From positions 310,001 to 374,000 of the forward strand of contig JACRAY010000005.1 in NCBI GenBank assembly GCA_016213325.1: a stretch of DNA of 64,000 nt, in the 5' to 3' direction. The DNA comes from Burkholderiales bacterium (lineage in GTDB: Bacteria > Pseudomonadota > Gammaproteobacteria > Burkholderiales > Burkholderiaceae_C). The notes under the pieces were generated by a model. It saw nothing but the letters and a program-made list of their open reading frames with translations, made no database searches and had not been told where the DNA came from. Position 1 is the stretch's first letter; the number at the start of each line of letters is the position of its first letter. Of this stretch, positions 1-64,000 are shown piece after piece. Both the position numbers and the translations under genes were made by a program.

Positions 1-325
1 GCTCAGCTTCTTCGGCGGGCCGCTGGTGCCGGGCTACTCGGCCAGCAAGGGCGGGGTCGCGCAGCTCACCAAGTCACTCGCCATCGCCTATGCGGCCGAT
101 GGCATCCGGGTGAACGCCATCGCACCGGGGTGGATCGCCACCCGCCTGACGCAGGCCCTGCAGGACGATCCGGCCCGCAGCGACCCGATCCTGGCCCGCA
201 CCCCGCTGAAGCGCTGGGGCCGTCCCGACGACGTGGCGGGGGCCGTGCTGTTCCTCGCATCGCCCGCCGCTTCGTTCGTCACCGGCGTCGTGCTGCCGGT
301 GGACGGCGGCTACCTCGTGAGCTGA
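1..325 (+). CDS. SDR family oxidoreductase, C-terminal part (5' end outside window)
   Basis: This is the 3' end of a short-chain dehydrogenase/reductase; 107 codons are visible, read in frame from base 2. The catalytic Tyr-x-x-x-Lys lies at visible residues 12-16 (GYSASKGG). It is followed by [13 protein letters not shown] and a [12 protein letters not shown] tail, as in FabG-like classical SDRs, which are cytosolic NAD(P)-dependent carbonyl or alcohol oxidoreductases. The nucleotide-binding glycine motif is upstream of the window, so cofactor and substrate cannot be read. The gene stops 13 bases before the cupin gene, which suggests co-transcription in a small catabolic unit. Confidence 0.9.
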
Positions 326-338
326 AAGGGGCCGGGCC

Positions 339-827
339 ATGATCATCCAGCTGCCGGGCGTGCGCCCCGAGATCGCCGTGCAGGCCATCCCCGACGACGA
401 GCGCGTGTGGGTGCCGCAGGCGCCGGACGTATGGTTCCGCCCGCTGCTGCTGAACACGGCCACCGGCAGCTGGTGCAACCTGCTGCGGGTGCGCAAGTCG
501 GGCGTGCTGTCGCGGCACATCCACCCGTCATGGGTGACCGGCATGGTGCTCAAGGGTGCCTGGCGCTACCTCGAGCACGACTGGGTGGCGCGCGAGGGCA
601 GCTTCGTCTACGAGCCGCCCGGTGAAATCCACACGCTGGTGGTCGACGAGGCTGTCGGCGCGCAGGAGATGGTCACCTTCTTCAACATCCACGGTGCCAT
701 GGTGTATCTCGACGAGCACGGTGCCGTCACCGGCTATGAGGACGTGCTGACCAAGATCGACATGTGCCGCAAGCACTACGCCGGCTGCGGCCTCGGTGCA
801 GGTTACGTGGAGCAGTTCATCCGCTAA
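339..827 (+). CDS. Cupin protein, 2,4'-dihydroxyacetophenone dioxygenase-like
   Basis: A 162-residue single-domain cupin. The two cupin halves are visible: a metal-ligand run around residues 59-62 (SRHIHPSW), then a glycine turn (MVLKGAWRYLEHDW) and the second ligand histidine in PPGEIHTLVV. The overall pattern (SWCNLLRVRKSG, then GEIHTL, then a YEDVLTKIDMC region) resembles the 2,4'-dihydroxyacetophenone dioxygenase family. That family uses Fe(II) and oxygen to cleave an aryl ketone side chain. The preceding SDR gene would fit a short aromatic or ketone catabolic unit. The family assignment is fairly safe, but the substrate is not. Its stop overlaps the stop of the convergent EamA gene by four bases. 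Confidence 0.8.
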   Translation: MIIQLPGVRPEIAVQAIPDDERVWVPQAPDVWFRPLLLNTATGSWCNLLRVRKSGVLSRHIHPSWVTGMVLKGAWRYLEHDWVAREGSFVYEPPGEIHTLVVDEAVGAQEMVTFFNIHGAMVYLDEHGAVTGYEDVLTKIDMCRKHYAGCGLGAGYVEQFIR

Positions 828-1729
828 CCGCGGCGCGACGACACCACGATGCCGCCCACGATGAGCACGAATGCGATGGCGTGGTACACCTTCGGCGGCT
901 CGCCGAGGAAAGCCGCCGACATCAGCGCCGCGAACAGCGGCGCGAGGTTGGCGAAAAAACCCGCCACGTTCGGCCCGGCGCGCTGCACGCCCGCGCCCCA
1001 GCAGCGGTAGGCGATGATTGCGGGCCCGACGGCGATGTACGCGATGGCTGCGGCCAGCGGCCAGCCCCACACGATGCGCTCGCCGCCGCCGGCCCACTCG
1101 GCGGCCGAGAACAGCGCCGACCACGCGATGCCCGGCACCATCTGCACCATCAGGAAGGCCGCCCAGTCGCCGCGGATTGCGGGCGGGTCGCGCTCGCGCT
1201 GGGTCAGCATCCAGCTGTACCAGGCCCAGGCCGCGGTGGCGAGCAGGACGTACAGGTCGCCCGGCACGAAACGCAGCTGCGCGAGCTGCCCCATCTCGCC
1301 CCGCACCAGCACCAGCAGCACGCCGCTGATCGACAGCGCGGCGCCCACCATCTGCCGTGCGACGATGCGCTGGCCGAAGAACAGGGCCCCGATGGCCAGC
1401 ATGAACACCGGCGTGCTGGCGGCCACCAGCGTCACGTTGATCGGGGTCGACGTCTGCAACGCCAGGTACTGCAGCGCGTTGTAGCAGCCCACGCCCAGCA
1501 GCCCGAGCACGGTGTAGCGCCGCCAGTTGCGCCACAGGCCGCTGCCCGGCTTGAGCACCCAGGCAGCCAACGGCAGCAGCAGCACCAAAGCCACGGCCCA
1601 GCGCAGCAGGTTCAGCGTGATGGGCGGAACCAGCGGCGCCACCACCCGGCCGACCACGGCGTTGCCCGCCCACAGCAGCGGTGGCAGCGTGAGCAGCAGG
1701 GCAGTGCGGGCGTCGAGTCGCGCGGTCAT
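824..1729 (-). CDS. EamA/DMT-family transporter, ten-TM exporter
   Basis: A 301-residue drug/metabolite transporter. It has two EamA repeats of five hydrophobic helices each: the first begins LLLTLPPLLWAGNAVVGRVV, and the second begins about residue 150 at GDLYVLLATAAWAWYSWML. Members export metabolites, amino acids or drugs across the inner membrane; the substrate cannot be predicted from sequence. I chose the ATG at 1729 (MTARLDARTALL) because the first helix starts right after it and the upstream residues look non-coding. It is divergent from the quinone oxidoreductase gene, with 97 bases between starts, and convergent with the cupin gene. Confidence 0.88.
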   Translation of the reverse strand: MTARLDARTALLLTLPPLLWAGNAVVGRVVAPLVPPITLNLLRWAVALVLLLPLAAWVLKPGSGLWRNWRRYTVLGLLGVGCYNALQYLALQTSTPINVTLVAASTPVFMLAIGALFFGQRIVARQMVGAALSISGVLLVLVRGEMGQLAQLRFVPGDLYVLLATAAWAWYSWMLTQRERDPPAIRGDWAAFLMVQMVPGIAWSALFSAAEWAGGGERIVWGWPLAAAIAYIAVGPAIIAYRCWGAGVQRAGPNVAGFFANLAPLFAALMSAAFLGEPPKVYHAIAFVLIVGGIVVSSRRG

Positions 1730-1826
1730 GGGAACGAGCACTGTAGCGGCAAGCCCCAAGTCCCGGCCGGCGCGGGCCCCCCGGAATCGTGGCACGATGG
1801 CGCCCATTGCAACGAGGAGTGCCGCC

Positions 1827-2807
1827 ATGAGCAAAGCCGTCCGCATCCGCCAGACCGGCGGTCCCGACATGCTGCAGGTCGAAGACATCGAGGTGGGCCA
1901 GCCCGGCCCGGGCGAGATCCGCATCCGCCACAAGGCGGTGGGCCTGAACTTCATCGACGTGTACCACCGCACCGGGCTGTACCCGCTGCCGTTGCCGGCC
2001 GTGATCGGCGGCGAGGGCGCCGGGGTGGTCGAAGCCGTGGGCGAAGGTGTCACCCACCTGAAGGTCGGTGACCGTGCGGCGTATGCGAGCTCACCCGGCT
2101 CGTACTGCGAAGAGCGCGTGATAAACGCCAAGCACGTCTGCAAGCTGCCCGACGCGGTCAGCTTCGAGGAAGGCGCCGCCATGATGTTGAAGGGCCTGAC
2201 CGCGCAATACCTGCTCAAGCGCACGCAGCCGCAAGGCGGCCTGAAGGCCGGAGACATGGTGCTGTTCCATGCGGCCGCCGGCGGCGTGGGGCTGTTCGCA
2301 TGCCAGTGGGCGAGGGCCATGGGGCTGCAGCTCATCGGCACGGCGGGCAGCGACGAGAAGTGCGCGCTGGCCAGGGAGCACGGGGCCGCGCACGTCATCA
2401 ATTACGCCAGGGAAGACTTCCTCGCGCGCGTGAAGGAACTCACCGGCGGCAAGGGCGTGAAGGTGGTGTACGACTCGGTGGGCAAGGATACATGGGACAA
2501 GTCGCTCGACTGCCTGTCGCCGTTCGGCCTGATGGCCAGCTTCGGCAATTCGTCGGGGCCGGTGCCGCCCTTTGCGCCGGGCATCCTGGGCCCCAAGGGC
2601 TCGCTCTACGTCACGCGCCAGACCCTCTTCACGCACCTTGCCACGCGCGAATCGACGCAGGCCATGGCCGACGACCTGTTCAATGCGGTGACGTCCGGGC
2701 ACATCAAGGTGCGCATCGACCAGCGCTATCCTCTGGAGCAGGTGCAGCAGGCGCACCGTGACCTGGAAGCGCGCAAGACCACCGGCAGCACCGTCCTGAC
2801 GCTGTGA
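1827..2807 (+). CDS. qorA: Quinone oxidoreductase (zeta-crystallin/QorA type)
   Basis: A 326-residue medium-chain reductase that transfers electrons from NADPH to quinones in the cytosol. The N-terminal GroES-like half holds GLNFIDVYHRTGLYP and the IGGEGAGVVEAVG segment. The Rossmann half holds the nucleotide motif HAAAGGVGLFACQWA near residues 147-161. The zinc-binding residues of alcohol dehydrogenases are absent, as expected for zinc-free quinone reductases. The ATG at 1827 follows a strong GAGGAG ribosome site at 1814-1819. Its TGA overlaps the GTG start of the Nudix gene by four bases, so the two are probably translationally coupled. Confidence 0.93.
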   Translation: MSKAVRIRQTGGPDMLQVEDIEVGQPGPGEIRIRHKAVGLNFIDVYHRTGLYPLPLPAVIGGEGAGVVEAVGEGVTHLKVGDRAAYASSPGSYCEERVINAKHVCKLPDAVSFEEGAAMMLKGLTAQYLLKRTQPQGGLKAGDMVLFHAAAGGVGLFACQWARAMGLQLIGTAGSDEKCALAREHGAAHVINYAREDFLARVKELTGGKGVKVVYDSVGKDTWDKSLDCLSPFGLMASFGNSSGPVPPFAPGILGPKGSLYVTRQTLFTHLATRESTQAMADDLFNAVTSGHIKVRIDQRYPLEQVQQAHRDLEARKTTGSTVLTL

Positions 2808-3586
2808 GCACCCTGCGGCCGGATGCGGCCTGGCTGGCGCGGCTGCGCGAGCGGCTCGACCGGCCGCCGCTGAAGCCGCGCGAGCCGCTGTACTGGCGCG
2901 GGCAGGCCATCGGCTCGGTCGAACCCGAAGTGCCTGCCGCGGTCGGCCTGCCCCGCCTTTGGCAGCGCGACGGCGACGGCTGGTCGGTACTCGGCGATAC
3001 GCTCACGGCCAGCCTTGAAACCATCGGCTTGGCCATCGAGTCCGCCGGGCTCGCGCACGTGCGCCGCAACGAACAGCTGGCCGTGTGCGGTCCGCAGGGC
3101 GAAGTGCTGGGCACGGTCGAACGCGGGGTGATCCGCACGCTGGGCATCCCGACGCGGGCGGTCCACCTGCTCGGCTTCGTGCCCGACGGGCGGCAGTGGG
3201 TGCAGCAGCGGTCCTTCAGCAAGGCGAACGACCCCGGCCTGTGGGACACGCTGGTGGGCGGCATGGTGCCGGCCTGCGATTCGCTCGAAGAGGCGCTGCA
3301 ACGCGAGACCTGGGAAGAGGCCGGGCTGCGCCTCGCGGCGCTGCGCGACGTGCGCCCGGGCGGCCAGATACTGACCCGCCGGCCCACCGTGGAGCCCGGG
3401 CCGGGCTACGTGGTGGAACGCATCGACTGGTACCGCTGCGTGGTGCCCGAAGGGATGGTGCCGGACAACCAGGACGGCGAGGTGGCGGCCTTCGCGCTGC
3501 TCGCCATGGGCGAGGTCGCCCGGCGGCTGGAGCGCGACGAATTCACGCCCGAGGCGGCGATGCTGGTGGTGGCGTGCTGCGCCTGA
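2804..3586 (+). CDS. Nudix hydrolase of the DUF4743/thiamine-pyrophosphokinase-related type
   Basis: A 260-residue protein starting with GTG inside the stop of the preceding gene. The first ~110 residues form a DUF4743-like N-terminal region, and the Nudix fold follows. The Nudix box is near residues 150-173 (GGMVPACDSLEEAL then QRETWEEAGL). The REx2EEx core that binds Mg is intact, but the first Glu of the box is Asp. Related proteins such as the Tnr3-like Nudix group act on oxidised or damaged thiamine diphosphate derivatives; that role here is inference. The pairing with a quinone reductase is suggestive of a clean-up function but proves nothing. Confidence 0.82.
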   Translation: MSTLRPDAAWLARLRERLDRPPLKPREPLYWRGQAIGSVEPEVPAAVGLPRLWQRDGDGWSVLGDTLTASLETIGLAIESAGLAHVRRNEQLAVCGPQGEVLGTVERGVIRTLGIPTRAVHLLGFVPDGRQWVQQRSFSKANDPGLWDTLVGGMVPACDSLEEALQRETWEEAGLRLAALRDVRPGGQILTRRPTVEPGPGYVVERIDWYRCVVPEGMVPDNQDGEVAAFALLAMGEVARRLERDEFTPEAAMLVVACCA

Positions 3587-3659
3587 GCCGGGCGCTCCTA
3601 CAGACCCCTGGCTCGGTTGCTTGCACCACGGTGGTGCCGCGCACGGTAAGGTGGGTCGC

Positions 3660-4055
3660 ATGGACAACGGCATGAAGTTCAGGGCCTACATCGTCGAGGA
3701 CAGCCCGACGATCCGCCAGAACCTCATCGAGACGCTGCAGGAACTGGCGCAGGTCGTACCGGTGGGGATTGCGGAGACGGAGCACGAGGGCAAGCGCTGG
3801 CTGGCGCAGAACGACGGGGACTGGGACGTTGCGATCGTCGACCTGTTCCTGCGCGAAGGCAGCGGCCTGAACGTCGTGGAGTCCGTCCGCAACCGCCGCC
3901 CGGAGCAGGTGGTCATCGTCCTCAGCAACCATGCCACCGACGACGTGCGGTGGCGCTGCGAGCAGCTGGGCGCCGATGCGGTGTTCGACAAATCGACGGA
4001 AATCGACGCACTCGTGGAATACTGCCTGAGGCAGCGCAAGTCCGCGCTCCATTGA
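3660..4055 (+). CDS. Single-domain response regulator receiver protein
   Basis: A 131-residue receiver domain with no output domain. All canonical residues are present: the acidic pair in YIVEDSPT (about residues 10-14), the phospho-acceptor Asp in VAIVDLFLREGSG, the switch Ser in VIVLSNHA, and the Lys in AVFDKSTEID. ATG at 3660 is preferred over an in-frame TTG at 3621 because AAGGTGG lies just upstream and the receiver fold starts directly after it. The protein presumably signals by protein-protein contact. The adjacent sensor kinase, 58 bases downstream, is its natural partner, although that kinase looks unable to bind ATP (see findings). Confidence 0.92.
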   Translation: MDNGMKFRAYIVEDSPTIRQNLIETLQELAQVVPVGIAETEHEGKRWLAQNDGDWDVAIVDLFLREGSGLNVVESVRNRRPEQVVIVLSNHATDDVRWRCEQLGADAVFDKSTEIDALVEYCLRQRKSALH

Positions 4056-4113
4056 GCTGCGGGCGCTTGACCTGCCTCAATCTTGCGGGGGAGTCGCAGC
4101 CGATACTGACTGC

Positions 4114-5703
4114 ATGAGCCAGTCCGGCCGGCCCTTCCGGCTCCTCGACTTCTTCAAGCTCACCAGCCTGGTGGCCTTCGCCGCCGCCGCCGTCGTCCTC
4201 TACTCCCTCGAACGCGCCGAGTTCGTCTTCTTCGACGACATGCAGCAGCGCGAGGAAGCCTCCTTTGCCGTCGCACAGGCCGACTTGCTGAGCGCGCAGA
4301 AGGCGGGAGCACGCTCCAGCCTGCTGATGGAGCACGAGGCCGGCCACCTGGCGCTGACCACGGTGATCGGCAACGCACTGTGGGACGCGCACTTCGCACC
4401 GCTGGTCGCGCAGGCGCAGCACATGCCCAAGGTGCCCGGCATCGGCCGGCGCATCCGTGCGCTCGCGGGTTTCGAAGCCACCAACGACGCGGTCCACGCG
4501 ATGATGAAGGGCAGCACGGTCTTCAAGGTGAAGGTCTATGACCTGCGCGGCCTCACCGTGTACTCGTCCGAATTGGCGCAAGTGGGCGAAGACAAGGCAT
4601 CCAACCAGGGTTGGCGCGTGGCCGCCAGCGGCAGGCCCGCCAGCGAAATCGTCCACCGCGAGCGCTTCAGTGCTTTCGAAGGCGAAGTGGAAGACCGCGA
4701 CCTGATCCAGAGTTACGTGCCGGTGCGCCGGCGCGCCGGGGAAGTGGTAGGCGTGTTCGAGATCTACTCGGACGTGACCGCGCTGCTCAGGCACCTGGAA
4801 GCCTCGTCGGAGCATGCGACCAGCCTGGCCGCCGACAACCTGGCCAAGACGCGCGAAGCGTCGAGGGCCAGCCGGCGCGAGGCGGAGACCAACTCCAACC
4901 TGCACTTCGTGGTGGTGTTCGCCCTGCTGGCGGCCCTGTATGCGGTGCAGTACCTGCTGGTGCGGCGCGGCCAGGCCATCATCGACCAGCAGGCCGGCGC
5001 GCGTGAAGCCGCAGCACTCAGGGAGCAGCACTGGCACGGCGAGAAAATGGCGGCGCTCGCCGCCATGGCCGCCAACGCCTCGCACGAAATCGGCAACCCG
5101 CTGGCCATCATCACCGGGCTGGCCGAGGACATCGAGCGCGCCGTGGAGTCGGGCGAGCCCGTGAACCGCCACGCCGAGGGCATCCTCGAACAGACCTGGC
5201 GCATCGCCGAAATGACGCGGCGCATCACCGACTTCGCTTCCGCACGCAGCGAAACGTCGGAGCCGGTGGATGCCAACGAGTTCCTGCAGGCGGTGCGGCA
5301 CTTCCTCAGCTTCGACACGCGCTACCGCATGACCTGGGTGGAAGAAGACCTGCAGCCGCGCCTGCCGCTGTGCAACGCGATCCCCGACCACCTGAACGAG
5401 GTGCTGATGAACCTGCTGCAGGCGTACTCCGAAGCGAGCCTGAAGGCAGGCGCCCTGGTCAAGGTGCATACGAGCAGCCGGGGAGGCGAAGTGACCATCC
5501 GCATCGGCTGCCACGGCACGGACACGGGCGGACCGTGCGACATCGCGGCGACCGATGCCCGCATCGACGCCGCGCGCGCGCGCATCGAAGCCATGGGCGG
5601 CCGGTTCGAAGTGACGGCCACGGCCACCGAGATCCACCTGCCCTGCCACGGCTCGCAGGTGGAAGAAGACGCGCCGCAGGACCTGGCCGATACGCCTGTG
5701 TGA
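4114..5703 (+). CDS. Membrane sensor histidine kinase with degenerate ATP-binding domain
   Basis: A 529-residue two-pass membrane protein. TM1 is about residues 18-34 (TSLVAFAAAAVVLYSL). A periplasmic sensor region of ~220 residues follows, including VKVYDLRGLTVYSSELA as in PAS/dCACHE-like folds. TM2 is about residues 264-284 and is followed by a DHp helix with an intact H-box (NASHEIGNPLAII, His about 324). The catalytic domain is abnormal: the N-box reads EVLMNLLQAYSEAS without the usual Asn, the DxGxG box is replaced by IGCHGTDTGGPCD, and the F and G2 boxes are missing. Only the last strand region (EAMGGRFEV) is recognisable. It may dock or dephosphorylate the neighbouring regulator rather than phosphorylate it. 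Confidence 0.88.
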   Translation: MSQSGRPFRLLDFFKLTSLVAFAAAAVVLYSLERAEFVFFDDMQQREEASFAVAQADLLSAQKAGARSSLLMEHEAGHLALTTVIGNALWDAHFAPLVAQAQHMPKVPGIGRRIRALAGFEATNDAVHAMMKGSTVFKVKVYDLRGLTVYSSELAQVGEDKASNQGWRVAASGRPASEIVHRERFSAFEGEVEDRDLIQSYVPVRRRAGEVVGVFEIYSDVTALLRHLEASSEHATSLAADNLAKTREASRASRREAETNSNLHFVVVFALLAALYAVQYLLVRRGQAIIDQQAGAREAAALREQHWHGEKMAALAAMAANASHEIGNPLAIITGLAEDIERAVESGEPVNRHAEGILEQTWRIAEMTRRITDFASARSETSEPVDANEFLQAVRHFLSFDTRYRMTWVEEDLQPRLPLCNAIPDHLNEVLMNLLQAYSEASLKAGALVKVHTSSRGGEVTIRIGCHGTDTGGPCDIAATDARIDAARARIEAMGGRFEVTATATEIHLPCHGSQVEEDAPQDLADTPV

Positions 5704-5704
5704 C

Positions 5705-7381
5705 TCAGAGCGCGCTGGCTTCGTCGCCGCCGGCCGTCGCCTCCTGCACCGCGCGCAGCCGGCTCGGCGCCAGCGCGCCGGCAGAGTCGAGAATCGGGTA
5801 GGCGATGGAGCAGATGTGCGAGTTGATGCGCTTCAGGTCGCTGATCAGGTCCAGGTGCAGCGAGCTGGTCTCTATGCTCTGCACCGTGTTGTCCGACAGC
5901 CGCGTGAGGTGCGTGCCGGCGTAGGCGCGCTCCAGGTCGCGAAAGCGCGTCTTTTCTTCCAGCAGCTTCTGCGCGTCGCGCACCGAGCCGTTCAGGAACA
6001 CGCTCATGCCGAGCCTGAGGTTGTCCACCAGCCGCGCGTGCAGCTCGCAGATCTCGGCCATGCCGGCGTCGGAGAAGTTGCGGCCCTTGTTGATCTTCTT
6101 GTCCTCGATGTCGATCAGGATGCGCTCGATGATGTCGCCGACCTGCTCCATGTTGATGGTGAAGCTGATGATGTCGGTCCAGCGCCGGCTTTCCTCTTCG
6201 CCCAGCGCCTCGCGCGACACCTTGGTCAGGTAGTACTTGATGGCCGAGTACAGCTCGTCCACCGTGTCGTCCATGCGCCGCAGCTCCTCCGACAGGCGCG
6301 CGTCGTTCTCGCGGATCACGCGCAGCATGCCCAGCAGCATCGTCTCGACGATGTCCGCCTGGTGCAGCGCTTCGCGCGTGGCGCATGAGATGGCCAGCGA
6401 CGGCGTGGCGAGCGCCGTGGGGTCCAGGTGGTGCGGCCGCCCCGCGACGAAGCCGTTGTCGGGCTTGGGCAGCCAGCGCTCGACCCAGAGCGCCACCTTG
6501 CCGGTGAAACCGATGCACAGCAGGGCCACCACGAAGTTGAATGCCAGGTGGAACGACACGACGGTGGTGGCGTTGTCCAGGTAGGGTTGGGTCAACTTGA
6601 GCCACAGGCCGACGAAGGGCATGGCGGCAAGCACGCCGATGGCCTTGAACACCAGGTTGCCCAGCGGCACCTGCCGGGCCTCTTCGCCGGAGCGCATGGT
6701 TACCAGCACCCCCAGCAGGCCGCTGCCGAGGTTGGCGCCCAGCACCAGGCCCAGCGCCACGTCGGGCGGGATGGCGCCGGTGGCCGCGAGCGTGGCCGTC
6801 AGCAGCACGATGGCGAGGCTCGAGTAGGCCAGCACCGTGAGGCCGGCGCCTACGGTGATCTCCAGCAGCAGGTCGCTGGACAGCGTGGCCAGCACCGCCT
6901 TCACGGCGGGCGACTGCACCATGATCTGCGTCGACTCGGCCACCAGTCGCAGCGCCAGCAGCATCAGCCCCAGCCCGATGAGCACTCGGCCGAAGCGGCC
7001 GACGGGGCCGGCCTGCCGCGAGATGAACAGCACCACGCCGACGAAGATGAACAGCGGCGACAGCCACGACAGGTCGAGCGAGAACACCAGCGCCATCAGG
7101 CTGGTGCCCACGTCGGCGCCCAGCATCACCGCCAGCGCGATGGGCAGGGCGACCAGCCCTTGCCCGACGAAAGACGACACGATGAGCGCAGTGGCCGTGC
7201 TCGATTGGACCAGGGCCGTCACGCCCAGCCCGGCCAGGGCTGCCGCCGGCCGCGAGTCGATGCTGCGGGCCAGCACGTGCCTCAGGTTGGCGCCGAAGAC
7301 CCGGAGGATGCCGGTCCTGACCAGATGGGTGCCCCAGACCAGCAGCGCGACGGCGGCCAGCAGGTTCAACAGATGCTTCAT
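5705..7381 (-). CDS. Na/Pi cotransporter family protein with C-terminal PhoU-like domain
   Basis: A 558-residue inner-membrane protein of the NptA/YjbB type. The membrane half (residues ~1-320) has two inverted repeats. The first carries the signature TALVQSSTATALIVSSF, and the second has the weaker AYSSLAIVLL. The cytosolic half (~345-540) is a helical PhoU-like domain (IVETMLLGMLRVIRENDARL, SRRWTDIISFTINMEQVGD). Family members move phosphate coupled to sodium, and YjbB of E. coli exports phosphate. The gene is convergent with the sensor kinase, with one base between the stops, so it has its own promoter upstream of 7381, where an AT-richer stretch is seen. Confidence 0.9.
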   Translation of the reverse strand: MKHLLNLLAAVALLVWGTHLVRTGILRVFGANLRHVLARSIDSRPAAALAGLGVTALVQSSTATALIVSSFVGQGLVALPIALAVMLGADVGTSLMALVFSLDLSWLSPLFIFVGVVLFISRQAGPVGRFGRVLIGLGLMLLALRLVAESTQIMVQSPAVKAVLATLSSDLLLEITVGAGLTVLAYSSLAIVLLTATLAATGAIPPDVALGLVLGANLGSGLLGVLVTMRSGEEARQVPLGNLVFKAIGVLAAMPFVGLWLKLTQPYLDNATTVVSFHLAFNFVVALLCIGFTGKVALWVERWLPKPDNGFVAGRPHHLDPTALATPSLAISCATREALHQADIVETMLLGMLRVIRENDARLSEELRRMDDTVDELYSAIKYYLTKVSREALGEEESRRWTDIISFTINMEQVGDIIERILIDIEDKKINKGRNFSDAGMAEICELHARLVDNLRLGMSVFLNGSVRDAQKLLEEKTRFRDLERAYAGTHLTRLSDNTVQSIETSSLHLDLISDLKRINSHICSIAYPILDSAGALAPSRLRAVQEATAGGDEASAL

Positions 7382-7413
7382 GCTTCAAGCAATCATACGC
7401 CGGGCAGGCCCCG

Positions 7414-9213
7414 CTAGCGCTGCCAGGCGTGGTCCAGCGGCAGCAGCGGCCCCTCGATCGCCCGGAGTTCGACGGTGCCCGCGGCCGCATCGTGGATGGC
7501 ATAGCGCAGCCTGCCGACCCGGTCGCGCCCATAGCCGATCGAGCCGACGCTGACGATGTAGCGCTCGTCGCTCGCCAGCTCGAACGGCCGGTTGTATTCG
7601 AAAGGGTGGACCGCCGCCTCGCCGTACACGGGCGAGCGCTCGCCGAAGATCATCGGCACGTGCACGTGGCCCACGAAGACCAGCCGCCAGTCGCATTCGT
7701 CGAACACGTTCCAGGCCTCCACGGCATAGTCGATGCGCCGCTTCTTCGCCAGCGGCGAGATATGGACGAACAGCACGTCCCCTTCGGCCATGGAATCCGG
7801 CAGTGCGCGCAGGTAGCGCTGCAGCGGCTCGGGCAGGCGCAGGTCGTTGTTCTCGTCGTGGTTGCCGCGCACGCACGGCACCCCGCGCTCGCGCAGGGTG
7901 CGCACGACCTGCTCGTTGCCGCCGCCGCCTTCCACCAGGTCGCCCAGGCAGACGATGCGGTCGCACGACTGGGCCTCGATGTCCGCGAGCGCGGCGAGCA
8001 ATCCCTCGTGGTTGCCGTGGATGTCGGAGATGATCGCGGTGCGCCCGGCCGGCCGGCGCGCGCCCGCCCTCAGCCGGGTTTGCAGCTTTTCGTCATCCGG
8101 CACTTCGCCCTGCGTCTCGTAGCGCACCACCCGCTCGACCTGCTGCACCAGTTCCGCCGCCGTGGTGTCGCCGGCCAGGCGCTGCACCAGCGCGTCGACG
8201 GCGAAGCGGTGGGCCTGCGGCGTGGCGATGGACGCCGCGCCGTGCTCAACCAGTTCCAGCAGCCGGTCGATGCGCGGCTGCAGTTCATGGCGGCCCACAA
8301 GGCCCTCGACCCAGCGCGGCGGGATGCCCGCGAGCCCGAAGCGCGCACCCAGCAAGGCGCCCGCGACTGCGCCGTTCGAGTCGGCATCGCCTCCTTCATG
8401 CACGATGCGCCCTATGCCGTCCTCGAACGACGTGGCGTGGGACAGCGCCCACAACCCCGCTTCGAGTGCGGTGTAGGTGTAGCCGATGCGGTTGGCCTCG
8501 CCTTCGGTCAGGCCCTCGTCCAGGTCCAGCGATTCCAGCGTGCCCGCGGCGCGGTCGAAGCAGGTGCGCACGCCGGCGTCGAAGCGCCCTGCGGCCGACG
8601 CGGCTTGCAGCAGCAGCTCGCCGAGCGGTACGCGGCCCTCCAGCAGGCCGGCCACGAGCAGGCACACCGCTACGCAGGAGGCCGCGCAACGCGGGTCGGC
8701 ATGCGTGATGCGGCTCGCGCGCGCCGCGTGTTCCGCCACGACGTCGGCCCGGTCGAACTGCCACACGCCCAGCACCGACGTGCGCATGACCGCGCCGTTG
8801 GCGGCGGCGCGTTTGCCGCTTTCGGACCAGACGCGGCGCGCGACCTTCTGCGGGTCGCGCAGGTAGTCAGGGTCCAGCAGGACGGCGGCGGTCGTGAACC
8901 CCATGCCGCGGCCCCCCTTCCTGGCCCACTCGTGCAGCCGCACGGCCACGTCGCGCTCGTCGAGCGCGCACTTGTCCAGCAGGCTATCCAGGATGCACAG
9001 CATCTGGTCGGTGTCGTCGGTCCACTCGCCGTTGCTCCAGCGCGATCGGTGCTGGTCGCGCACGATGCCGGCATAGTCGTGCAGCCCCTGGGGGTAGCAA
9101 GCCTGCACGTCGCTGCGCGACATGAACTCGGTGCCGAGCCCCAGCGCGTCGCCGACGGCGTGGCCGTAGACGACGCCCCGGATGCGGTCGGCCAGTGCTG
9201 CGTCCACGTTCAT
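7414..9213 (-). CDS. ADP-ribosylglycohydrolase / calcineurin-like metallophosphoesterase fusion
   Basis: A 599-residue two-domain protein. The N-terminal ADP-ribosylglycohydrolase domain (~1-330) has [10 protein letters not shown], the metal site WTDDTDQ at ~62-68, [11 protein letters not shown] and [18 protein letters not shown] at ~271-288. These residues bind the two Mg ions and ADP-ribose in the DraG/ARH family. The C-terminal phosphoesterase (~390-585) has a full set of motifs: [25 protein letters not shown] and GHVHVP. The likely activities are removal of ADP-ribose from a protein or nucleic acid and hydrolysis of a phosphate ester. Start ATG 9213 overlaps the stop of the J-domain gene (ATGA), placing it third in the Hsp70 operon. 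Confidence 0.88.
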
Positions 9214-10817
9214 CGACCCCGGATGCGCCGGCCGGCCGCCAGCACGAGCCGCATGCACAGCGCCCAGGCCCACCCGAAGGCCAGCAGCCAGGCGGCCCGT
9301 GCTTCGCCCCTGGGTGACGCCGTGACCGCCATCTCCTCCACTACGAACAAGGGCACGAGGGCCATGCCGTAGCCGATGACCATCGCCACCCAGGGGGGGC
9401 GGCGCTCGAAAAACCCGTTGGCCACCAGCGCCCACATGGAGCACAGCAACAGCGCTCCCGCGGCAGCGTGGGATGCTTTCCCGGGTGCCAGCAAGGCGAC
9501 GGCCAGCAGCACCGCCACCGGGTAGCCCCAGCCGCGGCGAAAAGCCCGTTCGTAGCGCCCGGCATCGCGGGCGCGCCAGCCAAGGCTCCAAACGGCGTCC
9601 TCGCCCTTCAGTGCGAACAGGCCCAGCAGGGCCGCCGCCAGGAAATTGAGCGGGAAGGCCATGCGAAACGAAATGCCCAGGGCAACGCCACCGAACAGCG
9701 TGACCAGCGCCATGACGACGAGGCGATTGCTGGTGATGTCCTCCGCGCGGATGCCGGGAAGCGCCCACACCGCGACGAGGGCGCATGCCACCGCGCACGC
9801 GAGGATGGCCGCATCCGGCCAGGTGGCCGACCACGTGCAGGCGAACACCAGCGGCGCGGCGGCCACCACCCAGCCGCCCTTGCGCCAGGGATGGGTCTCC
9901 CAGCCGGCTCGCCAGGACGACCATCGCAGCTCGAGCAGCTCCCAGCCCAGGCAGGCCGCCACCACCCCCGCGGCGACAACCGCCGCCAGCCACGGCTGCG
10001 GCAACAACAGCCACGACAGCAGCGCGAGGGCCAGCGCGAGCAGTGCGTGCCATGCATATGGGCGCGGTGCGGCAACGCAACGCTGCCACCATTGCGCCGT
10101 ACGGGGGTCGACCTCGTGCTCGATCACTTCCGGGGCGGCGTGTTCCATGCCGCGCAGCAGCAGCCGCATCTCGCGCACCACCGACTTGTCGAGGGCGATC
10201 CAGCGGAAGTGCGCAGGGCGGCAGGGGCCCAGCAGCGCGCGGGTCGCCCGCTGGCGTGCCTTGCCTGCCATCACGCTTTCGAGTTCGCGCCGCGTTTCGC
10301 GCGCGCGCAACCGGGCCGCCAGCCGGCCTGGCTGCTCGCGCCAGCCGAAGTGGGATGCCGCGCGTCCCGCCAGCAGCATCGGCAGGTCCGGCGCAGTCTC
10401 CAGCGTAGCTGCGAGCGCCTGTTCGAAATGCTCGCGCGTTGCCAGGTTCCCCAGCGCCTCACCCGCAAGCACCTCGTCCAGCGCGTCGGCCGCTGCTGCG
10501 TCGCCTTGCGTACGCAGCAGCTGCAGCAGGTTCCCCAGGGCGACGATCGCCTGTTCCTCCGGCGCAATCCGGGGCTTGAAGTCGGTTGGCTCGCGTGTCG
10601 GTGCAGCCGGCGGGGGCTCTTCGTGGCGCAGCGGAGGCGGCGGTGCCGCCGGCATGCCCTGGGTGAGCGCCAGCGCCTGCTCGTACGCCAGCCGCAGCAG
10701 CTGGAAGCCTTGCGGGTCGTCTTCGGGATGCGCCTGCTTCAGCCGGCGCGCATAGGCTTTGCGGATCGCGCGCGCGTCCTCGGTCGGTGCGATGCCGAGG
10801 ACGTCCCAGGCCGTCAT
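9210..10817 (-). CDS. Membrane-anchored J-domain protein (DjlB/DjlC-like)
   Basis: A 535-residue protein with an N-terminal J domain (residues ~1-50) followed by a soluble linker. From about residue 250 there is a strongly hydrophobic C-terminal half with roughly eight membrane segments. The J-domain tripeptide is His-Pro-Glu (residues 30-32, [20 protein letters not shown]) instead of His-Pro-Asp. The [13 protein letters not shown] segment matches the DjlB/DjlC group, which are the dedicated partners of HscC in E. coli. ATG 10817 is preferred; a GTG at 10823 directly abuts the hscC stop and is also possible. The gene sits between hscC and the ADPRH fusion with overlapping or touching ends, so it is almost certainly co-expressed. 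Confidence 0.85.
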
Positions 10818-10823
10818 GTGCAC

Positions 10824-12521
10824 TCAGAGATAGGTCTCGTTGTCGATGTCGTCCAGGATGCGCTGCATGGCGGCGCGCGCTTCCCGGCACTCGTGCGGGT
10901 CCTGCCGGTCCAGCGTGAGCAGGAACCTGCTGATGAGGCGGCCGACGGCCTCGCGCCGGTCGCCCAGGCTCTCCTGGTAGACGCGGTCCGCGCGTTCGAC
11001 GATGGCGCGATTTTCCGCCAGTTGCCGCGGATGGATCTTGAGCGCCGCGAGCTTGCGCAGCGACTCGGCCACCTCGACGGGGGTAAGCGCGCCGGGGCTG
11101 CCCTCGATCACCACGCTGGCGGTGCGGCCGGTGCTGTGCACGCTGGCCTCGACTTCCAGCAGTCCGTTGATGTCGTAGGTGAAGCGCACGTCGATCGTCT
11201 CCATGCCGGCGGGGCGCGCCGGCACCGGCACCGTCACCTCGCCCAGGAAGACGTTCTCGTCGACGTTGCGCGACTCGCCCTGGAAGATGCGCGCGGTGAT
11301 TTCGCGCTGGTTGTCGCGCGCCGTGGTGAACGTCTTGCTGCGGCTGGCGGGCACGACGGTGTTGCGCTCGATGATGGGCGAGAAGCTGATTTGCAGGTGG
11401 CCGGGCGCGACTTCATGCGCGCTGTCGATGCCCAGCGAGTAGGGGCTGACGTCGGTGAGCACCACTTCTTCGAGCGCCGCGTCGCGTGCCTTGAGGCCGG
11501 CTTGCACGCCCGCGCCCAGCGCCACCACTTCATCGGGGTTCAGGCCGGCGCTGGGGATGCGGCCGAACATCTTCGCCACCAGGCTGCGCACCATCGGCAT
11601 GCGCGTGGCGCCGCCGGCCATCACGATGCGGTCGAGCCCGCCGGAGCGGATGTGCGCGTCGCGCAGGGCGCGTTCCACCGGTGCGCGCGCGCGTGCCAGC
11701 AGCGGTGCGCTCAAGGCTTCGAACTGCTGGGCGGTGACCGTCCACTCGCGCTCGCCGCCGCCATCGAGCCGCACCCGCATCACGGCCGACGGCTCGGTGG
11801 ACAGGCGCCGCTTGGCGCGCTCGGCCTGCTCGCGCAGCGTGGCGCGCACCGCAGGCGGCAGCCGGGTCTCGTCCAGCCCCAGTTCGCGTGCGCACTCGCG
11901 CACCAGCAGCACAGCGAAGTCCTCGCCGCCCAGGAAGTTGTCGCCGGCGCTGGCGCGCACCTCCATCACGCCTTCGAACATCTCCAGCACTGACACGTCG
12001 AAGGTGCCGCCGCCGAGGTCGAACACCAGGAAGCACGACTCGCGGCCCAGCTCGTGCAGCCCGTACGCAAGCGCCGCCGCAGTCGGCTCGTTCAGCAGGC
12101 GGCCGACCTTGAGCCCGGCCAGCTCGCCCGCTGCGCGCGTGGCCTTGCGCTGCGCATCGCTGAAGTACGCGGGCACGGTGATCACCGCTTCGTCGACTTC
12201 GCAGCCCAGCGCCGCTTCGGCGTCGGCCTTGAGCGAACGCAGCACCAGCGCCGACAATTCTTCGGGCCGGAACGTGCGTTCGCCGAGCTGCAGGGCGCGC
12301 GTCGTGCCCATGTAGCGCTTGAAGACGGCGGCAGTGCTTTCGGGATGGGTCAGCAGGCGTTCGCGTGCCGCGAGTCCCACCAGCACTTCGCCGGCTTCGT
12401 CGACGGCCACCACGGAAGGCGTGAGCAGCTGGCCGAGCGCGTTGGGAATGAGCCGGGCCGCGCCGTCGCACCAGGCGCAGGCCAGGCTGTTCGTGGTGCC
12501 GAGATCGATGCCGACGATCAT
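10824..12521 (-). CDS. hscC: Hsp70-family chaperone HscC
   Basis: A 565-residue Hsp70. The nucleotide-binding domain shows GIDLGTTNSLA at residues 4-14, FDLGGGTFDVSVL near ~190, and VMAGGATRMPMV near ~300. A substrate-binding beta domain (TDVSPYSLGID, TFTTARDNQREI) and a short helical lid follow. At ~565 residues and without a C-terminal EEVD-type tail it is shorter than DnaK (~640) and matches HscC (Hsp62). HscC in E. coli works with J proteins DjlB/DjlC and affects sigma-70 activity and cadmium sensitivity. The next gene encodes exactly such a J protein. It is the first gene of a three-gene minus-strand operon. Confidence 0.92.
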   Translation of the reverse strand: MIVGIDLGTTNSLACAWCDGAARLIPNALGQLLTPSVVAVDEAGEVLVGLAARERLLTHPESTAAVFKRYMGTTRALQLGERTFRPEELSALVLRSLKADAEAALGCEVDEAVITVPAYFSDAQRKATRAAGELAGLKVGRLLNEPTAAALAYGLHELGRESCFLVFDLGGGTFDVSVLEMFEGVMEVRASAGDNFLGGEDFAVLLVRECARELGLDETRLPPAVRATLREQAERAKRRLSTEPSAVMRVRLDGGGEREWTVTAQQFEALSAPLLARARAPVERALRDAHIRSGGLDRIVMAGGATRMPMVRSLVAKMFGRIPSAGLNPDEVVALGAGVQAGLKARDAALEEVVLTDVSPYSLGIDSAHEVAPGHLQISFSPIIERNTVVPASRSKTFTTARDNQREITARIFQGESRNVDENVFLGEVTVPVPARPAGMETIDVRFTYDINGLLEVEASVHSTGRTASVVIEGSPGALTPVEVAESLRKLAALKIHPRQLAENRAIVERADRVYQESLGDRREAVGRLISRFLLTLDRQDPHECREARAAMQRILDDIDNETYL

Positions 12522-12561
12522 GTGGGCCCCCAGGTGTCTGCGGGGCGCCCATTATTTCACC

Positions 12562-13053
12562 CTAGCGCGCTTTTCGCACCCGCAGCAGCTCGTCGAGGAT
12601 GAGGCCGATGGCGCCGATGGTGATCGCGCTGTCGGCCACGTTGAAGGCCGGGAAGTACCAGCCGCCGTAGTGGAACTGCAGGAAGTCCACCACGTAGCCG
12701 TGCAGCAGCCGGTCGACCACGTTGCCGACGGCGCCGCCCAGGATGCACGCGAGCGAGAACGCGAACAGCTTCTGGTGCGAGTGCGAGCGCAGCAGCCACA
12801 GGATGAAGCCCGTGGCCAGCACGCCGATGCCGGTGAAGAACCAGCGCTGCCAGCCCGAGGCCGCGGCCAGGAAGGAGAACGCAGCGCCCGTGTTGTGCGC
12901 GCGCACGACGTTGAAGAAGGGCAGCACGTAAGTGGAGTCCCCGAGCTTGTAGTAGCCCAGGATCAGCACCTTGGTGAACTGGTCGGCGATCAGGATGATC
13001 AGCGCCAGGCCCAGCCAGGGCAGCATGCTGCCCGCTGCGTTGCCGCGTGCCAT
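12562..13053 (-). CDS. lspA: Lipoprotein signal peptidase (signal peptidase II)
   Basis: A 163-residue four-TM aspartyl protease that cleaves the signal peptide of prolipoproteins in the inner membrane after lipid attachment. The catalytic Asp pair is visible in [12 protein letters not shown] (about residue 113) and [11 protein letters not shown] (about residue 139). The conserved Asn of [14 protein letters not shown] precedes them. ATG 13053 shares one base with the ileS stop (TGATG), giving the usual ileS-lspA order with translational coupling. Family length is ~160 residues. Confidence 0.97.
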
Positions 13054-15893
13054 CAGGCGTGCACCCGCGGTTCGCCCGCGCCGAACAGGTTCGCCACGCA
13101 GCGCCCGCAGATGGTGGGATGCGCCGGGTCGCTGCCCACGTCGGGCCGCCAGTGCCAGCAGCGGTCGCACTTGGTGTCGGCGGACGGCACGGCCTGCACG
13201 GCGAGTTCGTCACCCGGCTTCAGTTCCACGGCCGACGTGATGAAGACGAACTTCAGGTCGTCGCCCAGTGCGGCCAGCAGCGCGTAGTCTTCCGCAGGCG
13301 CCGTCAGCACCAGGTTGGCCTGCAGTGACGAGCCCACCTGGCCCCGCTCGCGCAGTGCCTCGATCTCCTTGTTGGCGATGCCGCGGATCTCGTTGATGCG
13401 GTTCCACTTCGCCAGCAGGTCGGTGTCGGGGCTGCCGATCCTGGCGTATTCCTCCAGGAAGATCGAGTCGGAGTCGCCGAAGATCTTCCACGCCTCTTCC
13501 GCCGTGAAGCTGAGGAAGGGCGCCATCCAGCGCAGCATGGCATGCGTGATGTTCCACAGCGCGGTCTGCGCGCTGCGGCGCGCATGCGACTTGGGCGCCG
13601 TTGTGTACAGGCGGTCCTTCAGGATGTCGAGGTAGAACGCGCCCAGGTCTTCCGAGCAGTACACCTGCAGCTTGGCCACCACCGGGTGGAACTCGTAGAC
13701 CTCGTAGTGAGCGAGCACCTCGGCCTGGAACTGCGCGGCGCGCGACAGCGCGTAGCGGTCGATCTCCAGCAGCTCGCCCAGCGGCACGGCGTCCTTGGCG
13801 GGGTCGAAGTCGCTCACGTTCGCCAGCAGGAAGCGCAGCGTGTTGCGGATGCGCCGGTAGGCGTCGACCACGCGCGCCAGGATCTTGTCGTCGCCGGCGA
13901 TGTCGCCCGAGTAGTCGGAAGCCGCCACCCACAGGCGGATGATTTCGGCGCCCAGCTTCTTCCACGTCTCCTGCGGATCGACCCCGTTGCCCAGCGACTT
14001 GCTCATCTTGCGGCCCTGGCTGTCCACCGTGAAGCCGTGCGTGAGCAGGCCGCGGTAGGGTGCGCGGCCGTACATGGCGCAGGCGGTCAGGAGCGAGCTG
14101 TGGAACCAGCCGCGGTGCTGGTCGTGGCCTTCCAGGTACAGGTCGGCCTCGGGGCCGTCCTCGTGCGCCGAGCCCGGGTGCGAGCCCTTCAGCACCGTGG
14201 TGTGCGTCGTGCCCGAGTCGAACCACACCTCGAGGATATCGGTGCTCTTGGTGTAGTCGGCCGCGTCCGCGGCTGCGCCGACCCTGGCCAGGATGTCGGC
14301 AGCGCTTGCCTTGCTCCACGCCTCGATGCCGCCGGCTTGCACCATGTCGGCCGCCACGTCCAGGATCTCCATGGTCTTCGGGTGCAGGTCGTGCGTGTCG
14401 CGGTGAAGGAAGAAGGGCAGCGGCACGCCCCAGCTGCGCTGGCGGCTGATGCACCAGTCGGGCCGGCCCGCGATCATGTCGCGCAGCCGCGCCTGCCCGT
14501 TCTCGGGGTAGAAGCTGGTTTCCTCGATGGCCTTCAGCGCCATCCTGCGCAGGGTTTCGGGCGCCTTGTCCTTCGTGAACACGCCTTCGCCCTCGTCCAT
14601 GCGGATGAACCACTGCGCCGCGGCGCGGTAGATCACCGGGGTCTTGTGGCGCCAGCAGTGCGGGTAGCTGTGGACGATGCCCTCGGTGGCGAACAGCCGG
14701 CCGGCCTTGTCGATGGTGTCGATGATGTGCGGCACCGACTTCCAGATGTTCTCGCCGCCGAACAGCGCGAAGTCGCTGGCGTAGGAGCCGTTGCCCTGCA
14801 CCGGGTTCAGGATGTCGTCGTACTTCATCCCGTGCGCGACGCAGCTGTTGAAGTCGTCCAGGCCGTAGGCCGGCGACGAGTGCACGATGCCGGTGCCGTC
14901 TTCGGCCGTGGCGTAGTCGGCCAGGTACACCGGCGACAGGCGTCGGAAGCCTGGGTCCACGTCGTACAGCGGGTGGCGGAAGTTCAGGCCACCCAGCTTC
15001 CCGCCCTTGGCCGTGGCGACCACCTTGCCTTCCAGCTGGTAGCGCGCCAGCACCTTGTCGACCAGCGTCTCGGCCACGATGATCTGCCCGCGCGGCGTGT
15101 CGACCAGCGCGTAGTCGAGCTCCGGGTTCAGGTTGAGCGCCTGGTTGGCCGGGATGGTCCACGCGGTGGTGGTCCAGATCATCGCGAAGATGGGCTTGCC
15201 CGCATCGCCGCCGCCGAACGCTGCCACGACTTCCTGCGGCTCGTCGGCCGCGAAGCCCACGTCCAGCGTCTGCGACTTCTTGTCGGCGTACTCGATCTCG
15301 AACTCGGCCAGCGACGAGCCGCAGTCGAAGCACCAGTACACCGGCTTCAGGCCGCGATACACGAAGCCGCGCTCGATCACGCGCTTGAACGCGCGGATCT
15401 CGTCGGCCTCGTTCACGAAGTCCATGGTGCGGTACGGGTGGTCCCAGTCGCCCAGCACGCCCAGTCGCTTGAAGTCGGCGCGCTGGATGTCGATCTGCTC
15501 GGTGGCGTAGGCGCGGCTTTTCGCCTGCATCTCGTCGCGCGGCAGGTTGCGGCCGTGCTTCTTCTCGATGGCGTTCTCGATCGGCAGGCCGTGGCAGTCC
15601 CAGCCCGGGATGTAGGCCGCGTCCAGCCCTTTCAGCTGGCGCGCCTTCACGATCATGTCCTTCAGGACCTTGTTGACGGCGTGGCCCATGTGGATCTGGG
15701 CGTTGGCGTAGGGCGGCCCGTCGTGCAGCACGAACTTCTGGCGGCCCTGGCGCGCCACGCGCAGGCGCTTGTACAGGCCCTGGTCTTCCCACTCCTTCAC
15801 CCACGCGGGCTCGCGCTTGGGCAGGTCGCCACGCATCGGGAACGGCGTGTCGGGCAGGTTGAGGGTGGCGCGGTAGTCGGTCTTGTCTGTCAT
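13053..15893 (-). CDS. ileS: Isoleucyl-tRNA synthetase
   Basis: A 946-residue class I synthetase that charges tRNA-Ile and edits misactivated valine. Motifs in order: [13 protein letters not shown] (HIGH motif as HMGH, residues 68-71), the CP1 editing domain with [22 protein letters not shown] near 626, and a C-terminal zinc finger [10 protein letters not shown] with CGRC near the end. ATG 15893 ([18 protein letters not shown]) is chosen because AAAGG lies eight bases upstream and related proteins begin the same way. An upstream in-frame ATG at 15917 lacks support. It lies between ribF and lspA in the same direction. Confidence 0.97.
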
Positions 15894-15918
15894 GGGGAAA
15901 CCTTTACGGACTTGCATG

Positions 15919-15998
15919 TGTCATCCCGGGCTTGACCCGGGATCCATTCCACGAGGGGTGCTCGCCACCGTGGATGCCGGGTCAAGCCCGGCATGACA
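15919..15998. repeat. Inverted palindromic intergenic repeat (REP-like) between ribF and ileS
   Basis: Two GC-rich arms in opposite orientation, 15919-15952 and 15970-15998, each built around CCGGGCTTGACCCGG and ending with GGATCCA/GGATGCC variants. They could form a long hairpin with an 17-base loop, each arm also being self-complementary. Sequences of the GTCATGCCGGGCTTGACCCGGC type are widespread in proteobacterial intergenic regions. It lies within the minus-strand ribF-ileS unit, so it would appear in the mRNA 5' of ileS and may affect processing or attenuate read-through. Confidence 0.75.
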
Positions 15999-16004
15999 AG
16001 CCGG

Positions 16005-17015
16005 TCAAATTCGGTCGCGCGTCGTCTGGCGCCGGGTCTCGGCATGCGTGGCAGCGAAGAACGCGCGCGCGGCATCGCAGTCCCGGGCGATGCCGGCCTT
16101 CAGGGCATCGAGGCCGTCGTACCGGAGTTCGTCGTGCAGTTTGTGCAGCAGTTCCACCCGGATGATTTTACCGTAGGCCCCCTCGTCGCCCAGGGTGGCG
16201 GGCCAGCGCAGGCAATGGGTCTCCAGCAGCACCCGCCCGCCGTTCACGTCGGCCGGGTCCAGCGACGGCCGGATGCCCAGGTTGGCGACCCCTTCGATGG
16301 GCGTCCCGTCCAACCCGTGCACGTGCACGGCGAAGATGCCGCTGGCGGCCGGTTTCCAGTGCGCAAAGCGCAGGTTCAGGGTCTTGAAGCCCAGCTCGCG
16401 CCCGAGTTTGCGGCCGTGCACCACGTGGCCGCTGATGCTGTAAGGCCGCCCCAGCAGCGCCGCGGTGCCCGCCATGTCGCCCCGCGCCAGCGCCTCGCGC
16501 ACCGCCGAGCTCGACACGCGCAGCCCGTGCACCTGGTAGCTGTTCATGCGCGCCACGTCGAAGCCGTAGCGGCTGCCCGCCGAGTCGAGCATGGCGTAGT
16601 CGCCCGCTCGCCTGGCGCCGAAGCGGAAGTCGTCGCCCACCAGCACGTAGCGCGCGCCGAGCCCCTGCACCAGCACCTGTTCGATGAAGGCATCGGGAAC
16701 CAGGCTGGACAGCCGCGCGTCGAACCTCAGGACGACGCACTGGTCGACGCCGCAGCGCGCGAGCTCGGTGAGCTTGTCGCGCAGCGTGGCGACGCGCGCC
16801 GGCGCGATCTCGGGCTTGCGCTGCACCGCCGCGAAGTAGTCGCGCGGGTGCGGCTCGAAGGTGAGCACGCAGCTGGGCACGCCGCGGTGCCTGGCTTCGT
16901 TGTTCAGCAGCGCCAGCATGGCCTGGTGGCCGCGGTGCACGCCGTCGAAGTTGCCTATGGTCACCGCGCACGCGCTCGCGATGCCGGGGTGGTGGGTGCC
17001 TCTGAAGGTCTGCAT
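16005..17015 (-). CDS. ribF: Bifunctional riboflavin kinase / FAD synthetase
   Basis: A 336-residue protein that converts riboflavin to FMN and then FAD. The N-terminal adenylyltransferase domain carries TIGNFDGVHRGHQAML at ~19-34 (a HxGH-type nucleotide site) and VLTFEPHPRDYF. The C-terminal flavokinase domain carries GRPYSISGHVVHGRKLGREL and the NLGIRPS-type segment. ATG 17015 (MQTFRGTHHPG) is preferred; the longer reading upstream has no family support. It is followed by ileS and lspA, the order common in proteobacteria. Confidence 0.96.
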   Translation of the reverse strand: MQTFRGTHHPGIASACAVTIGNFDGVHRGHQAMLALLNNEARHRGVPSCVLTFEPHPRDYFAAVQRKPEIAPARVATLRDKLTELARCGVDQCVVLRFDARLSSLVPDAFIEQVLVQGLGARYVLVGDDFRFGARRAGDYAMLDSAGSRYGFDVARMNSYQVHGLRVSSSAVREALARGDMAGTAALLGRPYSISGHVVHGRKLGRELGFKTLNLRFAHWKPAASGIFAVHVHGLDGTPIEGVANLGIRPSLDPADVNGGRVLLETHCLRWPATLGDEGAYGKIIRVELLHKLHDELRYDGLDALKAGIARDCDAARAFFAATHAETRRQTTRDRI

Positions 17016-17108
17016 CGGGCGGTCCGGTATCTTTTTGATAGCACGCAGCGCCCGCGAATCAAGGCCGCCGGACGGGCGGGCTCTCATCAGTGCGTCGCGA
17101 AAACAGGG

Positions 17109-17114
17109 TATATT
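17109..17114 (+). promoter_or_regulatory. Possible -10 element (TATATT) for the HNH gene
   Basis: TATATT stands out in an otherwise GC-rich 125-base divergent interval between ribF and the HNH gene. It is 26 bases upstream of the TTG start and 15 bases upstream of the AAGGAG ribosome site. No good -35 hexamer is seen 16-18 bases further upstream, so this is only a candidate. Confidence 0.35.
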
Positions 17115-17140
17115 GTGCTGGTGTCCGTGAAGGAGCGCAT

Positions 17141-17698
17141 TTGAAGGTTTTGAAGCTGTCCGCCCAAGGCCTGCCGCAGTCGTGGATCTCGCTGGAGCAG
17201 GCCGTGCTGCACTATGCCGCCGACCAGGTGCGCTGGGAGGCCGGGGCAGAGGTGGCCGTGTTCCGCGGCGGGCACAACGCGGCCACCGGCCGCCAGTCGC
17301 TCATCACCGTCAACAGCATCATCGGCACCAAGGGCGTGCCGAACATCAACCCCTTCGACCTGAAGCCGGGGCTGACCAACGGCAAGCTGTTCGCCCGCGA
17401 CCGCAACATCTGCGCGTATTGCGGAGGCCACTTCCATGAGGAAGAACTCACACGCGAGCACGTCACGCCGTTTGCCCAGAACGGCAAGGACCACTGGATG
17501 AACGTGGTGACGGCGTGCCGCGCCTGCAACCACCGCAAGGGCAACCGCACGCCCGAGCAGGCGGGCATGCACCTGGTCTATGCGCCCTACATCCCCAGCC
17601 TGTGGGAAGACTTCATCCTGCGCAACCGCCGCATCCTGGCGGACCAGATGGAGTTCCTGATGGCGCACCTGCCCAAGAACTCGCGCCTGCATGCCTGA
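17141..17698 (+). CDS. HNH endonuclease family protein
   Basis: A 185-residue protein with a C-terminal-half HNH/zinc-finger nuclease domain. Paired cysteines CAYC (~90-93) and CRAC hold zinc, and REHVTPFAQNGKDHWMNVV supplies the His-Asn-type metal site, ending in CNHRKGNRTPEQAGM. The start is a TTG at 17141 (KVLKLSAQGLPQSWI) placed five bases after a clear AAGGAG. A GTG further upstream at 17090 has no ribosome site. Such stand-alone HNH genes are common in Burkholderiales and are not by themselves evidence of restriction or toxin function. The end overlaps the first WSC gene by eight bases. Confidence 0.9.
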   Translation: MKVLKLSAQGLPQSWISLEQAVLHYAADQVRWEAGAEVAVFRGGHNAATGRQSLITVNSIIGTKGVPNINPFDLKPGLTNGKLFARDRNICAYCGGHFHEEELTREHVTPFAQNGKDHWMNVVTACRACNHRKGNRTPEQAGMHLVYAPYIPSLWEDFILRNRRILADQMEFLMAHLPKNSRLHA

Positions 17699-18446
17699 GC
17701 CCCGGCGCGTGGCGGCGCTGCTGCTGGCCGCTGCCTGCGCCGTGGCGGCGCTGGCGCAGGACCTCGCGCCGCTGCCGCTGGTGCCCGGCGTGCAGGGCGT
17801 GCCGCTGCAGCCGCCCACGCCGGCTGCCACCGGCGCCGAAACCGAAACCCATGCCCCGACTTCGCCGCCCATTCCGGGCACGTTGCTGGGGTGCTTTCGC
17901 GACGATGCGGCGTCGCGCGTACTCGATGGCTACCACACGCAGATCCCGGCCATGACGCCGCTGGCCTGCATCGCCGAATGCCGCAGCCGCGGTTACACAT
18001 CGGCCGGCACGCAAGCCGGCGACCAGTGTTTCTGCGGCCATGCCTACGACCGGCTCGGCAGCGCAGACACCTGCAACGTGCCATGTGACGGCGACGCCTC
18101 GCAGACCTGCGGCGGCGCCCTGGCCAATGCGGTCTACGCCACCGGGTTCGGCCGCGCCGACATCACGTCGGCGTCGCGCATCTTCGCGGCGCCGGCGGCC
18201 AGCGCACTGGCCCCCGGCTTCTACGACGGCGTGGACATCCAGGGGCCCGTGCTGCGATCGTTCCCGCTGTCGTACCCGCGAATCGAAATCTGCGCGCAAG
18301 CCTGCCTGGTGGAGCCCGGTTGCGCAGGCTTCAGTTTCGTGCGCGCCGGGGGGTATGCAGTTGCCGATCCTCCCACTTGTTACCTGCGGACACGTGTTGA
18401 TGGCACATCGCAAAATGTGCGCGTCACTTCCGGTGTGCTTAAGTGA
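17691..18446 (+). CDS. Secreted WSC + PAN/apple-like domain protein 1
   Basis: A 251-residue exported protein. A signal peptide ends near residue 22 (AAACAVAALAQ), and a Pro/Thr-rich linker follows. The WSC domain (~63-150) shows the cysteine pattern LGCFRDD, ACIAECRSRGYTSAG, CFCGHAYDR, CNVPCDGD and CGGALANAVY. The last ~90 residues form a PAN/apple-like module with CAQACLVEPGCAGFSFVRAG and CYLRTRV. WSC domains bind carbohydrate in fungal and eukaryotic surface sensors and are less common in bacteria. The likely role is polysaccharide or glycoprotein binding at the cell surface. ATG 17691 overlaps the HNH gene end. Confidence 0.82.
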   Translation: MPEPRRVAALLLAAACAVAALAQDLAPLPLVPGVQGVPLQPPTPAATGAETETHAPTSPPIPGTLLGCFRDDAASRVLDGYHTQIPAMTPLACIAECRSRGYTSAGTQAGDQCFCGHAYDRLGSADTCNVPCDGDASQTCGGALANAVYATGFGRADITSASRIFAAPAASALAPGFYDGVDIQGPVLRSFPLSYPRIEICAQACLVEPGCAGFSFVRAGGYAVADPPTCYLRTRVDGTSQNVRVTSGVLK

Positions 18447-18506
18447 GTGGAAGGATTGACGGCAGGCGGGCAGGGTGGCGTACGATTGGGGCTCGTGCCG
18501 GGAGAC

Positions 18507-19142
18507 ATGGTGGTCCTGCGTTCGATCCTCTTATTGCTGTTTGCGCTGGTGCATGCGGAAGCACTTCCACAGGGCTACCTGGGTTGCTTCCGCGACGGCA
18601 CGCAGCGCGTCCTGACGGGCGAATCCTCCAGCAACCCGGTGATGACTTCGGCGTACTGCATTGCGCACTGCAAGCAGCAGGGCGCTGCGTTCGCGGGCTT
18701 GCAGTCCGGCTCGCAATGCACCTGCGGCGACCGGCTGGAGTCGCACGCCCCTGCGGACAACTGCGACGTCCCGTGCACCGGCAACAAGGGTGAGCTTTGC
18801 GGCGGCGGGCAGGCCGTCGCGGTCTATTCCACCAGCGGCCCGCCGGCGGCGGCGCCGCTGAACGGCCGCACCACGTGGGTCGTGCTGGCCGGCGAAAGCC
18901 CGGTCTCGCGCGGCACCTACGACAACCAGTCGGTGCTGGGCCCGCTGATCGCCCAGTTCGCGCTGGGCCAGCCGCGTGCCGAGCTGTGCGCCAACGCGTG
19001 CGGCAACGAGAGGCGCTGTGTCGCCTACATGTACGTGAAGCCGGGCGCGTACCGGGCGAGCGACCCGCCTTTCTGCCAGCTCAAGTCGCGCGCCGACCGG
19101 TCGTTCTTCAACTGGCGGGCCACCTCGGGCGTGCTGCGCTAG
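18507..19142 (+). CDS. Secreted WSC + PAN/apple-like domain protein 2
   Basis: A 211-residue tandem paralog of the preceding gene. The signal peptide is MVVLRSILLLLFALVHA. The WSC domain starts almost at once (GYLGCFRDGTQRVL, CIAHCKQQGAAFAG, CTCGDRLESH, CDVPCTGN, CGGGQAVAVY). A PAN/apple-like module follows (LCANACGNERRCVAYMYVK, FCQLKSRADR). It lacks the Pro-rich linker of the first copy. ATG 18507 has GGGAG very close upstream; GTG at 18495 is an alternative start. Both copies share the same domain order, so an internal duplication followed by divergence is likely. Confidence 0.8.
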   Translation: MVVLRSILLLLFALVHAEALPQGYLGCFRDGTQRVLTGESSSNPVMTSAYCIAHCKQQGAAFAGLQSGSQCTCGDRLESHAPADNCDVPCTGNKGELCGGGQAVAVYSTSGPPAAAPLNGRTTWVVLAGESPVSRGTYDNQSVLGPLIAQFALGQPRAELCANACGNERRCVAYMYVKPGAYRASDPPFCQLKSRADRSFFNWRATSGVLR

Positions 19143-19146
19143 CGCG

Positions 19147-20484
19147 CTAGTAGTGCAGTTCCAGCACCGACACGTGGTTGTCGGCGAGCGGCCAGCTGCG
19201 GCCCACTACGCGTTCCCCGTTGAACTCGGCCACCAGCGCGCGGGGCAGTCCTGCCGGCTTGATGCGCGAGGTGGACACGCCCGCGCCGTTCACCGCGCCC
19301 GGGGGCGGCGACTGGCCGTCGAAAGCCATCTTGTCGCGCAGCGGATCCAGGTAGCCCCGCGGCCGCGTCATGAGCGCGAGCGCCGGTGCGTTCTTGTCGG
19401 CTTCGGGCACGCGTTCGGGCCGCATGTTGACGATGTCGCTGGAACGCGGGAAGGGGCTGCGGTAGAAGTGCGTCGTCGCATAGCCCGGTGCCGTCACCGC
19501 GAATTCGTAGCGGGCCTCGCGATCGGCCGTGAAAGGGCCCCAGCGGCCATCGGCGGCCACGGCCCTGGTGTAGACGGCGCCGCCCTTGCGCTCGCCGGTC
19601 ACTGCGTCGATCGCAAAGATGTCGAGCCGGGCTCCGGCCAGGCCGATGTTGGTCCCCGCGCCACTGACCTTGCCCGACAGCACGACCCGTTCCTCGGGCG
19701 CCACATCCGTACGCCCCGGGTCGCGGCCGGTGATGAACCGGTAGGTCGCCGCGAAAGCCGCCGGCGAGAACGAGGTCTCGCGGTGGTCGATGCGCGGGAT
19801 GGCGATGTTGGTCGCACCCTTCAGCTCAGGCCCCGCTGCGGTCACCCCCGTCGCGACACCGCGCTTGCCGATCCACAGGCCGTCCGGCTGGGCGAACTTG
19901 TCGTTGTTGGTCGAACGGATGGTCAGCCACTTCACGGGGCCGGTCACTTCGTCGCCCGCGGCGTTCTTGGCGCGGTTCAGGCCCGTGAGGAAGGGCCCGT
20001 GGCCGGCAAACTCGCTGTTGTTCGAGAAGCCCTCGATGGGCACGGCCCACACGCCGTGGTTCGGCGTGCCGCCCAGGATCGCGTGGGACACGGTCTTGTC
20101 GCCGCCGCCGTTCAGCACATAGTTGCGGATGGCATTGCCGCCGCGCGAGTTGCCCGCCAGCACCACCTGCCGGGCGCCCGTGCGCGCTAGCACCTCCTCC
20201 ACTTCGGACTTCAGGAAGGCCATGTGGTCGGCGGTGGACGAGCGGCCGGCCTGTTCCCGGGTGTCGTCGTCGCGTGCACCCGGCAGCGGCAGGTCGATGG
20301 CGTGCAGCCTGTCGCGCGGCCAGCCGTTCGATTCGAAGCGCCAGATCGTGGTGTGCCAGATGCCGGCCGTATCGCCGTTGCCATGCACGAACACGATGGG
20401 CGGGTGTGCGTCGGGCGCGGGAGCGCTCGCGCACGCCGCGAGCAGGACCGAGGCGAGTCCGAGGAAGAACCGGCGGCTCGTCAT
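19147..20484 (-). CDS. Tat-exported lipoprotein alpha/beta-hydrolase (esterase/lipase-like)
   Basis: A 445-residue hydrolase. The N-terminus has a twin-arginine start (TSRRFFLG) followed by a hydrophobic stretch and a lipobox LAAC with Cys18, so it is predicted to be a Tat-dependent lipoprotein. The alpha/beta-hydrolase core has the oxyanion loop VFVHGNGD (~31-38) and nucleophile elbow GNSRGG (Ser113). A carboxypeptidase-regulatory-like beta domain (~270-350) follows (VLSGKVSGAGTNIGLAGARL). The likely substrate is an ester, perhaps a lipid or polyester; this is not resolvable here. It overlaps the upstream acyl-CoA dehydrogenase by four bases (ATGA). Confidence 0.82.
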   Translation of the reverse strand: MTSRRFFLGLASVLLAACASAPAPDAHPPIVFVHGNGDTAGIWHTTIWRFESNGWPRDRLHAIDLPLPGARDDDTREQAGRSSTADHMAFLKSEVEEVLARTGARQVVLAGNSRGGNAIRNYVLNGGGDKTVSHAILGGTPNHGVWAVPIEGFSNNSEFAGHGPFLTGLNRAKNAAGDEVTGPVKWLTIRSTNNDKFAQPDGLWIGKRGVATGVTAAGPELKGATNIAIPRIDHRETSFSPAAFAATYRFITGRDPGRTDVAPEERVVLSGKVSGAGTNIGLAGARLDIFAIDAVTGERKGGAVYTRAVAADGRWGPFTADREARYEFAVTAPGYATTHFYRSPFPRSSDIVNMRPERVPEADKNAPALALMTRPRGYLDPLRDKMAFDGQSPPPGAVNGAGVSTSRIKPAGLPRALVAEFNGERVVGRSWPLADNHVSVLELHY

Positions 20485-21596
20485 GCGAACACGCCCGCGT
20501 GGTCCTGCATGCGGTCGGACACCTCACCCAGGTGGTGCAGCGTGTCGCCGAACGACAGCTCCAGCGCAGTGAGCTTCTTGAAGTAATGGCTGCCGATGTA
20601 CTCGTCGGTCACGCCGATGCCGCCGTGCATCTGCACCGACTGCTGGCCGATGAACCGCATCGACACGCCCAGCTGGTACTTCGCGCGCGACAGCGCCCGG
20701 CGGCGCTCGGTGGCGCTGGCATTGAGCTTGAGCGTGGCGTAGTAGCTCATCGAGCGCGCCAGCTCCAGCTGCATCTTCATGTCGGCCACGCGATGGCGCA
20801 GCGCCTGGAAGGTGGCGAGCGTGGTGCCGAACTGCTTGCGCGTGTTCAGGTACTCCACCGTCAGCTCCATGGTGCGGTCCATCGCGCCCACGCCTTCGGC
20901 GCAGATCGCCGCGATGCCGACGTCGACCGCATGCTCCAGCGCGGGCAGGCCGTCGGCCACGACCAGCTGCGCGGCCGCATGGTTGAACTTGACCTCGGCG
21001 GCGCGGGCGCCGTCCTGCGTGCCGTAACCGCGCGCATCAACGCCGGCGGCCGCGCGCTCCACCAGGAACAGCGAGATGCGGCCGCCTGCCACCGCGGGCA
21101 CGATGTACGCGTCGGCCGCGTCGCCCACCGGCACGATGCTCTTGGAGCCGGTCACCTGCCACTTGCCGCCGGCCTCGGCGGCCGTCGCCTCGCAGTGGTC
21201 GAGCCGGTAGCGCGCCTGCCGCTCCTGGTGCGCCAGCACCACGATCGCCTCGCCCGAGGCGATCTTCGGCAGCCACTTCGCCTTCAGGTCCTCGGGGCCG
21301 TAGGCGCCGAGCGTGCCGCTCGCCACCAGCGTGTGCGCCAGCGGCTCCAGCACGATCCCACGCCCCAGTTCTTCCATGCTGACCATCGCCTCGACCGGGC
21401 CCATGGCCAGGCCGCCGTGCGCTTCGGACACGTACAGGCCCGCCAGCCCCAGCTCGGCGAGTTCGCCGTAAGCGCCGCGGTCGAAGCCGCCGGCAGCCGC
21501 AATGGCGCGCCGGCGCTCGAAGCCGTAGCTGCGGCCCACCCACTTGCGCACGGCGTCGCGCAGTTGTTCCTGTTCGTCGCTGAAATCAAAGTCCAT
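20481..21596 (-). CDS. Acyl-CoA dehydrogenase family protein (second of pair)
   Basis: A 371-residue flavoprotein of the acyl-CoA dehydrogenase fold. It has an N-terminal helical domain (MDFDFSDEQEQLRDAVRKWV), a middle beta domain (KWQVTGSKSIVPVGDAADAY) and a C-terminal helical domain (QMHGGIGVTDEYIGSHYFKK). These enzymes oxidise acyl-CoA esters with FAD and pass electrons to ETF. It is 10 bases downstream of another dehydrogenase gene. Such two-subunit-like pairs occur in steroid side-chain and long-chain substrate pathways, where the subunits form heteromers; that is an inference. GGGGAAG precedes the ATG at 21596. Confidence 0.9.
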   Translation of the reverse strand: MDFDFSDEQEQLRDAVRKWVGRSYGFERRRAIAAAGGFDRGAYGELAELGLAGLYVSEAHGGLAMGPVEAMVSMEELGRGIVLEPLAHTLVASGTLGAYGPEDLKAKWLPKIASGEAIVVLAHQERQARYRLDHCEATAAEAGGKWQVTGSKSIVPVGDAADAYIVPAVAGGRISLFLVERAAAGVDARGYGTQDGARAAEVKFNHAAAQLVVADGLPALEHAVDVGIAAICAEGVGAMDRTMELTVEYLNTRKQFGTTLATFQALRHRVADMKMQLELARSMSYYATLKLNASATERRRALSRAKYQLGVSMRFIGQQSVQMHGGIGVTDEYIGSHYFKKLTALELSFGDTLHHLGEVSDRMQDHAGVFA

Positions 21597-21606
21597 CTTC
21601 TTCCCC

Positions 21607-22785
21607 TTAACCGAGCACGGTCTGCGCCACGATGTTGCGCTGGACCTCGTTGGAGCCGCCGTAGATCGTGGTCTTGCGGTAGTTGAAGTAGTTGGAGGCG
21701 AGCGGTGCGCAGTGGGCCGCGCCCACGTACTCGCCTTGCCAGCCGGCTTCCATGGCGTCGTGCAGGTAGGGCAGGGCGTAGGGCCCGGCAGCCAGCATCA
21801 TCAGCTCGGTGTAGCGCTGCTGGATCTCGCTGCCCTTGATCTTCAGCAGGCCGGCGATGTCCAGCGGGTTCTTGCCCGACTTCTCGGCCGACAGCACGCG
21901 CAGCACCAGCATCTCGAGCGCGACCACGTCGACTTCGAGCTTGGCGATCTCGTCGCGGAAGCGCCGCTCTTCGTACACGCCCTCGGCCTTGGCGATGCGT
22001 TTCAGGCGCTCCAGCTCGCGCTTGGCGCGGTTGACGTCGGCGATGTTGGTGCGTTCGTGCGACAGCAGGTGCTTGGCATAGGTCCAGCCCTTGTTCTCCT
22101 CGCCGATCAGGTTCTCCGCGGGCACCTCGACGTTGTCGAAGAACACCTCGTTCACCTCGGGCTCGCCGTCGAGCATGACGATGGGCCGCACCGTGACGCC
22201 AGGCGACTTCATGTCGATCAGCAGGAAGGAAATGCCGGTCTGCGGCTTGCCTTCGGTGGAGGTGCGCACCAGGCAGAAGATCCACTCGCCGTGCTGCGCC
22301 AGCGTGGTCCAGGTCTTCTGGCCGTTCACGATGTACTTGTCACCCTTGCGTTCGGCGCGCGTCTTCAGCGACGCCAGGTCCGAGCCGGCGCCGGGCTCGC
22401 TGTAGCCCTGGCTCCACCACACCTCCCCGCTCGCGATGCCGGGCAGGAAGCGCTTCTGCTGCTCGGGCGAGCCGAAGGCCATGATGACGGGGGCCACCAT
22501 CACCGGGCCGAAGGGCACCACGCGCGGCGCGCCGGCCAGCGCACATTCTTCCTCGAACAGGTGCTTTTGCACCGCGGTCCAGCCGGGGCCGCCGAACTGC
22601 TGCGGCCAGCCGTGGCCCAGCCAGCCCTTGCGGCCGAGGATCTTGGCCCAGCGCTGCATGTCGTCACGCGACAGGCGCAGGGCGTTGTGCACCTTGTGGG
22701 CGATGTCTTGCGGCAGGTTGTCGCGGACCCAGGCGCGGATGTCCTCGCGAAACTGCTGCTCTTCAGGGGTGAATGCCAAATCCAT
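21607..22785 (-). CDS. Acyl-CoA dehydrogenase family protein (first of pair)
   Basis: A 392-residue acyl-CoA dehydrogenase. It has the start MDLAFTPEEQQFREDIRAWV, the flavin-contact segment YSEPGAGSDLASLKTRAERK, GQKTWTTLAQHGEWIFCLVR, and the C-terminal IYGGSNEVQRNIVAQTVLG, which is typical of the family. It likely oxidises an acyl-CoA in the cytosol, giving FADH2 to ETF. ATG 22785 gives the usual length. With the second dehydrogenase and the esterase it forms a three-gene minus-strand operon, consistent with uptake and beta-oxidation-like degradation of an ester-derived acid. Confidence 0.92.
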   Translation of the reverse strand: MDLAFTPEEQQFREDIRAWVRDNLPQDIAHKVHNALRLSRDDMQRWAKILGRKGWLGHGWPQQFGGPGWTAVQKHLFEEECALAGAPRVVPFGPVMVAPVIMAFGSPEQQKRFLPGIASGEVWWSQGYSEPGAGSDLASLKTRAERKGDKYIVNGQKTWTTLAQHGEWIFCLVRTSTEGKPQTGISFLLIDMKSPGVTVRPIVMLDGEPEVNEVFFDNVEVPAENLIGEENKGWTYAKHLLSHERTNIADVNRAKRELERLKRIAKAEGVYEERRFRDEIAKLEVDVVALEMLVLRVLSAEKSGKNPLDIAGLLKIKGSEIQQRYTELMMLAAGPYALPYLHDAMEAGWQGEYVGAAHCAPLASNYFNYRKTTIYGGSNEVQRNIVAQTVLG

Positions 22786-22810
22786 GGGATGTCTCCAATG
22801 ACCCGGCAGT

Positions 22811-23488
22811 TTACGCACGGTCGTTCGATTCCACGTGTCCGGGTGGTGACATCCCGAGCTGCTCGCACAGGTCGCGCAGGCTGGCGCGCAGGCCGTGCAC
22901 CTCGGCTTCGAGCGCGGCCACCCGTTCCTGCAGGGCAGCCAGGTCGGGCCGGTCGGGCTGCACCGCCTCGGCGGCGGCGGCCATGTCGACCGGGCCGCAC
23001 AGCAGGTGCGCCCAGCGTTGCTCGCGCGCGCCGGGGGCGCGCGGCAGGCGAACCACCAGCGGCCCGCCCTTTTCGTCCGGGCGCTCGCGCAGCTCGTCGA
23101 GGAAGGCTTCCACCGAGGAGATGTCCGCAAAGCGGTACCAGCGTTCGCTGTTGATGCGCAGCTCGCCGGCGGTCTGCGGGCCGCGCAGCATGAGCAGGCC
23201 CAGCAGCACGGCCGACTGCTCCGGCACGCCGATGCCGCGCTGGAAGTTGTGTTCCCAGCGGGCGACCCGGCTGCCGGTCTGCTGGAAGACCAGCGTCAGC
23301 TGGCGCAACGACTCGAGCGCTTCCTGGGCCTCGGGGTCGGTCACGTTCATCAAGGGGTCGCGGCTGGACTTCTGGTTGCACCCCGCCACCAGGGCGTTCA
23401 GCGACAGCGGATAGCTGTCGGGCACCGTGCGGGCCTTTTCCATCAGCGTCGCAAGGACGCGCGCTTCGACAGGGGTCAGGTTTCTCAT
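22811..23488 (-). CDS. YceH/DUF480 family protein
   Basis: A 225-residue protein of the UPF0502/DUF480 family. It has an N-terminal pair of winged-helix domains ([57 protein letters not shown]). A C-terminal coiled coil follows ([20 protein letters not shown]). Function is not established for the family; the winged-helix fold hints at nucleic-acid or protein binding. ATG 23488 is only 16 bases from the divergent purN start, so both promoters must overlap coding sequence. Confidence 0.88.
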
Positions 23489-23504
23489 GGGCTGGGATAA
23501 TTGC

Positions 23505-24092
23505 ATGCAAATGAAGAACATCGTGATTCTGATCTCCGGCACGGGCTCCAACATGGCGGCCATCACCCAGGTGGCGCAGCGCGAACGCTGGGGCGAGCTG
23601 CACGGCGCGCGCGTCGCCGCGGTGATCAGCAACCGGCCGCACGCGAAGGGGCTGGAGTGGGCGCGCGCGCAGGGCCTGGCGACGGATGTGGTGGACCACA
23701 AGCTGTTCGGCTCGCGCGAGCTGTTCGATGCGGCGCTGGCCGAGGCCATCGACCGCCACCACCCCGCGCTGGTGGTGCTGGCGGGCTTCATGCGCATCCT
23801 CACGCCTGGCTTCGTGCAGCGCTACCAGGGCCGCCTGCTCAATATCCACCCGTCACTGCTGCCGGCCTTTCCGGGACTGCACACCCACCAGCGTGCGCTG
23901 GAAGCGGGTTGCAAGGTGGCCGGCGCAACGGTGCACCAGGTCACGGCCGAGCTGGACTTCGGGCCCATCCTGGAGCAGGCTGCGGTGCCGGTGCTGCCCG
24001 GCGACACCGCCGATGCGCTGGCTGCGCGCGTACTGGTGCAGGAGCACCAGATCTACCCGCGCGCCATCGCGCAACTGCTGACAGCGCTCTAA
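23505..24092 (+). CDS. purN: Phosphoribosylglycinamide formyltransferase
   Basis: A 195-residue enzyme that transfers a formyl group from 10-formyl-tetrahydrofolate to GAR in purine synthesis. It shows the GAR-binding loop [10 protein letters not shown], the formyl-transfer site with [18 protein letters not shown] (catalytic Asn and His) and [12 protein letters not shown] supplying the catalytic Asp. ATG 23505 has GGGA about eight bases upstream; ATG 23511 (MKNIVILIS) is an equally plausible start. Its stop shares one base with the next gene's ATG (TAATG), which indicates coupled translation. Confidence 0.95.
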
Positions 24093-25351
24093 TGCACCCG
24101 AAAGCCTTGCTGGACGCCAGTGCCGAGCTGCTGGCGCAGGTGCTGAAGTTCGACCACCCGGCCGACGCGGTGGTGTCGCGCTACTTCCGCGAGCACCGCT
24201 CGCTGGGACCGCGCGAGCGCGCCACGCTGGCCGAGACGGTCTACACGGTGCTCAGGCGAAAGCTGCGCTTCGAGCATTTCGCGCCGTCGGGCAGCGGCCC
24301 GAAGGAAAGGCGGCTGGCGATCCAGGGCTTCGCCGCGCCGCGCGACTTCCTGGCGGGCGCACTCACCGAGCCCGAAAAGCGCTGGCTGGCCGAAGTCGAC
24401 GCGGTGAAGCCCCAGGACCTGCTGGAGCGGCACCGCCACAACCTGCCCGAGTGGCTGGTGGCGCCGCTGAAGGAGCAGCTGGGCGACGAGTTCTGGCCCC
24501 TGGTGGGCAGCCTGGACGAGACGGCGCCGCTGGACCTGCGCGTGAATGCACTCACCGACAAGCGCGACGACGTGCAGCGCGAACTTTCGCTGAAGGGCAT
24601 CGACAGCGAGCCGACACCCTATTCGCCGTGGGGGCTGCGCCTGCACGACAAGCCGGCGCTGACGCGGCTGGACGTCTTTGCCCGCGGCGCCATCGAGGTG
24701 CAGGACGAGGGCTCGCAGCTGCTCGCCCTGATCACCGATGCCAAACGGGGCCAGATGGTGGTGGACTTCTGCGCCGGCGCCGGCGGCAAGACGCTGGCGC
24801 TGGGCGCCGCCATGCGCAACACCGGGCGGCTCTACGCCTTCGACGTGTCGGCCCACCGGCTGGACGCGTTGAAGCCCCGGCTGGCCCGCAGCAAGCTGTC
24901 CAACGTGCACCCGGCCGCCATCGCCCACGAGCGCGACGAGCGCATCAAGCGGCTGGCCGGCAAGATCGACCGCGTGATCGTGGACGCGCCGTGCTCGGGC
25001 CTGGGCACGCTCAGGCGCAACCCCGACCTGAAATGGCGGCAAAACCCGCAGGCGGTTGCTGAGCTGGTGGCCAAGCAGACGTCCATCCTGGCCAGCGCTG
25101 CGCGCCTGCTGAAGCCGGGCGGCCAGCTGGTCTACGCCACCTGCAGCCTGCTGCGTCAGGAAAATGAAGGTATTGCGGAAGCATTCACTTCGGCCCATGC
25201 GGGGTTCCAGCCACTGGCCGTGCAGGAACTGCTCACTCACCTGAAAGTGCCCGCTGCAAGCCAGCTGGCGCCGGATGGGCTGTATTTGCGGCTGTGGCCG
25301 CACCGGCACCGGACCGACGGTTTCTTCGCCGCCGCGTGGCGCCGCATTTGA
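24092..25351 (+). CDS. RsmB/NOP-family SAM-dependent RNA (cytosine-5) methyltransferase
   Basis: A 419-residue RNA m5C methyltransferase. An N-terminal helical RNA-binding region (~1-140) precedes the Rossmann methyltransferase domain. SAM motif I is VVDFCAGAGGKTLALGAAM; the two catalytic cysteines sit in VDAPCSGLGTLRRNPDLKW and YATCSLLRQENE. The class modifies cytosine in 16S rRNA or tRNA. It lacks the clear NusB-like domain length of true RsmB, so I do not assign the symbol. It overlaps purN by one base. Confidence 0.9.
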   Translation: MHPKALLDASAELLAQVLKFDHPADAVVSRYFREHRSLGPRERATLAETVYTVLRRKLRFEHFAPSGSGPKERRLAIQGFAAPRDFLAGALTEPEKRWLAEVDAVKPQDLLERHRHNLPEWLVAPLKEQLGDEFWPLVGSLDETAPLDLRVNALTDKRDDVQRELSLKGIDSEPTPYSPWGLRLHDKPALTRLDVFARGAIEVQDEGSQLLALITDAKRGQMVVDFCAGAGGKTLALGAAMRNTGRLYAFDVSAHRLDALKPRLARSKLSNVHPAAIAHERDERIKRLAGKIDRVIVDAPCSGLGTLRRNPDLKWRQNPQAVAELVAKQTSILASAARLLKPGGQLVYATCSLLRQENEGIAEAFTSAHAGFQPLAVQELLTHLKVPAASQLAPDGLYLRLWPHRHRTDGFFAAAWRRI

Positions 25352-25474
25352 CCTGGCGCAAAGTTTTGCTGGCTCAGCTGTGGAAAAGCACAGTGGAGAA
25401 CTGAACCCTTCACCTTAAAATTGATCCATAACAAAGCTTACGCTTTACCTTCTATCCCGGAGACTTTCCCCTTC

Positions 25475-26689
25475 ATGCTGCTTCCCGACTCTGCCGTGCT
25501 GAGCGCGGCCATCGACTGGCTCGCCCACGGCTTATGGAACCTGTCCTGGTGGCAGATTGTTGCGTTCACGCTCGTGACCACGCACATCACCATCGCCAGC
25601 GTCACCATCTTCCTGCACCGCAACCAGGCGCACCGCGCCATGGACCTGCACCCGTTTCCCGCGCACTTCTTCCGTTTCTGGCTGTGGCTGGGCACCGGCA
25701 TGGTGACCAAGGAATGGGTCGCCATCCACCGCAAGCACCACGCCAAGTGCGAGACCGAAGAGGACCCGCACAGCCCGCAGACCCGCGGCATCGACACCGT
25801 GTTCTGGAAAGGCTCCGAGCTGTACCGTGCCGAGGCGAAGAACCTCGAGACGCTGAAGAAGTTCGGCCACGGCACGCCCGACGACTGGATCGAGCGCAAC
25901 CTGTACACGCCTTTCAGCTGGCAGGGCGTGGGCCTCATGATGATCATCGACGTGGCGCTGTTCGGCTTTGCCGGCCTGGCCGTGTGGGCCGTGCAGATGG
26001 CCTGGATCCCCGTGACCGCCGCCGGCATCATCAACGGCATCGGCCACTACTGGGGCTACCGCAACTTCGAGGCGCCGGACGCCAGCACCAACATCTCGCC
26101 GTGGGGCATCCTGATCGGCGGCGAAGAACTGCACAACAACCACCACACCTACCCCACGTCGGCGCGCTTCTCGGTGAAGAAGTACGAATTCGACATCGGC
26201 TGGGTCTACATCAGCCTGATGCAGAAGGTCGGCTGGGCCACGGTCAAGAAGGTGCCGCCGCAGCTCAAGTTGGGCGCCATCCGTCCGGTGGCCGACGAGA
26301 AGACGCTGGAAGCCGTCATCGCCAACCGCTACGAAGTGATGGCCGGCTACGGCCGCGAGCTGCAGCGTGCCTGCCGCGCCGAGATCGACGTGCTGAAGGC
26401 CAGGGGCCAGGACCTGTCGGTGCTGAAGGCGGCCCGCCGCTGGCTGCACCGCGACGAGGACAAGGTGCCGGCCGCGGTCCGCACCCAGATCGCCCAGGCC
26501 CGCGCCGCCCACCCCGCACTGGACAAGATGCTCACCATGCGTGAAGAGTTGCGCCAGACCTGGATGAACACATCGGTGTCGCGCGAGCAACTCACCGCCG
26601 ACCTGCAGGCCTGGTGCCGGCGCGCCGAGGAGAGCGGCGTCGAAGCGCTCAGGCAGTTCTCGCTGAAGCTGCGCGCCGCCCACGCGTAG
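25475..26689 (+). CDS. Membrane fatty acid desaturase (acyl-CoA delta-9 type)
   Basis: A 404-residue di-iron desaturase introducing a cis double bond into acyl chains at the inner membrane. The three histidine boxes are HRNQAHR (~49-55), HRKHH (~87-91) and HNNHH (~220-224). Hydrophobic segments flank them. ATG 25475 (MLLPDSAVLSAA) is preferred because it follows GGAGA and gives the family's short cytosolic N-terminus. The last ~110 residues form a charged helical tail (EVMAGYGRELQRACRAEIDV) of unknown role. Regulation by membrane fluidity is plausible but no site is visible. Confidence 0.92.
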   Translation: MLLPDSAVLSAAIDWLAHGLWNLSWWQIVAFTLVTTHITIASVTIFLHRNQAHRAMDLHPFPAHFFRFWLWLGTGMVTKEWVAIHRKHHAKCETEEDPHSPQTRGIDTVFWKGSELYRAEAKNLETLKKFGHGTPDDWIERNLYTPFSWQGVGLMMIIDVALFGFAGLAVWAVQMAWIPVTAAGIINGIGHYWGYRNFEAPDASTNISPWGILIGGEELHNNHHTYPTSARFSVKKYEFDIGWVYISLMQKVGWATVKKVPPQLKLGAIRPVADEKTLEAVIANRYEVMAGYGRELQRACRAEIDVLKARGQDLSVLKAARRWLHRDEDKVPAAVRTQIAQARAAHPALDKMLTMREELRQTWMNTSVSREQLTADLQAWCRRAEESGVEALRQFSLKLRAAHA

Positions 26690-26701
26690 GGCGCAGCCCG
26701 C

Positions 26702-26730
26702 GATACCGTCGGTCACATTCCGACGGTATC
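26702..26730 (+). terminator. Perfect inverted repeat after the desaturase gene
   Basis: An 11-base arm GATACCGTCGG (26702-26712), a 7-base loop, and the exact complement (26720-26730), starting 12 bases after the desaturase stop. There is no U-run, so it would be a weak intrinsic or Rho-assisted terminator, or an RNA-stabilising hairpin. Confidence 0.6.
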
Positions 26731-26813
26731 CGGGCACCTGTCCGATACCCCCGGGACACGTGGCAGGCGTCCAATGATGACGTGCGGTTGGCCCAACCGC
26801 GAAGGAGTCATCC

Positions 26814-27224
26814 ATGAAAAAGCTCATCCTTGCAGGCGTTGCCCTTTCCGGCCTGATGGCGGGTGCCCCGGCCGTGATGGCCCAAGGCGATGCGCAGAGC
26901 CAGGCCGGGTCCGCGTGGAACGGTGTGGAACCGCACGCCGTGCCGCCGCCCATCTGGTACAACAACAGCGGCACCCCGCAGTTCTACACCTACGGCTACC
27001 CGTACGGTGCTGCCGTGCCTTACGCGCGGGCCAACGGCAGTCGCGTGACCTACCCGGACGGCCGCCAGTACCTGGTGGACCCGCGCACCGGCCAGACCTA
27101 CCTGGTGGGCCGTGCGGGCGACCAGGACGGCGACGGCGTGCGCGATTCGCGCGACACCGACCGCGACGGCGACGGCGTGAAGAACTACCGCGACCGCTAC
27201 CCGGACGACCCGCGCTTCCGGTAA
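26814..27224 (+). CDS. Small secreted protein with thrombospondin type 3-like Asp repeats
   Basis: A 136-residue exported protein. The signal peptide is MKKLILAGVALSGLMAGAPAVMA. The mature part is Tyr/Pro-rich (PPPIWYNNSGTPQFYTYGYP), then RQYLVDPRTGQTYLVG, and ends with calcium-binding-type repeats (DQDGDGVRDSRD, DRDGDGVKNYRD). Such DxDxDG runs bind calcium in thrombospondin type 3 modules. A strong ribosome site GAAGGAG is seen before the ATG. The product is probably periplasmic or surface-located; its function is unknown. Confidence 0.8.
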   Translation: MKKLILAGVALSGLMAGAPAVMAQGDAQSQAGSAWNGVEPHAVPPPIWYNNSGTPQFYTYGYPYGAAVPYARANGSRVTYPDGRQYLVDPRTGQTYLVGRAGDQDGDGVRDSRDTDRDGDGVKNYRDRYPDDPRFR

Positions 27225-27235
27225 ACAAGGTGAAA

Positions 27236-27261
27236 AAATGGCCCCGCAAGCGGGGCCATTT
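27236..27261. terminator. Bidirectional intrinsic terminator
   Basis: AAATGGCCCCG (27236-27246), loop CAAG, and its exact complement CGGGGCCATTT (27251-27261), with A residues on the left and T residues on the right. It lies 12 bases after the secreted-protein stop and 25 bases before the rpmG stop on the other strand, so it can terminate both convergent units. Confidence 0.85.
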
Positions 27262-27285
27262 CCTTGGGCGCTGCTGCGCAGCGAC

Positions 27286-27456
27286 TTACTTGAGCTTCAC
27301 TTCCTTGTACTCGACGTGCTTGCGAGCCTTCGGGTCGAACTTCATGATCGACATCTTCTCGGGCATCGTCTTCTTGTTCTTGCTCGTGGTGTAGAAGTGG
27401 CCGGTGCCCGCGGTGGACTCCAGCTTGATCTTTTCGCGACCGCCTTTTGCTGCCAT
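27286..27456 (-). CDS. rpmG: 50S ribosomal protein L33
   Basis: A 56-residue ribosomal protein read as [20 protein letters not shown] followed by [20 protein letters not shown] and a basic tail ending KEVKLK. L33 sits in the large subunit near the E site. This form lacks the zinc-binding cysteine pairs, so it is the zinc-independent type. It is directly downstream of rpmB (16 bases), the standard rpmB-rpmG operon. Confidence 0.97.
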
Positions 27457-27472
27457 GTCAGTGCTCCTTCAA

Positions 27473-27706
27473 TTAGGCCTGGCCGCGGGCACGCATGTCC
27501 GCCAGCACGGCATCGATGCCATTCTTGTCGATCAGGCGCACCGCGGCGTTCGACACGCGCAGTCGCACCCAGCGGTTTTCGCTTTCGACCCAGAAACGGC
27601 GGTATTGCAGGTTCGGCAGGAACCGGCGCTTGGTCTTGTTGTTGGCGTGGGAGACGTTGTTTCCCACCATCGGGCCCTTGCCCGTGACTTCGCAGACGCG
27701 TGCCAT
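27473..27706 (-). CDS. rpmB: 50S ribosomal protein L28
   Basis: A 77-residue ribosomal protein. It has the family start [20 protein letters not shown], the basic stretch [19 protein letters not shown] and the C-terminus [19 protein letters not shown] 27706 is preceded by a strong AAAGGAG ribosome site. It is co-transcribed with rpmG. Confidence 0.97.
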
Positions 27707-27805
27707 TGCAGCACTCCTTTGCATTCCGGCCGTCCACATCCCGTGGGGGCCTCACCTCGCCACTTCGGGGGCGGTAGCCGGCCGGCAAGACCGGCGAAGC
27801 CCACG

Positions 27806-27811
27806 ATTATA
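27806..27811 (-). promoter_or_regulatory. Consensus -10 box (TATAAT) for rpmB-rpmG
   Basis: On the minus strand TATAAT runs from 27811 to 27806, 100 bases upstream of the rpmB ATG, between trxB and rpmB. It is a perfect sigma-70 -10 hexamer in a GC-rich genome. No recognisable -35 is seen at 16-18 bases, which is not unusual for strong ribosomal promoters with other contacts. Confidence 0.6.
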
Positions 27812-27842
27812 GCTAAATGCAGGGACGGGCGTCGCGGGGCGG

Positions 27843-28799
<957 letters not shown>

Positions 28800-28882
28800 T
28801 CACCTGTGTGGTAAACACGACAGGTCGGTGTACATTTCGGGGCGTGTCGCCAAGTATCAACCGCGCGGGCGCGGCATGATGC

Positions 28883-28911
28883 TTGCCATTGGCTATCTGC
28901 CCGATTGTAAG
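28883..28911 (+). promoter_or_regulatory. Candidate sigma-70 promoter for the Crp-family gene
   Basis: TTGCCA (28883-28888) with a 17-base spacer and TGTAAG (28906-28911), about 38 bases upstream of the ATG at 28949. The -35 is a good match and the -10 a moderate one. The gap to the start fits a short leader carrying the GAGAAGGGA ribosome site. Confidence 0.4.
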
Positions 28912-28948
28912 AACCGTTTGGCCCGGTGCTCGAGAAGGGATATGACAC

Positions 28949-29623
28949 ATGTCGATGCTCTCCAATCTGGAACTGATTCGCCGGGTGCCGCTGTTCGCTC
29001 TGCTCACAGCGTCCCAGGCCGAGGCGGTTGCGGATGCGGTGATCAAGCGCCGCTTCAAGCGCGGCGAGGTGATCGTGGAGCAGGGCGAGAAATCGAACAC
29101 GCTGTTCATCATCCTCACCGGCCGCATCCGCGTGGTCACGTCCGACAAGCGCGGGCGTGAGGTGATCCTCGCCACGCTGAACCCCGGCGACTACATCGGC
29201 GAGATGAGCCTGATCGACAACGAGCCGCACTCGGCCACCTGCCGTGCCGAGGTGCAGACCGACATGCTCACGCTGGGGCGCGCCGAGTTCGCCCGCTGCC
29301 TGCCCGAAAACAGCTCGATGGCCTATGCCATCATGCGCGGCCTGGTGCAGCGCCTGCGCCAGGCCGACCGCAAGATCGAGTCGCTGGCGCTGATGGACGT
29401 GTATGGCCGCGTGGCGCGCGCGCTGCTCGAATTCGCGCAGCCCGACCGCGAGGGCCAGATGCTGATCAAGGAGCGCATCTCGCGGCAGGACATCGCCAAG
29501 ATGGTCGGCGCCTCGCGCGAGATGGTGAGCCGGGTGATGAAGGACCTGGAAGACCGGGGCTTCATCGAGACGAGGGAAGACGGGTCGATGATCGTGAAGG
29601 ACAGGTTGACGACTTTGGGATGA
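28949..29623 (+). CDS. Crp/Fnr-family transcriptional regulator
   Basis: A 224-residue cyclic-nucleotide-type regulator. The N-terminal beta-roll (~20-130) has [20 protein letters not shown] and a phosphate-binding-cassette-like [21 protein letters not shown] dimerisation helix follows, then a winged helix with recognition segment [20 protein letters not shown]. There are no N-terminal cysteines for an FNR Fe-S cluster. It probably binds a nucleotide or small molecule and activates or represses nearby genes. Its stop overlaps the ftsK start by four bases, an unusual pairing. Confidence 0.93.
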
Positions 29624-31944
29624 CGTATTCGCTGCACACGCTGACGGACTCTTCCGCGGTCCCCGCATCGCGCTCCGCCCCCTCCCGCCTCGCCCACGAA
29701 CTCCTGCTGGTCGCCGCCGGCGTTGCCCTGGTGTTCTGGGTGCTCGCCCTGGTGAGCTATGCGCCGGGCGACGCGGCGTTCTCCACATCGGGCGCAGCCG
29801 CGGGCGTGCGCAACTGGGGCGGCCGCTTCGGCGCGTGGCTGGCCGACGCCAGTTACTTCCTGTTCGGCTTCTCGGCGTGGTGGTGCGTGGCCGCGGCCGT
29901 GCGGGCCTGGATGGCACTGCTGGCGCGCTGGATGCGCGGCGAGCCCTCGCCGGTGCCGCCGGGCCGCTGGGCCTGGCTGCAGGGCCGCGTGGGCTTCTGG
30001 GCGGCGCTCGCGCTGCTGCTGGCAGCCAGCACGGCGCTGGAATGGTCGCGGCTGTACCGGTTCGAGCCGCGCCTGCCCGACCACGCCGGCGGTGCGCTGG
30101 GTTTCCTCACCGGTCCTGCGGCCGAAAAGTGGCTGGGCTTCACCGGTTCGGGCCTGGTCGGCGTGGCGCTCATCGTGCTGGCCGCGGCCATCGTGTTCCG
30201 CTTCTCGTGGAGCCACGCGGCCGAGAAGGTGGGTGCCGCCATCGACGGCTTCTTCGAGTCGCGCCGCGAAAAGCGCGAGATAGCCGAAGACCTGGCCTTC
30301 GGCCAGAAGGCCGCGCGCGAACGCGAGGACTCGGTGCAGGTCGAGCGCTTCGAGATCGAGGAGCAGCATCCCACGCCGGTGCTGATCGAGCCGGCCCTGA
30401 TCGAGGTGCCGCAGAGCAAGCGCGTGAGCAAGGAAAGGCAGAAGCCGCTGTTCGTCGAGATGCCTGACAGCAAGCTGCCGCAGGTGGACCTGCTCGACGG
30501 CGCGACCGGCCGGCAGGAGACCGTGCCGTCCGAAACGCTCGAGATGACCTCGCGCATGATCGAGAAGAAGCTCAAGGACTTCGGCGTCGAGGTGCGCGTG
30601 GTGGCGGCGGCGCCGGGGCCAGTGATCACGCGCTACGAGATCGAGCCTGCCACCGGCGTCAAGGGCTCGCAGGTGGTCAACCTCGCCAAGGACCTGGCGC
30701 GTTCGCTGTCGCTGGTGTCCATCCGCGTGATCGAGACCATCCCCGGCAAGAACTTCATGGCGCTGGAACTGCCCAACGCCAAGCGGCAGTCGATCCGGCT
30801 GTCCGAGATCCTCGGCTCGGAGGCGTACAACGAAGCCAAGTCCATGCTGACCATCGGCCTGGGCAAGGACATCGTGGGTAACCCCATCGTGGCGGACCTC
30901 TCGAAGATGCCCCACGTGCTGGTGGCGGGCACCACCGGCGCGGGCAAGTCGGTGGGCATCAACGCGATGATCCTGAGCCTGCTGTACAAGGCCGAGGCAC
31001 GCGACGTGCGGCTGCTGATGATCGACCCCAAGATGCTGGAGATGTCGGTGTACGAAGGCATCCCGCACCTGCTGGCGCCGGTGGTCACCGACATGCGGCA
31101 GGCGGCCAACGGCCTGAACTGGTGCGTGGGCGAGATGGAGCGGCGCTACCGCGTCATGAGCAAGCTGGGCGTGCGCAACCTGGCGGGCTTCAACCACAAG
31201 CTCGACGAGGCGAAGGCCAGGGGCGAGTTCATCTACAACCCGTTTTCGCTCACGCCCGAAAGCCCCGAGCCGCTGGACCGGCTGCCGTACATCGTGGTCG
31301 TGATCGACGAACTGGCCGACCTGATGATGGTGGTGGGCAAGAAGATCGAGGAGCTGATCGCGCGGCTCGCGCAGAAGGCGCGCGCGGCCGGCATCCACCT
31401 GGTGCTGGCGACCCAGCGGCCCAGCGTGGACGTGATCACCGGCCTCATCAAGGCCAACATCCCCACGCGCATCGCCTTCCAGGTGTCCAGCAAGATCGAC
31501 AGCCGCACCATCCTCGACCAGATGGGCGCCGAAGCGCTGCTGGGCATGGGCGACATGCTGTACCTGCCCAGCGGCACCGGCCTGCCCATCCGCGTGCACG
31601 GGGCTTTCGTGAGCGACGACGAAGTGCACCGGGTGGTGAAGTACCTGAAGGAGCAGGGCGGCGAGCCCAATTACATCGAAGGCGTGCTGGAAGGCGGCGT
31701 GCTCGATGGCGAGGACGGCAACGGCTTGTCGGCCGAAGGCGGCGGCGAAGGTGATCCGCTGTATGACAAGGCTGTCGAAATCGTGCTGAAAAACCAGAAG
31801 GCCAGCATCTCGCTGGTGCAGCGGCACCTGTCGATCGGCTACAACAAGGCGGCGAACCTGCTGGAGGCGATGGAGAAGGCGGGGCTGGTCAGTGCGATGA
31901 ATGCGCGCGGCCAGCGCGAGATCCTCATTCCGGGGCGCGAATAA
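29620..31944 (+). CDS. ftsK: DNA translocase FtsK
   Basis: A 774-residue septal DNA pump that clears and aligns chromosome dimers for XerCD. It has four N-terminal TM helices (~25-195), a short charged linker, a motor domain with Walker [13 protein letters not shown] (~438-449) and Walker [15 protein letters not shown]. The C-terminal gamma winged helix ([20 protein letters not shown]) reads KOPS sites. The linker is much shorter than in E. coli FtsK, as is usual in Burkholderiales. ATG 29620 lies within the regulator's TGA. Confidence 0.96.
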
Positions 31945-31997
31945 CGTTTGGTTGCGAACCCCGCACGGCCGGGCAGCTCCAACGGACAATGCGCCCT

Positions 31998-32633
31998 ATG
32001 AAGAAGCTACTGATCGCCCTTGCGGCGTCCTGCTCCATGTCCGCCTTTGCCGGCGGCCTGGAGGCCCTCGAGAATTTCATCCGCACCGCCAAGACGGGCA
32101 AGTCGGAGTTCACTCAGACCGTCACCGCCCCGGCACGCGAAGGGCAGGCCGCGCGCAGCAAGACGTCCAGCGGCACCTTCGAATTCCAGCGGCCCAACAA
32201 ATTCCGCTTCAACTACCGCAAGCCCTTCGAGCAGGTGATCGTGGCCGACGGCACCACGCTGTGGCTGTTCGACAAGGACCTGAACCAGGTGACGCAGCGC
32301 GGCCAGTCCAGGGTGCTCGGCTCCACGCCGGCGGCGCTGATCGCCGCGTCACCCGACATCGAATCGCTCAAGAAAGAGTTCGACCTGCAGCCGCTGCCTG
32401 ATGCCAACGGCCTGCAGTGGGTGCAGGCCACGCCGAAGGTGAAGGAAGGCCAGTTGAACAGCATGAAGGCGGGCTTTCGCGGCAACGACCTGGCAGTGCT
32501 GGAAATCCTGGACGGCTTCGGCCAGAAGTCGGTGCTGCAGTTCACCGGCATGCAGCTCAATGCGGCCGTGACGCCCGAGTCGTTCCGCTTCCAGCCGCCG
32601 CAAGGCGTGGACGTGGTGAAGGCGCCGAACTAG
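31998..32633 (+). CDS. lolA: Outer membrane lipoprotein carrier protein LolA
   Basis: A 211-residue periplasmic chaperone that carries lipoproteins from LolCDE to LolB. Signal peptide MKKLLIALAASCSMSAFA is followed by the beta-barrel core, with SGTFEFQRPNKFRFNYRKPF and DGTTLWLFDKDLNQVTQR being the signature strands. ATG 31998 is chosen over 31989 because the signal peptide then starts MKK. It lies 53 bases downstream of ftsK, a typical ftsK-lolA-rarA order. Confidence 0.95.
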   Translation: MKKLLIALAASCSMSAFAGGLEALENFIRTAKTGKSEFTQTVTAPAREGQAARSKTSSGTFEFQRPNKFRFNYRKPFEQVIVADGTTLWLFDKDLNQVTQRGQSRVLGSTPAALIAASPDIESLKKEFDLQPLPDANGLQWVQATPKVKEGQLNSMKAGFRGNDLAVLEILDGFGQKSVLQFTGMQLNAAVTPESFRFQPPQGVDVVKAPN

Positions 32634-33001
32634 ATCTCGCGCGCGATCTGGCCGAGCTGCTTGCCCTCGATGTATTCGTCCATCCGCGAAATCAGCCGCC
32701 ACCATTCGCTGCCGTCCTCGCGGTAGACCCGCATCGCGCCCGCGCGCACCAGGATCTTGCGCAGCTCGTCGTCCTGGAAGCCGCCCAGGTGCATGCGCAG
32801 CGTCTCGAACGAACGGTCAGTGAAGCCCTTGTGGCCGAGGAAGTGCCGCGCGGTTTCCTCCGCCATGTACTCGGTGCGATGCTGCGCGCGAATGATCTGC
32901 AGCTGGTTGGCGAACTGCTGCCGGTTGAGCAGGAAGGTGATGCCACCGCCGACGGCGGCGCCCAGCAGCGCGGAGAAGGTGTGCCAGAGCGGGGAGTCCA
33001 T
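32630..33001 (-). CDS. Hypothetical protein with one N-terminal membrane helix
   Basis: A 123-residue protein I do not recognise. Residues ~8-26 (TFSALLGAAVGGGITFLLN) form a glycine-rich membrane segment. The rest is a charged helical domain (EYMAEETARHFLGHKGFTDR, FQDDELRKILVRAGAMRVYR). The last part resembles a winged-helix or DUF-type fold, but this is not firm. It is inserted between lolA and rarA on the opposite strand: its stop overlaps the lolA stop by four bases, and its start is 24 bases from the rarA start. Confidence 0.7.
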   Translation of the reverse strand: MDSPLWHTFSALLGAAVGGGITFLLNRQQFANQLQIIRAQHRTEYMAEETARHFLGHKGFTDRSFETLRMHLGGFQDDELRKILVRAGAMRVYREDGSEWWRLISRMDEYIEGKQLGQIAREI

Positions 33002-33025
33002 GGGCGCGGACTATAAACTGGGCGG

Positions 33026-34321
33026 ATGTCGACGACCGCTCCCCTGGCCGAACGCCTGCGCCCGAACACGCTCGCCGAGGTGATCGGCCAGCAGCACCTG
33101 CTGGGCGAAGGCATGGCGCTCAGGGTGGCGTTCGAAGCGGGCGAGCCGCACAGCTGCATCCTGTGGGGGCCGCCGGGCACCGGCAAGACCACCATCGCGC
33201 GGCTGATGGCCCAGGCATTCGATGCGCAGTTCATCACCATCAGCGCGGTGCTGGGCGGCGTGAAGGACATTCGCGAAGCCGTGGAGAAGGCGCAGGTCGC
33301 GCAGGCGCACGGCCGCCGCACCATCGTGTTCGTCGACGAGGTGCACCGGTTCAACAAGAGCCAGCAGGACGCCTTCCTGCCGCACGTGGAATCGGGGCTG
33401 TTCACTTTCATAGGCGCGACCACCGAGAACCCGTCGTTCGAAGTGAACTCGGCGCTGCTGTCGCGCGCCGCGGTGTACGTGCTGCAGCCGCTTGCCGAAG
33501 CCGACCTCGACCGGATCGTCGAGCGCGCGCAGGCCATAGGCGCGGTACCGCCGCTGGAAGCGAAAGCGCAGGAGCGGCTGGCCGCGTATGCCGACGGCGA
33601 TGCGCGGCGCCTGCTCAACACGCTGGAGACGCTCGCCGTCGCGGCGCGCAAGGAAAAGCGCGGCGAGATCACCGACGAGTGGGTGCTGAAGGTGCTGGGC
33701 GAGCGCATGCGCCGCTACGACAAGGGCGGCGAGCAGTTCTACGACACCATCAGCGCGCTGCACAAGTCGGTGCGCGGCTCCGACCCCGACGCGGCGCTCT
33801 ACTGGTTCGTGCGCATGATCGACGGCGGGGCCGACCCGCGCTACATCGCGCGCCGCATGATCCGCATGGCCGTGGAAGACGTGGGCCTGGCCGACCCGCG
33901 CGCGCTGCGCATGGCGCTGGATGCATCGGAAACCTACGAGCGGCTGGGCACGCCCGAAGGCGAACTGGCGCTCGCACAGTGCGTGGTCTACCTGGCGGTG
34001 GCGGCCAAGTCCAACGCCGTCTACACGGCCTACAACGAAGTGCGCTCCCTGGTTCGCAAGCAAGGCACGCGGCCGGTGCCCATGCACCTGCGCAATGCCC
34101 CCACGCGCCTGATGAAGGAGCTGGGTTACGGCAAGGACTACCGCTACGCGCACGAAGAGGCCGACGGTTTTTCGGCGGGCCAGACCTACTTTCCCGATGG
34201 CATGCAGCCGCAGGCGTTCTACCGGCCGGTGGACCGCGGGCTGGAAATCCGCATCGCCGAAAAGCTCGCGTCGCTGCGCGAGCGCAACCAGTCGGCGCGC
34301 CGCGATTCCGATCCGGCATGA
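33026..34321 (+). CDS. rarA: Replication-associated recombination protein A
   Basis: A 431-residue AAA+ ATPase related to clamp loaders, acting at stalled replication forks. It has Walker A GPPGTGKTTIARL (~50-62), Walker B/sensor TIVFVDEVHRFNKSQQDAF, the SRC-like segment ALLSRAAVYVLQPL, and the C-terminal MgsA region (SDPDAALYWFVRMIDGGADP, YLAVAAKSNAVYTAYN). ATG 33026 is very close to a TATAAA at 33012-33017, which raises the possibility of a near-leaderless mRNA. Confidence 0.96.
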   Translation: MSTTAPLAERLRPNTLAEVIGQQHLLGEGMALRVAFEAGEPHSCILWGPPGTGKTTIARLMAQAFDAQFITISAVLGGVKDIREAVEKAQVAQAHGRRTIVFVDEVHRFNKSQQDAFLPHVESGLFTFIGATTENPSFEVNSALLSRAAVYVLQPLAEADLDRIVERAQAIGAVPPLEAKAQERLAAYADGDARRLLNTLETLAVAARKEKRGEITDEWVLKVLGERMRRYDKGGEQFYDTISALHKSVRGSDPDAALYWFVRMIDGGADPRYIARRMIRMAVEDVGLADPRALRMALDASETYERLGTPEGELALAQCVVYLAVAAKSNAVYTAYNEVRSLVRKQGTRPVPMHLRNAPTRLMKELGYGKDYRYAHEEADGFSAGQTYFPDGMQPQAFYRPVDRGLEIRIAEKLASLRERNQSARRDSDPA

Positions 34322-34333
34322 GGCCATGCTTCA

Positions 34334-34345
34334 AGGGTTAACCCT
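34334..34345. promoter_or_regulatory. 12-bp perfect palindrome upstream of livH
   Basis: AGGGTTAACCCT at 34334-34345 is its own reverse complement. It lies 35 bases upstream of a TACAAT box (34380-34385), which is where an operator or activator site would sit. The binding protein cannot be inferred. Confidence 0.45.
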
Positions 34346-34379
34346 GAACGTGCACGGCAGAACGTCCAGGGCCGACCGC

Positions 34380-34385
34380 TACAAT
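34380..34385 (+). promoter_or_regulatory. Candidate -10 box (TACAAT) for the liv operon
   Basis: TACAAT in the interval between rarA and livH, directly followed by the hairpin at 34393. No clear -35 is seen 17 bases upstream. If used, the transcript would begin just before the hairpin. Confidence 0.4.
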
Positions 34386-34392
34386 TCGTCTT

Positions 34393-34424
34393 AAACCCGC
34401 CCCAGGAGCACTGGCGGGTTTTTT
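34393..34424 (+). terminator. Intrinsic terminator between rarA and livH
   Basis: AAACCCGCC (34393-34401), an 11-base loop and GGCGGGTTT (34413-34421) followed by TTT, a textbook stem plus U-run. It ends rarA transcription. If the TACAAT box at 34380 is a start site, it would instead act as an attenuator in the liv leader. Confidence 0.85.
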
Positions 34425-34485
34425 GCTAGGTGGAGAAGAGTCGAGCCCGCCCGCGCGGCCGCCCAAGAAACCGGAGAACAGCTCT

Positions 34486-35415
34486 ATGGAAACCCTGCTG
34501 CAACAGATCATCAACGGTCTGGTCCTCGGCAGCATGTACGCCCTGATAGCCCTTGGCTACACCATGGTGTACGGCATCATCAACCTGATCAACTTTGCCC
34601 ACGGCGAGGTGCTGATGGTGGGCGCCATCACCAGCTGGGCGATCATCACCCAGGCCCAGGAGTCCATGCCCGAAGTGCCCGGCTGGGTGCTGCTGATCGT
34701 GGCCATGCTGATCTCGTGCGTGGTGGCGGCGGCGCTCAACTTCGTGATCGAGAAGGTGGCTTACCGGCCCCTGCGCAACAGCCCCAAGCTGGCGCCGCTG
34801 ATCACCGCCATCGGCATGTCGCTGCTGCTGCAGACGCTGGCGATGATCATCTTCAAGCCGAACTACAAGCCCTACCCGACGCTGCTGCCCGCGACGCCCT
34901 TCAACATCGGCGGTGCGGTGATCACGCCCACGCAGGTGATGATCCTGGCGCTCACTGCCGTGTCGCTCGCGGTGCTGATGTACCTGGTGAACTACACGCG
35001 GCTGGGGCGCGCCATGCGGGCGACCGCCGAGAACCCGCGCGTCGCCGCGCTGATGGGGGTGAAGCCCGACACGGTGATCTCCGCCACCTTCGTGATCGGC
35101 GCGGTGCTCGCCACCATCGCCGGGGTGATGTACGCGTCGAACTACGGCACCGTGCAGCACACCATGGGCTTCCTGCCCGGGCTGAAGGCCTTCACCGCCG
35201 CGGTGTTCGGCGGCATCGGCAACCTCGCAGGCGCCGTCGTGGGCGGCATCCTGCTGGGGCTGATCGAAGCCATCGGCTCCGGCTACATCGGCACGCTCAC
35301 CGGCGGCGTGCTGGGCAGCCACTATTCGGACATCTTCGCCTTCATCGTGCTGATCGCAATGCTCACGCTGCGTCCCTCGGGCCTGCTGGGCGAGCGGGTG
35401 GCCGACCGCGCCTGA
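34486..35415 (+). CDS. livH: Branched-chain amino acid ABC transporter permease LivH
   Basis: A 309-residue inner-membrane permease with about eight helices. It starts METLLQQIINGLVLGSMYAL and has the family segments INFAHGEVLMVGA and GAVVGGILLGLIEAIGS. With LivM it forms the channel for leucine/isoleucine/valine or related amino-acid or amide import. ATG 34486 follows GGAGA. No periplasmic substrate-binding gene (livJ/K) is present in the visible operon, so the solute is supplied by a protein encoded elsewhere. Confidence 0.95.
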   Translation: METLLQQIINGLVLGSMYALIALGYTMVYGIINLINFAHGEVLMVGAITSWAIITQAQESMPEVPGWVLLIVAMLISCVVAAALNFVIEKVAYRPLRNSPKLAPLITAIGMSLLLQTLAMIIFKPNYKPYPTLLPATPFNIGGAVITPTQVMILALTAVSLAVLMYLVNYTRLGRAMRATAENPRVAALMGVKPDTVISATFVIGAVLATIAGVMYASNYGTVQHTMGFLPGLKAFTAAVFGGIGNLAGAVVGGILLGLIEAIGSGYIGTLTGGVLGSHYSDIFAFIVLIAMLTLRPSGLLGERVADRA

Positions 35416-35426
35416 GGAGGACAGCC

Positions 35427-36530
35427 ATGGACTTCATCAACAGGCAGAACAAGTACGTCGTCTGGGCCCTGTCGGCCCTGGCGCTCGCCATCCTGCCGCT
35501 GCTGCTTCAGTGGGCCGGCAACTTCTGGGTGCGCATGGCCGACATCGCGCTGCTGTACGTGCTGCTGGCGCTGGGCCTCAACATCGTGGTGGGCTACGCG
35601 GGGCTGCTGGACCTGGGCTTCGTCGCCTTCTTCGCCATCGGCGCCTACATGTACGGCCTGATGGCGTCGCCGCACCTGTCGGAGACCTTCGAGTGGTTCC
35701 GCCAGATGTTCCCCACGGGGCTGCATACCTCGATCTGGCTGGTGGTGCCGCTCGGGGCGGCGATAGCGGGCGTGTTCGGGATCCTGCTGGGCGCGCCCAC
35801 GCTGAAGCTGCGCGGCGACTACCTGGCCATCGTGACGCTCGGCTTCGGCGAGATCATCCGTGTGTTCCTGAACAACCTGGACCACCCGGTGAACATCACG
35901 AACGGTCCCAAGGGCCTCGGGCAGATCGACCCCATCAGCATCTTCGGGCTGAATTTCGGCAAGCCGCTGGAAGTGTTCGGCTTCGAGATCTCGTCGGTCA
36001 CGTGGTACTACTACCTGTTCCTCGCGCTGGTGGTGATCAGCGTCGTCATCTGCCACCGCCTCGAAGTCTCGCGCATCGGGCGCGCCTGGATGGCGATCCG
36101 CGAAGACGAGATCGCCGCCAAGGCCATGGGCATCAACACGCGCAACATGAAGCTGCTGGCCTTCGGCATGGGCGCCACCTTCGGCGGCGTGTCGGGCGCC
36201 ATGTTCGGCGCCTTCCAGGGCTTCGTGTCGCCCGAGTCGTTTTCGCTCAACGAGTCGATCATGATCGTCGCCATGGTGGTGCTGGGCGGCATCGGCCACC
36301 TGCCGGGCGTGATCGTCGGTGCCGTGCTGCTGTCGGTGCTGCCCGAAGTGCTGCGCTGGGTGTCCGGCGCGATGGACCTGCAGTCGGTGACCGGCGGCCG
36401 GCTCGACCCCGCCATCCTGCGCCAGCTGCTGATCGCGCTGGCCATGATCATCGTCATGCTGCTGCGCCCGCGCGGCATCTGGCCGACGCCCGAACACGGC
36501 AAGTCGCTGCAGCCGGTCGACGTGAAGTGA
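35427..36530 (+). CDS. livM: Branched-chain amino acid ABC transporter permease LivM
   Basis: A 367-residue permease partner of LivH. It has LYVLLALGLNIVVGYAGLLD (~40-59), LRGDYLAIVTLGFGEIIRV, and the EAA-like cytosolic loop GRAWMAIREDEIAAKAMGIN that contacts the ATPases. AGGAGG six bases upstream of the ATG gives strong initiation. It is 11 bases after livH and 10 before livG. Confidence 0.95.
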   Translation: MDFINRQNKYVVWALSALALAILPLLLQWAGNFWVRMADIALLYVLLALGLNIVVGYAGLLDLGFVAFFAIGAYMYGLMASPHLSETFEWFRQMFPTGLHTSIWLVVPLGAAIAGVFGILLGAPTLKLRGDYLAIVTLGFGEIIRVFLNNLDHPVNITNGPKGLGQIDPISIFGLNFGKPLEVFGFEISSVTWYYYLFLALVVISVVICHRLEVSRIGRAWMAIREDEIAAKAMGINTRNMKLLAFGMGATFGGVSGAMFGAFQGFVSPESFSLNESIMIVAMVVLGGIGHLPGVIVGAVLLSVLPEVLRWVSGAMDLQSVTGGRLDPAILRQLLIALAMIIVMLLRPRGIWPTPEHGKSLQPVDVK

Positions 36531-36540
36531 GGACGCAGGA

Positions 36541-37352
36541 ATGAGCGACACCGTACTTCGCGTAGCCGGCATCTCCAAGCGCTTCGGCGGCCTGCAGGCC
36601 CTGTCGGATGTGGGCCTGAGCATCCAGCGCGGCCAGGTCTACGGCCTGATCGGCCCCAACGGCGCCGGCAAGACGACCTTCTTCAACGTGATCACCGGGC
36701 TGTACACGCCCGACAGCGGCAGCTTCGAGCTGGCCGGCAAACCCTACACGCCGTCGGCCGTGCACGAGGTGGCCAAGGCCGGCATCGCGCGCACCTTCCA
36801 GAACATCCGGCTCTTCGCCGAGATGACCGCGCTGGAGAACGTGATGGTGGGCCGGCACATCCGCACCGGCTCGGGCCTGCTGGGCGCCATCTTCCGCACG
36901 GCTTCGTTCAAGGCCGAGGAAGCGCAGATCACCGACCGCGCGCGTGAGCTGCTGGAATACGTGGGCATCGCCAAGTTCGCCGACTACAAGGCCCGCACGC
37001 TGTCGTACGGCGACCAGCGCCGCCTGGAGATTGCGCGCGCGCTGGCCACCGACCCGCAGCTGCTGGCTCTCGACGAACCCGCAGCCGGCATGAACTCCAC
37101 CGAGAAGGTGGTGCTGCGCGAGCTGATCGACCGCATCCGCAAGGACGGCCGCACCATCCTGCTGATCGAACACGACGTGAAGCTGGTGATGGGCCTGTGC
37201 GACCGCGTGACCGTGCTGGACTACGGCAAGGCGATCGCCGAAGGCACGCCGTACGACGTGCAGCGCAACGAGAAGGTGATCGAGGCCTACCTCGGCCACA
37301 GCGCCGCGCACCCGGGCGCGGGCGCGCCGCCGGTGGCGAGCGGAGAAGAAGA

Positions 37353-37356
<4 letters not shown>
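36541..37356 (+). CDS. livG: Branched-chain amino acid ABC transporter ATP-binding protein LivG
   Basis: A 271-residue ATPase. It has Walker A GPNGAGKTTFFN (~38-49), the Q-loop in IARTFQNIRLF, signature LSYGDQRRLEIARAL and Walker B LLALDEPAAGMN, with the long insert (RHIRTGSGLLGAIFRT) typical of LivG over LivF. It hydrolyses ATP to drive import through LivHM. The stop overlaps livF by four bases. Confidence 0.95.
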
Positions 37357-38069
<713 letters not shown>

Positions 38070-38396
38070 TCAGTAGCGCCACTGCAGCTCGAAGCTGGCC
38101 TCGCGCACGCGCTCCCGGTTGCCCGCGAGGGGTTCGTAGGCATCCACGCCGAAGCTGGCCGAAGTCGTGGGTGAGAAATGCCATCGCAGCCTGGCGCCGT
38201 ACGCCGTGCGCACACTGCCCGGCTGCGGCGCCGAAGCCCAGGCGCCTTCGCATGCGTGGATGGGCCGTCCACAGGTGAGCGCCGTCCCAGAGGGCGTGAG
38301 CTGCAGCCCGAGGTAGCCCCGTCGCACGGGGGCTGTCTCGGCCTGGGCGGCCAGGGCCAGCGCACACAACAAACCCGTCAAGCTCCGCGTCGACAT
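38070..38396 (-). CDS. Small exported protein, possible outer-membrane beta-strand protein
   Basis: A 108-residue product not recognised. It has a signal peptide (STRSLTGLLCALALAAQA). The mature sequence alternates polar and aromatic residues (GYLGLQLTPSGTAL, RTAYGARLRWHFSP, FELQWRY) and ends in an aromatic residue, as outer-membrane barrel proteins do. Two cysteines (ALTCGRPIHACEG) may form a disulfide. It is much shorter than any complete eight-strand barrel, so it could be a fragment or a periplasmic protein. Confidence 0.6.
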   Translation of the reverse strand: MSTRSLTGLLCALALAAQAETAPVRRGYLGLQLTPSGTALTCGRPIHACEGAWASAPQPGSVRTAYGARLRWHFSPTTSASFGVDAYEPLAGNRERVREASFELQWRY

Positions 38397-38407
38397 CGGC
38401 GGCTCCC

Positions 38408-38426
38408 CCGGCTTTTGCGAAGCCGG
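38408..38426. other. Small hairpin between the Bug receptor and the small exported protein
   Basis: CCGGCTT (38408-38414), loop TTGCG, and AAGCCGG (38420-38426). It lies 77 bases past the stop of the Bug gene (minus strand) and 12 bases upstream of the next minus-strand start. There is no U-run, so termination is possible but unproven. Confidence 0.4.
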
Positions 38427-38502
38427 TTGAGCCACTGTAATGAGACGTTGCAAAGGCCCGTGTCGGACCCGCCGCACAGGCGCTGTAGGACGGCGCTACG
38501 GT

Positions 38503-39462
38503 TCAGTCGACCCTGGCGCCCGATGCCTTGACCACGGTTTCGTACTTGGCCAGCTCGGCCTTCATGAACCCGGCGAACTCCTCGGGCGTGCTGGGCACGG
38601 GCTCGGCCATCAGCCCCGCAAAGCGCGCCTTCGCTTCCGGCGACTGCAGCGCCGCGACGAATGCCTGGTTGAGCTTCTGCACCACCTCGCGCGGCATGCC
38701 CGCCGGTCCCACCAGTCCCCACCAGGTGTCGATGCTGAAACCCTTCAGCGTGTCGGCCACCGGCGGCACGTCGGGCAGGTTGGGCGAGCGTTGCAGCGTG
38801 GTGACGGCCAGCGCCTTCAGCTTGCCGGCGCGGATGTTGGGCGCCGCCGTGGCCAGGTTGTCGAAGTTGAAGTCGACCTGCCCCGACAGCAGCGCGAGCT
38901 GCGCCGGGTTGCCGCCGTTGTAGGGGATGTGCACGGCAAAGATCTTCGCGTCGCGCTTGAACATCTCGCCGGCGAGGTGGCCCGCGCTGCCGTTGCCGCC
39001 GCTGCCGTAGTTGAGGCGCGCCGGATTGCGCCGGGCGTACGCGATCAGGTCGGCCAGCGTGTTGATCTTCAGGCGCGCGGCCGTGTCGGCGTTGACCACC
39101 AGCACGTTGGGCACCCGCACCATCTGCGTGATGGGCGAGAAGTCCTTCGCGGCGTCGTAGGGCATCTTGCTGAACAGCCACGGGTTGATCGCATGCGTGG
39201 CCACGGCCGCGATGCCGATGGTGGTGCCGTCCGGGGCCGCCTTGGCCATTGCATCGGCGCCGATGTTGCCGCCGCCGCCCGGGCGGTTTTCGATGATGAC
39301 GGTGCCGAGCGAGTCCTTGACGCGCTCGGCGAGCACGCGCGCCGTGACGTCGATCGGGCCACCGGCTGCGTAGGGCACGACCAGGCGGATCGGCCGGGCC
39401 TGCGCGTGGGCGGGCAGGAGGGCGGCGCCGGAACCGGCGAGGAGGAGGGTTCTGCGTTTCAT
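38503..39462 (-). CDS. Bug-family tripartite tricarboxylate transporter substrate-binding protein
   Basis: A 319-residue periplasmic receptor. It has a signal peptide (KRRTLLLAGSGAALLPAHAQA), then RPIRLVVPYAAGGPIDVTAR, VIIENRPGGGGNIGADAMAK, LNYGSGGNGSAGHLAGEMFK and VHIPYNGGNPAQLALLSGQV, all hallmark Bug segments. These proteins bind carboxylates or aromatics and are expanded in Burkholderiales. No tctB/tctA membrane genes are nearby, so it is an orphan receptor. ATG 39462 gives the usual length. Confidence 0.93.
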   Translation of the reverse strand: MKRRTLLLAGSGAALLPAHAQARPIRLVVPYAAGGPIDVTARVLAERVKDSLGTVIIENRPGGGGNIGADAMAKAAPDGTTIGIAAVATHAINPWLFSKMPYDAAKDFSPITQMVRVPNVLVVNADTAARLKINTLADLIAYARRNPARLNYGSGGNGSAGHLAGEMFKRDAKIFAVHIPYNGGNPAQLALLSGQVDFNFDNLATAAPNIRAGKLKALAVTTLQRSPNLPDVPPVADTLKGFSIDTWWGLVGPAGMPREVVQKLNQAFVAALQSPEAKARFAGLMAEPVPSTPEEFAGFMKAELAKYETVVKASGARVD

Positions 39463-39576
39463 GCCCCTATTGTTCACGATCTGGGCGCAGGCGCTGACGG
39501 CGAACGTGCGCGCCGTCCGACAGGCAGTCCAGGCTCGGCTGCGTTGTGATGAGGCCCATCCACCCAAGGAAGACCC

Positions 39577-39927
39577 ATGAAGCTGCAAGCCCTCATCGCA
39601 TCCATGGCGCTGGCTTTCACCAGCGGAGCCTTCGGCCAGGCGACGCCGGCGTCGCCCGCCACGCCTGCCACCCCGGCCACGGACGCCGGCGCGGCCATGC
39701 CCGCTACGCCGGCCACGCCGGCCGTGTCGGCCGCCGAGAAGAAAGGCAAGACGACCCACGCGAAGGCCAAGGCCAAGTCCAAGAAGAAGCTCAGCGCCAG
39801 GAAGGCCAAGGGCACCAAGGTGATGGGTGCCGGCCCTGCGGGGCTCGAGACCGACCTGGAAGCCAGGGACCGCCAGGCGCGCATCGACGCGGCCTACGCG
39901 AACTGGCTCGCCCAGCAGCGCCGTTAA
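39577..39927 (+). CDS. Small secreted Pro-Ala-Thr repeat and Lys-rich protein
   Basis: A 116-residue exported protein. Signal peptide MKLQALIASMALAFTSGAFG is followed by a low-complexity PAT repeat (TPASPATPATPATDAG), a strongly basic stretch (KTTHAKAKAKSKKKLSARKA) and a short acidic-to-basic helix (LEARDRQARIDAAYANWLAQ). It has no recognised fold. The composition recalls histone H1-like or polyanion-binding proteins. AGGAAGA precedes the ATG. Its stop overlaps the end of the convergent reductase gene by four bases. Confidence 0.7.
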   Translation: MKLQALIASMALAFTSGAFGQATPASPATPATPATDAGAAMPATPATPAVSAAEKKGKTTHAKAKAKSKKKLSARKAKGTKVMGAGPAGLETDLEARDRQARIDAAYANWLAQQRR

Positions 39928-40982
39928 GCCACCTTGCCGTGCTTGTCGGCTTCCGACGTGAACGAGTCCGCGTAGAACTCCTCCGGCGGCAGCTTGCATA
40001 GCGCGCTGTACTCCGCGCGCGCCGAGTCGACCACCACCGGCGCGCCGCAGGCGTACACCTGGTGGCCCGACAGGTCGGGGAAGTCCTCCATCACGGCCTT
40101 GTGGACGAAACCGGTGCGGCCGGTCCAGTTGTCTTCGGGCAGCGCGTTGGAGATCACCGGCACATACTTCAGCTGCGGCATCTCGGCGCACTTCGCCCGG
40201 ACCCATTCGTCCATGTACAGGTCCACCGGCCGGCGGCCGCCCCAGTAGAGCGTGGCGTCACGCGTGATGCCCTTGAACTGCATGTGCTCGATCAGCGCCT
40301 TGATCGGCGCGAACCCCGTGCCCGAAGCCAGCAGCACCATGGGCTTGGCGGAGTCTTCGCGCAGGTAGAAGCTGCCGAAGGGGCCTTCCACGCGCAGGAT
40401 TTCCTTTTCTTTCATGGCGGTGAACACGTGGTCGGTGAACTTGCCGCCCGGCATGTGGCGCACGTGCAGCTCCACCCCCGGTCCGTTGTGCGGCGCGTTG
40501 GCCATCGAGTAGCTGCGCCGCGAGCCGTCGCGCAGGATGAACTCGACGTACTGGCCCGCGTGGTAGCGCATCGTGTCGTTGGCGGGCAGCTGCAGCTTGA
40601 TCACCATGACGTCGGGCGACACTTTCTCCAGCGTGGACACGCGCGACGGCATCTTGCGCACCGGGTAGGCGCTTTCGTCGGTGACCTGGCGCGACTCGAT
40701 CACCACGTCGGTCTGCGGCACGCCGCAGCAGGTGAGGATGTAGCCCGCGGCTTCCTCCTCGGCCGACAGGGCCTTGGCCTGGTGCACGCCATGCACCACC
40801 GAGCCTTCGAGCTTCCTGCACTTGCAGGAACCGCAGGCGCCGTCCTTGCAGCCGTACGGCATGCCGATGCCCTGCCGGATGGCGGCCTGCAGGATGGGCT
40901 CGCCCTCATGGGCACTGAACGCACGGCCGCTGGGCTGCACCGTGATCTGGAACGGGCCTGCACCGGCCGTGGCGGCTGTCAT
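39924..40982 (-). CDS. 2Fe-2S ferredoxin / FAD-NAD reductase (CDP-6-deoxy-glucoseen reductase-like)
   Basis: A 352-residue electron-transfer flavoprotein. The N-terminal plant-type 2Fe-2S domain has cysteines at 45, 50, 53 and 85 (YGCKDGACGSCKC, LTCCGVPQ). The FAD domain has RRSYSMANAP and the NAD domain has LLASGTGFAPIKALIEH. It moves electrons from NAD(P)H through FAD to the 2Fe-2S centre and a partner. Genes of this type are annotated AscD-like in Burkholderiales, but no dideoxysugar genes are nearby, so the true partner is unknown. It is divergent from the atypical SDR. Confidence 0.9.
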   Translation of the reverse strand: MTAATAGAGPFQITVQPSGRAFSAHEGEPILQAAIRQGIGMPYGCKDGACGSCKCRKLEGSVVHGVHQAKALSAEEEAAGYILTCCGVPQTDVVIESRQVTDESAYPVRKMPSRVSTLEKVSPDVMVIKLQLPANDTMRYHAGQYVEFILRDGSRRSYSMANAPHNGPGVELHVRHMPGGKFTDHVFTAMKEKEILRVEGPFGSFYLREDSAKPMVLLASGTGFAPIKALIEHMQFKGITRDATLYWGGRRPVDLYMDEWVRAKCAEMPQLKYVPVISNALPEDNWTGRTGFVHKAVMEDFPDLSGHQVYACGAPVVVDSARAEYSALCKLPPEEFYADSFTSEADKHGKVA

Positions 40983-41026
40983 GTTTGGTTATCCTCGGGC
41001 TTCCTGCCTGTTTCTCCTGAGCGATT

Positions 41027-41953
41027 TTGCCCTCAAACCAAAACCCACTCGGCGCGCTGCCCGGCCGCTTCCGCCGTGAAAGGCTGCTGCTGGTCGGCTG
41101 CGGCGACGTGGGCCTGCGCGCAGCCGCGCTGGTGCGCGGCCGGGTGCGGCTGCTGGCACTGACCTCGTCGCCCGAGCGTGCCGGGCTGTTGCGCGAGCGG
41201 GGCATCACGCCCTTGCCGGGCGATCTCGACCAGCCCGCGACGCTGCAACGGCTGGCGGGCCTGGCCACCCGCGTCGTGCACCTCGCGCCCCCGGCGAATG
41301 AAGGCGCCCTGTGGTGGCGCGACCTGCGCACGGCCGCCTTGCTGCGGGCACTGGGCAAGCGCAGCCCACCGGCCTCGCTGGTCTATGCATCGACCAGTGG
41401 TGTCTATGGCGACTGCCTGGGCGAACGAGTGGATGAGGCGCGGCCGATCGCGCCGTCGACGCCGCGCGCCCAGCGGCGCGCCGACGCCGAAGCGGCGGTG
41501 CGCCACTTCGGCCGCATCACCGGCACGCGCGCCTCCGTCCTGCGCATTCCGGGCATCTATGCGCCCGACCGGCCCGGCGGCACGCCGCGCGAGCGCCTGC
41601 TCAAAGGCACGCCGGTGCTGCAAGCGCAGGATGACGTGTACACCAACCACATCCACTCAGACGACCTGGCGCGGGCGGTCGTTGCGGCGCTGTGGCGCGG
41701 CCGGCCGCAACGCACCTACAACGCGAGCGACGACACCGAGCTGAAGATGGGTGACTACTTCGACTTCGCAGCCGACCTGTACGGGCTGCCCCGCCCCCCG
41801 CGCGTGCCGCGCAGCACCGCGCAGGAACACCTGCCGCTGATGCTGCTGAGCTTCATGGGAGAGTCGCGGCGGCTGGACAACACGCGCCTGAAGCGCGAGT
41901 TGCGGCTGCGCCTGCGCTACCCCCACATAGGGCATGGGCTGGCCGCACCCTGA
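41027..41953 (+). CDS. NAD-dependent epimerase/dehydratase-like extended SDR (YeeZ-like)
   Basis: A 308-residue extended SDR. The nucleotide-binding motif is LLLVGCGDVGLRAA (~20-33); the substrate-side segments are VYASTSGVYGDCLGE and ASVLRIPGIYAPDRPGG. The position of the catalytic Tyr-x-x-x-Lys is occupied by RAQRRADAE, so the usual dehydratase/epimerase chemistry is doubtful; this resembles the YeeZ group of unknown function. The TTG start at 41027 lacks a good ribosome site, so the start is uncertain. Confidence 0.8.
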   Translation: MPSNQNPLGALPGRFRRERLLLVGCGDVGLRAAALVRGRVRLLALTSSPERAGLLRERGITPLPGDLDQPATLQRLAGLATRVVHLAPPANEGALWWRDLRTAALLRALGKRSPPASLVYASTSGVYGDCLGERVDEARPIAPSTPRAQRRADAEAAVRHFGRITGTRASVLRIPGIYAPDRPGGTPRERLLKGTPVLQAQDDVYTNHIHSDDLARAVVAALWRGRPQRTYNASDDTELKMGDYFDFAADLYGLPRPPRVPRSTAQEHLPLMLLSFMGESRRLDNTRLKRELRLRLRYPHIGHGLAAP

Positions 41954-42020
41954 CGCTGTTACATGTCCGGGGTGAGGTAACCTCCATCCCAGCAGTAACG
42001 ATAGTCGGGTGGGCTGGACA

Positions 42021-43187
42021 ATGCAGCCGGGTTTGGAAGAAATGGCGGGCGACTTCTACGAAGGCTCGCTGGATGAGACGCGCTGGGCATCCGGTATGGA
42101 GCGGCTGGCGCAGATGGCAGGTGCGCGCGGCGCTGTGTTCACGCTCGAAGACCTCGACGCCGGGCAGAGCACCGTGCTGCACCACGTGGGGCAGCCTCCC
42201 GAGGCGATCCGCGACTATCACGCCGAGTTCCACCGGCTGGCGCCGATGCTCGCGAGGGCACCGAGCGTCGCACCAGGCGAGTGGCAGGACTGGCTGCAAC
42301 GCAGTCCGCAGCATCGCAAGTCGGTCTACTACAACGAGTTCCTGGTGCCGCACGGTAACCATTCGGGCATCGCCACCGTGCTCTGGCGCGAGGGCAACCG
42401 CTATGCGTGCCTGGGGCTGCAGCGTGACGCGGACCAGGGCAGCTTCGAAGCCGACGACCAGCGCGCGCTCGCGCCCATCGTGCCGCACCTGCGCCGCGCG
42501 GCCCGCCTGTATCTGGCGACGCAGCGCCTGCGCGAGGAAGCGCGGTTCCGCTCGGACATGCTCGACCGCATCCAGCTGCCGGTCTTCATCGTCGACTCGC
42601 GCGCCGTCGTGGTGTTCGCCAATCATGCGGCCGAAGCGCTCGCCCGCTCGGGCGACGCGCTGGCGGTGGTGAGCGGGATGCTGACGTCGCGCACCGGCGC
42701 ACCGGCCTTGCAGGCGGCGCTGCAGCGGGCCACGCGGACGGCCCGTGCCGAAGGCAGCTCGGTACGGCTGGACGGCGCCAGGGCGCCGGCACCCACCGTA
42801 GCCGTGGTGACGCCCCTGCCGGCCCATAGCCCTGCCGCGCGGCCGTGGCAACGCCCGCTGGCGGTCGTGATGGCGACATCGACGGCACACCGCAGCCTGG
42901 CCGACGTCTTGCACGGCGCCTTCGGCCTCACGCCGGCCGAGATGCGGCTGGCGCTGGGCTTGTCCGAGGGCCTGTCGCTCAGCGACGTGGCCGAGCGCCA
43001 TGGCGTGAAGGTGCAGACCCTGCGCGGCCAGCTCAAGAGCCTGTTCTGGAAGGTGGGCGTGCGCCGGCAGGCCGAGCTGGCGAGCCTGATGGCCGCGCTG
43101 CAGCCGCTGGCGCCCGGCGAGCCTCGCCAGAACTGCGGAAGCGCAGCCCCCATATGGGGGTTTCGCGACGTTGGGCCTTCGACCTAA
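42021..43187 (+). CDS. LuxR-family transcriptional regulator, tandem copy 1
   Basis: A 388-residue regulator. The N-terminal part (~1-190) is a sensory region of unknown ligand (FYEGSLDETRWASGMERLAQ, YYNEFLVPHGNHSGIATVLW). The middle is PAS-like (MLDRIQLPVFIVDSRAVVVF). The C-terminal LuxR helix-turn-helix is AEMRLALGLSEGLSLSDVAE with recognition segment VKVQTLRGQLKSLFWKVGVR. No receiver or autoinducer-binding signature is seen. ATG 42021 is preferred over GTG 42009. A 14-bp palindrome sits within its last codons (43147-43160), upstream of copy 2. Confidence 0.88.
   Translation: MQPGLEEMAGDFYEGSLDETRWASGMERLAQMAGARGAVFTLEDLDAGQSTVLHHVGQPPEAIRDYHAEFHRLAPMLARAPSVAPGEWQDWLQRSPQHRKSVYYNEFLVPHGNHSGIATVLWREGNRYACLGLQRDADQGSFEADDQRALAPIVPHLRRAARLYLATQRLREEARFRSDMLDRIQLPVFIVDSRAVVVFANHAAEALARSGDALAVVSGMLTSRTGAPALQAALQRATRTARAEGSSVRLDGARAPAPTVAVVTPLPAHSPAARPWQRPLAVVMATSTAHRSLADVLHGAFGLTPAEMRLALGLSEGLSLSDVAERHGVKVQTLRGQLKSLFWKVGVRRQAELASLMAALQPLAPGEPRQNCGSAAPIWGFRDVGPST
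43147..43160. promoter_or_regulatory. Perfect palindrome CCCCCATATGGGGG before the second LuxR gene
   Basis: The 14-bp palindrome is followed by TTT and lies at the end of the first luxR coding region, 60 bases upstream of the second gene's ATG. It could be an operator for the second gene or a weak intrinsic terminator for the first. Confidence 0.45.
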
Positions 43188-43219
43188 CCTCCCCACGCCA
43201 ACAAGAACAAGGTTGCAGG

Positions 43220-44338
43220 ATGTCCGAGCCGTTGGGAATCGACGGCCTCGCTGCGCGCTTCTACGAGGCGGCACTCGAGCCCGATCGGTGGAAAGAGGGC
43301 CTTGAAGCCCTGGTCGCCTTCGCCGGTGTGCGAGGGGCATCGTTTTCGTTCGCCGACCTGGCACGCCCGGCCAACGCCATGATGCAGACGGTCGGCCAGC
43401 CCGCCGAAGCCGTGGAGGCCTACCACCGCCACTACCAGCAACTGGACCCGCTGCTCAAGCTGGGTCCCCGCCTGCTGGCCGTCGAGTGGATCAGCGACTG
43501 GGAAGTGCTCGGCCCCGAGTACGGCAAGAGCGACTACTACAACGAGTTCATGCGCCCCTTCGACAACCACGCCGTGCTGGTTTCGGCGGTGTGGCGCGAA
43601 GGCACGGACGCCGCGCTGGTCGCGCTGCAGCGCTCGCACAGCCAGGGCGCCTTCCCACGCCGGCCCGGCGATCAGCTGGCCGCGCTCATCCCGCACCTGC
43701 GCCGGGCGGCCCGCCTGCACTTCAGCGTGGCCCACCTGCGCGCCGCCGCCGACATCGCTTCGGAGGCGCTGCATCGCGTGGGCGTGCCGCTGCTCGTGGT
43801 GGAGGCGAATGGGCGGGTGGTGATCGCCAACGCGGCCGCGCAGCACCTGTGCGGCGCGAGCAAGCTGCTGCGTGTGCGGCACCACCAGCTGGTCGCCGTG
43901 TACCAGGACGCCGTGCTGCAGCAGGCCATCCGCGACGCGGCGGCGCCGGGGCGCACGCGCCCTGCCTGGCTGCGGCTAGGCTCGACCGCGGGCGAAGACG
44001 CGTTGCTGCTGGTTGTGGCGCCGCTCGCGGCCACGTCACCGTATAACGCCAGCTGGCAGCGCCCATTGGTGGTCATCATGGCAAGCCGCAACGGGTCGAG
44101 CGGCCGGCAAGTGGACGCCGTGCTGGCCGGCCTGTTCGGGCTGACCGCGGCCGAAGCACGCGTGGCCTCCAGCGTCGCACACGGCCTGTCGCCTGCCGAG
44201 ATCGCCGAGCGTTACGGCGTCGCGGTGCAGACGGTGCGCAAGCAACTGAAGGCCATCTACTCCAAGATGGGCGTGCGCCGGCAGTCGGAGTTGAGCAGCC
44301 TGCTCGCGCGCCTGAACACCATCCTGCCGCCCTCCTAG
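43220..44338 (+). CDS. LuxR-family transcriptional regulator, tandem copy 2
   Basis: A 372-residue paralog of the preceding gene with the same three-part layout. The sensory region begins ARFYEAALEPDRWKEGLEAL and has YYNEFMRPFDNHAVLVSAVW. The PAS-like segment is ALHRVGVPLLVVEANGRVVI. The C-terminal helix-turn-helix is AEARVASSVAHGLSPAEIAE with VAVQTVRKQLKAIYSKMGVR. The two genes are separated by 32 bases. Tandem duplication with independent divergence of the sensory part is likely; the target genes are not identifiable. Confidence 0.88.
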   Translation: MSEPLGIDGLAARFYEAALEPDRWKEGLEALVAFAGVRGASFSFADLARPANAMMQTVGQPAEAVEAYHRHYQQLDPLLKLGPRLLAVEWISDWEVLGPEYGKSDYYNEFMRPFDNHAVLVSAVWREGTDAALVALQRSHSQGAFPRRPGDQLAALIPHLRRAARLHFSVAHLRAAADIASEALHRVGVPLLVVEANGRVVIANAAAQHLCGASKLLRVRHHQLVAVYQDAVLQQAIRDAAAPGRTRPAWLRLGSTAGEDALLLVVAPLAATSPYNASWQRPLVVIMASRNGSSGRQVDAVLAGLFGLTAAEARVASSVAHGLSPAEIAERYGVAVQTVRKQLKAIYSKMGVRRQSELSSLLARLNTILPPS

Positions 44339-45342
44339 ATCCCGCTCGGCTTGATCATCGTGCTCATGCGATCCACGGCCTTCACGTTGACCACGCGGAC
44401 CTGGCTGCCCTGCAGCACCGTGAGGCTGATCTCTTCGTCGGGCTGCGCGTGCGCCCACAGGAGCTTGTAGAACTCTTCCAGGGACGACACGGTTTTCCCA
44501 TCGACGGCCAGCACCACGTCGCCTGGCCTCAGGCCCGCTTCCTGCGCGGGGCTGTCGCGGTTGACGCGTATCACCTGCACGCGGCCCGACTGCTCCTGCG
44601 AGCTCAGGCCCAGCCAGGGCCGGCGGCTCGCGCGGCTGGTGCCGGTCTGCTGCATCTCGGCCAGGATGGGCTTCAGCAAGTCGACCGGCACGAACATGTT
44701 GCCGGGCAGGCGGCGGCCCTCGCCTGCCGCGTCGCCCACGAACAGGCTGCCGATGCCCACCAGCTCGCCGCGCTGGTTGAACAACGGTGCGCCGCTGTGG
44801 TTGCCGATGGGCGGGCTGGTGAACAGCGCCTGCTCGATGTGGTACTCCCAATAGCCGGAGAAGGCGCGCTTGCTCACCAGCTGCGTCATGGCCACGTCGC
44901 CGTCGTTGCCGCCGATGGCGGCCATCAGGCCTTCGCCGGCCTGCGCGTCCGACGCGCTGCCCAGCCGCACCGGCTCGACGCCGCGCAACGGCAGCAGCGT
45001 GCGCACCAGCCCGAAGCCGGTGGCGAGGTCGTAAGCGACCGGCCTGGCAGGCACCGTGCGGTTGTCCTGCGTGACGACCTGGATCGAGTCGGCTTCCAGC
45101 ATCAGGTAGCCGATGGTGAGGATGAGGCCGTCCTTGCCGATGACGACGCCGGAGCCCGCGCGCTCCTTGCCCAGCGTTTCGGCGGAGCGTGCGCCCTCTG
45201 CGGCCGTCACCTGCAGTCCCACGACAGAGCCATGCGCCCGCGTGAGCGCCTCGATCATGGCTTGGTATTTGGGCTCGGGGGTGGCGGCGAAGGCGGCGCC
45301 GGCACAGGCCAGAAGCAGCGCGGCAAGCAGGCGAGGAAGCAT
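44335..45342 (-). CDS. Exported S1C-type protease homolog lacking catalytic His and Asp, with PDZ domain
   Basis: A 335-residue exported protein. It has a signal peptide (PRLLAALLLACAGAAFA), a trypsin-like domain (~35-225) and a PDZ domain (~235-320: VQVIRVNRDSPAQEAGLRPG, DVVLAVDGKTVSSLEEFY). Aligned by eye to DegP, the His of TNNHVV is replaced (LTIGYLMLEA), the Asp of the DxxxDIAL region is replaced (YDLATGFGLV), and only the Ser region survives (NHSGAPLFNQRGE). It is therefore probably a non-proteolytic PDZ scaffold or sensor. ATG 45342 precedes a normal signal peptide. Confidence 0.85.
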   Translation of the reverse strand: MLPRLLAALLLACAGAAFAATPEPKYQAMIEALTRAHGSVVGLQVTAAEGARSAETLGKERAGSGVVIGKDGLILTIGYLMLEADSIQVVTQDNRTVPARPVAYDLATGFGLVRTLLPLRGVEPVRLGSASDAQAGEGLMAAIGGNDGDVAMTQLVSKRAFSGYWEYHIEQALFTSPPIGNHSGAPLFNQRGELVGIGSLFVGDAAGEGRRLPGNMFVPVDLLKPILAEMQQTGTSRASRRPWLGLSSQEQSGRVQVIRVNRDSPAQEAGLRPGDVVLAVDGKTVSSLEEFYKLLWAHAQPDEEISLTVLQGSQVRVVNVKAVDRMSTMIKPSGI

Positions 45343-45416
45343 GGTTCACTCCTCAGCGAAGGGTTGGCGCCTAGGATGCGCCAAACCGCCGCCGCCCGCA
45401 AGCCGATTCGTCGTGG

Positions 45417-47321
45417 CTAAGACAGCCGGCCGTGCTCGCGCAGCATCGCCACGATGCGGTCGGCCGCTTCCTCGGGCGAGACCTGGTCGGTGGCCAGGTG
45501 CAGCTCGGGCGCTTCGGGCGCTTCGTAGTCCGAGTCGATGCCGGTGAAGTTCTTCAGCTCGCCGCGGCGCGCCTTCTTGTACAGCCCCTTCACGTCGCGC
45601 TGCTCGGCGATGGCGAGCGGCACATCGGCATGCACCTCGTAGAACTCGCCCGGCGCCAGCAGCGAGCGCGCCATCGCGCGCTCGGCGCGAAACGGCGAGA
45701 TGAAGGAGGTCAGCACGATCAGGCCGGCATCCACCATCAGCTTGGCCACCTCGGCCACGCGCCGGATGTTCTCCACGCGGTCCTGGTCGGTGAAGCCCAG
45801 GTCCTTGTTCAGGCCGTGGCGCACGTTGTCGCCGTCCAGCAGGTAGGTGCGGTGGCCCAGCGCGTGCAGCTTCTTCTCGACCAGGTTGGCCACCGTCGAC
45901 TTGCCCGCGCCCGACAGGCCGGTGAGCCACACGACCGAGGCCTTCTGGTGGTTCAGCCGGTTGCGCGCCGCCTTGTCCACGTCCACGTGCTGCATGTGGA
46001 TGTTCTGGCTGCGCCTGAGCGCAAAGTGGATCATGCCCGCGCCCATGGTGGCGTTGGTCATGCGGTCCACCAGGATGTAGCCGCCGGTGTCGCGGTTGTC
46101 GCCGTAGGCGTCGAAGCCGACGTTGCGGTCCAGATGCAGGGTGACCACGCCGATGGCGTTGAGCCCGAGAGTGGTGGCGGCCACATGCTCCAGCGTGTTC
46201 ACGTTGACCTGGTGCTTGATGTGCATGACCTGCGCGGTCACGGTGCGCGTGCCCATCTTCAGCAGGTAACTGCGCCCGGGCAGCAGCGGCTCGTCGTGCA
46301 TCCATACCAGCGTGGTCTCGAACTGGTCGGCCACGCCGGCGGCGTCCTCGGCGCCCGAAATCAGGTCGCCGCGCGAGATGTCGATCTCGTCGGCCAGCGT
46401 CAATGTGACCGACTGGCCGGCCACTGCCTCGGGCAGGTCGCCGTCGAACGTCACGATGCGCTGCACCGTGCTCTCCTTGCCCGACGGCTGCACGCGGATG
46501 CGGTCACCCGGCTTCACCTTGCCGCCCGCGATGGTGCCGGCGAAGCCGCGGAAGTCGAGGTTGGGGCGATTGACCCACTGCACCGGCATGCGGAACGGCG
46601 CGCGCTGCATGCGGGTGTCGTCGACCTCCACCGTCTCGAGGTAACCCATGAGCGTGGGGCCGTGGTACCACGACATGTGCTCCGACGGCTTCATGATGTT
46701 GTCGCCGCGGAACGCCGACACCGGGATGAAGGTGACGTTCGCCAGCCCGAGCTGCCTGGCGAAGCCCTCGTAGTCCTCCACGATCTTGGCGAACACCCTG
46801 GGGTCGTACTCCACCAGGTCCATCTTGTTGATGGCCACGCAGATGTGCCGGATGCCCAGCAGGTTGACCAGGTAGCTGTGGCGCCGCGTCTGCGTGAGGA
46901 TGCCCTTGCGCGCATCCACCATCAGCACCGCGGCGTCGGCGGTGGAGGCGCCCGTCACCATGTTGCGCGTGTACTGCTCGTGGCCGGGCGTGTCGGCCAC
47001 GATGAACTTGCGCCGGTCGGTCGAGAAGAAGCGGTAGGCCACGTCGATGGTGATGCCCTGCTCGCGCTCGGCAGCCAGCCCGTCGACCAGCAGCGCGAAG
47101 TCGATGTGCTCGCCCTGCGTGCCCCACTTGCGCGAGTCGGCTTCCATCGCGGCCAGGTGGTCCTCGAACAGCAGCTTGCTGTCGTACAGCAGGCGCCCGA
47201 TCAGCGTGCTCTTGCCGTCGTCCACGCTGCCGCAGGTGATGAAGCGCAGCAGGCTCTTGTGCTCGTGCTGCTTCAGGTAGGCGTCGATGTCCGACGCGAT
47301 GAGTTCGTCGCGGTGCGCCAT
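45417..47321 (-). CDS. cysNC: Bifunctional sulfate adenylyltransferase GTPase subunit / APS kinase (CysNC)
   Basis: A 634-residue fusion. The CysN GTPase has [15 protein letters not shown] (~31-45), DTPGHEQY and AINKMDLV, followed by two beta-barrel domains. The C-terminal APS kinase has [18 protein letters not shown] (~456-473) and [16 protein letters not shown]. It drives ATP sulfurylase with CysD and then phosphorylates APS to PAPS, as in NodQ. ATG 47321 shares one base with the cysD stop, so the two are coupled. Confidence 0.95.
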
Positions 47322-48952
47322 CAGAAGTACCCCTCCTGCTTCTTCTTTTCCATCGAGGCGGCGCTGTCGTGGTCGATCACGCGCCCCTGCCGTTCCGACG
47401 TGGTGGCCAGCAGCATTTCCTGGATGATCTGCGGCAGTGTATCGGCGTTGGATTCCACCGCGCCGGTCAGGGGGTAGCAGCCGAGCGTGCGAAAGCGCAC
47501 CTTCTTCATCATCGGCACTTCGCCGTCGTTCAGCGGCATGCGCTCGTCGTCCACCATGATCAGCGTGCCGCCGCGTTCCACCACCGGGCGCTCGGCTGCG
47601 TAATACAGCGGCACGATGGGGATGTTGTTGAGGTAGATGTACTGCCACACGTCGAGCTCGGTCCAGTTGGACAGCGGGAAGATGCGCAGCGACTCGCCCT
47701 TGTGCTTGCGTGCGTTGTACAGCTTCCAGAGTTCGGGCCGCTGGTTCTTGGGGTCCCAGCGGTGCTGCGCGCTGCGGAAGGAAAAGATGCGTTCCTTCGC
47801 GCGTGACTTTTCCTCGTCGCGCCGCGCGCCGCCGAAGGCCGCGTCGAAGCCGAACTGGTCCAGCGCCTGCTTCAGCCCTTCGGTCTTCATCACGTCGGTG
47901 TGGATCGCCGAGCCGTGAGTGAAGGGGTTGATGCCCTTGGCCAAGCCCTCGGGGTTGACGTGCGTGATGAGGTCCAGCCCCAGCTCCTTCACCATGCGGT
48001 CGCGAAAGGCGTACATGTCCTTGAACTTCCAGCGCGTGTCGACGTGCAGCAGCGGGAAGGGCGGCTTGGACGGGTAGAAGGCCTTCATCGCCAGGTGCAG
48101 CATCACCGCGCTGTCCTTGCCGATCGAATAGAGCATGACCGGCTTGTCGGCTTCGGCCACCACTTCTCGCATGATGTGGATGCTTTCGGCTTCCAGCCGC
48201 TGCAGGTGGGTGAGCGTCGTCATGGACGTCCTTTGGGGAGGGGAAATGATGGGGGATTCGCGTACGGTGGCAGGGCTGCCGATTTCCGGGTCTGCGAGCG
48301 TGAGGCGGTCGCTATGGGCCTGCAGCCAGTCGCGCAGCTGCGGCACCCGGACCAGCCGCGACGAGCCCGCAATCTTCAGTTCGATGCGAGTCCCTTTGGG
48401 CGGCGCAAGTTGGTCGAGCAGAGCGATGTAGTGCCGCGCCTCGAGCTTGCCGCCGAAGGCCACCCACAGCAGCTTGCCGCGCGGCGCCTTCACGCAGATG
48501 AAGCCGGCGCGTTCGGCGCCGTGCAGGCGCAGCACGCCGTCGCTGCGTTCCGACTCGGGGATGTCCTCACCGCCGAGCCCATGGGCCTCGCACCAGCGGG
48601 CGACCACGCCGGCGCTGCGCACGCAGCCGTTGGCGGCCAGCCATTCCAGCACGGCCTGGCGGGTCCACAGCGGATGGCCGGCCGGCGCCCCTGCCTGCAT
48701 GGCCGCGAGCAGCCGCGCCTGCAGCGGCTCGGCGATGCCCTGCTCGTCAACGGGCGGCCGGCCGCGCCGCGGCCGCACTTCCACCGCCTCCCAGCCGCCC
48801 TGTCGGTAAGCCTTCACTGCGGCGATGACCGTTGGTGCGCTGAGGCCCGTGCTGTCCGTCACGACAGCCAGCTTCTCGCCCTGCAGGCGCAGCAACACCG
48901 CCTGCCGACGGCGGGCGTTGAGGTCCGAAACGCTGAGCTGGTTGCCGTTCAA
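47321..48952 (-). CDS. cysD: Sulfate adenylyltransferase subunit 2 (CysD) with in-frame N-terminal HTH region
   Basis: CysD proper starts at ATG 48223 ([20 protein letters not shown], 300 residues) with an AAAGGA ribosome site. It has the PP-loop [16 protein letters not shown] and catalyses ATP + sulfate to APS with CysN. The frame stays open for 243 further codons upstream to a TTG at 48952, with no stop between. That upstream part is clearly protein-like: an IS630/transposase-type helix-turn-helix ([38 protein letters not shown], then [12 protein letters not shown]) plus a second domain. Either an HTH-CysD fusion is made from the upstream start, or both products are made. CysD itself is certain; the extension is a strong inference. 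Confidence 0.85.
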
Positions 48953-49041
48953 GGATGAGTTTGTATTAAAACCTTAAATATCTTCATCAATTTAAAGATA
49001 TTATTCCAGTCGAATTGTAATCCACAAAAGACAAGCTTCCG
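48953..49041. promoter_or_regulatory. AT-rich divergent promoter region of the HTH-cysD and TauE genes
   Basis: The interval between the divergent starts is strikingly AT-rich for this genome. It contains an inverted repeat AATATCTT (48978-48985) / AAGATATT (48996-49003) with a 10-base spacer. Divergent cys genes are commonly controlled by CysB, a LysR regulator; this is the likely binding region, but no CysB site can be proven by eye. Confidence 0.6.
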
Positions 49042-49833
49042 ATGGCCTTCGACATTGCACTGGTGGTTGCCGGCGCCGGTACCGGCGTGCTGGTCGGCAT
49101 GACGGGTGTGGGGGGCGGCGCCGTGATGACGCCGCTGTTGCTGCTGGTGTTCGGCGTCGCGCCGGTGGCCGCCATCGGCACTGACCTGTGGTTCGCCGCC
49201 CTGACCAAGATCGCCGCCACCCGCGTGCACCACGCGCGCGGCCTGATCGACTGGCAGGTGGTGCGGCGCCTGTGGGCCGGCAGCCTGCCTGCTTCGGCGC
49301 TCACGCTGGCGTGGATGGCCTATGTGCCCATCGGCAAGGAAACCGCCGACTTCCTGAAGGTGATGATCGCGGTGGCGGTGCTGGTGACCGCGACCGCAAT
49401 GTTGTTCCAGCAGCAACTGCACGACCTGGGGCAGCGCTTCCGGCTGGGCGACAAGAAGCACTTCCGGGCCATGCAAGGCCCGGCGACGGTGCTGGCCGGC
49501 GCGCTGCTCGGCCTGCTGGTCACGCTGACTTCGATCGGCGCGGGGGCGCTGGGGGTCGTGTTCCTTGCCTACCTGTATCCGCTGCGCCTGACCACGTCGC
49601 GCCTGGTTGCCACCGACATCGTGCACGCCATTCCGCTGGCGATGTTCGCGGGCACCGGCCACCTGCTGATGGGCAACGTCAACTTCGGCCTGCTCCTGAA
49701 CTTGCTGGTGGGCTCGATCCCCGGTGTACTGCTGGGAGCGATGCTGTCGTCGAAGCTGCCGCAGCGGGTGCTGCGCGTGGCGCTGGCTTGCATCCTGCTG
49801 TTCACGGGGACGAAGCTGCTGGGGTTGCCGTAG
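49042..49833 (+). CDS. TauE/SafE-family sulfite/sulfonate exporter
   Basis: A 263-residue membrane protein with about eight helices. The two family repeats begin with GAGTGVLVGMTGVGGGAVMT (~11-30) and ALLGLLVTLTSIGAGALGVV (~157-176). Members export sulfite, sulfoacetate or other organosulfonates. Divergent placement next to cysD/cysNC suggests sulfite or sulfur-compound efflux linked to sulfate activation. ATG 49042 fits the family length. Confidence 0.9.
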   Translation: MAFDIALVVAGAGTGVLVGMTGVGGGAVMTPLLLLVFGVAPVAAIGTDLWFAALTKIAATRVHHARGLIDWQVVRRLWAGSLPASALTLAWMAYVPIGKETADFLKVMIAVAVLVTATAMLFQQQLHDLGQRFRLGDKKHFRAMQGPATVLAGALLGLLVTLTSIGAGALGVVFLAYLYPLRLTTSRLVATDIVHAIPLAMFAGTGHLLMGNVNFGLLLNLLVGSIPGVLLGAMLSSKLPQRVLRVALACILLFTGTKLLGLP

Positions 49834-49851
49834 CTGGGGTTGCACCCCAGC
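49833..49851. repeat. Short hairpin after the TauE gene
   Basis: GCTGGGGT (49833-49840), loop TGC, ACCCCAGC (49844-49851). It begins directly at the stop of the TauE gene and may serve as its terminator. Confidence 0.5.
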
Positions 49852-49878
49852 CTACGAACTGACGCCCTACGTGTCTTG

Positions 49879-49931
49879 CTCCCTCTCCTCCGCGGGGGAG
49901 AGCGAGCGAGGGGGCCGGGCGGGGGTGAGGG
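49879..49931. repeat. REP-like palindromic element
   Basis: CTCCCTCTCC and GGGGGAGAG arms followed by GGGGGCCGGGCGGGGGTGAGG, the pattern of the widespread CCCTCTCC...GGTGAGGG intergenic repeat. It lies in the 155-base stretch between TauE and tRNA-Leu, which otherwise holds only palindromes and no gene. Confidence 0.6.
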
Positions 49932-49943
49932 GGTTCCGAATAG

Positions 49944-49963
49944 CGGTGCCGGTACCGGCACCG
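49944..49963. repeat. 20-bp perfect palindrome
   Basis: CGGTGCCGGTACCGGCACCG is its own reverse complement. It lies 25 bases downstream of the tRNA-Leu 3' end (minus strand) and shares its core with the tRNA acceptor stem (GTGCCGG). Confidence 0.55.
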
Positions 49964-49964
49964 A

Positions 49965-49987
49965 GCATCGACGCAATGCGTCGATGC
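49965..49987 (-). terminator. Hairpin immediately after tRNA-Leu
   Basis: GCATCGACGCA (49965-49975), one base, and TGCGTCGATGC (49977-49987). It starts one base after the tRNA CCA end on the minus strand, so it can stop transcription or guide 3' processing. Confidence 0.65.
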
Positions 49988-49988
49988 G

Positions 49989-50075
49989 TGGTGCCGGAGG
50001 CCGGAATCGAACCGGCACGGTGTTGCCACCGGCAGATTTTGAGTCTGCTGCGTCTACCGATTTCGCCACTCCGGC
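49989..50075 (-). tRNA. tRNA-Leu (anticodon CAA)
   Basis: Read on the minus strand, the sequence folds as a type II tRNA of 87 bases with CCA encoded. The acceptor stem GCCGGAG pairs with CTCCGGC; the D arm is GGCGAAATCGGTAGACGC. The anticodon loop CTCAAAA gives anticodon CAA (decodes UUG), and a long variable arm (TGCCGGTGGCAACACCG) is typical of leucine. The T loop GGTTCGATTCC is consensus. Confidence 0.96.
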
Positions 50076-50096
50076 ACGGATCGAGGGGACAAGAAA

Positions 50097-50102
50097 ATTA
50101 TG
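50097..50102 (-). promoter_or_regulatory. Likely tRNA-Leu -10 box (CATAAT)
   Basis: On the minus strand CATAAT runs 50102-50097, 22 bases upstream of the mature 5' end. It overlaps a 15-bp palindrome that also abuts the cysM start, so the divergent tRNA and cysM signals are interleaved. Confidence 0.45.
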
Positions 50103-50114
50103 GCACAGTGCCAT
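50100..50114. promoter_or_regulatory. 15-bp palindrome ATGGCACAGTGCCAT before cysM
   Basis: Perfect 7-base arms around a central A. It ends two bases before the cysM ATG at 50117 and overlaps the tRNA-Leu -10 box. A hairpin here would mask the cysM ribosome region, and a bound repressor would block both directions. Confidence 0.5.
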
Positions 50115-50116
50115 GC

Positions 50117-51019
50117 ATGAACTATCCCACGATCGAAGACGCGATCGGCAAGACACCCCTGGCGCGGCTGCAGCGCATCGGCGCGGCGGACAACGCGCGG
50201 CGCGGCAACGTCATCCTCGGCAAGCTCGAAGGCAACAACCCGGCGGGCTCGGTGAAGGACCGCCCGGCGCTGTCGATGATCCAGCGCGCCGAGGAGCGCG
50301 GCGACATCAAGCCCGGCGACACGCTGGTCGAGGCCACTTCCGGCAACACCGGCATCGCGCTGGCGATGGCCGCCGCGATCAAGGGCTACCGCATGGTGCT
50401 GATCATGCCGGAGGACCTGTCGATCGAGCGGGCGCAGACGATGAAGGCTTTCGGCGCCGAGCTGGTGCTCACGCCCAAGAGCGGCGGCATGGAATACGCG
50501 CGCGACCTCGCCGAGAACATGCAGAAGGAAGGCAAGGGCCGCGTGCTGGACCAGTTCGCCAATGCGGACAACCCGCGCATCCACTACGAGACCACCGGCC
50601 CCGAACTGTGGGAGCAGACCCACGGCCGCATCACGCACTTCGTGAGCGCCATGGGAACCACCGGCACCATCACCGGCGTGTCGAAGTTCCTGAAGGAAAA
50701 GAACCCCGCCATCCGCATCATCGGCGCGCAGCCCGCCGAGGGCTCGCGCATCCCCGGCATCCGCAAGTGGCCGCAGGAGTACCTGCCGCGCATCTACGAG
50801 CCGCATCGCGTGGACGAACTGGTGTCCGTGAGCCAGGAAGACGCCGAGGAGATGGCGCGCCGCCTGGCCCGCGAGGAGGGCATCTTCGCCGGCATCTCGT
50901 CGGCCGGCGCCTGCTGGGTGGCCCAGCAGGTGGCGCTGCAGGTGGAGAAGGCGACCATCGTGTTCGTGGTGTGCGACCGCGGCGACCGTTACCTGTCCAC
51001 CGGCGTGTTCCCCGCATGA
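50117..51019 (+). CDS. cysM: Cysteine synthase B (O-acetylserine sulfhydrylase, CysM type)
   Basis: A 300-residue PLP enzyme making cysteine from O-acetylserine and sulfide or thiosulfate. The PLP lysine is Lys47 (NNPAGSVKDRPALSMI); ATSGNTGIALAMA binds the amino acid carboxylate, and SAMGTTGTITGVSKFL and GISSAGA complete the cofactor pocket. The RKWPQEYLPRIYEPHRVDEL segment is the CysM type rather than CysK. It fits the sulfur cluster that includes cysD/cysNC and tusA. Confidence 0.95.
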   Translation: MNYPTIEDAIGKTPLARLQRIGAADNARRGNVILGKLEGNNPAGSVKDRPALSMIQRAEERGDIKPGDTLVEATSGNTGIALAMAAAIKGYRMVLIMPEDLSIERAQTMKAFGAELVLTPKSGGMEYARDLAENMQKEGKGRVLDQFANADNPRIHYETTGPELWEQTHGRITHFVSAMGTTGTITGVSKFLKEKNPAIRIIGAQPAEGSRIPGIRKWPQEYLPRIYEPHRVDELVSVSQEDAEEMARRLAREEGIFAGISSAGACWVAQQVALQVEKATIVFVVCDRGDRYLSTGVFPA

Positions 51020-51025
51020 GGGCCT

Positions 51026-51553
51026 ATGGCCGACTACAGTTTCTGCCCGATGTGCGCCGCGCCACTGGCGTTGCTGGCGATGGAGGAAGACGGCGGCAGC
51101 AAGCAGCGCCTGCGCTGCGCCGCCTGCGGCTTCACGCACTGGAACAACCCCACGCCGGTGCTGGCCGCCGTGATCCAGTACCAGGACAAGGTCCTGCTGG
51201 CGCGCAATGCCGCGTGGACGAACAAGATGTACGCGCTGATCACCGGCTTCATGGAAGCCGGCGAGACGCCCGAAGAGGGCATCCGGCGCGAGATCAAGGA
51301 AGAGACCAACCTCGACACGTCCGGGCTCGACCTGATCGGCGTGTGGGACTTCCAGCGCATGAACCAGGTCATCATCGCCTACCACGCGCTCGCGCACGGC
51401 GAAGTGAAGCTGTCGCCGGAACTGGTGGACTACCGCCTGTTCGCGTACGACCAGGTGCGCTGCTGGCCCGCGGGTACCGGGCAGGCACTGGCGAAGTGGC
51501 TGCGCAGCAAGGGCTACGAGCCGGAATTCATGGAACTGCCGCGGAGGGACTGA
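51026..51553 (+). CDS. Nudix hydrolase with N-terminal zinc ribbon
   Basis: A 175-residue protein. The N-terminal zinc ribbon has cysteine pairs YSFCPMCAAP and LRCAACGF. The Nudix domain follows, with box GFMEAGETPEEGIRREIKEE ending TNL; the Glu residues that bind metal are present, but the usual last Gly is Asn. The arrangement resembles NudC-like NADH/NAD-cap pyrophosphatases in a shortened form. It lies six bases after cysM, and its stop shares one base with tusA, so all three are co-transcribed. Confidence 0.88.
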   Translation: MADYSFCPMCAAPLALLAMEEDGGSKQRLRCAACGFTHWNNPTPVLAAVIQYQDKVLLARNAAWTNKMYALITGFMEAGETPEEGIRREIKEETNLDTSGLDLIGVWDFQRMNQVIIAYHALAHGEVKLSPELVDYRLFAYDQVRCWPAGTGQALAKWLRSKGYEPEFMELPRRD

Positions 51554-51774
51554 TGGACAAGGAAATCGACACGCGGGGCCTCAACTGCCCGTTGCCCATC
51601 CTGAAGGCGAAGAAGGCGCTGGCCGACATGCAGAGCGGCCAGCTGCTGAAGGTGGTGTCCACCGACCCCGGGTCGGTGCGGGACTTCCAGGCCTTTGCCC
51701 GCCAGACCGGCAACGAGCTGGTGGAGCAGCAGTCCGAAGGGCAGGACTTCGTGCACGTGCTGCGCCGGCGGTAG
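51553..51774 (+). CDS. tusA: TusA-family sulfurtransferase
   Basis: A 73-residue sulfur carrier. It has the family core RGLNCPLPILKAKKAL, with Cys12 accepting persulfide sulfur, and VVSTDPGSVRDFQAFARQTG. It relays sulfur for tRNA thiolation, molybdenum cofactor or sulfur metabolism. The stop TAG at 51772-51774 coincides with the left end of the MITE, so the element begins exactly at the end of the gene. Confidence 0.93.
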   Translation: MDKEIDTRGLNCPLPILKAKKALADMQSGQLLKVVSTDPGSVRDFQAFARQTGNELVEQQSEGQDFVHVLRRR

Positions 51775-52043
51775 GGCCTGTTAACGCTATTTTCGACGAT
51801 GCGCACGCGCCAAAAATCGCGCGAATCTAGGCGCGCGACGACGCCAAGGCTGGCCGCCTTGGCTAGGAGCGGAACAACGAGTCGCGCGATTTTGGGCTCG
51901 TGCCCGCGCGCGGGTTGCGGCCAAAAAGGCCATGCGCGTTGTTACGGGTCCTTGACGCAGGTGACTGCGCCTGCGGACCCGCGCCTAGCGCATGGCCTTT
52001 TTGGCGAGCAACGCATCGCCGAAAATAGCGTTAACAGGCCCTA
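51772..52043. mobile_element. 272-bp MITE-like element with long terminal inverted repeats and TA flanks
   Basis: The left end TAGGGCCTGTTAACGCTATT and the right end are exact complements over 24 bases (51772-51795 / 52020-52043), and pairing continues imperfectly for ~32 bases. Inside are two further hairpins: 51811-51824/51882-51894 with a nested GCCAAGGC/GCCTTGGC stem (51843-51863), and a perfect 18-bp stem 51920-51937/51988-52005. The whole can fold as a cloverleaf. Each end is flanked by TA, as in IS630/Tc1-mariner insertions. No transposase is encoded. Confidence 0.82.
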
Positions 52044-52044
52044 G

Positions 52045-52938
52045 TCAGAGCCGGCCCGCCAGCTCCTTCACGTACGTGTTGAAGCGGGGGCCGATCTCGG
52101 GGTGCTTCAGCGCGAACTCCACGGTCGCTTCGAGGAAGCCTTCCTTGCTGCCGCAGTCGTAGCGCTTGCCTTCGTACCGGAAGGCGTACACCCCCTCGGT
52201 GGCGATCAGCTTGGCGATGGCATCGGTGAGCTGGATCTCGCCGCCCGCGCCGCGCTCCTGCGAGCGGATCTGCTCGAACACGCCCGGCGTGAGGATGTAG
52301 CGGCCGGCAACCCCCATGCGCGAAGGCGCGGCCTCCGGCCGGGGCTTCTCCACCATCCTCTCGACCCTGATCATCCGGTCGCCCGCGGGCGAACCCGCCA
52401 CGATGCCGTAGCGGCGCGTGTGCTCCAGCGGCACCTCCTGCACGGCCAGCACCGATGCCTGGACCGACTCGTAGGCCTCGGCCATCTGCGCCAGCACGCC
52501 CGGCCCGTTGTCGGGGCCGCACATCAGGTCATCGGCCAGCAGCACGGCAAAAGGCTCGTTGCCCACCAGCGGCGCGGCGCACAGCACGGCATGGCCCAGG
52601 CCCAGCGAGCGGGGCTGGCGCACGTAAGTGCAATCCATGTCGGAAGGCTGCAGCGACCGCACCAGGTCCAGCAATTCGCGCTTGCCGGAAGCCTCGAGCT
52701 CGCTTTCGAGTTCGTAGGCGGTGTCGAAGTGGTCCTCGATGGCGCGCTTGTTGCGCCCGGTCACGAAGATCATGTGCCGCACGCCTGCCGCATAGGCTTC
52801 TTCCACCGCGTACTGGATCAGCGGCTTGTCGACAATGGGCAGCATCTCCTTGGGCTGCGCCTTGGTGGCCGGGAGGAAGCGCGTACCCAGGCCTGCAACA
52901 GGAAAGACCGCTTTGTGAATTTTTGTGACTTTTTTCAT
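52045..52938 (-). CDS. galU: UTP-glucose-1-phosphate uridylyltransferase
   Basis: A 297-residue nucleotidyltransferase making UDP-glucose for polysaccharide and LPS. It has the signature [20 protein letters not shown] (~12-31), [16 protein letters not shown] and the [19 protein letters not shown] segment near the end. ATG 52938 ([16 protein letters not shown]) is preferred over an in-frame start at 52986. Its stop is one base beyond the right end of the MITE. Confidence 0.95.
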
Positions 52939-52985
52939 CGACTCTTCTTGGGAATGTGAATTAAAGTCCGCCAACTTTTCAGGCA

Positions 52986-53987
52986 TTGCAAAGCAGGGTG
53001 GACATCTTACTTCTCGAAAGGCTGGTACCGGAGGCCGAGGCGTGGCTCGAAGCGCGCCATGCGGTCGAGGTGCGCCCGGAGCTCGCGGCCGATGCCGCCG
53101 GGCTGCGCACAGCCATGCAAGGTGCCCAGGCCATCGTGCTGCCGCGCAAGGTGGTGGTCACCCGCGAGTTCCTCGAGGCCGCGCCCCAGCTGAAGGCGGT
53201 GGCGCGCATGCACGTGGGCACCGACAACACCGACCTCGAAGCCTGCCGCGACCGCAAGGTGCGGGTGATCCAGGCCACCACGGCCAACGTGCGCTCCAAC
53301 GCCGAGTACCTGCTGGCCGCGCTGCTGCAGTTGTTTCGCCGCGGCATCGCAGACCCGGTGGCGGGCGAACGCCATGCCGAAGTGCGTCTGGGCCGCGAGC
53401 TGAACGGCAGCGTCATCGGCATCCTGGGCCTGCAGCCCACCGCCCACACGCTGGCCGTGATGCTGCATTCACTGGGCGCCAAGCTGATCGGCTACGACCC
53501 GGCCGTGCACCACACGGCGCCGCTGTGGGAACGCCTGCACATCCAGCCCGTGAGCCTGCCCGAGCTGGTGGCGCAGTCCGATGCGGTGTCGGTGCAGATG
53601 ATGTACGCCTCGCGCTACCAGGGCTTCCTCAACGACAAGGTGCTGGCGTACTGCAAGCCGGGCCAGGTCTGGGCGGGCATCAGCCGGTCGCTGGTGTTCG
53701 ACAGCGATGCGCTGGCCCGCGCGCTGGCCGACGGCCGCATCGAGGCGGCAATGCTCGATGGCGCCGAAGCCGGCTTCGCGTCGAAAGGCACGCCCCTGCA
53801 CGACGCCAACAACCTGTTCCTCACGCCGCGGCTGGGCTCGCACACGCGCGAGTCGCGCCTGCGCGCGAGCTGGTACGTGGCACACCGCCTCCACGAGTCG
53901 CTGTCGGCGCCCAAGGCGAGCGTGTTCGACACGCTGCCCAGCGCGCCGATGGGGCTGGACGACGGCAGCCTGCCGCTACACGCCTAG
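52986..53987 (+). CDS. D-2-hydroxyacid dehydrogenase-family protein with degenerate NAD motif
   Basis: A 333-residue protein with the 2-hydroxyacid dehydrogenase layout. The catalytic Arg, Glu and His equivalents are present ([43 protein letters not shown]). The Rossmann GxGxxG is changed to [13 protein letters not shown], so the second and third glycines are lost and NAD binding is doubtful. TTG 52986 is used as start; GTG 52998 ([11 protein letters not shown]) is an alternative. Divergent from galU with 47 bases between, and overlapping the valS end by 12 bases. Confidence 0.8.
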
Positions 53988-56804
53988 TCGCGCCAGCTGC
54001 GACTTCACCTTTTCCAGCGTCGCCGTGAAGTCGGCGATGCGCTTGCGTTCCTGCTCGATCACGGCGGGCGGCGCCTTGGCGACGAACGCCTCGTTGGCCA
54101 GCTTGCCGGTGGCCTTGGCCAGCTCGCCTGCCAGGCGCGTGGCTTCCTTAGCCAGGCGCGCCTTCTCGGCGGCCACGTCGATTTCCATGTAGAGGCACAG
54201 GCGCGCATCGCCCGCCACGGCCACGGGGGCCGCCTTGGCCGCGGCAGACCAGGAGGCCTCGTCGTCGAACACGCGTACTTCGGACAGGCGCGCCAGCGCC
54301 TGCAGCACCGGCGCGGCGTCGCGCATGAAGGCCTGGTCGCCCAGCACGAAAGCCGGCAGCCGGGTGCCCGGCGACACGTTCATCTCGCCGCGCAGGTTGC
54401 GGCAGGTGTCGACCACGGTCTTCAGGTGCGCCATCCACGCCTCGGCCGCTTCGTCGATGTTGGCCGGGTTGGAGGCGGGGTAGGGCGCGATGGCTACCGA
54501 GTTACCGGTCTTGCCCGCCACCGGCGCGACCTTCTGCCACAGCTCCTCGGTGATGAACGGGATGACGGGGTGGGCGAGCCGCAGCACCGCTTCGAGCACG
54601 CGGATCAGCGTGCGGCGCGTGCCGCGCTGCTGCGCCTCGTCACCCGCCTGCACCTGCACCTTGGCGATCTCGAGGTACCAGTCGCAGTACTCGTCCCACA
54701 CGAACTGGTAGATCGCGTTCGCCACGTTGTCGAGGCGGTATTCGTCGAAGCCCTTGGCGACTTCGGCTTCCACGCGCTGCAGCAACGAGACGATCCAGCG
54801 GTCGGCGGCCGTCCGGGTGGCCGGGGCCGTCTCCGACAGGTCGAAGCCCTCGGTGTTCATCAGCACGAAGCGCGTGGCGTTCCAGAGCTTGTTGCAGAAG
54901 TTGCGGTAGCCCTCGCAGCGCTTGGTGTCGAAGTTGATGTTGCGCCCCAGCGTGGCGTAGCTCGCCATGGTGAAGCGCAGCGCGTCGGCGCCGTAGGCCG
55001 GCATACCTTCGGGGAATTCCTTCTCGGTGTTCTTGCGGATCACCGGGGCGGTCTCGGGCCGGCGCAGCCCGGTGGTGCGCTTGTCCAGCAGCGTGGCCAG
55101 GTCGATGCCGTCGATCAGGTCCACCGGGTCGAGCACGTTGCCTTCGGACTTGCTCATCTTCTTGCCGTGCGAGTCGCGCACCAGCCCGTGGATGTACACG
55201 TGCCGGAACGGCACCTGCCCCGTGAAGTGGGTGGTCATCATGATCATGCGGGCCACCCAGAAGAAGATGATGTCGTAGCCGGTGACCAGCACTGTCGACG
55301 GCAGGTACAGGTCCATGTCCTGCGTCTTCGCCGGCCAGCCCAGCGTGGAGAAGGGCACCAGCGCCGACGAGTACCAGGTGTCCAGCACGTCGGGGTCGCG
55401 CGTGAGCTGCCTGCCGGGGGCCTGCGCCTGTGCTTCCGCCTCGTCGCGCGCCACGTACACGTTGCCGGCCTCGTCGTACCACGCCGGGATCTGGTGGCCC
55501 CACCAGAGCTGGCGCGAGATGCACCAGTCCTGGATGTTGTCCATCCACTGGTTGTAGGTGTTGACCCAATTCTCCGGCACGAAGCGGACTTCGCCCGATG
55601 CGACCGCATCGATCGCCTTCTGCGCGATGGACTTGCCCGTGGGGTCCTGCTCGCTCACCTTCGTCGTGGCCACGAACCACTGGTCGGTGAGCATGGGCTC
55701 CACCACCTGGCCGGTGCGCGCGCAGCGCGGCACCACCAGCTTGTGCTTCTTGGTGTCTTCCAGCAGGCCCTGTGCCTGAAGGTCCGCCACCACCGCCTTG
55801 CGCGCGACGAAGCGGTCCATGCCGCGGTACTTCGCCGGCGCGTTCTCGTTGATCGACGCGTCGAGGTTCAGCACACCGATGATGGGCAAGCTGTGGCGCT
55901 GCCCTACCGCGTAGTCGTTGGCGTCGTGCGCCGGCGTGACCTTCACCACACCGGTGCCGAACTCGCGGTCGACGTAGTCGTCGGCGATCACCGGGATTTC
56001 GCGGTCGCAAAGCGGCAGCACCACCTTCTGGCCGATGAGGTGGCGGTAGCGCTCGTCTTCCGGGTGCACCATCACGGCTACGTCGCCCAGCATCGTTTCG
56101 GGCCGCGTGGTCGCCACCGTCAGGTGGCCCGCACCGCCGGCCAGCGGGTAGCGGATGTGCCAGAGGAAGCCGTCTTCCTCTTCGCTTTCCACTTCCAGGT
56201 CGCTCACCGCGGTCTTCAGCTCGGGGTCCCAGTTGACCAGCCGCTTGCCGCGGTAGACCAGGCCCTGCTGGTACAGCTGCACGAATGTCTCGGTGACGAT
56301 CTTCGACAGCTTCTCGTCCATCGTGAAGTACTCGCGCGACCAGTCCACGGTGTCGCCCATGCGGCGCATCTGCGTGGTGATGGTGTTGCCGGACTGCACC
56401 TTCCATTCCCAGACCTTCTTCACGAAGGCCGGGCGGCCCAGGTCGTGGCGGCTCGTGCCCTGTTCCTGCAACTGGCGTTCCACGACGATCTGCGTCGCGA
56501 TGCCCGCGTGGTCGGTGCCGGGCACCCAGGCCGTGTTGAAGCCGCGCATGCGGTGGTACCGCGTGAGGGCGTCCATGACGGTCTGGTTGAACGCGTGCCC
56601 CATGTGCAGCGTGCCGGTGACGTTGGGCGGCGGCAGCTGGATGGCGAACGGGGGCTCGCCCGCTTTCGGCTCGCCGGTGCCGCGCCAGCCGGCGCGGCCG
56701 TGGCCCTGCTGTTCCCACCACGGGCCCCAGCGGGCCTCGAGGGCGGCGGGTTCGAAGGATTTGGACAGGCTGTCCAGCCCAGGTTGTTGGCGGTCGTTAC
56801 TCAC
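53976..56804 (-). CDS. valS: Valyl-tRNA synthetase
   Basis: A 942-residue class I synthetase with editing domain. It has [17 protein letters not shown] (HIGH motif as HMGH, ~58-74), [19 protein letters not shown] in the editing region and [15 protein letters not shown] (KMSKS). The C-terminal coiled coil ([20 protein letters not shown]) is typical of ValS. The start is GTG 56804 ([11 protein letters not shown]), overlapping the end of the DUF2783 gene by eight bases. Confidence 0.96.
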
Positions 56805-56985
56805 CGGCCGATTTTACCGACGCGGCCTCCACGCACGCCTTGAGCGCCGCAATGTCCCCCACGCGATCGGCCAGCAGCAGGACCAGCCGTGCGTTGAACA
56901 GCTCCGACTCCTCGCGCGTGAGGCCCTGGTGGGCGTCCAGCAGCAGTTCGTAGAAGGTATCGGCATCGGGTTGCGAAAGGCTCAT
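56797..56985 (-). CDS. DUF2783 family small protein
   Basis: A 62-residue protein matching the DUF2783 pattern: [36 protein letters not shown]. It is entirely helical by appearance and has no known activity. Its ATG overlaps the stop of the FAD monooxygenase (ATGA) and its end overlaps valS. DUF2783 genes are recurrently found next to FAD-dependent monooxygenases, so an accessory role is likely. Confidence 0.82.
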
Positions 56986-58688
56986 GAAACCCCCAGTGCA
57001 CGGCCCACGCAGGCTACCAGCGAAGCGTCGACCGCTTCGCCGGTGGCGGCCAGGTACGAATCGGGCCGTAACAGCGCCCAGCTGTGGCCGAACACGTGGC
57101 AGGCAGCCTTCAGGTGGCCCTGCGGGTCGCGCACGTGCTCGACCGCGCCCGGCGTGTCGAGCGGCCCGGCGACCTGCACCGCCACCAGCGGTGCGGCCTG
57201 CGACAAGGTGCGCAACTGCTGCAGCGTGGCCCGCGGCGCGGCGCCGAAGAACAGCAGCAGCAGTCGGCCATCGGCCCAGCGCAGCAGGTTGTTGACCACG
57301 CCGGTGGAGCCGTCGGGCCATTGGAACGCCGCGTTCTGCACCGGCAGGCCCTGGCCGCCGGCGCACACGCTGGAGCGGCTGTAGGGGTTGGCCACGGCCA
57401 TGCGCCCGGTGTTGATGAACTGCCGCGCGAAGGCCTGTTGCCGCGCAAGGCCGATGGCGGCCGTGCGGAAGAGCTTTTCGGCGGGGGTGGCCGGGCGCAG
57501 GAAGCGAGCCGTGCGATTGGTCACCAGCACGTTCTGTTCGGCCGCCTCGTGGCGCTCTTCGTCGTAGCTTTCCAGCAGGGCCGGCGCGGCGTGTCCCCGC
57601 AAGACGGCGGCGAGCTTCCAGGCCAGGTTGTCGGCGTCCGCGATGCCCGTGTTGCCGCCGCGTGCGCCGAAGGGGCTGACCACCTTGGCCGCATCGCCCA
57701 TGAAGTACACGTGGCCGTGCCGCAGGCAGTCGACGCATTCGCTCTTGTAGGCATAGGGGCCCACCCACACCAGTTCGAGCCCGGCATCGTCGCCGAAGTG
57801 CCGCGCGAGGCGCTCGCGCACCACGTCGTCGCGGCTCACCTCGGCAGGGTCGCTGTCGGGCGCCATCTGGTAGTCCACGCGCCATACGTCGTCGGCCATC
57901 GGGTGCTGCCAGACCGCGCGGTTTTCGTTGAACGGCGCCTCGATCCAGGTGTGCCGCTCGGTCGCATGCGGCGCATGCGCGGCGAAGCGCACGTCGGCGA
58001 TGCACCAGCGGTCGTCGCCCTTCTTCGCCGTGACCGAGGCGCCCACCCACTGGCGAAACGGCGTGTGCGAGCCGCTCGCGTCGACCACATGGGCCGCGCG
58101 GATGCGGTACGGCCCTCCGGGCGTCTCGATCGTGAGCGTGGCCGCTTCGCCGTCCTGCTCGCAGGCCACCACGCGGTTCTTCCAGCGCAGCTGCACGTGG
58201 CCCAGTTCGTGGATGCGCTCGACCAGGTAGCCCTCGATATAGAACTGCTGGATGTTGATGAAGGGCGGCTGCATCGACAGGCTGTAGCTGCCCTCGCGCC
58301 GCAGGTCGAAGGAATAGACCTCGTCGTCGCCGGCGAAGGTGCGCCCCACGCTCCACTGCATGCCCTTGGCCGCGATGCGGTCGTAGATGCCCAACCGGTG
58401 GAAGATCTCCAGCGACTTCTGCGTGTAGCAGATGCCGCGCGACGAAGCGCCCTTCACGCCGACGGTGTCGTCCTCGTCCAGCACCACCGCCTGCACGCCA
58501 TAGCTGGCGAGCGCGCAGGCGAGCGTGAGCCCGCTGATGCCGGCGCCCACGATCACGATCGCGTGCTCGCCAGTCTGGCCGGCAGCAAGTTCGGGCGGCG
58601 CCTCGAACGGGTACTGCGGCAGTGCATAGCCGCTGCCGCGCGTGAACTGGTAGCCGTTGGTGAATGCCGTGTCGCGGTAGGCCGCCAT
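56982..58688 (-). CDS. FAD-dependent aromatic hydroxylase (MhpA-like monooxygenase)
   Basis: A 568-residue flavoprotein. It has the FAD motif AIVIVGAGISGLTLACALA (~43-61) and the second FAD site GHVYFMGDAAKVVSPFGARG then NTGIADADNLAWKL (~345-380). These are typical of single-component para-hydroxybenzoate/3-(3-hydroxyphenyl)propionate hydroxylases, which use NAD(P)H and oxygen to hydroxylate a phenolic ring. The C-terminal thioredoxin-like domain of MhpA is partially visible. Next to a VOC dioxygenase-like gene it suggests degradation of a phenolic or homogentisate-type compound. The substrate is unknown. Confidence 0.86.
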   Translation of the reverse strand: MAAYRDTAFTNGYQFTRGSGYALPQYPFEAPPELAAGQTGEHAIVIVGAGISGLTLACALASYGVQAVVLDEDDTVGVKGASSRGICYTQKSLEIFHRLGIYDRIAAKGMQWSVGRTFAGDDEVYSFDLRREGSYSLSMQPPFINIQQFYIEGYLVERIHELGHVQLRWKNRVVACEQDGEAATLTIETPGGPYRIRAAHVVDASGSHTPFRQWVGASVTAKKGDDRWCIADVRFAAHAPHATERHTWIEAPFNENRAVWQHPMADDVWRVDYQMAPDSDPAEVSRDDVVRERLARHFGDDAGLELVWVGPYAYKSECVDCLRHGHVYFMGDAAKVVSPFGARGGNTGIADADNLAWKLAAVLRGHAAPALLESYDEERHEAAEQNVLVTNRTARFLRPATPAEKLFRTAAIGLARQQAFARQFINTGRMAVANPYSRSSVCAGGQGLPVQNAAFQWPDGSTGVVNNLLRWADGRLLLLFFGAAPRATLQQLRTLSQAAPLVAVQVAGPLDTPGAVEHVRDPQGHLKAACHVFGHSWALLRPDSYLAATGEAVDASLVACVGRALGVS

Positions 58689-58690
58689 CG

Positions 58691-59320
58691 CTACTTTTTC
58701 ATGTACTCGGGGCGGTCGTTGCGCTTAGGCTTCAGCGGCTGGCTGGCCGTGCCCGCGGCGCGGTCGCGGCGCCACTGCAGCTTGCGCGCGTTCCATTCCG
58801 CCAGGCGCTCGTGGGCCGTGGTGCTTTCCGCGTGCATCTGCTCTTCGGTGGCGCGCTGCGCGGTGAGTTCCAGCCGAACGCCATTGGGGTCGAAGAAGTA
58901 GATGCTGTCGAAGATGTGGTGGTCGGTGATGCCGATCACCTCCACGCCGTGGGCCTCCAGCCGGGCCCTCATGTCCTGCAGCGCCTGCAGCGAATCCACA
59001 CGGAACGAGATGTGGTTGACCCACTTCGGCGTGTTGGGCGACGGCTCGGCAGCTTCGTCGTCGCCCAGGTCGAAGAAGGCGATGAAGGAGCCGTCTTGCA
59101 GCCGGAAGAAGAAGTGCGTGTACGGGCAGTACTCGCCGGTGCTGGGCACATAGTCACTCTGGATGATGTGGTACAGCGGCAGGCCGAGGATATCCTCGTA
59201 GAAGTGGCGCGTTTCCTCGGCATCGCGCGCGCGGTAGGCGTAGTGGTGCAGCTGCCGGATGGCCGGGGCCGCCGGAAGTCGGTTAAGATTGTCAATCAAC
59301 TGATCCATAGCGATAGTCAT
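58691..59320 (-). CDS. VOC-family dioxygenase/glyoxalase-like protein
   Basis: A 209-residue protein with one visible VOC module: LHHYAYRARDAEETRHFYED, then VNHISFRVDSLQALQDMRAR and IYFFDPNGVRLELTAQRA. The His and Glu ligands for a metal are present. VOC members include extradiol dioxygenases and glyoxalases, and the adjacent monooxygenase favours ring cleavage or an isomerase role. The end is Lys/Arg-rich. ATG 59320 or 59308 are both possible starts. Confidence 0.85.
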   Translation of the reverse strand: MTIAMDQLIDNLNRLPAAPAIRQLHHYAYRARDAEETRHFYEDILGLPLYHIIQSDYVPSTGEYCPYTHFFFRLQDGSFIAFFDLGDDEAAEPSPNTPKWVNHISFRVDSLQALQDMRARLEAHGVEVIGITDHHIFDSIYFFDPNGVRLELTAQRATEEQMHAESTTAHERLAEWNARKLQWRRDRAAGTASQPLKPKRNDRPEYMKK

Positions 59321-59419
59321 AAACAATTCATCTGATTGCCGCACCCTATTAGACGCCCCGTGCCGGGCGGAATACGCTAGGCGACTGCATTGTTTCATCG
59401 ACCCAACCAGGAGAGAACC

Positions 59420-59842
59420 ATGGCTACCCTGAAAGGCTCCAAGACGGAGGAAAACCTGAAGGCCGCGTTTGCCGGCGAATCGCAGGCCAACCGCCGCTAC
59501 CTGTACTTCGCAAACAAGGCCGACGTGGAAGGCCAGAACGACGTGGCGGCGCTGTTCCGCTCCACCGCCGAAGGCGAGACCGGCCATGCGCACGGCCACC
59601 TGGAATGGCTGGAGCAGTGCGGCGACCCCGCCACCGGCCTGCCCATCGGCAGCACGCGCGACAACCTGAAGGCCGCGGTGGCCGGCGAGACGCACGAGTA
59701 CACCGACATGTACCCGGGCATGGCCAAGACCGCGCGCGAAGAAGGCCACGACGAGATCGCCGACTGGTTCGAGACGCTGGCGAAGGCCGAGCGCTCGCAT
59801 GCGAACCGCTATACCCGGGCGCTGAACGAACTGGCGGACTGA
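59420..59842 (+). CDS. Rubrerythrin-family ferritin-like di-iron protein
   Basis: A 140-residue erythrin without a C-terminal rubredoxin domain. It has the di-iron helix pairs EENLKAAFAGESQANRRYLY, STAEGETGHAHGHLEWL, AAVAGETHEYTDMYPGMAK and FETLAKAERSHANRYTRAL. These proteins reduce hydrogen peroxide. AGGAGAG just before the ATG gives strong expression. It heads a conserved three-gene set with a CCG-domain Fe-S protein and DUF3501. Confidence 0.93.
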   Translation: MATLKGSKTEENLKAAFAGESQANRRYLYFANKADVEGQNDVAALFRSTAEGETGHAHGHLEWLEQCGDPATGLPIGSTRDNLKAAVAGETHEYTDMYPGMAKTAREEGHDEIADWFETLAKAERSHANRYTRALNELAD

Positions 59843-59853
59843 ACGGCCGAACA

Positions 59854-59889
59854 GCCGGACGCAAAGGGGGCGCGTCCTTTGCGTCCGGC
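59854..59889. terminator. Strong hairpin between the rubrerythrin and Fe-S genes
   Basis: A 14-bp perfect stem, GCCGGACGCAAAGG (59854-59867) with CCTTTGCGTCCGGC (59876-59889) and an 8-base loop, then AATTT. It begins 12 bases after the rubrerythrin stop and ends 23 bases before the next ATG. It may partially terminate, giving more rubrerythrin than downstream proteins. Confidence 0.65.
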
Positions 59890-59912
59890 AATTTCCTAGC
59901 GAGCAGAACAAC

Positions 59913-61265
59913 ATGGCCGTACGCGAAGGCAGTCTCGAGGCGCCCACCCGCCACCCCATCGACTGGCAGGACCCGGAGTACTACGACGAGGCGAAGTGCT
60001 TCGCGGAGCTGGAACGAATCTTCGACATCTGCCACGGGTGCCGCCGCTGCGTGAACCTGTGCCAGTCGTTCCCCACGCTGTTCGACCTGGTCGACGAGGG
60101 CAAGAGCGGCGAGGTGGACGGCGTGGCCAAGCAGGACTACTGGAAGGTGGTCGACCACTGCTACCTGTGCGACCTGTGCTACATGACCAAGTGCCCGTAC
60201 GTGCCGCCGCACGAATGGAACGTGGACTACCCGCACACCATGCTGCGCGCCAAGGCGATCAAGTTCAAGAAAGGCGGGGTCGACTTCGGCGCGAAGTTCC
60301 TCTCGTCCACCGACGTGCACGGCCAGTTCGCCGGCATCCCCATCGTGACGCAGGTGGCCAACGCGGTGAACCAGACGAAGCCGGCTCGCGCCGCTATGGA
60401 AAAGACACTGCACGTGGACCGCAACGCGTGGCTGCCGTCGCTGGCCACGCGCAAGTTCCGCAAGGCGGCCCCCGAAGCTGCCAGGCGCGAAGTGAAGAAC
60501 GGCGAGCGCACGCCGGGCAAGGTTGCCATCTACTCGACCTGCTACGTCAACTACAACGAGCCCGGCATCGGGCTCGACCTGCTGAAGGTGCTGGACCACA
60601 ACGAGATCCCGTACGAACTGGTCGAAAAGGAAAAGTGCTGCGGCATGCCCAAGCTGGAGCTGGGCGACCTGCAGTCGGTGGACGAGAACAAGCGCGCCAA
60701 CATCCCCGTGCTGGCGAAGTACGCGCGCGAGGGCTGGGCCATCATCGCGCCGGTGCCCAGCTGCGTGCTGATGTTCAAGCAGGAAATCCCGCTCATGTAC
60801 CCCGAGGACGCCGATGTGCAGGCGGTCAAGGAAGCGATGTGGGATCCCTTCGAGTACCTCGCGTCGCGCCGCCGTGACGGGCTGCTGAAGACCGACTTCC
60901 CGCAGCCGCTGGGCAAGGTGAGCTATCACGTGCCCTGCCACCAGCGCGTGCAGAACATCGGCAGGAAAACCGAAGAGGTGCTGAAGATGGTGCCCGGCAC
61001 GACCGTGCACACCAACGAGCGCTGCTCGGGCCACGCCGGCACCTACGGCGTCAAGCTGGGCACGCACGCAGCGGCCATGAAGATCGGCAAGCCGCTGGTC
61101 AAGCGCATGGCCGAGCACCCTGCGGGCGGCGCGCCCGACTACGTGAGTTCCGACTGCGCGCTGGCCGGCCACCACATCGAGCAGGGCTTCGAAGTCAACG
61201 CACTGGGCACGCCGAAGGTGGAGCACCCGCTGACGCTGGTGCGCATTGCGTATGGATTGACATGA
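59913..61265 (+). CDS. Heterodisulfide reductase-related Fe-S oxidoreductase (CCG domain protein)
   Basis: A 450-residue protein. Two N-terminal 4Fe-4S sites are CHGCRRCVNLCQSFP (~40-54) and CYLCDLCYMTKCPYVPP (~85-101). Two CCG-like cysteine domains follow (KCCGMPKLELGD, RCSGHAGTYG). It resembles the GlpC/HdrD family that passes electrons between quinone or thiols and a partner. In this conserved trio it probably delivers electrons to the rubrerythrin for peroxide reduction. It overlaps DUF3501 by four bases (ATGA). Confidence 0.88.
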   Translation: MAVREGSLEAPTRHPIDWQDPEYYDEAKCFAELERIFDICHGCRRCVNLCQSFPTLFDLVDEGKSGEVDGVAKQDYWKVVDHCYLCDLCYMTKCPYVPPHEWNVDYPHTMLRAKAIKFKKGGVDFGAKFLSSTDVHGQFAGIPIVTQVANAVNQTKPARAAMEKTLHVDRNAWLPSLATRKFRKAAPEAARREVKNGERTPGKVAIYSTCYVNYNEPGIGLDLLKVLDHNEIPYELVEKEKCCGMPKLELGDLQSVDENKRANIPVLAKYAREGWAIIAPVPSCVLMFKQEIPLMYPEDADVQAVKEAMWDPFEYLASRRRDGLLKTDFPQPLGKVSYHVPCHQRVQNIGRKTEEVLKMVPGTTVHTNERCSGHAGTYGVKLGTHAAAMKIGKPLVKRMAEHPAGGAPDYVSSDCALAGHHIEQGFEVNALGTPKVEHPLTLVRIAYGLT

Positions 61266-61852
61266 AGACCACCGGAAAGATCACGCCCGACACGCTGATG
61301 TCGCTGGAGGCATACAGCAAGTGGCGCAAGGCGCACAAGCCCGAGGTCATGGCGCACCGCAAGCTGCGCAGCGTGGCGCTGGGCGAACACATCACCGTGC
61401 AGTTCGAAAGCGAGCTCACGATGCGCTACCAGATCCAGGAGATGCTGCGCATCGAGAAGATCTTCGAGGAAGAGGCGATCCAGGACGAGATCGACTCCTA
61501 CGCGCCCATGGTCCCGGATGGCAGCAACTGGAAGGCCACGCTGATGATCGAGTACCCCGACGTCAACGAGCGCAAGCGCGAGCTGTCGCGCCTGATCGGG
61601 GTGGAAGACCGCATGTTCGTCGAGGTCGAAGGGCATGCGCGCGTGTATCCGATAGCCGACGAGGACCTGGAGCGCGAGAACGACGAGAAGACCTCGGCGG
61701 TGCACTTCCTGCGCTTCGAGCTGTCGCCCGCGATGTGCGCGGCCGTGAAGGCGGGGGCGGGCGTGAAGCTGGGGTGCGACCACACCAACTATCCGGCGCA
61801 TGTGTCGGTTGGTGCCGAGACGCTGGCTTCGCTGGCTAGTGATTTGAGGTGA
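61262..61852 (+). CDS. DUF3501 family protein
   Basis: A 196-residue protein of the DUF3501 family: RKLRSVALGEHITVQFESEL, MRYQIQEMLRIEKIFEEEAI, LMIEYPDVNERKRELSRLIG and HFLRFELSPAMCAAVKAGAG. No catalytic motif is evident. It always accompanies rubrerythrin/Fe-S genes in this type of cluster. Its end overlaps the convergent ugpQ gene by 17 bases. Confidence 0.88.
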   Translation: MKTTGKITPDTLMSLEAYSKWRKAHKPEVMAHRKLRSVALGEHITVQFESELTMRYQIQEMLRIEKIFEEEAIQDEIDSYAPMVPDGSNWKATLMIEYPDVNERKRELSRLIGVEDRMFVEVEGHARVYPIADEDLERENDEKTSAVHFLRFELSPAMCAAVKAGAGVKLGCDHTNYPAHVSVGAETLASLASDLR

Positions 61853-62585
61853 GGGGCGGGACCGGCGCGAACAGGTCCACCCGGTCCGTGATGATCCCGT
61901 CCGTGCCCAGCGCCACGAGCCGCTGCGCCGCCCACTCGTCATTCACCGTATAGCTCAGGCACCGCATCCCCGCGCCGTGCACCTGCTTCACCAGCCCTTC
62001 GTCCCACAGCGCGTGGTTGCACACCACGGCCACGCACTGCAGTTGCTGCGCATAGCCGAACCAGCCCTCCCACAGCGTGTCCACCAGCAGCCCGCGCGGC
62101 AGGGCGGGTGCCGCCAGCATCGCGGCATGCAGGGACTCGGGCCGAAACGACGTGAGCAAGGGAGGCACGGGCTGCAGGGCCCACAGGCGCTGCGCGTGCT
62201 CGGCCACCACCTTGCCGGTTTCCGCCTCGTCCCCCGGCGTCGGCTTGATCTCGATGTTCAGGAAGAAGCCATTGGAGACGCAGTAGCGCGCAATGCCTTC
62301 CAGCGTGGGCAAGGGCTCGCCCACATAAGCGCGCGAATGCCAGCTCCCCGCGTCCAGCTTCGCCAGTTCGCCCCACGGCAGGTCGGCCGCCGTGCCGTGC
62401 CCGCTGCTCGTGCGCTCGAGCGTCGCGTCGTGCAGCAGGAAGGGCACGCCGTCGGCCGACAGTTTCACGTCGCATTCGAACATGCGGTAGCCGTGCTGCG
62501 CGCCGACACGAAAGGCGGCCAGCGTGTTCTCGGGCGCCAGCTTGCCCGCGCCGCGATGCGCCACCCATCGCGGGTACGGCCACAT
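61836..62585 (-). CDS. ugpQ: Glycerophosphodiester phosphodiesterase (UgpQ-like)
   Basis: A 249-residue TIM-barrel enzyme that hydrolyses glycerophosphodiesters to glycerol-3-phosphate and an alcohol. It has the catalytic WVAHRGAGKLAPENTLAAF (~7-25), FECDVKLSADGVPFLLHD, and FFLNIEIKPTPGDEAETG with the metal and catalytic residues. ATG 62585 is used; GTG 62591 overlapping the ugpC stop is an alternative. Last gene of the ugp operon, cytosolic. Confidence 0.93.
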   Translation of the reverse strand: MWPYPRWVAHRGAGKLAPENTLAAFRVGAQHGYRMFECDVKLSADGVPFLLHDATLERTSSGHGTAADLPWGELAKLDAGSWHSRAYVGEPLPTLEGIARYCVSNGFFLNIEIKPTPGDEAETGKVVAEHAQRLWALQPVPPLLTSFRPESLHAAMLAAPALPRGLLVDTLWEGWFGYAQQLQCVAVVCNHALWDEGLVKQVHGAGMRCLSYTVNDEWAAQRLVALGTDGIITDRVDLFAPVPPLTSNH

Positions 62586-62587
62586 GC

Positions 62588-63591
<1,004 letters not shown>

Positions 63592-63592
<1 letters not shown>

Positions 63593-64000
63593 TACTTTTC
63601 CGTGTCCACGAGGCCCTTGACGAACCACTTCTGCATGAGGATGACGACGATGGCCGGCGGCAGCATCGCCAGGATGGCCGTGGCCATCACCACGTTCCAT
63701 TCGATGTAGACCTCGCCGAAGATCAGCCGCTTGATGCCCATGACGATGGGGTACATGGTCTCGTCGGTGGTCACCAGCAGCGGCCACAGGTACTGGTTCC
63801 AGCCGTAGATGAACTGGATGACGAAGAGCGCCGCCATCGACGTCTTCGACAGCGGCAGCAGCACGTCCTTGAAAAAGCGCATCGGCCCCGCGCCGTCCAT
63901 GCGCGCCGCCTCCACCAGTTCGTCGGGAATCGTCAGGAAGAACTGGCGGAACAGGAAGGTGGCCGTGGCCGAGGCGATCAGCGGCACCGTCAGCCCGCTC
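63592..64000 (-). CDS. ugpE: ABC transporter permease UgpE, C-terminal part (5' end outside window)
   Basis: The last 135 residues of a MalG/UgpE-type permease, continuing past the window end. It has the EAA loop [28 protein letters not shown] region ([20 protein letters not shown]), two hydrophobic helices and [10 protein letters not shown] at the end. It forms the membrane channel with UgpA. The order ugpE-ugpC-ugpQ is the standard operon. Confidence 0.93.

Follow-up and report, generated by a model that had tools for sequence, protein, structure and literature searches.

The window, a 64,000-nucleotide stretch of DNA, carries on its minus strand three adjacent genes for an HscC-type Hsp70, a membrane J protein and a fusion of an ADP-ribosylglycohydrolase with a metallophosphoesterase (ARG-MPE). 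Judged from sequence, this triad points to a unit that repairs ADP-ribosylated molecules, though it falls short of proof. The three genes sit as one unit in a single insertion, both enzyme domains of the fusion have intact catalytic motifs, and the linkage is kept in a second bacterial family despite a rearrangement. The best reading, which we put at roughly 40%, is a three-gene module, horizontally gained as we infer, that would reverse ADP-ribosylation and restore the modified target; the evidence base is two triads and a limited genome sample. The cited part of a 2021 review gives HscC a role in cadmium and UV resistance, with a mechanism that is not known (PMC8215388). By linking HscC with an enzyme predicted to remove ADP-ribose, the triad provides a direct, testable hypothesis on what one HscC machine works on.

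Gene Organization

The genes are arranged head to tail in the order hscC (10824..12521, 565 aa; PF00012, E-value 8.2e-135), J-protein gene (9210..10817 from its ATG, 535 aa) and ARG-MPE gene (7414..9213, 599 aa; PF03747, E-value 5.8e-65 at residues 13-300, and PF12850, E-value 1.5e-14 at residues 392-526), all on the minus strand. The original prediction had given these coordinates correctly, and its identification of the three products is upheld by Pfam and by comparison with E. coli proteins. It had also described the genes as touching or overlapping throughout. This is the case for the J-protein stop and the ARG-MPE start, which share the sequence ATGA (9210..9213, minus strand; an overlap of 4 nt), but not for hscC and the J gene, where 6 nt separate the hscC stop from the J-protein ATG. 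With an alternative GTG start at 10823 the J gene would abut hscC.

A consensus scan, of limited weight given a G+C content of 70%, found no sigma-70 promoter in the 40-nt gap between lspA and hscC, and so offered no promoter of the triad's own. No known structured RNA was found at gathering threshold in positions 5600-14000 of the window.

The Insertion Site

The triad forms one 5.1-kb insert exactly between lspA and the gene of a Na/Pi transporter. Its upstream edge lies in the gap that follows the lspA stop (12522..12561, minus strand) and its downstream edge in the leader of the transporter gene (7382..7413, minus strand), a leader that resembles, by eye, those of insert-free genomes of the same genus (GGCGTATxATTGCTT). 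Of 40 genomes from the genus, 38 gave an lspA gene, and in nine of the ten whose lspA region was compared it is the direct neighbour of the transporter gene. The exception (L093) has another insert of 1.8 kb at this junction, and the site may thus be one that takes up inserts more than once. The L093 insert (L093:2299-4101) holds a 555-aa ORF that is reductase-like, as judged by eye only.

The G+C content of the triad genes is 70-72% against about 68% in the flanking genes, and composition thus gives no strong sign of a foreign origin. A Nudix-like gene at 2804-3586 is native to the site, being present in L089-L091, which are without the insert. No ADP-ribosyltransferase was found in the insert or in the flanking proteins scanned, from 2804 to 13170.

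None of 36 other same-genus genomes, several of which are represented by assemblies only 69-82% complete, gave a full-length ARG-MPE; one of them (G731) has a 34% match to the ARG part only. The full-length fusion was also not found in 149 other genomes of the family (E-value up to 1e-30), and order-wide (300) and class-wide (274) genome samples gave no fusion outside its own genome in searches that scored at most four candidates per genome at first look, so that misses are possible. The J protein was likewise found only in its own genome among 150 of the family (E-value up to 1e-10). HscC occurs in 7 of these 150, its own included (E-value up to 1e-120), and in 2 of 60 genus genomes, namely its own and G1143 at 59% identity (E-value up to 1e-150). 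Plasmids and phages, viral contigs included, gave no full-length ARG-MPE match, and the idea of plasmid or phage cargo was dropped.

HscC and the Membrane J Protein

The Hsp70 of the window shares 46% identity with HscC of E. coli across 550 aa. In a phylogenetic tree it falls within the HscC clade with support of 100/100, apart from the Hsp70s of L101-L103 (38-39% identity), and it groups with HscC proteins and not with DnaK/HscA-like Hsp70s. Its 565 residues lie inside the range of 550-580 aa stated for the subfamily in the cited part of PMC8215388, and a J gene of the DjlB/DjlC type adjoins it.

The J domain is located at the N terminus of its protein. Residues 2-54 share 49-54% identity (over 50-53 residues) with the DjlB and DjlC J domains of E. 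coli, with a Pfam DnaJ match that stays below the cut-off (21.8 vs 27.8 bits). In all three proteins HPD is replaced by HPE, the ten-residue site reading FHPETDPQGF in DjlB and CHPETDPQGF in DjlC. HPE is described as the only tolerated replacement of HPD, with DjlB and DjlC named as its bearers, in the cited part of a 2026 review (PMC13254874). A structure model of the J protein (pLDDT 55, built from two sequences) is poor overall and was used for the J domain only, whose helices at 15-28 and 35-52 reach a pLDDT of about 80. These identities, for HscC and for the J domain, sustain the parallel that had been drawn with HscC and DjlB/DjlC of E. coli.

A hydropathy scan places about eight segments above threshold from residue 253 on, whereas DjlC has one, so that the protein does not have the single membrane segment of the DjlB/DjlC type. 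The E. coli K-12 hscC locus also differs in gene content, as it carries DUF1266 and Sel1 genes along with rihA and has no ARG-MPE annotated in 14 kb.

The ARG-MPE Fusion

From Pfam and structure, the fusion consists of an ARG domain (about residues 1-325), a helical linker of low confidence (about 330-388) and an MPE domain (about 389-599). The ARG domain has the motifs TDDT (65-68), TH (170-171) and GGDADS (274-279), while the MPE domain has DIH (397-399), GDLV (424-427), GNHD (450-453), VH (483-484) and GHVH (515-518), which we take to be the usual five motifs of such enzymes. Both domains keep their catalytic motifs. Across 21 aligned rows, one of which is MPE-only (L007), TDDT, TH and GGDAD show next to no variation, with conservation of at least 90%.

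The MPE part resembles Ap4A hydrolase and is of the SapH/YfcE type, with 22-32% identity to three such proteins (SapH-type Ap4A hydrolase/phosphodiesterase and YfcE). It differs from them in being fused to ARG via the helical linker. In the same way, the fusion to MPE sets the ARG part apart from the ADP-ribosylhydrolases DraG, ARH3 and Tri1, and the protein scores far below the NCBIfam cut-offs for Tri1 (94.6 against 490 bits) and DraG (94.0 against 337 bits).

A Second Triad

All three genes are also present in L005, a betaproteobacterial metagenome-assembled genome (MAG) of another family, with identities to the window of 79% for HscC, 65% for ARG-MPE and 49% for the J protein (48.5% over 511 aa). 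This locus was one of 34 from a scan for exact peptide patterns with one genome per species, which may miss distant fusions. A search of 98 genomes from the family of L005 gave its HscC alone; the window's own HscC is missing from that set, which shows that the two families differ.

In L005 the hscC and J genes lie on one strand and ARG-MPE is divergent, and the link among the three has thus survived rearrangement. A second genome with the triad in another order, together with the clean single insert in the window, indicates that the linkage is more than chance and that the three-gene unit is real. A third gene beside hscC in this strain only would have spoken against the original prediction; the L005 triad disposes of that objection and rules out a strain-private accident.

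The ARG domains of the window and L005 are sisters (100/98) and so are their HscC proteins (97/100). A single origin of the fusions of the window, L005 and L004 is conceivable, with a p-AU of 0.053. The two triads are best read as one assembly event, from which both probably descend, followed by inheritance or transfer with rearrangement, and not as two independent origins. The J protein of L005 has NPE and not HPE, which speaks against full conservation of the J function and may weaken it. L005 also has a second, distantly related ARG gene (L005:3215-3997, minus strand; PF03747, E-value 6.9e-34), some 2.2 kb past the triad's J gene.

Association of HscC with ARG-MPE

Outside these two genomes the partners are found apart. 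ARG-MPE is absent from all 12 HscC loci that were read besides those of the window and L005 (13.7-19 kb each), which came from six other genomes of the family, one other genome of the genus, 4 of 18 plasmid records and E. coli. An HscC-wide partnership is thereby ruled out, and counting the fusion beside HscC-J pairs, as had been proposed, shows that it is not a general partner of HscC. The 11 of these loci other than E. coli, searched together with L005, each gave a J-like match beside hscC (E-value 0.004 or better; the J gene is divergent in L048), with ARG-MPE in L005 only, so that the J match holds in 12 of 12.

Conversely, ARG and MPE are fused in L004 (Achromatium) and are encoded by separate overlapping genes in L007 (a Propionivibrio MAG), and in both genomes the best match to HscC is 41-42% identical. 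HscC was not found in either, their best Hsp70s falling outside the HscC clade in the tree. As far as the assemblies are complete, HscC and ARG-MPE can therefore each exist without the other. In L007 (L007:3351-5665, plus strand) the ARG has an N-terminal extension of about 180 residues and its gene overlaps by 4 nt a gene for an MPE of the same type.

The separate occurrence of each half, and the fact that just two triads were found and are sisters in both the ARG and HscC trees, would fit a history in which HscC-J and ARG-MPE are functionally unrelated, were joined once and have been inherited together. We regard this as unlikely, as the linkage has been kept across about 21% divergence in HscC and 35% in ARG-MPE as well as a change in gene order, and the J and ARG-MPE genes of the window overlap by 4 nt.

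Relation to Known Systems

Systems that combine ARG with a phosphatase and often a peptide-binding chaperone have been predicted in several bacterial lineages (Iyer et al., 2022; PMC9503650, section 3.8). As set out in the cited part of that paper, slightly more than 55% of them have the phosphatase in the same protein or next door, calcineurin-like enzymes being among those found, and a Nudix or WYL regulator is present in over 42%. On the basis of comparative genomics they are proposed to reverse the ADP-ribosylation of host proteins by viruses, the chaperone being the part that binds modified and possibly misfolded targets.

The triad is similar to these systems in its ARG with intact motifs, a phosphatase in the same polypeptide, a chaperone gene, patchy occurrence and an insert without a coupled ADP-ribosyltransferase. 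It differs in having an Hsp70 plus membrane J protein in place of a vWA, SseB or TY-chaperone, and in that the insert has no Nudix/WYL regulator, nuclease or ARPP. Since the named chaperone families are absent, we place the triad as a putative variant of the predicted ARG-centric kind, short of proven membership. On this comparison it is best read as a mobile unit for de-ADP-ribosylation in which an Hsp70 takes the place of the usual chaperone.

The original prediction knew of no described system of this composition. Neighbourhoods of ARG, phosphatase and chaperone had in fact been predicted in 2022, which corrects that statement, though Hsp70, DnaJ, DnaK and HscC have no occurrence in the main text of PMC9503650. 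The prediction is thus supported in part: its gene identities, the DjlB/DjlC parallel and the three-gene unit stand, and its chaperone for ADP-ribosylated or phosphorylated clients is a putative one. A term search of PMC7050489 gave no mention of phosphatase or Hsp70, and a literature search found no paper that pairs HscC with either of the other two terms. The three proteins matched no family in PADLOC 2.0.0 (E-value up to 0.001), and a known anti-phage defence system was set aside.

Proposed Function

In the preferred reading of a horizontally gained module, the ARG domain would cleave the glycosidic bond of an ADP-ribosylated protein, or that of an RNA 5'-phosphate end. The fused SapH/YfcE-type MPE would then hydrolyse the released ADP-ribose or its phosphorylated derivative, by which the product would be removed. 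The membrane-embedded J protein of DjlB/DjlC type may direct HscC to modified clients that are misfolded or in complexes at the membrane, and clients bound by HscC could thereby be de-modified and refolded. Any link to attack by phages or toxins is likewise something we infer. Were this correct, predicted ADP-ribosylation countermeasures would extend to the Hsp70/J family.

Several findings were counted against this reading: there are two triads only, and HscC-J pairs without ARG-MPE are the rule; the insert has no regulator of the published kinds, the Nudix gene close by belonging to the site itself; L005 has NPE, no HscC was found in L004 and L007, PADLOC gave no match, full-length ARG-MPE was not found on plasmids or phages, and base composition gives little sign of foreign origin.

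A more specific proposal is a membrane-anchored Hsp70 machine for ADP-ribosylation damage, in which the J protein would recruit HscC to membrane-located ADP-ribosylated proteins, HscC would open them and ARG-MPE would strip and destroy their ADP-ribose. We consider this rather unlikely; if true, it would provide a defined chemistry for an HscC chaperone and a form of the predicted ARG conflict systems built around an Hsp70.

The shared gene cluster would also agree with self-regulation, where ARG-MPE takes an inhibitory modification off HscC or the J protein themselves, and reversible covalent inactivation has been described for the Hsp70 BiP (PMC4739761). In the cited part of the same paper, whose authors include proponents of the earlier view, the BiP modification once taken for ADP-ribosylation is ascribed to AMPylation. 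Self-regulation has little precedent after this correction, the insert has no modifier gene, and we consider it very improbable.

Neighbourhoods of Related ARG Genes

Neighbour genes of related ARGs were called at 29 loci with a home-made gene caller, which also supplied some of the other gene calls in this analysis; 30 of 31 single-ARG loci had been entered (L037 was left out) and the ARG gene of L030 was not called. Among the 96 neighbour proteins no family had more than 2 members, and no general function could be read from them.

One such family bears on the substrate. A KptA gene (PF01885, E-values 6.4e-37 and 8e-31) lies upstream of the ARG and on the same strand in 2 of the 29 loci (a raw count): in L006, a Chloroflexi MAG, 308 nt upstream (L006:9103-9681), and in L015, a Nostoc, about 750-760 nt upstream (L015:2128-2673). 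With KptA genes close to two ARG relatives, RNA ends become a rival candidate for the substrate. In that case this clade of ARGs would reverse or process Tpt1/KptA products, either 5'-phosphate ADP-ribosylated RNA or ADP-ribose 1'',2''-cyclic phosphate, the MPE would open or remove the phosphate, and HscC-J would serve some other purpose. The L006 ARG is placed as sister to those of the window and L005 in two trees (90/83 and 86/93; not starred), and a possible analogy is the ARH-like hydrolase SCO5809, which is reported in the cited part of PMC11833690 to remove KptA-made 5'-phosphate ADP-ribose from RNA. However, no KptA gene lies in or beside the triad, a tblastn search with one KptA over 111 loci matched L006 and L015 only, and the neighbour count depends on the home-made caller. 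An RNA-end function is thus conceivable but doubtful.

Two Cytophagales have a protein of about 241-244 aa encoded directly upstream of ARG (L014:9242-9964 and L016:7505-8236); the two are alike by eye and gave no Pfam match. On a Prevotella plasmid (L053:1-8921), an ARG with 42% identity to that of the window lies close to genes for another ARG, a VWA protein, a Ser/Thr kinase and a TerY-C protein, a gene set that resembles the published ARG-centric neighbourhoods.
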